Source: a virus
Reading direction: 5' to 3' (one strand)
Length of the DNA: 28,340 bases
Virus record (IMG/VR): IMGVR_UViG_3300040801_003312
Location: 1 to 28,340 of that record
Shown here: positions 1 through 28,340 of the stretch, piece by piece
Layout: every line of letters begins with the position of its first letter
Numbering within the stretch: position 1 is the stretch's first letter
Notes under the pieces: model-generated
What the model was told of the DNA's origin: nothing
The model's database searches: none
What the model saw: only the letters and a program-made list of their open reading frames with translations
Translations under genes and position numbers: made by a program

Positions 1-117
1 AAATTCAAACATTCGGTAATTGTTAATTTATAAATATATTCAAGTTTAGTAATATCATTTTCAGCGAGGGATTTTATTAAAGCATCAACACCATAAATTT
101 CACTAAATTTTTTTTCT
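1..117. repeat. Terminal direct repeat, left copy (circle closure)
   Basis: These 117 bases are identical to 28224-28340. A reading frame, the tail chaperone extension, runs through the repeat without interruption. The repeat is therefore most simply the overlap left when a circular or circularly permuted genome is assembled as a linear contig, not a fixed physical end. Confidence 0.95.
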
Positions 118-191
118 TCTATTGATGTTGATTCGTCTGAATTTGAAAATATTGTTGAATAGTTTCTAAATAATTCATTTTTAGATTTGAT
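1..191 (-). CDS. Tail assembly chaperone, -1 frame extension (upstream part; continues at 28223)
   Basis: This frame is entered from the gene at 119-691 by a -1 shift at the TTA codon at 191-193. It continues past base 1 into 28223 and ends at a TAA at 28163-28165. The extension adds 83 residues, beginning IKSKNELFRNYS, so the fused product would be 250 aa. It overlaps the end of the 0-frame gene, whose TAG is at 119-121. Its core (KKFSEIYGVDALIKSLAEND, then TKLEYIYKLTITE) has the look of T domains in Bacteroidota phages: a Tyr-Gly near the front, an LA-x-x-D-I segment and a charged helical tail. An ATG at the start of this frame (204-202, giving MFFFIKSK) could alternatively start it independently. 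Confidence 0.75.
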   Translation of the reverse strand, partial: MKSKNELFRNYSTIFSNSDESTSIEEKKFSEIYGVDALIKSLAENDITKLEYIYKLTITECLN

Positions 192-691
192 AAAAAAAAA
201 CATACAGATAATGCCTTTTTCATTGTTAATTTTTTCTTAAATATTTCTGATCGATTAATAATTTTTGTCGAATCATATTCTTCAATTTTACTTTTAAATA
301 ATTTTCTTTTCTTTTCTCTAAATAAAATTGCACAAATTATATGTAGATTATCTATAATTTTCTTTTCATTTTTAGTAAAGTTTAATAAATCAACAAAACG
401 ACCAGCCGAATATTTATAAATTTCAGAATCAAATGTATATTTTTTTCCATCAATTTTAAAATCATTTAAATCCTCAAAATCTGCTTCTTTTTCTATTACT
501 GTATTTATTAAAGATAATAAGTATTCAAGACTTTGAATTGAATATTTTTCTAAATTACTTATCTTTGTGAATAACTTAATTAAGTTATATTTATTTTCTT
601 CATAATTATCCTTATATGATTGTAGAAGTTGATACTCTTCTATTGTTAAATCACTTATATTTTTTATTTTAATTTTTTTTATCATACCCAA
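119..691 (-). CDS. Tail assembly chaperone (gpG-like), 0-frame product
   Basis: 190 aa protein of the type that precedes the tape measure gene in Bacteroidota phages. It has a short basic start (MIKKIKIKNISDLTIEEYQ), a helical middle, a characteristic segment YKYSAGRFVDLLNF, then HIICAILFREKK and a C-terminal ALSVCFFLSNLKMNY. These chaperones coat the tape measure protein and help polymerise the tail tube around it. The minor frameshifted form carries a T domain that recruits tube subunits. The start overlaps the terminase stop by 10 bp, which suggests translational coupling. The family call rests on pattern resemblance, reinforced by the slippery site and the in-frame extension. Residues after the shift point (SNLKMNYLETIQQYF and on) belong only to the unshifted form. 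Confidence 0.7.
   Translation of the reverse strand: MGMIKKIKIKNISDLTIEEYQLLQSYKDNYEENKYNLIKLFTKISNLEKYSIQSLEYLLSLINTVIEKEADFEDLNDFKIDGKKYTFDSEIYKYSAGRFVDLLNFTKNEKKIIDNLHIICAILFREKKRKLFKSKIEEYDSTKIINRSEIFKKKLTMKKALSVCFFLSNLKMNYLETIQQYFQIQTNQHQ
191..197 (-). promoter_or_regulatory. Programmed -1 ribosomal frameshift site (U UUU UUA)
   Basis: On the coding strand nine Ts followed by A span 200-191 and read TGT TTT TTT TTA in the 0 frame. The last seven bases, T TTT TTA, form a canonical X XXY YYZ slippery heptamer, the same as that of HIV-1 gag-pol. A -1 slip moves ribosomes into the 83-codon extension. I did not find an obvious strong stem-loop just downstream, so the stimulator is unclear. 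Confidence 0.7.
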
Positions 692-2016
692 TAAGTTAAT
701 TTTTGTGTTTTTTTAAATTCAAAAATCATTTTCATCATAACAGCCTCAGCAACATCTGGAGAATACCCCAGCGATCCTTTAACATCTTTTTTTGGAGTTA
801 TTTGGCTTTTTGAATCTGAAAAAGGGTTATGGTTTTTGAATGAAACTAATTCTTTAAATAATTTTTCTTTAATTTGTTTATCATCAAAAGATAATTTTAA
901 TAAATTCATTCTAAACAATTCTGATAATTTAAACATACATTGACTTTTCAAATTATTAAATTTCTCATTATTTAATGGTGTTGAAGCACTCACAAATCTT
1001 GTTATTGAACTTCTTAATTGATTTTCTAAATAATCACAAACACCAACACCAACACCACTCGCATCAACTACAATTTTACTTGCTTTAATATTATATTGTT
1101 TTTTTATCTTTATAATATTATCAGATAAGGTAATTGTATCATTTGTGTCAAATGTTTTTATATCTAATATTTCTGAACCCCTCCAAATTACAATAACTGA
1201 ATTATCATCACCAGTCGAAGCAACATCAACAGATAGGTAATATTCATTGTCTTTATTTTGTAATTCATTACTAAAACTATTTAAATAATCTTCATATGAA
1301 AATAAATCTAATGATGAATTTGAATAGTCCCAATTACCTAAATATTGTTGTTGATATTTTGCACCAGTTAGCCTTTTTAAACTATTTAAATAAGATAATG
1401 GTAAAAATGGATTGTCCTCCGGGGTGCCCAAAATTACAGATTTATAATTTTCTAATAGATTTGCTTTGTGGGGTGAATAAAAAAGTTCATATAACCAATT
1501 TTTAGCAGGATTTGAAACTAATAATAGTTTAGGAATTAAATTATATTCTTTTAACTTCCAGCGTATTCTTGACTTAACATATTCATAAGCGTCTTTTTCA
1601 ACTTCACCACACTCATCAATACAAGCAAATGTATACTCGGTTGATTTTAGTTCACCCCACTCTGGATCGCTTGGTTTTCTTGCTAATTGTTTCATATTGA
1701 TTACACTACCATTTTTGAAAATTATCTTATTTGATTTAAAATTATAATTTATCAAATGTTCTAAATTTAGATTTTTTACAATTTCTTGGAAAGTTACTAG
1801 TGTAGATTCTGTAATTGAATTTAAAGTTTGTCTACCCCACAAACCTTTTACCCCAGGATATTTAAGACAATATAGTAGTGAAAAAATTGCCAATAGTCTT
1901 GATTTACCTACACCAGCGCTGCCACCAAACATTATTTCCTCGATCCCATTTTCAAAATCTAATAAAACATTTAATGCTTTTTCTTGTAATTCTGTTAATT
2001 GTAAATCAATTTTCAT
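682..2016 (-). CDS. terL: Terminase large subunit
   Basis: 444 aa ATPase and nuclease motor that packages DNA into the prohead. The ATPase half shows Walker A GGSAGVGKS (31-39), Walker B FACIDE (130-135, catalytic E135) and a coupling motif LLLVSNP (164-170). The nuclease half has the RuvC-like LSVDVASTGDD (D264, D270, D271), VVDASG (D318) and SPDVAEA (D421), the expected metal-binding acidic residues. Length is normal for the family. It lies 2 bp after the small unknown gene and downstream of the small terminase. All key residues are present, so the enzyme should be active. The packaging mode (headful or cos) cannot be read directly; the circular assembly fits headful packaging of permuted DNA. 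Confidence 0.96.
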   Translation of the reverse strand: MKIDLQLTELQEKALNVLLDFENGIEEIMFGGSAGVGKSRLLAIFSLLYCLKYPGVKGLWGRQTLNSITESTLVTFQEIVKNLNLEHLINYNFKSNKIIFKNGSVINMKQLARKPSDPEWGELKSTEYTFACIDECGEVEKDAYEYVKSRIRWKLKEYNLIPKLLLVSNPAKNWLYELFYSPHKANLLENYKSVILGTPEDNPFLPLSYLNSLKRLTGAKYQQQYLGNWDYSNSSLDLFSYEDYLNSFSNELQNKDNEYYLSVDVASTGDDNSVIVIWRGSEILDIKTFDTNDTITLSDNIIKIKKQYNIKASKIVVDASGVGVGVCDYLENQLRSSITRFVSASTPLNNEKFNNLKSQCMFKLSELFRMNLLKLSFDDKQIKEKLFKELVSFKNHNPFSDSKSQITPKKDVKGSLGYSPDVAEAVMMKMIFEFKKTQKLTYWV

Positions 2017-2018
2017 TT

Positions 2019-2225
2019 TTAAAATTTTGTTATTTCATTTAGTTCTAAATCTTTTTGAATTTTAATCAATTCTAAATAAGACTTATTTAAAATTATTTTT
2101 TGATATTCTGAATAATTATCAATATTTTTCATTAAAAATTCTTTTAATAAAAAAGAAGAACAATTTTTAATATATTCAATGTCATTTTCAAAAATGGCAT
2201 TAATCAATTTTATCTCTTTTTTCAT
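2019..2225 (-). CDS. Small unknown protein between the terminase subunits
   Basis: 68 aa, rich in Lys, Ile, Asn and Leu, predicted largely helical (IKLINAIFENDIEYIKNCSS near the front). No family recognised. Its start lies 26 bp inside the end of the small terminase gene and its stop is 2 bp before the large terminase start, so it is co-translated with both. A role in packaging is suggested only by this position. Confidence 0.6.
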   Translation of the reverse strand: MKKEIKLINAIFENDIEYIKNCSSFLLKEFLMKNIDNYSEYQKIILNKSYLELIKIQKDLELNEITKF

Positions 2226-2838
2226 CTTTATTTATAACTGTTATATTTAAATTTATATCATTATCAAAAGGCTGTGAATCTTTACCAAACCCTCTATTAT
2301 TTCCTTTATTATCTAAATAATAAGTAATTGCCCTAAAATCATCTTTGGATATTCTGTTGAACAATTTTTCTATTGAAAAATCAAGTAAAATTTCATCTAT
2401 TTTATCATAATTTTTTTTAAATTCTGGATCAAAATATTGTGATTTTTCATTTATCCATTTTGAAAACCAATCTTTATCGACATCTACCTGACTACAACTT
2501 TTTGAAACATTGCCATAATTCATAACTAAAAGATTCAACAATGCCTCTTTTTTTGCTTTTGATTTTTCAGAACCTTTCAGATATTTAAAATTAAAATAAT
2601 TTTCAACTTCATTATTTAGTTTACTTTTTTCTTCTCTTTTCTTTTTATAAATTTTCTGTTTAGTTCCTGAATCAATATTTTTAAAATCCTCAATTTCTTT
2701 TAATTCGGCTTCCGAAACCTTTTTGCCTCTATGATAAATTGTTCCATCATCATCAATAAATTTAGCCATCAAAGCCCAACCTCTTGGCTTTGATGGTTTT
2801 TGAGTATTTTTATTTTTATTGCTTTTAGATTTAGCCAT
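2200..2838 (-). CDS. terS: Terminase small subunit
   Basis: 212 aa DNA-recognition subunit that would bind the packaging site and load the large subunit. The first 90 residues are a very basic, probably flexible tail (AKSKSNKNKNTQKPSKPRG). The conserved core follows: ALLNLLVMNYGNVSKSCSQV, then VDKDWFSKWI, a helix-turn-helix with the GNVS-x-SC pattern of phage small terminases. After it come the oligomerisation helices, with DEILLDFSIEKLF and the C-terminal YYLDNKGNNRGFG (LKxKGKxRGY-like). Position just before the large terminase supports the call. The long basic N-terminal extension is more than the usual small terminase carries. Confidence 0.82.
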   Translation of the reverse strand: MAKSKSNKNKNTQKPSKPRGWALMAKFIDDDGTIYHRGKKVSEAELKEIEDFKNIDSGTKQKIYKKKREEKSKLNNEVENYFNFKYLKGSEKSKAKKEALLNLLVMNYGNVSKSCSQVDVDKDWFSKWINEKSQYFDPEFKKNYDKIDEILLDFSIEKLFNRISKDDFRAITYYLDNKGNNRGFGKDSQPFDNDINLNITVINKDEKRDKID

Positions 2839-2863
2839 TATTTAATATTACAATTTTTAGTAT

Positions 2864-3277
2864 TTATTTACTATTTTTTATAACAGGTTTTTTTATTTCT
2901 CTTAAAAATTCATTAACTCTTTCTTTTAAACAAGACGAACAATTTCTAATTATTCCAGTTCCTTTTCCAAATAATTGTCTATATAATTTTTGAAATTGTT
3001 CTAAATCTGAGATTGAAGAAAACCCATTTCTACCCTTCATTTTCTCTTCATAAAACTTCAGATACTCAGATTGTTCAGATTGTTCAGATTGTTCAGAATT
3101 ATTGGTAGTAGCCAAGTCCTGATTTTCTGATTGTTCTGATTGTTCTGATTTTTCTGATGTTTTAAATAATTTAGATTTTTCTGATTTTTTCAAATCTCCC
3201 CAAATTTTTTTAAAATCTTCTTTTGTTGCTTCCGGATTATCTTTTTTATATAAAGAATATGCTTTCATATAATTCAT
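2864..3277 (-). CDS. Unknown protein with Ser-Glu-Gln repeats and a CSSC motif
   Basis: 137 aa. Residues about 40-72 hold two blocks of the tripeptide Ser-Glu-Gln, encoded by 9-bp tandem repeats near 3061-3095 and 3121-3160. This segment should be an acidic, unstructured linker. The C-terminal part has FGKGTGIIRNCSSCLKERVN, with a Cys-x-x-Cys pair that could bind a metal with other residues or be redox active. The N-terminal segment (KAYSLYKKDNPEATKEDFKK) is helical. ATG codons lie at 3277 and three codons later. It precedes the small terminase and is likely transcribed with it, from a TATATA motif at 3300-3305. The repeat number could vary by slippage without frame loss. Function unknown. 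Confidence 0.7.
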   Translation of the reverse strand: MNYMKAYSLYKKDNPEATKEDFKKIWGDLKKSEKSKLFKTSEKSEQSEQSENQDLATTNNSEQSEQSEQSEYLKFYEEKMKGRNGFSSISDLEQFQKLYRQLFGKGTGIIRNCSSCLKERVNEFLREIKKPVIKNSK

Positions 3278-3298
3278 TTTAATTTGATTCTTTTTTTT

Positions 3299-3318
3299 CT
3301 ATATATTAAATAATATTA
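3299..3318 (-). promoter_or_regulatory. Candidate promoter (TATATA motif) for the packaging unit
   Basis: The sense strand reads TAATATTATTTAATATATAG, with TATATA about 23 nt before the ATG at 3277. It is one of a dozen matches to the recurrent motif and overlaps the end of the HNH gene. Confidence 0.35.
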
Positions 3319-3866
3319 TCTAAATATTTATCTATAGAATAAATCCTATATCCTTTATATGTTTTTAAAATTCTCTGATCACATGCCTGCGAAACTGAAA
3401 TTGTTGTTCCTGTTAACCATTTAGCAGCCGAAAAAATTGAAGGGAAAAAATACGAATACCCATCTTTTACTAAAAAAACAGATTTTCTTTTTAAAACTGG
3501 ATTTTCTTGTTTTAATTTAGAATAGTATTTTTTAACATTTTCTTTTCTTGTTAGAATTTGTAAATTACTTAAAATATTATTCTGTTTATTATTATCAATA
3601 TGATCAATTGTCATATTATGATCAATTATTCCTTTAAATGTCTGATATATAATTCTGTGAACATATTCAGATTTTTTATTAATAAATATTCTTAGATATC
3701 CATTTTTTTGAATATTTGGAATTTTCTTTATTAATTTACCTTTTGTATTTATCTTGAAAATTTCACCTTGTTTATTACAAAAAATATTTTCTTTATATTT
3801 TTTAAGTTTAAATTTTTTGATTGTTTCAAAATTTTCTTTTTCAATTTGTTTCTTTAAGTTTTTCAT
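3306..3866 (-). CDS. HNH homing-type endonuclease
   Basis: 186 aa free-standing HNH nuclease of the kind that nicks DNA and spreads itself among related phages. The nuclease core is EYVHRIIYQTF (H70) followed by MTIDHIDNNKQNNILSNLQ (D88, H89, N97/N101) and LTRKENV, the usual HNH_3 layout. The C-terminal 60 residues (FFPSIFSAAKWLTGTTISVS, then KTYKGYRI) resemble a NUMOD-type DNA-binding module. The frame is open to an ATG at 3911, but I prefer 3866. The extra 15 residues (MSFLIKYIIINNYII) look like translated leader, and the candidate promoter at 3880-3900 would lie inside the longer form. It is transcribed on its own and sits upstream of the terminase unit, where HNH genes often occur. Confidence 0.85.
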   Translation of the reverse strand: MKNLKKQIEKENFETIKKFKLKKYKENIFCNKQGEIFKINTKGKLIKKIPNIQKNGYLRIFINKKSEYVHRIIYQTFKGIIDHNMTIDHIDNNKQNNILSNLQILTRKENVKKYYSKLKQENPVLKRKSVFLVKDGYSYFFPSIFSAAKWLTGTTISVSQACDQRILKTYKGYRIYSIDKYLDNII

Positions 3867-3879
3867 AATTATATAATTG

Positions 3880-3921
3880 TTTATTATTATATATTTAATT
3901 AAAAAACTCATTTTTTTCCAC
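3880..3921 (-). promoter_or_regulatory. Candidate promoter for the HNH gene
   Basis: TATATA at 3888-3893 lies 22 nt before the ATG at 3866. An upstream GTGGAAAA (3914-3921) resembles the GTGAAAAC and GCGAAAAC found upstream of the same motif before the genes starting at 5626 and 7010. Confidence 0.35.
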
Positions 3922-3935
3922 TTTTTTTATGATAT

Positions 3936-3971
3936 AAAAAAAACCTGAAAAGAAATTAATCTAATCAGGTT
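3936..3971 (-). terminator. Rho-independent terminator after the gene at 4001-4360
   Basis: Arms AACCTGA (3942-3948) and TCAGGTT (3965-3971) pair over 7 bp. The minus-strand transcript then runs into eight Us (A-run 3936-3943). Confidence 0.6.
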
Positions 3972-4000
3972 AAATAATAAATAAAAGATAAATAAATAAT

Positions 4001-4360
4001 TTACATGTATATACTATTATTCTTAACTGATGTTGGATATTTACTATCAATTATGTAATTGAATTGTTCTATGTCTCTTTGAAAGAAATATAAATTTCTC
4101 TTTATATTATTTTTATATAAATAAATGTCTTTTAAATATCCTTCAAAATTAAAAATATCATTGCAAATAAAATTTGAAAACATACTATTAACTAATAATT
4201 CAACATGATAATTTTCTCTTATAGAATAAATTTTTATTTCTAATTTTATATTATCTTTTTTTTCAATTTCTTCTAAAATTTCATTAAAAAAAATCTGCAA
4301 TTCATTTTTTATTTCATTTTCTGAATAATTTTCTAAATCTTCTTTTTTAATAGTTATCAT
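4001..4360 (-). CDS. Unknown protein, 119 aa
   Basis: No family recognised. It is acidic and helical at the front (KKEDLENYSENEIKNELQIF), then mixed, with several aromatic residues and ending KYPTSVKNNSIYM. It starts 6 bp after the stop of the gene at 4367-5041, so the two form one unit, and it is followed by a terminator at 3936-3971. Nothing in the sequence points to a function. Confidence 0.65.
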   Translation of the reverse strand: MITIKKEDLENYSENEIKNELQIFFNEILEEIEKKDNIKLEIKIYSIRENYHVELLVNSMFSNFICNDIFNFEGYLKDIYLYKNNIKRNLYFFQRDIEQFNYIIDSKYPTSVKNNSIYM

Positions 4361-4366
4361 TTTATT

Positions 4367-5041
4367 TTAATTATTTTTTTGTAAATATTTTTGGATTTCT
4401 TCAAAAATATTTATGAACTTTACATCTAAAATTTTCTTTTCTTCATTATAATTTTCATCAATATAGAAATTAACCAAACCTAAGATGTTAGCTGAAAATG
4501 TTTTTGAACCGAAAATATTTTCAATTTTTTTCCTTAACATTTTTGTGTATATTTTCAAAATATTTTGTTCATCTATTTCAGATAAATTATTTAAATTAAT
4601 AAAAAGTCCATTTGTCTCAAGATTTTTCAGAAATTTCTTTTTCTGAATTATCATATCGTTTAAATTTTTGTAAAGAAAATGATCATTTAATTTATTATCA
4701 TCTAAATAATCATTTAGAAGATTCTTTTTATTAATTTTGAAATTATTTACAATTATTTTATCTAAATCAAAAATTGATAATGTTTGTTGTTCTTCTTTTT
4801 CTTCTTTTTTTTCTTCTTTATAATTAAGATAATTTAAGTTATTTTCTAAATAATAGACACCTGCATTACTTTCATTTATCTGTTCAATTATCCAACCTTT
4901 TCGTTTACCTTGAACTATTTCTTTTCCTATATTTCTTTTAACAGATGAAGGATTATTATAATGAAAAAACTTGGCTACATCCTCAAGGGTTGGTAATTCT
5001 AATTCATAATTATCTTTTGTATTTGTTATTAAATATTTCAT
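4367..5041 (-). CDS. Unknown protein with an N-terminal NUMOD/HTH-like segment
   Basis: 224 aa. Residues about 15-52 (LPTLEDVAKFFHYNNPSSVK, then GKRKGWIIEQ) resemble the small DNA-binding NUMOD or helix-turn-helix repeats found at the ends of homing endonucleases. No nuclease motif follows, however. A Glu/Lys-rich linker (EEKKEEKEEQQ) separates this from a long helical C-terminal half with no recognised domain. It may be a DNA-binding regulator or the remnant of a nuclease accessory protein; this is inference from a short segment. It is followed 6 bp later by the gene at 4001-4360. Confidence 0.62.
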   Translation of the reverse strand: MKYLITNTKDNYELELPTLEDVAKFFHYNNPSSVKRNIGKEIVQGKRKGWIIEQINESNAGVYYLENNLNYLNYKEEKKEEKEEQQTLSIFDLDKIIVNNFKINKKNLLNDYLDDNKLNDHFLYKNLNDMIIQKKKFLKNLETNGLFINLNNLSEIDEQNILKIYTKMLRKKIENIFGSKTFSANILGLVNFYIDENYNEEKKILDVKFINIFEEIQKYLQKNN

Positions 5042-5072
5042 TTAATTTTAATTACTTTTTTGTGAAAATAAA

Positions 5073-5096
5073 GTCAGGTATCATATGATACCTGAC
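5073..5096 (-). terminator. 24-bp perfect palindrome, likely terminator
   Basis: GTCAGGTATC and GATACCTGAC flank ATAT; the whole 24 bases are self-complementary. It lies 12 bp after the stop of the gene at 5108-5314 and is followed on the minus strand by TTTATTTTC, a weak U-tract. It could instead, or in addition, be an operator for a dimeric regulator acting on the gene at 4367-5041. Confidence 0.5.
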
Positions 5097-5107
5097 AAAG
5101 AATGCTT

Positions 5108-5314
5108 TTAACATTCAGGACAATCGATCCAATCGCCGATAATGTCTGAGTAGATTATTTTACCATTATTATCCGTTTTTAATTCGTTATTTTGGATATT
5201 TAAATGTGAATTTTTAACTAATTCACCATTTTTAAATCTCAAAATGTTTCCTTCGTTTAGTGATGTGAATAAATAATCTTTTCCATTTTCTAATTTTAAT
5301 TTATTGTTTTCCAT
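5108..5314 (-). CDS. Small unknown protein ending in Cys-Pro-Glu-Cys
   Basis: 68 aa, probably beta-rich (GKDYLFTSLNEGNILRFKNG, then DNNGKIIYSDIIGDWIDCPEC). The terminal C-P-E-C pair could bind a metal or form a disulfide. No family recognised. It starts 9 bp after the stop of the gene at 5324-5626 and is followed by the palindrome at 5073-5096, so it is the last gene of that small unit. Confidence 0.6.
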   Translation of the reverse strand: MENNKLKLENGKDYLFTSLNEGNILRFKNGELVKNSHLNIQNNELKTDNNGKIIYSDIIGDWIDCPEC

Positions 5315-5323
5315 TTTTTTATA

Positions 5324-5626
5324 TTATTTTTTTGTAAAAATGAAATTAATTATTTCTTTAATTTCATTTTTATAATTTCTATACGTGTCATTACTTTTAT
5401 CGTATTTTTTATATAATTTTTCGATATTTTTATCAATAAAATTTATCAAAGTTTTCAGATCTGAATCTGAATTAAAAATATTATAATATAATTCATTATA
5501 ATTATCTGTTAGACAAGTATCATTTAATAATAAATTAATCTGATGTTCATTTTGAACATCAGATTTTTTATAATATTTAAACATTTTAATTATTTCATTT
5601 CTTATGTCATTTTTAAATTTGTCCAT
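5324..5626 (-). CDS. Unknown helical protein, 100 aa
   Basis: Mostly charged and helical (MDKFKNDIRNEIIKMFKYYK, ending EIKEIINFIFTKK). No family recognised. It is the first gene of a two-gene unit with the gene at 5108-5314 and is preceded by the TATATA promoter-like motif. A 13-bp hairpin lies inside the coding sequence at 5537-5565, codons for SDVQNEHQI. Confidence 0.65.
   Translation of the reverse strand: MDKFKNDIRNEIIKMFKYYKKSDVQNEHQINLLLNDTCLTDNYNELYYNIFNSDSDLKTLINFIDKNIEKLYKKYDKSNDTYRNYKNEIKEIINFIFTKK
5537..5569 (+). terminator. Terminator-like hairpin antisense within a gene
   Basis: AATCTGATGTTCA (5537-5549) pairs perfectly with TGAACATCAGATT (5553-5565) around a 3-nt loop, and six Ts follow on the plus strand. 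In shape this is an intrinsic terminator for plus-strand transcripts, placed inside a minus-strand gene. It may block antisense transcription. Confidence 0.4.
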
Positions 5627-5698
5627 TTTTATTAATCATTTTTTTTATTATTATATATTAAAATTTTTATTTAGTTTTCACTTTTTTTACATTTTTTT
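5627..5698. repeat. Intergenic repeat with promoter motif, copy 1
   Basis: About 72 bp nearly identical to 7011-7087. On the minus strand it carries GTGAAAAC (5674-5681), a 16-nt spacer and TATATA (5652-5657), the latter 26 nt before the ATG at 5626. This is the best-conserved form of the recurrent promoter-like motif. Confidence 0.6.
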
Positions 5699-6449
5699 AT
5701 ATTTTTTTTAGTAAAAATCTTAAATCGTTATATTCATCTGTGTGTTCTGATTCAATTATTTCATAACCTTCTGGTTTTATACAAAAATCATAATCATAAA
5801 AATCATATAATTCTGTATCATTATTGCAATGATCATCTCTATTATCATAGAAGAAATTATTAATCCTATCGTTGTTGAATGAATTTATTGATATAATAAC
5901 TTCTATTTCACCCTCTTCATAATAATCTCGATTAATTTGTATCGAAAAATCTGATTCACAATAATAGTTATCATCTTCATCTTCTAACATTTCATTAAGT
6001 ATATCTGAAATTCTTTCTTCATCATAACCTTCATATATATATTTTTGATATTCTTCATGAATAATTTCGAAAATTTCATCATCAATCTTATAATCTGTTA
6101 TAGGTATATAATTACTTGGGTTTAAATGATATTGTTGAATATCATCCGGATCAATATAAATTTTGAAAATGTCTTCACCTGCATAAAATGTATCTGTATG
6201 TATAGTAGATTCAATCCATTCATCATCACTAACATTATAGATAAATTCTCCAAATTTGAGATTTCTAATTCTATTTAAGACATCTTTATCATCACCTTCT
6301 TCTTCTTCAATGTCTTCAATATCATACCAATAATAAATTGTCTGACTGTCTTTTTTAATGTCTTCAAACCATCTATCATTATAATCTTCCCATTCAATTT
6401 CATAATTTTTAAACGATTTTTCATTTGCTTTCTTTCTGTAAATTTTCAT
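5697..6449 (-). CDS. Very acidic unknown protein (possible DNA mimic)
   Basis: 250 aa. By hand count about 71 residues are Asp or Glu and only about 24 are Lys or Arg, giving a strongly negative protein. The first 15 residues are basic (MKIYRKKANEKSFKN); acidic stretches such as DIEDIEEEEGDDKD and NEMLEDEDDN follow, with many Tyr and Phe. No family recognised. Such composition occurs in phage anti-restriction and other DNA-mimic proteins, but acidity alone does not prove that role. It starts 30 bp after the stop of the gene at 6480-7010, so both probably share one transcript. Confidence 0.65.
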   Translation of the reverse strand: MKIYRKKANEKSFKNYEIEWEDYNDRWFEDIKKDSQTIYYWYDIEDIEEEEGDDKDVLNRIRNLKFGEFIYNVSDDEWIESTIHTDTFYAGEDIFKIYIDPDDIQQYHLNPSNYIPITDYKIDDEIFEIIHEEYQKYIYEGYDEERISDILNEMLEDEDDNYYCESDFSIQINRDYYEEGEIEVIISINSFNNDRINNFFYDNRDDHCNNDTELYDFYDYDFCIKPEGYEIIESEHTDEYNDLRFLLKKI

Positions 6450-6479
6450 AGTTTCTAATTTTTTTTTTAATTTTTTATT

Positions 6480-7010
6480 CTAAAATATCCATTCCCAATT
6501 TTTATAAATTTTATTAAGTCTTTGTTCGTATTCTTGTTCTTTTTTTACTTCATCAATTAGTTTAATATAGATTTCATAACCTTCCTTCTGATATATACCT
6601 TCTTGGTCAATTAAATAATCATTGTATTTGTCTTCGATTTTATATGTACATTTAGACTTGTCAATTTTATTTATTATTCCGTCTATATCTTTTTGATTTT
6701 TTACAAAATAATATCTCTGTTGTTTTTCTACATGTTCATTTATTTTGAAATGAACTGATTTATACCATTTTTTACCATTTTTTATTATAGTTATTTCTCG
6801 ATTATTATCATTATACTTTGATATTTTAAATTTTCCCGCAGTCTCTTTAAGTAATATAAATATATTATCTGATTCTTTAATAATAGAATTATTATTTTTA
6901 GTAATATCTTTTATTTTTTGTTTTGCTTGTTTGACATCATCAAATGTATTTAGATTTTCTGTTAATTTTTTAATTTTGTCAAATTTTTCTGTAAATTCTT
7001 TTGTTTCCAT
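6480..7010 (-). CDS. Unknown protein, 176 aa
   Basis: The N-terminal 45 residues are a charged helix (FTEKFDKIKKLTENLNTFDD), likely coiled coil. The rest is mixed, with repeated Tyr-rich strands (KKWYKSVHFKINEH, YEIYIKLIDEVKKEQEYEQR) and a C-terminal NWEWIF. No domain recognised. It is the first gene of a unit with the acidic protein gene and is preceded by the conserved promoter-like repeat at 7011-7087. Confidence 0.65.
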   Translation of the reverse strand: METKEFTEKFDKIKKLTENLNTFDDVKQAKQKIKDITKNNNSIIKESDNIFILLKETAGKFKISKYNDNNREITIIKNGKKWYKSVHFKINEHVEKQQRYYFVKNQKDIDGIINKIDKSKCTYKIEDKYNDYLIDQEGIYQKEGYEIYIKLIDEVKKEQEYEQRLNKIYKNWEWIF

Positions 7011-7087
7011 TTTTATTAATTATTTTTTGTTTATTATTATATATTAAAATTTTTATTTAGTTTTCGCTTTTTTTACATTTTTTTTAC
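7011..7087. repeat. Intergenic repeat with promoter motif, copy 2
   Basis: Near-identical partner of 5627-5698. The minus strand has GCGAAAAC (7060-7067), 16 nt, then TATATA (7038-7043), 28 nt before the ATG at 7010. Confidence 0.6.
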
Positions 7088-7302
7088 ATTTTTTTTTTAA
7101 TTTCATTAATAACTTCATGCCAGACTTCATAACTGACTTCATTCTCGACTTCATCACTGACTTTATTACTGACTTCATTCCTTACTTCATTCCCGACTTC
7201 ATTATCGACTTCATTCCTGACTTCAATCATAACTTCAATCCAAATTTCATACCTTACTTTATCCCATACTTCATTCCCTAAATTTTTACCAAGTGTTTTC
7301 AT
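7084..7302 (-). CDS. Tetrapeptide-repeat protein (x-N/D-E-V)n
   Basis: 72 aa. After MKTLGKNL, residues 9-68 are fifteen consecutive tetrapeptides of the form x-x-E-V (for example GNEV, RNEV, SDEV, ENEV), ending INEI-KKKM. Position 4 is always Val or Ile and position 3 is Glu in all but two units (WDKV, SNKV). At DNA level this is a 12-bp tandem repeat. The fold is unknown; strict 4-residue spacing of a hydrophobic suggests a regular rod or stacked structure, not a globular domain. Repeat-number change would keep the frame. It is the gene directly downstream of non-coding module R1, which suggests the same control as the lipoprotein gene. Function unknown. Confidence 0.6.
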   Translation of the reverse strand: MKTLGKNLGNEVWDKVRYEIWIEVMIEVRNEVDNEVGNEVRNEVSNKVSDEVENEVSYEVWHEVINEIKKKM

Positions 7303-7580
7303 ATCTATCTTTTTATTTATTTATGTTTAAATCTAAATTTTAATTTAATTTAATGTAGTAAATTTTTTTAGTAAAAAAATAATTTTCTATTTATTTTAAA
7401 AAATCCTTATAACTTACTGTTTATAAAGACTTTAGAAAAAGTGTAAAAAAAGGTGCAACATTTTTATGTATTACTATTACTACTATTCTTCTCCTCTCCC
7501 TTTCACATAAAAAAATTTTAATTTATAACTTTCAAGTTTTTGCTCATCTCGTCAGAGATGATGCTCTTTATTTATTTGAA

Positions 7581-7650
7581 GACTTCTAAGACACTTTAAA
7601 CAAATAAATAGTATATTTCTACATATTTTTAAATAAAGTCTATTAAATCA
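7581..7650. repeat. Inverted-repeat element inside R1, loop reversed
   Basis: The left arm GACTTCTAAGACACTTTAAA (7581-7600) matches the other two copies. The right arm is degenerate. The loop carries TAAATAGTATATTTC (7605-7619), the exact reverse complement of the 15-bp core found in the other two copies. Confidence 0.65.
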
Positions 7651-7663
7651 AAGAAAAAGGCAT

Positions 7664-7695
7664 AAAAAAAGGGTATAACTATTAAAGTTATACCC
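7664..7695 (-). terminator. Terminator after the gene at 7717-8040
   Basis: GGGTATAACT (7671-7680) and AGTTATACCC (7686-7695) form a 10-bp stem with a 5-nt loop, followed by seven Us in the minus-strand transcript. Confidence 0.8.
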
Positions 7696-7716
7696 TTAAA
7701 TTTAAATGAATTAAAA

Positions 7717-8040
7717 TTAAACTAATTCAGCATTTTGAAGTAAATTATAATTAACTACTTTCAGAAAATCTGCTATTTGATTATATACAAAAGGAAACAT
7801 CATTATTTTCACATGTAGTTTCTCTATACATATTTCAAGAAAAATTCTCGTCAATGAACTATCATTCATTTCCTTAAATAACTTCTCAAAATAACCTTCA
7901 TTACAAATAAATTGTAGTAATTCATTTAAATTACTACACCTTTCATTTTCAGATATTGCATTATCCTCGACAATTAGGTTTAAATAAATCTCAACAGATT
8001 TATTTAAAATTTTTTTTTCAAAATCTAATAAATTTTCCAT
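7717..8040 (-). CDS. Unknown protein, 107 aa
   Basis: Mostly helical and slightly acidic (LLDFEKKILNKSVEIYLNLI, then CSNLNELLQFICNEGYFEKL) with no transmembrane segment or signal. No family recognised. It is a single-gene unit: a TATATTTAC box about 70 nt upstream (near 8110) may be its promoter, and it is closed by the terminator at 7664-7695. It sits in the accessory zone between two repeat modules, which suggests a moron-like gene not needed for the virion. Confidence 0.65.
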   Translation of the reverse strand: MENLLDFEKKILNKSVEIYLNLIVEDNAISENERCSNLNELLQFICNEGYFEKLFKEMNDSSLTRIFLEICIEKLHVKIMMFPFVYNQIADFLKVVNYNLLQNAELV

Positions 8041-8184
8041 TTTTTTTTTGTTTTAATTAATTAATAAATTTTTTTATAATCTCTTCCAATATTTCAAAGA
8101 ACTTACTTGTAAATATAAGTAAAATAAATTAATAAGAAAATAAAAGTTATTAACAAGATATAAACATCTAAAAACAGTTAAAAT

Positions 8185-8251
8185 AAGACTGTTTAAGACA
8201 CTTTAAACAGTCTTTAATGGAAATATACTATTTATTATTTAAAGTGTCTTA
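8185..8251. promoter_or_regulatory. Nested inverted repeats that can form two alternative hairpins
   Basis: AAGACTGTTTAA (8185-8196) pairs with TTAAACAGTCTT (8203-8214). The overlapping TAAGACACTTTAAA (8194-8207) pairs perfectly with TTTAAAGTGTCTTA (8238-8251). The two stems cannot form together. The loop of the larger one contains GAAATATACTATTTA (8220-8234), shared with the elements in R1 and R2. Confidence 0.7.
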
Positions 8252-8258
8252 TATGTAA

Positions 8259-8290
8259 TAAAAAAGCCTGTTATGTAAATATAACAGGCT
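8259..8290 (-). terminator. Terminator after the lipoprotein gene
   Basis: AGCCTGTTAT (8265-8274) and ATAACAGGCT (8281-8290) form a 10-bp stem with a 6-nt loop, followed by a seven-U tract on the minus-strand transcript. Confidence 0.85.
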
Positions 8291-8316
8291 CCAAAAACTA
8301 ATAAAAAACAACTAAC

Positions 8317-8946
8317 TTAAATAATAACTTCTATCTTATATATTTTACAAAATACTTTACTTTCTGTATATTCAAAATTATCAATCAAATTAAAAAATTC
8401 AGAATAATCTAAATAAATGTAAAGATTATTTATTTCCTTTAAATTTAATTCTTTAGTATAATCAAAACGAACTGAAATATCTGATAATGAATTAGATAAT
8501 ATATCTTTATAACTTATTTTATCAATTATTTGAGAGCCGCTTGCTATAACTACATTGTAGTCATAATTACTATACTCAATTATTTCTTGTTCATTTCTTA
8601 AATTTATTTCTTGTCCCAATTCAATATCAATTTTAAATTTAACGTTTGTTATTCCATAATTTTCTAAATTAATCTGATCTGAATACTTTAATTTATTAAA
8701 TGATCCACTTTCAAGTAAACAATAATTTTCATTATCATTTATGTAAATGTATTCATTACCACAACTCCAGGGATATGATACTGAATCAAAATCTTCATAA
8801 ATAATCCAGTCGACTAAAATCTGATTTGAATCATTGATAGGATTTGTAATAAATTCTTGCTCAAGTGGTGCAATTTGTTCATCTTCACAACTTATTAGAA
8901 ATAGTTGTGATAATACTACTGTCAGGATAATTACTAAATGTTTCAT
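8317..8946 (-). CDS. Phage-encoded lipoprotein, probably surface-exposed
   Basis: 209 aa. It starts with a lipoprotein signal peptide: MKH, a hydrophobic core LVIILTVVLSQLFL and the lipobox LISC with Cys20. The residues after the cysteine, EDEQ, are acidic, as in the export signals that send Bacteroidota lipoproteins to the outer face of the outer membrane. The mature part looks beta-rich, with two further cysteines in SYPWSCGNEYIYINDNENYC, and no named domain is visible. It is a single-gene unit downstream of repeat module R2 and closed by its own terminator. Lipoproteins made by phages often block receptor use by competing phages (superinfection exclusion). That role is inference; lysis or host surface modification are alternatives. 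Confidence 0.78.
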   Translation of the reverse strand: MKHLVIILTVVLSQLFLISCEDEQIAPLEQEFITNPINDSNQILVDWIIYEDFDSVSYPWSCGNEYIYINDNENYCLLESGSFNKLKYSDQINLENYGITNVKFKIDIELGQEINLRNEQEIIEYSNYDYNVVIASGSQIIDKISYKDILSNSLSDISVRFDYTKELNLKEINNLYIYLDYSEFFNLIDNFEYTESKVFCKIYKIEVII

Positions 8947-8975
8947 AATTTTAATTTTTAAATTTATTTGTCTGT

Positions 8976-8996
8976 AAATATATATAAAAAATTTTA
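8976..8996 (-). promoter_or_regulatory. Candidate promoter for the lipoprotein gene
   Basis: The minus strand carries AAAATTTTTTATATATATTT, with the TATATATA run (8979-8986) 33-40 nt before the ATG at 8946. It matches the recurrent motif and lies at the inner edge of module R2. Confidence 0.35.
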
Positions 8997-9208
8997 ATAA
9001 AAAAAATAATTTTCTATTTATTTTAAAAAATCCATATAACTTACTGTTTATAAGTAGTTTAGAAAAAGTGTAAAAAAAGGTGCCACATTATATGTATTAC
9101 TACTATTACTATTCTTTCTCCTCTCCCTTTCACATAAAAAAAATTTTAATTTATAACTTTCAAGTTTTTGCCCATCTCGTCAGAGATGATGCTTTTTTTT
9201 TATTTAAA

Positions 9209-9278
9209 GACTTCTAAAAGACTTTAATAAAAAATATATAGAAATATACTATTTATAATTTAAAGTCTCTTAGAAGTC
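9209..9278. repeat. Inverted-repeat element inside R2
   Basis: GACTTCTAAAAGACTTTA (9209-9226) and TAAAGTCTCTTAGAAGTC (9261-9278) pair with a single mismatch around a 34-nt loop holding GAAATATACTATTTA (9241-9255). Related elements are at 8194-8251 and 7581-7650; in the latter the loop core is reversed. Confidence 0.75.
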
Positions 9279-9290
9279 ATAAAAAAACAT

Positions 9291-9321
9291 AAAAAAGGGT
9301 ATAACCATTAAAGTTATACCC
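9291..9321 (-). terminator. Terminator after the HTH protein gene
   Basis: GGGTATAAC (9297-9305) and GTTATACCC (9313-9321) form a 9-bp stem, followed by six Us on the minus-strand transcript. It is the same terminator as at 7664-7695. Confidence 0.8.
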
Positions 9322-9345
9322 TTAAATTTAAATGAATTAAAGTGA

Positions 9346-9978
9346 TTAAAGAGACTTAATTGCTTCAATAAAGTTATTTCTTGATTTTTGAAGTCTTATT
9401 GAATTTTCAATTTTTTTCTCAAGTTGTTTTAAATATCTGTCTGAAACTTTAAGTTGATTTTTGATTGCTGATTTTTCAAATCCAATTGAAAGTAGATAAA
9501 TAACCCTCTGTCTATTAGTAGTTAATTCTTTATCTATTTTTTCAAGTTTTTTCTCTTCAACTTTTTTTATTTCAATATCATTAACTTTATTAACTTCAAT
9601 TACTTTATCATTTTCAAATTTAAGTTCACCTTTTTTCATTTTTGAACGATACCACCTTACAGAATTTATAGTTGAATTTGTTCTTCTTGCTATTTCTTTA
9701 GTATTAATATTTTGAGATATCAATTTAATAATTCTATATTTTTTTGATACTATTTTTTTAGATGTTGGTTTTTTAGATGTTGGTTTTTTAGATGTTAGTT
9801 TTTTAGATGTTGGTTTTTCTGTTGTTGGTTTTTCTGTTTGATCATTATTCATTTTTGAACGATACCACCTGACAGAATTTACACTTGAATTTGTTTTTTT
9901 TGCAATTGTTTCATCTTTCCAGTTCATTTTGATCATTTTAATGATTTGCTCTTTTTTTGTTGTTTTATTTGTTTTCAT
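9346..9978 (-). CDS. DNA-binding protein with three helix-turn-helix units and a Lys-rich linker
   Basis: 210 aa. Residues 9-43 and 79-114 are copies of the same helix-turn-helix: each has an I-I-K-x-I start, an I-A-K/R-K/R-T-N-S turn and the identical ending NSVRWYRSKM. Residues 154-190 (NRQRVIYLLSIGFEKSAIKN, then VSDRYLKQLEKKIE) form a third, more distant one. The first two are joined by about 30 residues of T-S-K-K-P/L repeats, coded by 15-bp tandem repeats near 9760-9850, resembling the basic tails of histone H1-like proteins. It probably binds DNA at spaced sites as a regulator or architectural protein. It is divergent from the methyltransferase and carries its own terminator, so it may control that intergenic region or the R modules. 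Confidence 0.72.
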   Translation of the reverse strand: MKTNKTTKKEQIIKMIKMNWKDETIAKKTNSSVNSVRWYRSKMNNDQTEKPTTEKPTSKKLTSKKPTSKKPTSKKIVSKKYRIIKLISQNINTKEIARRTNSTINSVRWYRSKMKKGELKFENDKVIEVNKVNDIEIKKVEEKKLEKIDKELTTNRQRVIYLLSIGFEKSAIKNQLKVSDRYLKQLEKKIENSIRLQKSRNNFIEAIKSL

Positions 9979-10027
9979 AATTTCTAATTTTTAATTTATA
10001 AAATGTTTTATTATTAACTTTCTGATA

Positions 10028-10035
10028 CAAATATA
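10028..10035 (-). promoter_or_regulatory. Candidate Bacteroidota -7 box for the HTH gene
   Basis: The minus strand reads TATATTTG, an exact match to the TAnnTTTG -7 element known for Bacteroidota, about 50 nt before the ATG at 9978. I do not see a clear TTG element at -33. Confidence 0.4.
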
Positions 10036-10080
10036 CACCTTTTTTTTAATAAAAAAAATTTTTTTAACTTTTTTTAACTT

Positions 10081-10104
10081 TTTTTTTATAAATATATAAC
10101 AATA
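10081..10104 (+). promoter_or_regulatory. Candidate promoter for the methyltransferase
   Basis: TTTTTTTATAAATATATAAC has TATATA at 10093-10098, 19 nt before the ATG at 10117. It resembles the recurrent motif but lacks the AAAATTTT core. Confidence 0.3.
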
Positions 10105-10116
10105 AAATAAATTTTT

Positions 10117-11223
10117 ATGAAACAGAATTTGAAAGTTTTTGAATTTTTTGCTGGTATAGGTGCTCAGAATCAAGCACTTAGAAATATAAATATTGATTAT
10201 GAAATTGTTGGTATATCTGAATGGAATATAAACAGTATAATTGCATATAATTATATAAACAATGATAAAAATTACTTAGAAACATTAAAAAAAGATATAA
10301 TAATAGACAAATTAAAGGATTTTACATTTTCGTCAAATGGAAAAACACCAACAAATCTAAAATATTTTAGTGAAAAAAAATTAAATCTATTATATAATAG
10401 TCATATCTTATCTGAAAATAAAGGATCAATAATAGATTTAAAAGAAAGTGATATACCTTATTCAGATTTATGGACTTATTCATTTCCTTGTCAAGACTTA
10501 TCATCAATGGGTAAACAAAAAGGAATGATAAATGGACAATCATCATCGTTATTAAATCATATTCTAAGGTTATTGAATGAAAAAAAAGAAAATAATAAAC
10601 AATTACCTAATTTTTTATTGATGGAAAATGTTACATCAATAAAAAATAAAAGAAATATAAAAGATTTTAATAATTTAAAAGAAAAATTAAAATCTTTTGG
10701 ATATTATAATTATGATTTTGAATTGACTGGTTATAAACATGGAATCCCACAAACACGAAAAAGAACATTTATGGTGTCGAGTTTAGATAAATTAAACATA
10801 GATTTTTCTGAAAAAGATTTAAAAAATACAAATTTATGTATAAAAGATTTTCTTGATATTGATAAATCAAAATACAAAATAGATAAAAAGAAATATAGAA
10901 ATTTAGATGTTAAATATTTAGAAAAATATAAGATTAATAATCTAATTTATTATAAATCTGATTTATATAGTTTTAATACAATGAAAAAAATATTTGATAT
11001 AAAAGGATATTCTCCAACACTATTAGCAGGATCAAAATATTCATATTTTGATAATGAAATGATAAGGAATTTGACAGGAAAAGAATCTTTAAAATTAATG
11101 GGATTTTCAAGAAATTTAGAAAAATTAGATAATTTATTTAGTTGTAATGAATTAAATAAAATGGCCGGTAATTCTATTATTGTTAATAAATTAGAGTTTA
11201 TATTTAAAAAATTATTTACTTAA
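10117..11223 (+). CDS. DNA (cytosine-5) methyltransferase, orphan
   Basis: 368 aa enzyme that methylates cytosine at C5 using S-adenosylmethionine. Motif I is FEFFAGIGAQ (8-17), motif IV SFPCQDLS with catalytic Cys125, motif VI LMENVTS (168-174) and motif VIII PQTRKR (211-216). The C-terminal motifs IX/X are LTGKESLKLMGFS and NKMAGNSIIVNKLE. The variable region between VIII and IX (about 220-320) sets the target, which cannot be predicted here. The stretch between motifs I and IV is longer than in compact enzymes. No restriction endonuclease gene is adjacent, so it probably shields phage DNA from host restriction. It is the only large plus-strand gene, read apart from the virion block, and its stop overlaps that of the facing gene by 4 bp. 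Confidence 0.93.
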   Translation: MKQNLKVFEFFAGIGAQNQALRNINIDYEIVGISEWNINSIIAYNYINNDKNYLETLKKDIIIDKLKDFTFSSNGKTPTNLKYFSEKKLNLLYNSHILSENKGSIIDLKESDIPYSDLWTYSFPCQDLSSMGKQKGMINGQSSSLLNHILRLLNEKKENNKQLPNFLLMENVTSIKNKRNIKDFNNLKEKLKSFGYYNYDFELTGYKHGIPQTRKRTFMVSSLDKLNIDFSEKDLKNTNLCIKDFLDIDKSKYKIDKKKYRNLDVKYLEKYKINNLIYYKSDLYSFNTMKKIFDIKGYSPTLLAGSKYSYFDNEMIRNLTGKESLKLMGFSRNLEKLDNLFSCNELNKMAGNSIIVNKLEFIFKKLFT

Positions 11224-11468
11224 AACATTTCATCAATTTCATCATTTTTAAATTCATCCAAAATTTCAACACTGGTTTCTAAATTATTTAAATTCAAATA
11301 TTTTAAATCTAAATTATAAACAAACATTGTATATTTAGTATTGTTTTTATTTGAAATAATTGTAGAATAACAACTTGATTTACAATTACTTTCATTTTCT
11401 TTTCTTTTTTGTAATAGAATATTATTTATAAATTCTAATTCTGACTTATTATTTGAAATTATCCACAT
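11220..11468 (-). CDS. Unknown protein, 82 aa
   Basis: Last gene of the virion block. It has two cysteines (ESNCKSSCYSTI), a short aromatic strand (KYTMFVYNLDLKYL) and an acidic C-terminus (EILDEFKNDEIDEMF). Its start overlaps the LamG gene by 10 bp and its stop overlaps the methyltransferase stop. No family recognised. Position at the end of the tail and fibre genes is where lysis genes often sit, but it has no signal peptide or hydrolase motif. Confidence 0.6.
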   Translation of the reverse strand: MWIISNNKSELEFINNILLQKRKENESNCKSSCYSTIISNKNNTKYTMFVYNLDLKYLNLNNLETSVEILDEFKNDEIDEMF

Positions 11469-12328
11469 ATATTTTTTATTTCTTTTTCAGTCAATACTTT
11501 ATTATATATTTTAACTTTCTTTTTTATACCTTTCGAATAATATTGAGTTGCTGAAACAATACCCCTCCCTATTTGAATAATGCCTTCAGAAGAAATACCT
11601 GCATCAGTTGGTGGATATGCAGAACTTGTAAGCATATCAACTTCTTCTCCATTTAGATATAATTTCATTTTATCCCAACCAGATTCTGAATTATCATAAA
11701 CATAAACAATAGTTGTATTTTCTGATATTTCTAAATCTAATCTTTTAATTGAGAGACCATCTGAGTCAATTGTTCTTATTATATAATATAGATATCCATC
11801 AACCCAATAACCTAAATATATTTTTTGAGTTTGCACATTATCACTTCCAATTACGAAAGGGGTGTCATTACTTTCAGGAATACCTTGAACAATAATAGTG
11901 AAGTTTTTCCAGTTTTTAAATGAAATGTTTGTCTCTAAATAATCATTTATACCATCAAAAGTTATACCTGAAGAAGAAAATATTGGTCTATTAACTGCGA
12001 TTTCTTGAGTTGCTTTATTATTTAAATTCCACTTATCCCTCCAACTATTTACATAAGATACACCAGAAATTGTTGATAAATCTAAATAATCTGATTTACT
12101 ATCTAAATCAATTACTAAATTATTTAATTCATTAAAATTTTTGGGTATATTATCTTTTCCAAAATAATTTTTTAGATTTTTATATATGTTATCTGATGAA
12201 CCATTCGTTAAATCTTTTATATTTTTCCAAATTGCATCATATTTATTATTATTCAATTTTTTAAGATTTTTCCAAATAGAATCATCTGTAAAATTTCCTT
12301 TTTCTTTAATATCTTTATAAATACTCAT
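11459..12328 (-). CDS. LamG / concanavalin A-like domain protein, likely receptor- or glycan-binding
   Basis: 289 aa. Residues about 15-60 hold three imperfect repeats (DDSIWKNLKKLNNN, YDAIWKNIKDLTNG, SDNIYKNLKNYFGK), possibly a helical anchoring segment. Residues about 85-289 form a LamG-type jelly roll: VNSWRDKWNLNNKATQ, RPIFSSSGITFDGINDYLET, the strand GWDKMKLYLNGEEVD and the last strand KKVKIYNKVLTEKEI. Such domains bind sugars or proteins at tail tips and in fibres. The gene starts inside the stop of the upstream membrane protein gene (1-bp overlap), so the two are translationally coupled. Best guess is a virion adhesin. No catalytic residues for a glycan hydrolase are evident. Confidence 0.78.
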   Translation of the reverse strand: MSIYKDIKEKGNFTDDSIWKNLKKLNNNKYDAIWKNIKDLTNGSSDNIYKNLKNYFGKDNIPKNFNELNNLVIDLDSKSDYLDLSTISGVSYVNSWRDKWNLNNKATQEIAVNRPIFSSSGITFDGINDYLETNISFKNWKNFTIIVQGIPESNDTPFVIGSDNVQTQKIYLGYWVDGYLYYIIRTIDSDGLSIKRLDLEISENTTIVYVYDNSESGWDKMKLYLNGEEVDMLTSSAYPPTDAGISSEGIIQIGRGIVSATQYYSKGIKKKVKIYNKVLTEKEIKNICG

Positions 12329-12588
12329 TACTTTTTAATTTCTTTTATATCTTGTTTAATTTCTTGGATTTGATTGCTTATAAAATTTAATTTTATATCA
12401 ATATTATCCTTTTTAACACACTGATTTTCTATGTTTTTTATTCTAATATCGTGATTTTTAATTTCATTTTTTGTATTAAAATAAAAAATAGTCATCGTTG
12501 TCATTATTGTAAACAATAATCCAACCAAACCACCTATTAAATAATTTCTTAATACTTTTAAAATCTCATTAAATTCTTTTTCTGCCAT
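12328..12588 (-). CDS. Small membrane protein with coiled coil, possible holin
   Basis: 86 aa. There is one clear transmembrane stretch, YLIGGLVGLLFTIMTTMTIF (about 16-35), preceded by a short amphipathic segment. A polar coiled-coil tail follows (IRIKNIENQC, then FISNQIQEIKQDIKEIKK). Size and layout fit a class III-like holin or a XhlA-type membrane protein, but these families are poorly conserved. It lies between the fibre and the LamG gene, a usual place for lysis genes in phages. No endolysin gene is next to it. Confidence 0.6.
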   Translation of the reverse strand: MAEKEFNEILKVLRNYLIGGLVGLLFTIMTTMTIFYFNTKNEIKNHDIRIKNIENQCVKKDNIDIKLNFISNQIQEIKQDIKEIKK

Positions 12589-12603
12589 ATCATTTTTTTT
12601 ATT

Positions 12604-14727
12604 TTATACTAATTTTAAAAATCCAGATCCATCAACGCTTACTCTTGTTAATGTGCCACCTCCAGCATCACCCAATAAAATAAATAAATTTGTCGATCCT
12701 GCTAGAGCTGTATCACCTACCATTAAACAATCTTTTCTATTTACATCAGATGTACCATTTCCCACAACGAGCGTAGCTGTTTGATTATCATTCCAACAAC
12801 CAAGTCGTGTTCGATTTGGTTGTGATGTTCTTAAGCCAATACCAGCCAACATATTATAACTATTATTATTTGTATTTGATTCTCCTACCAATAAAGATTT
12901 ATCAGCATTATTTGTATTTAATTTTCCACCAAGAATTGAATTATGTCCATTATTATAATTATTTTGTCCACCAATAATTGAATTATATTTAAGATTTTGA
13001 TTATTTTGTCCTAAAATATTTGAATAATTTCCAGTATTTGTATTTTGATATCCACCTAAAATTGAATAATTAGAATTATTTTCATTACTAGCACCTCCAA
13101 TAATTGAACCATCACCAGCAATTTTATTTTGATTACTTAAACCACAAATTATTGAACTATCTCCAGAATTCTGATTAATAAAATTAGCTGAGTTTAATTC
13201 ACCACCAATGACCATCGAGGCTTTTCCATAATTTTGATTACCTTTACCACCAGTAATTGAATTATGTTCAGTATTAGTATTACTTTCTCCAAAAATTATT
13301 GAATTTTCTATTGTTGCACCACTTTCAACATATAAATCCTCAAGTATATGTAAATTCTTACCAAACCACCCACCACCATTTGCAGCAAATGAAAAATCAG
13401 AACCATTTGTTGTTGCTCTTGATGAGTTTACACATAATACTTTACCACCAAAAAAAATCGCACCATCACCACCATCACAACTTAGTTCGATTAAATTATT
13501 TGCTATTATATTTGTTCTATAAGCATCAATACTAATTGAAGCTAATGAATCTGTATTTTTTATATAAGATTCATTCCCATTTAAATTTAATATATTTTCA
13601 GAATAATTATATGTAAAATTAGAACTTCCAGTCAAAGTTCCAACAGAATTAAATATTATTTGTGTATTATCAGAATTTTCAAAAACTTGATAAGTTGTAG
13701 AACTTAAAGAACTTATATTAGAAATATTTGTATTAATTAAGTCTAAATTATTATAAGTTGTTGAACTTAAAGAACTTATATTAGAAATATTTGTATTAAT
13801 TAAGTCTAAATTATTATAAGTTGTAGAACTTAAAGAACTTATATTATCTAAATTTATATATGTTTGAGAACTAACAGATTGTAATTCAGAATCATAAGCA
13901 ATATTTTCTAATAATGATGATCCTGAATTTATTTGCCATCTATCAACGTCATCATTCCAATAAAGTTTTGCATTGGTTTCTAAACCTCGGTCTATCTCAA
14001 TTCCACTGTTTATAAGTGATACACCACTTCCAGTTTCTCCACTATTCAATAAAATTATATTATCTTTAATGTCTAAATTTTCAACATTTGCTGAAATAGT
14101 TGAACCAGATACATATAAATTACCAGTTATATTCACATTACCTGTAGTTTTTATATTATTTGTATATAAAGTATTATTATCACTACCGGATATATTTGAA
14201 CCTATTATTGCAGAATTATATGCAGTTAGTTGATTATTTTGTCCAATTACTAAACTATAAAAAGATGATAATGTATTTGATAATCCAGCAACTAAATTAC
14301 CATCATTGTATACTTGATTACCAATACCAACTATTAAATTACAATCTGCATATTGTTTTGCTTGATTACCAGCACCAGCAACTATATTATTATGATCATT
14401 AACTGAATTTGAATAACCAACTACTAAATTATTATTACCATTACAACCATTATTATTTCCAAATAAAATTGATTTTGTTGATCCAGATATATTATTTGAA
14501 GTTAAAATTGCGTTATCGTTATTATCTAATTTAAATAAACTATAAACTTCATTATCAACACCTACATATATTTTTTTATTATATTCATCAACAACAATTT
14601 CACCCGAATAAATTTCTTCAGGTCCCCAAGAGTTTGTAATGTGATCACCAACACCAATTGTAGGATTAAAATCAGATGTTTCATTAATTAATTGAACCAT
14701 CCTATCATTTCTAATGTTTAATGCCAT
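12604..14727 (-). CDS. Tail fibre / appendage protein with YadA-like repeats
   Basis: 707 aa. Two blocks of 13-16-residue repeats, at about 80-180 and 475-635, have the pattern NSIIGGxNNxNxxxN, as in the beta-roll heads of trimeric autotransporters and phage fibres. Between them is a section typical of phage fibres (TTGNVNITGNLYVSG, IKDNIILLNSGETGSG, YWNDDVDRWQINSG) and a stretch of identical 21-residue repeats (about 297-345) that probably forms a trimeric coiled shaft. The C-terminus (GDAGGGTLTRVSVDGSGFLK) may be a trimerisation or tip region. It is likely a homotrimeric host-binding or decoration fibre. It starts a transcription unit, with a TATATA motif about 25 nt upstream. Confidence 0.8.
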   Translation of the reverse strand: MALNIRNDRMVQLINETSDFNPTIGVGDHITNSWGPEEIYSGEIVVDEYNKKIYVGVDNEVYSLFKLDNNDNAILTSNNISGSTKSILFGNNNGCNGNNNLVVGYSNSVNDHNNIVAGAGNQAKQYADCNLIVGIGNQVYNDGNLVAGLSNTLSSFYSLVIGQNNQLTAYNSAIIGSNISGSDNNTLYTNNIKTTGNVNITGNLYVSGSTISANVENLDIKDNIILLNSGETGSGVSLINSGIEIDRGLETNAKLYWNDDVDRWQINSGSSLLENIAYDSELQSVSSQTYINLDNISSLSSTTYNNLDLINTNISNISSLSSTTYNNLDLINTNISNISSLSSTTYQVFENSDNTQIIFNSVGTLTGSSNFTYNYSENILNLNGNESYIKNTDSLASISIDAYRTNIIANNLIELSCDGGDGAIFFGGKVLCVNSSRATTNGSDFSFAANGGGWFGKNLHILEDLYVESGATIENSIIFGESNTNTEHNSITGGKGNQNYGKASMVIGGELNSANFINQNSGDSSIICGLSNQNKIAGDGSIIGGASNENNSNYSILGGYQNTNTGNYSNILGQNNQNLKYNSIIGGQNNYNNGHNSILGGKLNTNNADKSLLVGESNTNNNSYNMLAGIGLRTSQPNRTRLGCWNDNQTATLVVGNGTSDVNRKDCLMVGDTALAGSTNLFILLGDAGGGTLTRVSVDGSGFLKLV
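13690..13846. repeat. 63-bp tandem repeat in the fibre gene
   Basis: Units 13690-13752 and 13753-13815 differ at a single base, and a third partial unit runs to about 13846. 63 bp is 21 codons, so copy number can change without loss of frame. They encode the shaft repeats with SSLSSTTYNNLDL. Confidence 0.88.
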
Positions 14728-14744
14728 TTTTTCATTTTTTTATT

Positions 14745-14767
14745 TTAATTATATATAAATTTTTTTT
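14745..14767 (-). promoter_or_regulatory. Candidate promoter for the fibre-LamG unit
   Basis: The minus strand has AAATTTATATATAATT, with TATATA about 25 nt before the ATG at 14727. Confidence 0.35.
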
Positions 14768-17207
14768 AATAAAAATTTGCTTTTATAATATTTTCATTAT
14801 CATATTCACTAATTATAATATTTTCATTATCATATTCACTAATTATAATATCAATTTCTTCTAATATAATTGGATTGAATTCATATCTAATATTATATTT
14901 TTCAGGTTGAATTATTTTAATTAATTCAACTTTAGTTATATAATTATTTAAATCATAATCAATTATTTTATTAATTATAAACCAACCATCCGAAACTTTA
15001 TTTCCAAAATTTATATAGATTTTATCATTTAATTTAGTTTTAAAAATTGTTTGAGGTGTTAAATAAAAATCTGCAATTATAATTCTTGCATCACTATTTT
15101 TATATTGTTCCAACAAAGTATTATAATAATTATATAAATTATTAAATTTATAATAAATAGTAGGATAATTATTATTTTTATTAAATAAATCTCCACAATC
15201 AGGACTATAATTTAAATCAATATCATAATTATCAAATGAATTAGATATTGCTGTAGTATAATGTGTAAATTTTTCATTATCATTAAATTTCATTTCTTCA
15301 GTAGATAATGTTTCTGAATTTAATTGTGTTGTATAAAGATGTAATAATCTTAATGCAGCATTACACTTTGACTTTCTTAAAATATTACCAAGTTTATCAC
15401 CTTCAACACCATTTTCATTTTCCCAACCAATTTTTGAAACCGGATAATATCTTGTTATACTTGTATTATCAATAAATGTAATTGTTTGATAATTTTTATT
15501 TATATTATTTGATATATCATTAAAATTTGCAGGTGATATATAAGGTGTTGATGTAAATATACTTTCATATTTTTCAACATTATTTGTATATTTATTTGAT
15601 GTTTCTTTAAATAATTCACCAAAATTTTTAAGATTTGTGTCCCTATATAATTTGTTATGCCAATCTTCACCATTTTTTAATTTAAAATTTATTAAACTCG
15701 AATCAGTTATATTTGTTTGTATTTCTATTTTTGAATTATTTACTAAAATATCTGTCCAATTTTGTGAATCTCCTTCAAGATAATATTCTTCTCTATTTTT
15801 TATTATATAATGATTTTTATTGAAATTATTTTGATATACATAAAGATTAAATAATTTAAAAATATCTCTCAAAAAATCTGATTGTTTCACATTTTCTGGG
15901 AGTATATCATTCATTGTCAATATGTTATCTGAATTCCAAACAACACCAGTAGTTTCTTTATCATAAACCTTGAAATTAAAATCATCAATTTCTAAATCTA
16001 ATTCAGATCCATGAACAATTGAAAATACTATTATATTATCTTTTTCTAAATTTTCTGTTAATGTAATTGTCTCATCGTAAGTGTTTACTGTAGCTGAAAT
16101 ATCTACAATTCGTTTATATGATAATAATTCACCACCCTGTGCATATATCCCAACATATAGATCAGCCAATCCACTAATCCTTGTAAATGATACATTTATA
16201 TCTATTTTAGAAAAATCTTTTCTTAAAACATAATTTTCTATACCGCTTTGAGTTGATGAATATACATTTGATCCCAATCCACCGATATATAACTCTAAAT
16301 TATTTGATATACTATTATATAAATCTGTATATATATTCAAACTACCACCGAAGGCCAAAAATGGATATTTAGCCTTCAATATAAACCTTCCATCAATATC
16401 AGCATCTCCTATTAAATTTGTAGTATTACTATAATTTAATGAACTCTTTGAGTAAGGAACCACTAATTTTTTAAAAAAATCTTGTTCAAATAATTCACAT
16501 TCATAAGTATAATTTTGATTCTCAAAAATTTTATCTATAATAGATTTAACAAAAAATGCAGGTTTAAATAATTCTGATTTTTCTAAAACATTCATTTGTT
16601 GCATTTGTGAATTTAATGAATATGTGCTTGTTAAGTCAATTTTATTTATAAAATTTCCATAATCAATAAATGGATAAATATATGGTTTTACATCTGAATT
16701 ATAATTATTATCTGATATTGTTTGAAAATTATATTTATGATTTCCTTCATTATTCCATTGGATTTCATTTAATTTTAAATCTTTCAAATCAATAAAAATC
16801 GATTTAATAAAAGATATTAAATTACATTCATAAAATATTTCATCATTTTCAATAATTATTTCATTTAATTTTATAAATCCTCTAAAAATTTCAAATGTAT
16901 TTTCATATAAAACGGCTTCAATTTTTTTATTTAACCAAATATTTTGTTTAATATTTATATTAAATAATTTTTTAAATATCTTTCTATTATTTTGTGAATC
17001 TGCAATTTTTATTGTTTTTGAAAATGATGTTTTTTTATCAAAAGGATTTCTAATATCTGATATAGAATAATTTAACATAATATCAATATTATTATCCAAG
17101 TCAATTAACATATAATCATTATTATAAATATTTGTAATTCCTGTTAATGAATCACTAACATCTATATTATTATAATCACCTACATTTACATATAATTGTG
17201 TATTCAT
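14766..17207 (-). CDS. Tail tip / baseplate hub protein
   Basis: 813 aa structural protein. The N-terminal part carries a signature I recognise from tail proteins of Bacteroidota phages: SISDIRNPFDKKTSFSKTIK, then FKKLFNINI, NKKIEAVLYENTFEIFRGFI and a bounded beta domain. This resembles the hub proteins that close the tail tube and hold fibres. The large middle is beta-rich with no catalytic motif that I can see. The last 25 residues contain a duplicated IISEYDNENI, from a 30-bp tandem repeat. It starts 2 bp before the stop-to-start junction with the gene at 17210-18793, so they are co-translated. No lysozyme or peptidase domain is visible. Confidence 0.75.
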   Translation of the reverse strand: MNTQLYVNVGDYNNIDVSDSLTGITNIYNNDYMLIDLDNNIDIMLNYSISDIRNPFDKKTSFSKTIKIADSQNNRKIFKKLFNINIKQNIWLNKKIEAVLYENTFEIFRGFIKLNEIIIENDEIFYECNLISFIKSIFIDLKDLKLNEIQWNNEGNHKYNFQTISDNNYNSDVKPYIYPFIDYGNFINKIDLTSTYSLNSQMQQMNVLEKSELFKPAFFVKSIIDKIFENQNYTYECELFEQDFFKKLVVPYSKSSLNYSNTTNLIGDADIDGRFILKAKYPFLAFGGSLNIYTDLYNSISNNLELYIGGLGSNVYSSTQSGIENYVLRKDFSKIDINVSFTRISGLADLYVGIYAQGGELLSYKRIVDISATVNTYDETITLTENLEKDNIIVFSIVHGSELDLEIDDFNFKVYDKETTGVVWNSDNILTMNDILPENVKQSDFLRDIFKLFNLYVYQNNFNKNHYIIKNREEYYLEGDSQNWTDILVNNSKIEIQTNITDSSLINFKLKNGEDWHNKLYRDTNLKNFGELFKETSNKYTNNVEKYESIFTSTPYISPANFNDISNNINKNYQTITFIDNTSITRYYPVSKIGWENENGVEGDKLGNILRKSKCNAALRLLHLYTTQLNSETLSTEEMKFNDNEKFTHYTTAISNSFDNYDIDLNYSPDCGDLFNKNNNYPTIYYKFNNLYNYYNTLLEQYKNSDARIIIADFYLTPQTIFKTKLNDKIYINFGNKVSDGWFIINKIIDYDLNNYITKVELIKIIQPEKYNIRYEFNPIILEEIDIIISEYDNENIIISEYDNENIIKANFY
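14783..14842. repeat. 30-bp tandem repeat at the end of the hub gene
   Basis: Two identical 30-bp units (14783-14812 and 14813-14842), 10 codons each, encode ISEYDNENII twice at the C-terminus. Confidence 0.85.
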
Positions 17208-17209
17208 AT

Positions 17210-18793
17210 TTAGAATTTTTTATATTTTTTTCTAATATTTTTCATATATTTCATTTGATAATTTTTTAAATTATCTTTTATATCTGAATATTTATCTAAT
17301 TTATTTGTAGATATTATAATAGGTATTTGAATATTATTTTCAAATAAAATAACATTTGTAGATTTTAATAAATCCTTCATTAAAATATTATAACTATTAT
17401 CTATATAATCACTTGATAATATATAATTTTGTTCAATTTCTTTATTATTTGTATATAAATTTTTATCATTATAATTTCTTATTAATTTTCCTGTGTTTGT
17501 ATTTATATCATATTTAGTTTTTTCAAAATAATCTTTATTTACTTCAAATTCGTCCAGTATATTCCCAAAAAATTTAAAAGATTCAACACCTCCAAATCTA
17601 TTATTCCATATAATTTCTTTTTTTTCATTATAATTACATCTATTATCTTTTATAAATGTTAATTTTTCTGATGTTTGTATATAATTCTCATCTGACGTAT
17701 AAAAATAAAATCTTTTAATATCTGTAAAAATGTTTTTATTCACTTTTATTTCAATAACTTCAAAACTATTTATAAAAATTGTTCCAGTATTACCAGAACC
17801 TTGTATATAAATATTAGAATAATTATCATCTGCTATTATAGTTAAATATTGTTCACCATTTATTTTTTCTAATTCAACAGATTGATCCAAATCTCCAATA
17901 ATACTAGTAAGCCCTGAGTTAAATCCAACCCAAATTGTATCAATATCATCAATTATATCTAAATTTATTTTAAATGTGTATTCAACATCTTTATTAATAT
18001 TGAAAATAGAACCATATGATCTTGAGAAATTTGTTGAATTTGTTTCAAATAAATTTTCATTTAATAATATTGTATTACCACTATTTGTCCATTCGTCTAA
18101 TTGCCATATTTGTGAAATAGTTGGTGTTTGTGATTCAATTAAATCTTTTCTTAAATTAATATCAAGCCTAATTTTATTTTTATCACCAAAATTTTCATTT
18201 TCATAAAAATTTCTATATTTATTATTATTATTATCAATATATTCTACAACAAAAAAATTATTCTTAACATCTAAATTAATGGATGTATCTCCACTACTAT
18301 TTAACATACTTATATAATTATTAGATGTATTATCAAAATATCTTTTATCTCGGTAATCAGTTAAAAATTTTGATGTATTTGAACTTAATTCATAATCTTT
18401 ATAATCAAATTCAGATAATTCATAATTTTCCTCACCATTTATAATTATAAAACTATCTGAATATAAATTATCATATTCATTATTATTATAAAATTCTATT
18501 ATATATATAATACCTTTTTTATATGAATAATTATGATAATTAAAAACTGATGTATCTATATAATTATCAATATCAAATAATTCTGATGGATTTAATATTA
18601 AAAATGAATTTGGATTAGGTAACTGAGACAACTGATTTACGATTGCTGTTGTCTCACCAGAATTAAATTGGTATATATTTACTAAAAATTTAAAATCATT
18701 ATATAGTGCAGCCTTATCTGTGTTTACTGTTATATAATTATCGGAATGTAATAATGTTATATCATTTATTTGTTGATAAATATTTAATGCCAT
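17210..18793 (-). CDS. Distal tail / tail tip structural protein
   Basis: 527 aa. It starts MALNIYQQINDITLLHSDNY, then YNDFKFLVNIYQ, an opening seen in Bacteroidota phage tail proteins that precede the hub gene. The rest is beta-rich and very high in Asn, Asp and Tyr, with a central segment (INKDVEYTFKINLDIIDDID) resembling a carbohydrate-binding-type jelly roll. The C-terminus is strongly basic (KYMKNIRKKYKKF). It likely bridges the tail tube and tip. Assignment rests on order (after tail completion genes, before the hub) and general resemblance. Confidence 0.65.
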   Translation of the reverse strand: MALNIYQQINDITLLHSDNYITVNTDKAALYNDFKFLVNIYQFNSGETTAIVNQLSQLPNPNSFLILNPSELFDIDNYIDTSVFNYHNYSYKKGIIYIIEFYNNNEYDNLYSDSFIIINGEENYELSEFDYKDYELSSNTSKFLTDYRDKRYFDNTSNNYISMLNSSGDTSINLDVKNNFFVVEYIDNNNNKYRNFYENENFGDKNKIRLDINLRKDLIESQTPTISQIWQLDEWTNSGNTILLNENLFETNSTNFSRSYGSIFNINKDVEYTFKINLDIIDDIDTIWVGFNSGLTSIIGDLDQSVELEKINGEQYLTIIADDNYSNIYIQGSGNTGTIFINSFEVIEIKVNKNIFTDIKRFYFYTSDENYIQTSEKLTFIKDNRCNYNEKKEIIWNNRFGGVESFKFFGNILDEFEVNKDYFEKTKYDINTNTGKLIRNYNDKNLYTNNKEIEQNYILSSDYIDNSYNILMKDLLKSTNVILFENNIQIPIIISTNKLDKYSDIKDNLKNYQMKYMKNIRKKYKKF

Positions 18794-18806
18794 AATTATT
18801 TTTTTT

Positions 18807-18829
18807 TATTTATATATAAAAAATTTTTA
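18807..18829 (-). promoter_or_regulatory. Candidate promoter for the tail tip unit
   Basis: The minus strand has AAAAATTTTTTATATATAAA, with TATATA at 18811-18816, about 20 nt before the ATG at 18793. Confidence 0.35.
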
Positions 18830-19270
18830 TAAATTTCTTACATTTTCTTCTCCGAATTTTTCTTCAAACATTTTTTTAATATCTTTTGCTAATGATTTTT
18901 CCATTATTTCTTTTAATTCTGTATCTTTATAAATTGGATTTAAAAAATTTGTAGGTGGTATTCCCAAGTCCCCTATTTTTATGCGAACTGGCCAAAGCAT
19001 AGATTCAGGTAAACCCATATAATTTAACCATTCTGAAATAACATCTTCAGGTGGCATTTTTCCAGGGCCTCTACCGGTGTTAATCCATTTTGCTGAATCT
19101 GTTAATATATATACTATTTGTGGAAAACCATCTTTATTATTACTTATCTCAAAATCAATGTCTCTATATGTATTTGTATGTGTTTTATTTTTTTCTTTTA
19201 GAATTTCCCTCATTTTTTCGAGTTTTTTATTTGCATGAAATTCTAATTCACGTCTACTATATTCATACAT
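18827..19270 (-). CDS. Tail completion / head-tail joining protein (HK97 gp10-like)
   Basis: 147 aa. The signature segment DSAKWINTGRGPGKMPPEDV, followed by ISEWLNYMGLPE and KIGDLGIPPTNFLNPIYKD, matches the family with a conserved GRxPGKMPP loop and an I-G-G/I-P-P-x-x-F-L end. The family includes virion morphogenesis proteins of the HK97 gp10 type, which sit between the neck and the tail tube. It lies 6 bp after the tail terminator gene in the expected order. Confidence 0.78.
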   Translation of the reverse strand: MYEYSRRELEFHANKKLEKMREILKEKNKTHTNTYRDIDFEISNNKDGFPQIVYILTDSAKWINTGRGPGKMPPEDVISEWLNYMGLPESMLWPVRIKIGDLGIPPTNFLNPIYKDTELKEIMEKSLAKDIKKMFEEKFGEENVRNL

Positions 19271-19276
19271 AATTTT

Positions 19277-19729
19277 TTATTCATTTTTTGGAATTAAACA
19301 ACTATTATTTAATGATTTAACTTCAATAGATATATCAGAATAATAACCTGAAACAACATCTTTAAATTGTTCTGTAAATGGAATTAAATCAAAAGATTTG
19401 TTGAACCATAGTTCATAATTTTCTTCTTTTCTTGCTAATAATTCAGATTTAATGTCTTCAAATATTAATATAATATCATTTTGAATATCAATTAAATTAT
19501 TTTTTTCTTTATCCAATAAGTCCATAATGTAAATTTTGAAATTTACTTTATTTATGTTTTCACCCAAATTGATTTTACCGGGTTGCAATAAACAAAAAAA
19601 ATAATTTAAGTCTTTTTCAGTTAAATTATAAGGATATCCATAATAATAGTGAGATTCACCTAATTGTGAATGTTCAAATATAATTGTTTCTAATCTATTT
19701 TTAACCAATTCTTTATATGTCATTACCAT
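19277..19729 (-). CDS. Tail terminator-like protein
   Basis: 150 aa. It has an alternating helix and strand layout with NKVNFKIYIMDLLDKEKNNL, IDIQNDIILIFEDIKSELLA and LIPFTEQFKDVVSGYYSDIS, ending in NNSCLIPKNE. This arrangement and the final Cys-x-x-Pro are familiar from neck proteins of Bacteroidota phages that cap the tail tube. Its start overlaps the DUF1360-like gene by 7 bp. The call depends on gene order and overall pattern, not on a catalytic motif. Confidence 0.65.
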   Translation of the reverse strand: MVMTYKELVKNRLETIIFEHSQLGESHYYYGYPYNLTEKDLNYFFCLLQPGKINLGENINKVNFKIYIMDLLDKEKNNLIDIQNDIILIFEDIKSELLARKEENYELWFNKSFDLIPFTEQFKDVVSGYYSDISIEVKSLNNSCLIPKNE

Positions 19730-19974
19730 TTAATTAAATTTTCAAAAATATAAATAATTCCTACTGCTATAATAGGGTCAATAATTATATAACTAACTGG
19801 AATAATAAAATGAATAAAAAGCCCTATCCAAAATGAAGAACACATTGAACAATTTAATAGTTTATTTACTATTTTTATCTTTTTAAAATTTCTTACTTTC
19901 TCAAATAAATATGATTTATTTATTATATATGAAAGTCCAATTACTGTTAATGTAAATATTACAATATTGTCCAA
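19723..19974 (-). CDS. DUF1360-like small membrane protein
   Basis: 83 aa with two to three membrane segments (IVIFTLTVIGLSYII; FWIGLFIHFIIPVSYIII; IIAVGIIYIFENLI). The motif LLNCSMCSSFWIGL (Cys42, Cys45) is the hallmark of DUF1360 proteins, small membrane proteins of unknown role in bacteria and phages. Unusually, it is embedded among head-tail connector genes, overlapping the adaptor gene by 16 bp and the tail terminator by 7 bp. Possible jobs include holin, DNA entry through the inner membrane or exclusion. None is shown by the sequence. Confidence 0.7.
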   Translation of the reverse strand: MDNIVIFTLTVIGLSYIINKSYLFEKVRNFKKIKIVNKLLNCSMCSSFWIGLFIHFIIPVSYIIIDPIIAVGIIYIFENLIKW

Positions 19975-20540
19975 TCTCCATCAATTCGTTTTTTATCTAT
20001 ATTTCTATTATCTGAATTTAAATCAAAACCAAACATAGAGTTATTTCTATATTCTGGGGCTATCTCATCTAATTCTGTTTCAGTATCATATTTCTCAAAA
20101 TCTTGTCCATTCTCAGATAAATATTTATTTAATCTATCTTTATAAATTGTATAATCATTTCTATATTTAGATTTTAATAATTGAAATTCTTGAGGGCTTA
20201 TTTTTTCAGTATTATCTGTCTTTAATGTCTTAATTCCACTATTTGTAAATTTGAAGGCAATTAAATCAATTGATCTTACTATACTTGCATAAATTAAAAA
20301 ATTTTCAATGTGTAAATCTAATTCGGAATAAAGTGTTGATCCAGTTATCAAATTATTTTCTAATTTATCAAGATAATCTAAATATAAATTTGTTCCTATA
20401 GCTTCTTGTAAATCAATATTTTGAGCCTCATATATACATAATTCTAAATAATCATTATCTATATTTTCATCTAAAAATTTCATTCTTTTTTTAAGATAAT
20501 TTGCATCAAATATCGTCTTTAAATTTCTATTAATACTCAT
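19959..20540 (-). CDS. Head-tail adaptor / connector protein
   Basis: 193 aa, helical, with the segment NIDLQEAIGTNLYLDYLDKL followed by a helix ending NFLIYASIVRSIDLIAFKF. These are typical of Bacteroidota phage adaptors that sit below the portal (of the DUF6712 kind). A long helix follows, then a disordered acidic tail (DTETELDEIAPEYRNN) ending DGDWTIL. It is the first gene after the portal, with a 15-bp gap, as expected for gp6/gp15-type adaptors. Confidence 0.68.
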   Translation of the reverse strand: MSINRNLKTIFDANYLKKRMKFLDENIDNDYLELCIYEAQNIDLQEAIGTNLYLDYLDKLENNLITGSTLYSELDLHIENFLIYASIVRSIDLIAFKFTNSGIKTLKTDNTEKISPQEFQLLKSKYRNDYTIYKDRLNKYLSENGQDFEKYDTETELDEIAPEYRNNSMFGFDLNSDNRNIDKKRIDGDWTIL

Positions 20541-20555
20541 TTTTTATAATTTTTT

Positions 20556-22142
20556 TTAAATTTTACTATTATTAATAATCTTTTGTTTTACTTGACTTGA
20601 AGGAATAGAAAAATATTCTAATTCACATTTACAACCTTTGTGATTGTTGGACGGTCCCATCAATCTATATGTTTTTCCGTTTGAAATTGATGAAATTACA
20701 AAAGGTGCATTTACAGGAACTTGCATACCATTTAATCCTTTTTTACACCATTCACAGGTTTTTTCAGATAGATTGACTTTCCATCTTTTCATTTTAGTCA
20801 TTTTCTTCTTTTTTTTGCCTGGACCTTGAGCAAATTCTTCAGTTATATCTTTAACTAATTCATCTTTATTAATAAAGTCGTCTAAATTTATATCATATTC
20901 AGATATTCCATTTATATCATCATCATTTGCTTCATCCAATTCTTTAAAAAAGTCATCATAACTTAATTTAGAATTATCACAACTACAACTATTTTTAGAA
21001 TAATTTTGTTCTGATTTTATTTTATCTATTTCTTCATTATCTTTATCGTCTTTATGTTCTTTATTTTCAATCATTATTTCAGATAGTCCATTTATTGCTA
21101 ATAATTTATTAATAACTTTTAATATCTTTTTCCTTAATGGTAAAATTTGATAAGTGAAAAATAAATCTCTTGCTTGTTCAAATTCAACAGATCCACCTAA
21201 TTGACCAGGTGTTCGCACACCGACAAGAACTGGACTAGTAACTCCATGTGCTTCAAGAATTTTTAAATTAACGTCCTTACTTAATTGTTCAAATTTTTTA
21301 TCTAATTGATCAACTGGAATTGGTTCAATTCTTGCCCTATGATCTTTATCAACAGCATACATAAATAACCATTCACCACTATTTTTTGTTCCACCAAATT
21401 TTTCTTTAAATAATCTACTAAATTGTTCCTTTTCTTCTTGTGTTGGTTCATCCCCAACTATAGTCAAAATGTATGGAATAGCAAAATTATTTTTTATATT
21501 ATTATTATGAAAATCATTTATTAACATATCTGTTTCAATAGATTTGATTGCTGAATAATAATCAGGTTTCCCATAATAATTTGAGCCTGGAGAATATGCA
21601 GGTATTGTGCATTTTATTTCATTTGCTTTAGTTGATGTTCCAAAAGATGGAATAATACTAATTGGATATTTTCCTTTTCTATATTCAGCCCAATTATCAC
21701 AATGATAAAAATTGTCTATTTGTCCATCTTTATTTTTTTTACCATATAAAATTTTACTTGAATCAATATGATATAATTTATTTATCCTATCATGTATTTT
21801 ATTCCAAACTACATTGATATTAAATGAACCAAATAGAACTAAATCATATGCAAGTCTATATATAAAATCTTCAACATCATTATAATCTTCACAATTTTTA
21901 AAAAATTCTTTTGTATCATCCTCCATTATAACTTCATCACCAGCAATCATTTTAGCCTTCATATTTATAATTTGTCCGTGCATCTCTGAACGATCTTTTA
22001 ATTTTATTAAAAAATCTGCAAATTCATTCGTAAGTCGACCAAATGGAACCCAACCCTTATCATTAGTATTCCATCCATTGAAATTATAATAATGTTCTTT
22101 ATTTTCTATGTTTTGATTAAAATCTATTATACCACTTTTCAC
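20556..22142 (-). CDS. Portal protein with C-terminal MuF-like metal-binding tail
   Basis: 528 aa. The body resembles portals of Bacteroidota phages: VPFGRLTNEFADFLIKL, DLVLFGSFNINVVWNKIHDR, the signature SPGSNYYGKPDYYSAIKSIE and NDFHNNNIKNNFAIPYILTI, and a late helical part (EFEQARDLFFTYQILPLRKK). It forms the dodecameric DNA channel at the capsid vertex. Residues about 360-450 are a charged, disordered linker with a CSC cluster and a KKKKK run. The end carries C463-x2-C466 and H501-x2-C504-x-C506 (EKTCEWCKKGLNG and NNHKGCKCEL), the same pattern as the C-terminus of Mu gpF/SPP1 gp7 minor head proteins, normally a separate gene. It is probably a fusion of the portal with the MuF terminal motif; no separate MuF gene is seen. 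Confidence 0.85.
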   Translation of the reverse strand: MKSGIIDFNQNIENKEHYYNFNGWNTNDKGWVPFGRLTNEFADFLIKLKDRSEMHGQIINMKAKMIAGDEVIMEDDTKEFFKNCEDYNDVEDFIYRLAYDLVLFGSFNINVVWNKIHDRINKLYHIDSSKILYGKKNKDGQIDNFYHCDNWAEYRKGKYPISIIPSFGTSTKANEIKCTIPAYSPGSNYYGKPDYYSAIKSIETDMLINDFHNNNIKNNFAIPYILTIVGDEPTQEEKEQFSRLFKEKFGGTKNSGEWLFMYAVDKDHRARIEPIPVDQLDKKFEQLSKDVNLKILEAHGVTSPVLVGVRTPGQLGGSVEFEQARDLFFTYQILPLRKKILKVINKLLAINGLSEIMIENKEHKDDKDNEEIDKIKSEQNYSKNSCSCDNSKLSYDDFFKELDEANDDDINGISEYDINLDDFINKDELVKDITEEFAQGPGKKKKKMTKMKRWKVNLSEKTCEWCKKGLNGMQVPVNAPFVISSISNGKTYRLMGPSNNHKGCKCELEYFSIPSSQVKQKIINNSKI

Positions 22143-22161
22143 ATTTATTAAATTATTTTTT

Positions 22162-22548
22162 TCAATTTCTTTTATATGAATTATATTCTACATCACGATT
22201 GAAATATTCTTGTGTGTCTGTGTCTGTATCAATAATTCTAACTTTTGTTGAATATATTTTATTTAAATTATCTAAATTATCCTGTGTTAAATCACTTAAT
22301 TCAACTTCTTTATCTATTTCATAAATAAAAAAATCATATAAACCATAAGTTTTTTCAATTTTTCCTTCTAATAAAGATGTTCCTGAATTTAATATTATGT
22401 TAAATTTGTCATATCTTAAATTAGTTTCAGTTATATTTGTTGTGAATATAACGTTGTCAATATCAATTATTATATTATTACCCGAATTCGTTAAAAAAGG
22501 TGTAATATTTATGTATAAATCATTACTATTATTTGATAAATTTATCAT
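22162..22548 (-). CDS. Small structural-type protein, unknown
   Basis: 128 aa, beta-rich (NSNDLYINITPFLTNSGNNI, then RYDKFNIILNSGTSLLEGKI). The RYDxFxI and GxYDFFIYEI pattern resembles small proteins found beside structural genes in Bacteroidota phages, but I cannot name a role. It starts a transcription unit that leads into the portal (19-bp gap to its start). It is separated from the tail tube gene by a terminator and a promoter-like motif. Confidence 0.6.
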   Translation of the reverse strand: MINLSNNSNDLYINITPFLTNSGNNIIIDIDNVIFTTNITETNLRYDKFNIILNSGTSLLEGKIEKTYGLYDFFIYEIDKEVELSDLTQDNLDNLNKIYSTKVRIIDTDTDTQEYFNRDVEYNSYKRN

Positions 22549-22565
22549 ATTTTGATATATTTTAC

Positions 22566-22584
22566 TATTATATATTAAATTTTA
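22566..22584 (-). promoter_or_regulatory. Candidate promoter for the portal unit
   Basis: The minus strand reads TAAAATTTAATATATAATA, with TATATA 21-26 nt before the ATG at 22548. It lies just after the terminator at 22590-22627, marking a new transcription unit. Confidence 0.45.
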
Positions 22585-22589
22585 TTATC

Positions 22590-22627
22590 AAAAAAAAAGA
22601 GTTATAATATTATTATAACTCTTTTTT
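22590..22627 (-). terminator. Terminator after the tail tube gene
   Basis: AGAGTTATAATA (22598-22609) and TATTATAACTCT (22611-22622) form a near-perfect palindrome flanked by nine As and six Ts, so it can act on either strand. On the minus strand it closes the capsid and tail tube unit. Confidence 0.8.
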
Positions 22628-22655
22628 AAAAAATAAACAAATTTTAATTATGAAA

Positions 22656-23192
22656 CTAACTTATGTAACTAGAAAATACTGTTTTAGATTCGATAAAAGG
22701 TGCTGGATTTTTTGCAAATCCACTTAATGTTATATCAAGACCATTAAATTCACCTGAAGCTGCACCACTATTTGCATTGTCAGCAGTTGGATAAAGACCT
22801 TTTGATATTCCAACAAGTCTATAATAATCATTATTATCTTGTATAATAGCAAAAGTTTTTGTTGATCTAAAAAACATTAACGCATTTCTTTTATCATTAT
22901 CAAATTTCTTAAAAGTCATATATAACTGTTCATCACTTGCAATAGAATCATCTCTACCTGCATAGGTACCTGGTTCGTTATAGTATGCTTTTTCTTCGTC
23001 AAAAACATATTCTTTTAAAGTTGTTGAACTTGAAAGAGCGGAAGTTAATCCAGTTATTATATTATCTGAATCATATTCAATTTCATCAGAATCTAAATTG
23101 CTAAATTCACCTATCCATACTCTTTTCAATCCTCCAACAGTTTGAATATCACAGTTTTGACTTATACCTATATTTGTTAAACATTCACTCAT
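22656..23192 (-). CDS. Major tail tube protein
   Basis: 178 aa. The opening MSECLTNIGISQNCDIQTVG, then GLKRVWIGEF, and the closing NSGAASGEFNGLDITLSGFA, then KNPAPF, are typical of tail tube proteins of Bacteroidota phages, which polymerise into the stacked rings of the tail. Middle strands (TFAIIQDNNDYYRLVGISKG) fit the beta-sandwich of the tube fold. It follows the capsid gene by 33 bp and is closed by a terminator, consistent with strong separate expression of the two most abundant virion proteins. Confidence 0.75.
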   Translation of the reverse strand: MSECLTNIGISQNCDIQTVGGLKRVWIGEFSNLDSDEIEYDSDNIITGLTSALSSSTTLKEYVFDEEKAYYNEPGTYAGRDDSIASDEQLYMTFKKFDNDKRNALMFFRSTKTFAIIQDNNDYYRLVGISKGLYPTADNANSGAASGEFNGLDITLSGFAKNPAPFIESKTVFSSYIS

Positions 23193-23225
23193 CTTATGTG
23201 TATAAATTCTTTTTTATCTTTGCTA

Positions 23226-24191
23226 TTATGCAGTCGCAAAGTTAACTGTAATATATTCCGGTCTCCCTACTTGGAATCCCATTGTAAAATATACTAATAG
23301 ATAATCACAAATATTTTCACCAGATCCTTTTCTCCATTCTGCCATATAATCTGATTTTCCTTTAGTTACAGCCTTATACATATTTTTAGGTTGGCCAAGA
23401 ACCATATAATTATACCCCTCTAAACCTTCAACACCAACAGCAGTAATATTAGGACTATTAGGTAATTGCATTTTCAATTCACCATTCTGAACATTTTTTT
23501 GAAACATAGGGTTTGATGTTAGTGTTGTATTATACGCTCTTAACAAGTTATAAAAATTACTAACACTCATAAATAATACTTGTTCTTTTGATCTAACTCT
23601 AATATCTTGAGCATTAATCATTTCACTTATAATATCATCAATAGTATCCTCAGTAACACCACTTGCATCTGTTAATGTTGTTGCTGTATTTACCGAAGTT
23701 GATGCAGATAATGTTTGAATTATTCCATCAAATTTATTTAAATTTTTTCCACCAGATCCACCGTCTTCAGCAAGCCAAATAGCCTGTTCAGCAGCAACCT
23801 TAATTTCACCAAGAACAGCTTTTTCAATATCACTTTTGAAAGCATCTTCATTTTTATTTAAATAAAAACTTTGCCATTCATCAAATAGTGTTCTCATGTT
23901 GTATTTTTTAGGAACTGTGATTGGAACAGCTGTAATAGTTTGTTGATCCCAAGTTGTGTCTCCTGTTGATGTGTATGAACAAGTTGTTCCATCCTCAAAA
24001 AATATTTCTTCATCTAATAGATTCATTTTATGAGTTCCAGTATAACAAGGATAATCATTCAGTAAATTTAAAGTCGTTCCATAAATTTCCTGTAATATTA
24101 AAGAAGGATTTAAGTCAGCGATGTGATCAGCTAAACTTGATACGTCATGATCAAATTTTTCTTTAATGTTTTTAAATGTAATTTTTTCCAT
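23226..24191 (-). CDS. Major capsid protein (HK97-fold type)
   Basis: 321 aa. The N-terminal region is helical (EKFDHDVSSLADHIADLNPS), as in capsid subunits lacking a fused scaffold. The middle has TTWDQQTITAVPITVPKKYN, and the axial region ends with NICDYLLVYFTMGFQVGRPE and YITVNF, resembling HK97-fold capsid C-termini. The length suits a T=7 or smaller capsid. It follows the scaffold gene (23-bp gap) and the prohead protease, the usual maturation trio. Confidence 0.8.
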   Translation of the reverse strand: MEKITFKNIKEKFDHDVSSLADHIADLNPSLILQEIYGTTLNLLNDYPCYTGTHKMNLLDEEIFFEDGTTCSYTSTGDTTWDQQTITAVPITVPKKYNMRTLFDEWQSFYLNKNEDAFKSDIEKAVLGEIKVAAEQAIWLAEDGGSGGKNLNKFDGIIQTLSASTSVNTATTLTDASGVTEDTIDDIISEMINAQDIRVRSKEQVLFMSVSNFYNLLRAYNTTLTSNPMFQKNVQNGELKMQLPNSPNITAVGVEGLEGYNYMVLGQPKNMYKAVTKGKSDYMAEWRKGSGENICDYLLVYFTMGFQVGRPEYITVNFATA

Positions 24192-24214
24192 TTTAATTTT
24201 AATTTTTTTTTATC

Positions 24215-24769
24215 TTATTGGTTATCCAACCAAGAATATTTCCTATAATTTTCTTTTATTTCTGATTTAACAATAGATGTTGAACCATCTAAATTTTTAA
24301 TTTTCTCAATATCTTTATTCAACTTTTTATAATTTTCTTTTAATTCTGTTAAATCAATTTCTTTTTTAGAAAATTCTTTTTCTTTTTCATCTTCTGTTTT
24401 AAATTTTTCAAGAATGTTTTGTAAAATACTTGCAAAATCTTCAATATTTTTTTCAATTTTAGAAAATCTTTGTTCATATTCTTCGTGAATACTCATTGAA
24501 ACTTCTTTTGTTTCTTCTTTTGTTTCTTCTTTTTTTATTTCTTCAATCTTTACAATTTTTCCATCTTTAATTTCAACATTTTTACCATCAATTTCAATTA
24601 CAGAATCTTCAATAGGTGTTTCTTTTTCTTCTTCACCTTCAACAGTAATTAACATAACTGCTTCACCTTCTTTTAATTCATTATATCTAACTTTTTTACC
24701 ATCAATTTCAATATCTTTGAAATTTTCTGTCTTAGAAAAATAATTTTTAAAATCATTTAATACTTTCAT
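24215..24769 (-). CDS. Scaffold-like protein
   Basis: 184 aa, mostly acidic and Lys/Glu-rich. The first 80 residues have short beta repeats with the pattern I-D-G-K-x-V and D-G-K-I-V-K-I (IEIDGKNVEIKDGKIVKIEE). A long coiled coil follows (EQRFSKIEKNIEDFASILQN). This layout is seen in scaffold or assembly proteins next to capsid genes in Bacteroidota phages. It is located between the protease and the capsid gene, so it would line the prohead and be removed on maturation. Confidence 0.72.
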   Translation of the reverse strand: MKVLNDFKNYFSKTENFKDIEIDGKKVRYNELKEGEAVMLITVEGEEEKETPIEDSVIEIDGKNVEIKDGKIVKIEEIKKEETKEETKEVSMSIHEEYEQRFSKIEKNIEDFASILQNILEKFKTEDEKEKEFSKKEIDLTELKENYKKLNKDIEKIKNLDGSTSIVKSEIKENYRKYSWLDNQ

Positions 24770-24798
24770 TTTAAATACATTTTTTTTTATAATATAAT

Positions 24799-24816
24799 CT
24801 TATATATTAAGATTTA
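24799..24816 (-). promoter_or_regulatory. Candidate promoter for the scaffold-capsid unit
   Basis: The minus strand has AAATCTTAATATATAAG, with TATATA at 24801-24806, 32-37 nt before the ATG at 24769. It overlaps the end of the protease gene. Confidence 0.35.
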
Positions 24817-25460
24817 TTTTTATTTTTTATTTCCTCAAACTCTTTATAAAACTTGGATAATATCATATTTTTATCATCATTTGATAAATCATTATTATCA
24901 ATTATTTTCTTAAAAAGTTTATTATAATCATATTTATTTAGTATAGTGTCATCAAGTTTCAATTCAACAGAAAATCCTTCAACACCATCATTTTTTATAA
25001 TTTCCCAAACTTTATCATTATTAACTTTCATTGTTCCCATCCAAGTCCCAACAGGAACATTTATACCTAATTTTTTTGATTTATCAAATTGTTCATCTGA
25101 TACAATCCAATTTTCAATTAATGTGCAGCCTTCAACTAAACTATCATGTTCAAATGTAGTATTTGAATTTCTTCTATTGATCATGTAGTCTTCAACAAAC
25201 TGTTCAATAGTTTCTTTAGAAAAATAACAGTAATAAAGTTCATTAGTATCTTTATCAATTCTCCCAATTCTTTTTTCTGGAATCATAATTGGTCCTGTAA
25301 TAATTCTTTTTTCTTTATTATCTATTTTAAAATTAATGATATTTTTATTATCTTTTGAAAATTTTAAAAATTTTGATTCAATCGCTGGATTTTTCACAAT
25401 AGATATGGCATTAATAAATTGTTTGCTTATATCATCTATTTTTATTTCTATTTCCTTCAT
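24807..25460 (-). CDS. Prohead protease, XkdF type (peptidase S78-like)
   Basis: 217 aa. The conserved core is NTTFEHDSLVEG (His105), LIENWIVSDEQFDKSKKLGI, NVPVGTWMGTMKV and NDGVEGFSVELKL (Ser164), the pattern of the XkdF family. In this family the His and Ser are the expected catalytic pair. It should trim the scaffold and the capsid N-terminus during head maturation. The opening (ISKQFINAISIVKNPAIE) is also typical. Position ahead of scaffold and capsid agrees. The frame is short and complete. Confidence 0.82.
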   Translation of the reverse strand: MKEIEIKIDDISKQFINAISIVKNPAIESKFLKFSKDNKNIINFKIDNKEKRIITGPIMIPEKRIGRIDKDTNELYYCYFSKETIEQFVEDYMINRRNSNTTFEHDSLVEGCTLIENWIVSDEQFDKSKKLGINVPVGTWMGTMKVNNDKVWEIIKNDGVEGFSVELKLDDTILNKYDYNKLFKKIIDNNDLSNDDKNMILSKFYKEFEEIKNKNKS

Positions 25461-25477
25461 TTTAAATATATTTTTTT

Positions 25478-27523
25478 TTATAATAAACTATCTGATTCTA
25501 TTATTTTAACTTTCCTTTCAGTTCTATTGAATTCACCTTGAGAAATTACAACAGGTATTTGTTTAATGGCATTTGCAATATCACTTGGGTCAATTATGTT
25601 TGTATTTATTGAACCTGATTCCCCAGCTATTCCACCATCAGCAAATCTAACACCACCACCAACTTCATTTATCTGGCTTAAAATTGGTTTAAACATTGCC
25701 GTTGATTTTGCATTTATTACTGATTCTCCATTACTCAAACTTGCTGGTATTGAATCACTAAAACCATTTCCAAGTCCTTTTATCATTCCACCTTTTGCAA
25801 ATTTTTGTCTTGAAATAGTTGCTATTTGTATAGCACCCATTGCAGCAGCAGCAGCAGCCATAATTGGACCAAGTGGCATTGAATATTGTGCTAAGTTTTT
25901 TGATACTGATAGAGCTGTGTCAATAACTGCTTGTATAATTGCCATTTTTTTTTCTTTTTCAGCATATTTCTTTTTTATTTGTTCCTTTTTCTTTTCATTA
26001 TCCCCAGCCATATCAAGTTCTTGTTGCATTTGTAATTGATTAAAACTTGATAATGTTCCAATTATTGCAGTTGCACCCTGAACAAAGTTTTCTTGATTCT
26101 TTAACCTTTCATCTTGTAATTTTTTATCATCCTCAAGTATTTTATCATTTTTATTTTGGTTAATTTCGATCATTCCCTCATTAAATATTTGTTCTTGTTC
26201 TTGTTTTTGTAAATTAAAATTTTCCTGTGTTTCTAAATAAAGATTATTTTTTTCTTCTTCAGATATTTCCATTAATTCAATTTCTTTCAAACGTCTTTCT
26301 TCTTCTTGTTCTAATCTTTTTAAATTTGCATCCCTTTCAATTTCTAATATTCTTTGTTGTTTTTCAAATTCATTCTCAATGTCTTTAGTATTTAATAGTT
26401 CTCTTTTTTGTTGATTTTCAATTATTAAATCCTGTGCTTCATTCGCAGCGTCTTGATTTAATTTTGCAATTTCTTCTTTTGTTCTTTTGTCTTCTTCTGT
26501 TAATCTATTTTCAGTCTTTTTTAATTTAATCATAGTCATAGTAGATTGTTCAGAAATTTGGGCAATCTTCGCTTCCTGTTCAGCAATAGCCCTCAAATCT
26601 TCATCTTTAGACGAAGAAATTTCAGCCTCAGCTTTCATATTTTCTAATCGATCTTGTTCAATTTTAAGTCTTTCGTCTAAATTCTTTTTCTCTAATTCAG
26701 CAGCATTTCTTGACGCTTCAAGCCTTTCGTCTAAAGTATTATTTGTGTCTTCGGCAATATCTCGATATTGAGCAATTTTTTTATTACGCTCTGCTTCGAT
26801 TGGAATTAAAGATGTTTCTGCCCTGTAAATTCTTTGATATTCAGCTTCAACAGCAGCAGCTGCCTTTCCAGCATCTTTTAAATTTTTAATCAATTTGCTT
26901 TCTTTGACCTTATTTTCAACTTTATCTATTCCATTTTCTACACCTGTCCACATTTGAATATTTGCATTTGCAACATCTTTTAAGCCTTGTTTCCAATCTT
27001 TTGTAAACAATTTAACAATACCTTTTCCCATTACACCGATGGCTTTAAATCGATTTATAATGTTATCCATTAACATTTTACCTATATCTTTGATCGCCTG
27101 CTTTGGGTCATCCCACATAGCCTTAAAACGATTTCCAAACTCTGTTATAAATGTAGTATTTTCTTTAAAATTTTTGAAAAAATCTACAACTGAATCTACA
27201 GCTACAGCTATAACAGCATTAACAGAAGCCATAACTTTTTTAAATTCGTTGGCAAAGGTAGCATTACTCATTAGAGCATCACTAATCTTTTTTATTAGTC
27301 CAATGATTGCTGTTATAATTACCAAAGGCCCCGCCTTTAATACATTTCCAACTGCCTGGAAACCTTTCTTCATCACACCTGTGCCTTTTCCTACATCTTT
27401 AGTAGATTTATCAACATTTTTTGTTGATTTTTCAACTTTTTCAACTTCTTTTTCAACTTTACTAATGTTTGAAACTGCGCCACTCGAATCAACATTCATC
27501 TTTATATTAACCTCTTCTGCCAT
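25478..27523 (-). CDS. Tail tape measure protein
   Basis: 681 aa protein that fixes tail length and leaves the tail at infection. It has a polar N-terminal coil (SKVEKEVEKVEKSTKNVDKS), hydrophobic segments (LKAGPLVIITAIIGLIKKIS, about 62-81), a long Glu/Lys/Gln coiled coil (about 230-500) and an Ala-rich membrane-like segment (PLGPIMAAAAAAMGAIQIAT). It ends with a C-terminal FAKGGMIKGLGNGFSDSIPA, then SNGESVIN, a common tape measure ending. At about 0.15 nm per residue the tail would be near 100 nm. No lysozyme or peptidase motif is visible. The start is at 27523, 18 bp inside the small gene at 27502-27639. Confidence 0.88.
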   Translation of the reverse strand: MAEEVNIKMNVDSSGAVSNISKVEKEVEKVEKSTKNVDKSTKDVGKGTGVMKKGFQAVGNVLKAGPLVIITAIIGLIKKISDALMSNATFANEFKKVMASVNAVIAVAVDSVVDFFKNFKENTTFITEFGNRFKAMWDDPKQAIKDIGKMLMDNIINRFKAIGVMGKGIVKLFTKDWKQGLKDVANANIQMWTGVENGIDKVENKVKESKLIKNLKDAGKAAAAVEAEYQRIYRAETSLIPIEAERNKKIAQYRDIAEDTNNTLDERLEASRNAAELEKKNLDERLKIEQDRLENMKAEAEISSSKDEDLRAIAEQEAKIAQISEQSTMTMIKLKKTENRLTEEDKRTKEEIAKLNQDAANEAQDLIIENQQKRELLNTKDIENEFEKQQRILEIERDANLKRLEQEEERRLKEIELMEISEEEKNNLYLETQENFNLQKQEQEQIFNEGMIEINQNKNDKILEDDKKLQDERLKNQENFVQGATAIIGTLSSFNQLQMQQELDMAGDNEKKKEQIKKKYAEKEKKMAIIQAVIDTALSVSKNLAQYSMPLGPIMAAAAAAMGAIQIATISRQKFAKGGMIKGLGNGFSDSIPASLSNGESVINAKSTAMFKPILSQINEVGGGVRFADGGIAGESGSINTNIIDPSDIANAIKQIPVVISQGEFNRTERKVKIIESDSLL

Positions 27524-27639
27524 TTTTTATTTTTGTATTTTTTTAATTCTTTATCAAAAAACTTTTTTTCAATTATTATATCATTTAATTTGAATAAAGA
27601 AAAGATAATTACTTTATTTAGTTCATCAATATATTTCAT
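27502..27639 (-). CDS. Short overlapping ORF before the tape measure gene
   Basis: 45 codons, beginning MKYIDELNKVIIFSLFKLND and ending KNKKWQKRLI. It overlaps the end of the gene at 27626-27880 by 14 bp (its ATG lies in the last codons of that gene) and the tape measure start by 22 bp. Without it a gap of about 100 bp would remain between the two genes. Amphipathic and basic; no family recognised. It could be a small chaperone-like or coupling protein, or not translated at all. Confidence 0.45.
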   Translation of the reverse strand: MKYIDELNKVIIFSLFKLNDIIIEKKFFDKELKKYKNKKWQKRLI

Positions 27640-27880
27640 ATTTAATTATTTTTATTTTTCCTTTTTTTACTGACTTTTTTTTAATTTCAAAATAATCATT
27701 TATTAAGTTATCAATTTTTTCTTCATTAAAAGAAAATAAATTAGTATGTTTGATAATTATAGAATTATCATTTATATTATATATTAATTGTATATTTAAA
27801 TTTCTAAATTTGTAAGGAATCCTAAATATCTCAATCAGTTTAGAAAACTCAGTTTCAAAATTTTCAAATAATTTGAACAT
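27626..27880 (-). CDS. Unknown protein, 84 aa, before the tape measure gene
   Basis: Mixed alpha/beta, basic C-terminus (KKKSVKKGKIKIIKYEIY), ending in TGA. No family recognised. It is the first gene of the tape measure unit on the minus strand and has a TATATA motif about 21-28 nt upstream. Its place between the chaperone and the tape measure suggests a role in tail assembly, by position only. Confidence 0.6.
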   Translation of the reverse strand: MFKLFENFETEFSKLIEIFRIPYKFRNLNIQLIYNINDNSIIIKHTNLFSFNEEKIDNLINDYFEIKKKSVKKGKIKIIKYEIY

Positions 27881-27898
27881 TGTTGTTTTATTTTTTTA

Positions 27899-27934
27899 AG
27901 TATATATAAATAAAAAATTTTAATATATAGTTAT
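27899..27934. promoter_or_regulatory. Divergent candidate promoter pair
   Basis: One AAAATTTT core serves both directions. On the minus strand TATATATA (27901-27908) is 21-28 nt before the ATG at 27880. On the plus strand TTTTAATATATAG puts TATATA (27924-27929) 22 nt before the ATG at 27951. Confidence 0.45.
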
Positions 27935-27950
27935 AAATAATTTTTGTAAT

Positions 27951-28094
27951 ATGAAACAAATGATAATTAAAGAATTAATAAAAAATTCAGAAAATATTGA
28001 TTTATTTAAAGATAAAATTGAAAATATTATTGAAAAAAAATATAATGATTTTATCATAAAAGAATATGAAAAAATACAAAATAAGGATAAATAA
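27951..28094 (+). CDS. Small helical protein, 47 aa
   Basis: MKQMIIKELIKNSENIDLFK opens a charged, amphipathic helical protein ending YEKIQNKDK. It has its own promoter-like motif, an ATG after an A/T-rich leader, and a strong terminator 50 bp beyond its stop. That makes it one of only two plus-strand genes. No family recognised. Its head-to-head place with the tail genes and separate control suggest a regulator or early peptide; this is inference. Confidence 0.5.
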   Translation: MKQMIIKELIKNSENIDLFKDKIENIIEKKYNDFIIKEYEKIQNKDK

Positions 28095-28095
28095 T

Positions 28096-28106
28096 TTTAA
28101 TATATA
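28096..28106 (+). promoter_or_regulatory. Second plus-strand TATATA motif
   Basis: TTTTAATATATAA matches the recurrent promoter-like motif but no gene follows; the terminator is about 40-70 nt downstream. It could make a short RNA, or be chance in AT-rich sequence. Confidence 0.25.
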
Positions 28107-28146
28107 AATTTATAAATTAGGCATAGTTTATTAATTGTTTTTTTGA

Positions 28147-28177
28147 AGCAGATAAATTTTATTTATCTGCTTTTTTT
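28147..28177 (+). terminator. Terminator for the plus-strand small gene
   Basis: AGCAGATAAA (28147-28156) and TTTATCTGCT (28162-28171) form a 10-bp stem with a 5-nt loop, followed by seven Ts. On the minus strand the stem overlaps the stop codon of the tail chaperone extension. Confidence 0.8.
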
Positions 28178-28340
28178 CATTCTACTCTCAATGACCTTAT
28201 CTCTATTAATTCTATATTGTATAAAATTCAAACATTCGGTAATTGTTAATTTATAAATATATTCAAGTTTAGTAATATCATTTTCAGCGAGGGATTTTAT
28301 TAAAGCATCAACACCATAAATTTCACTAAATTTTTTTTCT
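28163..28340 (-). CDS. Tail assembly chaperone, -1 frame extension (C-terminal part)
   Basis: Continuation of the frameshifted chaperone frame after the circle junction, ending at TAA 28163-28165 with residues ESRMKKSR. Bases 28224-28340 duplicate 1-117, so this frame is seen twice in the window. The arms of the plus-strand terminator hairpin at 28147-28171 overlap the stop codon, so the two opposing units abut tightly here. No ORF can be called here on the window as cut, because the frame has no start of its own downstream of the junction; it only makes sense once the sequence is circularised. Confidence 0.72.
   Translation of the reverse strand, partial: EKKFSEIYGVDALIKSLAENDITKLEYIYKLTITECLNFIQYRINRDKVIESRMKKSR
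28224..28340. repeat. Terminal direct repeat, right copy (circle closure)
   Basis: Exact copy of bases 1-117. Removing it leaves 28,223 unique bases. A length of 117 also matches a k-mer size used by common metagenome assemblers, which fits an assembly overlap; that last point is inference. Confidence 0.95.

Follow-up and report, generated by a model that had tools for sequence, protein, structure and literature searches.

A conserved two-frame gene beside terL that probably encodes a divergent G/GT-type tail assembly chaperone in a low-G+C phage genome

Genome closure and gene content

The window, by which we mean the whole stretch of DNA analysed here, is a 28,340-bp virus record with a G+C content of 22.6%, and T runs are common in it owing to this composition. 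Positions 1-117 are identical to 28224-28340, and this exact 117-bp identity of both ends implies that the molecule closes to a circle of 28,223 bp, as an earlier note on this DNA had claimed. Exact end repeats also occur in other relatives (99, 123 and 127 bp) and resemble the overlap that an assembler leaves when a genome is circular or permuted. A 5,274-bp contig of another record (IMGVR_UViG_3300040791_000008) encodes proteins 100% identical to those of the window from the tape measure through the portal, and on this protein identity the virus seems to be present in a second data set.

On the minus strand, directly after the gene for the terminase large subunit (terL), lies a gene that is open in two successive frames and is split in the window by the contig ends (Table 1). 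Its zero-frame ORF can also be opened from a TTG at 691, as in the gene at 119-691 of the earlier note, but the ATG at 685 is the more likely start, giving 188 aa for the zero-frame product and 248 aa, instead of the proposed 250 aa, for a fusion with the -1 frame. The slip region reads TGT TTT TTT TTA TCA in the zero frame (202-188) and includes a run of nine T's (192-200, minus strand). Past the slip the -1 frame is open for 83-84 codons, crossing base 1 into 28223 and ending at a stop at 28163, and translation thus agrees with the 83 additional codons reported before. The U UUU UUA heptamer previously singled out is likewise present (197-191, minus strand), but what relatives conserve is the overlapping U UUU UUU at 200-194.

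Table 1. Features of the two-frame gene and its neighbours in the window
Feature	Position	Strand	Evidence
Zero-frame gene (G-like, 188 aa)	119..685	-	ORF list; homologues in >200 viral contigs
Conserved in-phase heptamer U UUU UUU	194..200	-	222/224 homologues, in runs of 9-11 T
Heptamer U UUU UUA of the earlier note	191..197	-	Sequence; shares four bases with the conserved U UUU UUU
-1 extension, first part (T-like domain)	1..190	-	Translation; aligns with relatives; leaves the linear record at base 1
-1 extension, remainder and stop	28163..28223	-	Made contiguous with base 1 by the end repeat, whose copy runs on to 28340
Terminase large subunit (terL)	682..2016	-	Pfam Terminase_3, E 5e-18; phrog_2, E 5e-34
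Tape-measure protein	25478..27523	-	phrog_3336 (tail length tape measure), E 1e-14
Small ORF (84 aa)	27626..27880	-	ORF list; between the extension and the tape-measure gene; no convincing family

The combination of a slip site with a long -1 frame is not due to chance in this T-rich sequence. In-phase TTTTTTN heptamers number 19 in the window's genes; all reach a -1 stop within 18 codons save two overlapping ones in the gene described here, and only those two open a long -1 frame. The run at 192-200 is also the sole T run of at least nine on the coding strand within any minus-strand gene. A comparably long -1 opening follows an AAAAAAT near 11459, where it runs into the next, overlapping gene.

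Elsewhere in the window, an ORF of repeated NEV/xEV units (7084-7302) has an open ORF antisense to it. In the protein encoded at 9346-9978 the motif TNSxNSVRWYRSKM recurs in two near-copies, judged by eye to be probably a duplicated helix-turn-helix unit, and the only sizeable plus-strand gene (10117-11223) reads, again by eye, as a cytosine-C5 DNA methyltransferase. Repeats like those of trimeric adhesin heads are found at 12604-14727, which by inspection probably encodes a tail fibre.

Conservation of the slip site and of the -1 frame

As a direct query, the window fusion had no match in PHROGs, Pfam, phage records or viral contigs, and homologues were reached only through terL-retrieved contigs and family alignments. 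The family alignment yielded 80 loci and three further subgroups added more, leaving 224 IMG/VR homologues after removal of duplicates. With tblastn, residues ~3-166 and ~160-239 of the fusion aligned as separate segments, the frame changing by -1 at the slip site between them, in five contigs (L012, L019, L042, L071 and L074), and a similar pair of segments was found in two more (L034 and L045). Of the homologues from the first round, 109 of 110 kept the slip site; of the 224 non-redundant homologues, 222 had U UUU UUU in phase within a run of at least nine T's. The runs are mostly of nine T's (as in L392), otherwise of 10 or 11, and never of seven or eight. The two exceptions are L164, in which ten T's give in-frame read-through, and L352, the sole member with six T's, which is cut by the locus end and lacks the FF motif.

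Nearly all of the 222 homologues that keep the site also have an open -1 extension. Among the first 110, it reaches 27-72 codons beyond the zero-frame stop (a range that leaves out L133 and L194, with a contig edge or shifted stop, the open end of the window, and the fused L164), with 74-99 aa following the slip. The extension can be aligned along its whole length in relatives (F-x-x-KWGWY...NGD...ECLTWLSY...D), and in the window the corresponding ...ECLN|FIQY... straddles the join of base 1 and 28223, with both sides aligning to relatives. Because this conserved segment spans it, the join is supported by homology as well as by the end repeat, in keeping with the earlier note's joining of 1-117 to 28223. 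In the -1 frame past the zero-frame stop, differences at codon positions 1, 2 and 3 were 0.13, 0.07 and 0.30 across 213 pairs; as these pairs share ancestry, the rates describe the pattern and do not amount to a test on independent observations. The pattern is that of a coding gene and indicates that the -1 extension is evolving under protein-level selection. A lack of conservation of heptamer and -1 frame among relatives had been named in the earlier note as an observation that would overturn the two-frame proposal, and the counts of 109/110 and 222/224 instead favour the proposal: with more than 200 relatives sharing the same arrangement, we regard the two-frame gene as real.

The arrangement extends to cultured phages. 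Nonlabens (Persicivirga) phage P12024L has a homologue directly after terL (gp40; E 4.5e-24 with the family profile), with nine T's, U UUU UUU in phase and 55 open codons of the -1 frame beyond the stop. In place after terL, in the T9 run and in the open -1 frame, gp40-gp41 of P12024L/S thus resemble the window gene, although sequence similarity is distant and the P12024L record, which enters gp40 and gp41 as two separate hypothetical proteins, annotates no frameshift. A distant relationship also links gp10 of Flavobacterium phage 6H (E 8e-6), but its -1 frame is closed across the zero-frame end and no frameshift is proposed for it. Two matches turned up in bacterial genomes, on metagenome-bin contigs of 29 and 17 kb that we judge uninformative about the host.

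A homopolymer such as T9 invites the alternative that a single 250-aa ORF has been broken by a homopolymer error or a recent mutation, whether an indel or gene decay. The ten T's of L164 (ORF to 806) do give an in-frame product of 268 aa, and three BFVD single chains of fusion length (A0A6J5N0W0, A0A516L611 and A0A516L5A8; 258-267 aa) match the whole fusion model. However, the near-identical twin of L164 (L136, pieces 95-99% identical) has T9, as does the cultured P12024L, and the shifted arrangement is common to 222/224 homologues from many separate assemblies. An indel error was rejected on account of this conservation, and we consider a broken single ORF very improbable indeed. The T10 of L164 may be an indel or else a fused allele that occurs naturally; together with the BFVD chains, it suggests that in certain relatives no recoding may be needed for the long form.

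Gene order and probable function as a tail assembly chaperone

The tape-measure gene, whose product matches the tape-measure C termini of several phages by tblastn, lies downstream of the two-frame gene in the window with one small ORF between, so that the position before the tape-measure gene, which the earlier note gives for long-tailed phages in general, holds in the window; the gene also precedes the tape-measure gene in L012. terL is the upstream neighbour in the window and in relatives alike. In most relatives examined, the gene adjoins terL and is followed by neck genes, with the tape-measure gene several kb on; in L034, L062, L068 and L069, the next gene has its homologue at window 19277-19729, with several kb more before the tape-measure gene (for L034 and L068, on the assumption that the contig closes to a circle). 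By these comparisons of gene order, the gene stays by terL while the neck/tail block moves, unlike the textbook order. The neck/tail block that follows the frameshift gene in several relatives is found elsewhere in the window, at 14766-19729, a displacement indicative of modular rearrangement.

Translational frameshifting of -1 in G/GT genes is widely conserved across long-tailed phages (PMC5009743), and the window gene was compared with known families. A PHROG of unknown function (phrog_32199) matched 16 of 18 family members, whereas matches to recognised chaperone families were weak: Pfam Phage_TAC_7 in two of 18 (best E 0.005) and phrog_166, which P2 gpE matches at 4e-7, in five of 18 (best E 0.005). 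No match above the family threshold for tail chaperones was obtained in Pfam, PHROG or PDB, and the window protein itself matched none of the Pfam Phage_TAC families. This shortfall lowers the case for membership of TAC_7, but not that for a tail-chaperone-like function. With hhalign, there was no significant match to single HK97, P2, lambda or Mu proteins, and a six-member Mu gp41 alignment gave E 0.02 over a short common motif. The -1 extension matched phrog_38404 (function unknown) alone in Pfam and PHROGs.

Structure prediction likewise gave a weak link to tail chaperones. The AlphaFold model of the G-like protein (pLDDT 90.5) had no match below E 1 in a Foldseek search of PDB; of the PDB chains re-aligned to it, the HK97 tail assembly chaperone (2ob9) scored highest, though at a low Z of 2.6 over 82 residues. 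The fused model, made from L164, matched a predicted structure annotated as a tail assembly chaperone (A0A8S5V8Z8, E 0.007); its re-alignment returned FERM-domain-type entries near Z 2, with 2ob9 absent.

Among known systems, P2 gpE/gpE+E' (PF10109 Phage_TAC_7, phrog_103/phrog_166) resembles the window gene in its -1 extension past the zero-frame stop (50 codons in P2), its all-T slippery heptamer, its place before the tape-measure gene and a weak profile overlap with the window family. It differs in its site (T TTT TTG, with six T's) and in size (gpE has 91 aa against about 188-230 here), and the profile match of the window family to the P2 sequence is not significant. The two-product -1 layout with a tape-measure gene downstream is likewise found in lambda G/GT and HK97 gp13/gp14, the latter with the weak fold match noted above for gp13, but these share no sequence similarity with the window gene, use another slip site and occupy the standard place between the major tail protein and the tape measure.

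The constancy of terL as neighbour while tail modules move, together with the lack of a significant tail-chaperone profile match, would also suit a conserved recoded structural gene of another kind, such as a head-tail or packaging factor. We consider this improbable: -1 recoding in a phage structural module is the hallmark of tail chaperones (PMC5009743), the weak matches that exist point to TAC_7/phrog_166 and HK97 gp13, and in the window and L012 the gene stands just before the tape-measure gene. Since the weak profile and fold matches coincide with a two-frame layout and a downstream tape-measure gene, a tail assembly chaperone is the best reading of architecture, position and matches taken together. 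On these sequence-based grounds, the gene is probably a recoded, divergent G/GT tail assembly chaperone gene with two predicted products, and the G/GT-type interpretation of the earlier note gains support from the conserved site, the selected -1 frame and the tape-measure gene downstream.

As such, most messages would be read in one frame to give the 188-aa G-like protein, while a minority would shift one base back at the nine-T run to give the 248-aa G-T fusion, its T-like domain of ~84 aa coming from the -1 frame. If the pair acts as in lambda, the tape-measure protein would be coated by the G part and tail-tube subunits brought in by the T part, and a low ratio of long to short product would matter for assembly.

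Ribosomal frameshifting or transcriptional slippage

The frame change could be made by the ribosome, which is the default assumption, or by RNA polymerase, and the site has the form expected for either: the in-phase X XXY YYZ heptamer of -1 ribosomal frameshifting is present as U UUU UUU in 222/224 homologues, and the stretch of nine or more A or T expected where transcriptional slippage changes the frame is present as 9-11 T in 222/224. For polymerase slippage, stuttering on T9 would leave part of the mRNAs with U10 (or U7), and translation of these would enter the -1 frame. Transcriptional slippage has been associated with runs of Tn with n>8 (PMC3711429) and has been described as efficient in vivo where nine As or Ts follow one another (PMC5009743), so that nine T's correspond to the reported threshold; E. 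coli ribosomes, by contrast, shift poorly on U_UUU_UUU relative to A_AAA_AAG (PMC5009743). Slippage genes of the type of Thermus thermophilus dnaX and Shigella mxiE likewise change frame at a homopolymer of at least nine A or T (PMC3711429, PMC5009743), but they are not phage tail genes, and slippage in the window gene is putative.

Polymerase slippage is a serious rival because conservation extends beyond the heptamer to the T run, which is kept in three codon registers. Runs of at least nine T's are kept in 222/224 homologues, none being reduced to seven or eight even though an in-phase seven would suit the ribosome, and the two codons that flank FF are complementary in their T content: T occupies position 2 of the preceding codon (V, L or F) where the following codon begins with one T or with none, and never otherwise. 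Stimulators were sought without success, the 60 nt downstream showing no sign of a stem-loop (71 sequences, mean z 0.05) and a Shine-Dalgarno-like motif upstream being present in 4/71. Against this, any nine-T run also holds an in-phase U UUU UUU and would serve ribosomal shifting too, the two main registers largely correspond to two clades, so that their complementarity may reflect few events, the two proteins themselves dictate some of the flanking T's, and the heptamer of P2, which may be a relative, has six T's. To our knowledge, there is no proven case of polymerase slippage in a G/GT gene. On balance, tandem tRNA slippage of the ribosome on U UUU UUU appears somewhat likelier, with polymerase slippage a tenable but less probable route. 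The wider proposal, that polymerase slippage on at least nine T's, and not ribosomal frameshifting, sets the G:GT ratio in a large tailed-phage clade that lacks annotation, is put forward more tentatively still.

Implications for the phage family

Identification as a chaperone would assign a likely role to a protein that is widespread but annotated as hypothetical (phrog_32199 and relatives), and whose -1 extension has been overlooked by annotation even in complete cultured genomes such as that of P12024L. If polymerase slippage were indeed the route, this would, as far as we know, be its first case for this widespread gene pair. With T9 strictly conserved in several codon registers, the gene lends itself well to distinguishing ribosomal from polymerase slippage in the control of a virion assembly ratio.
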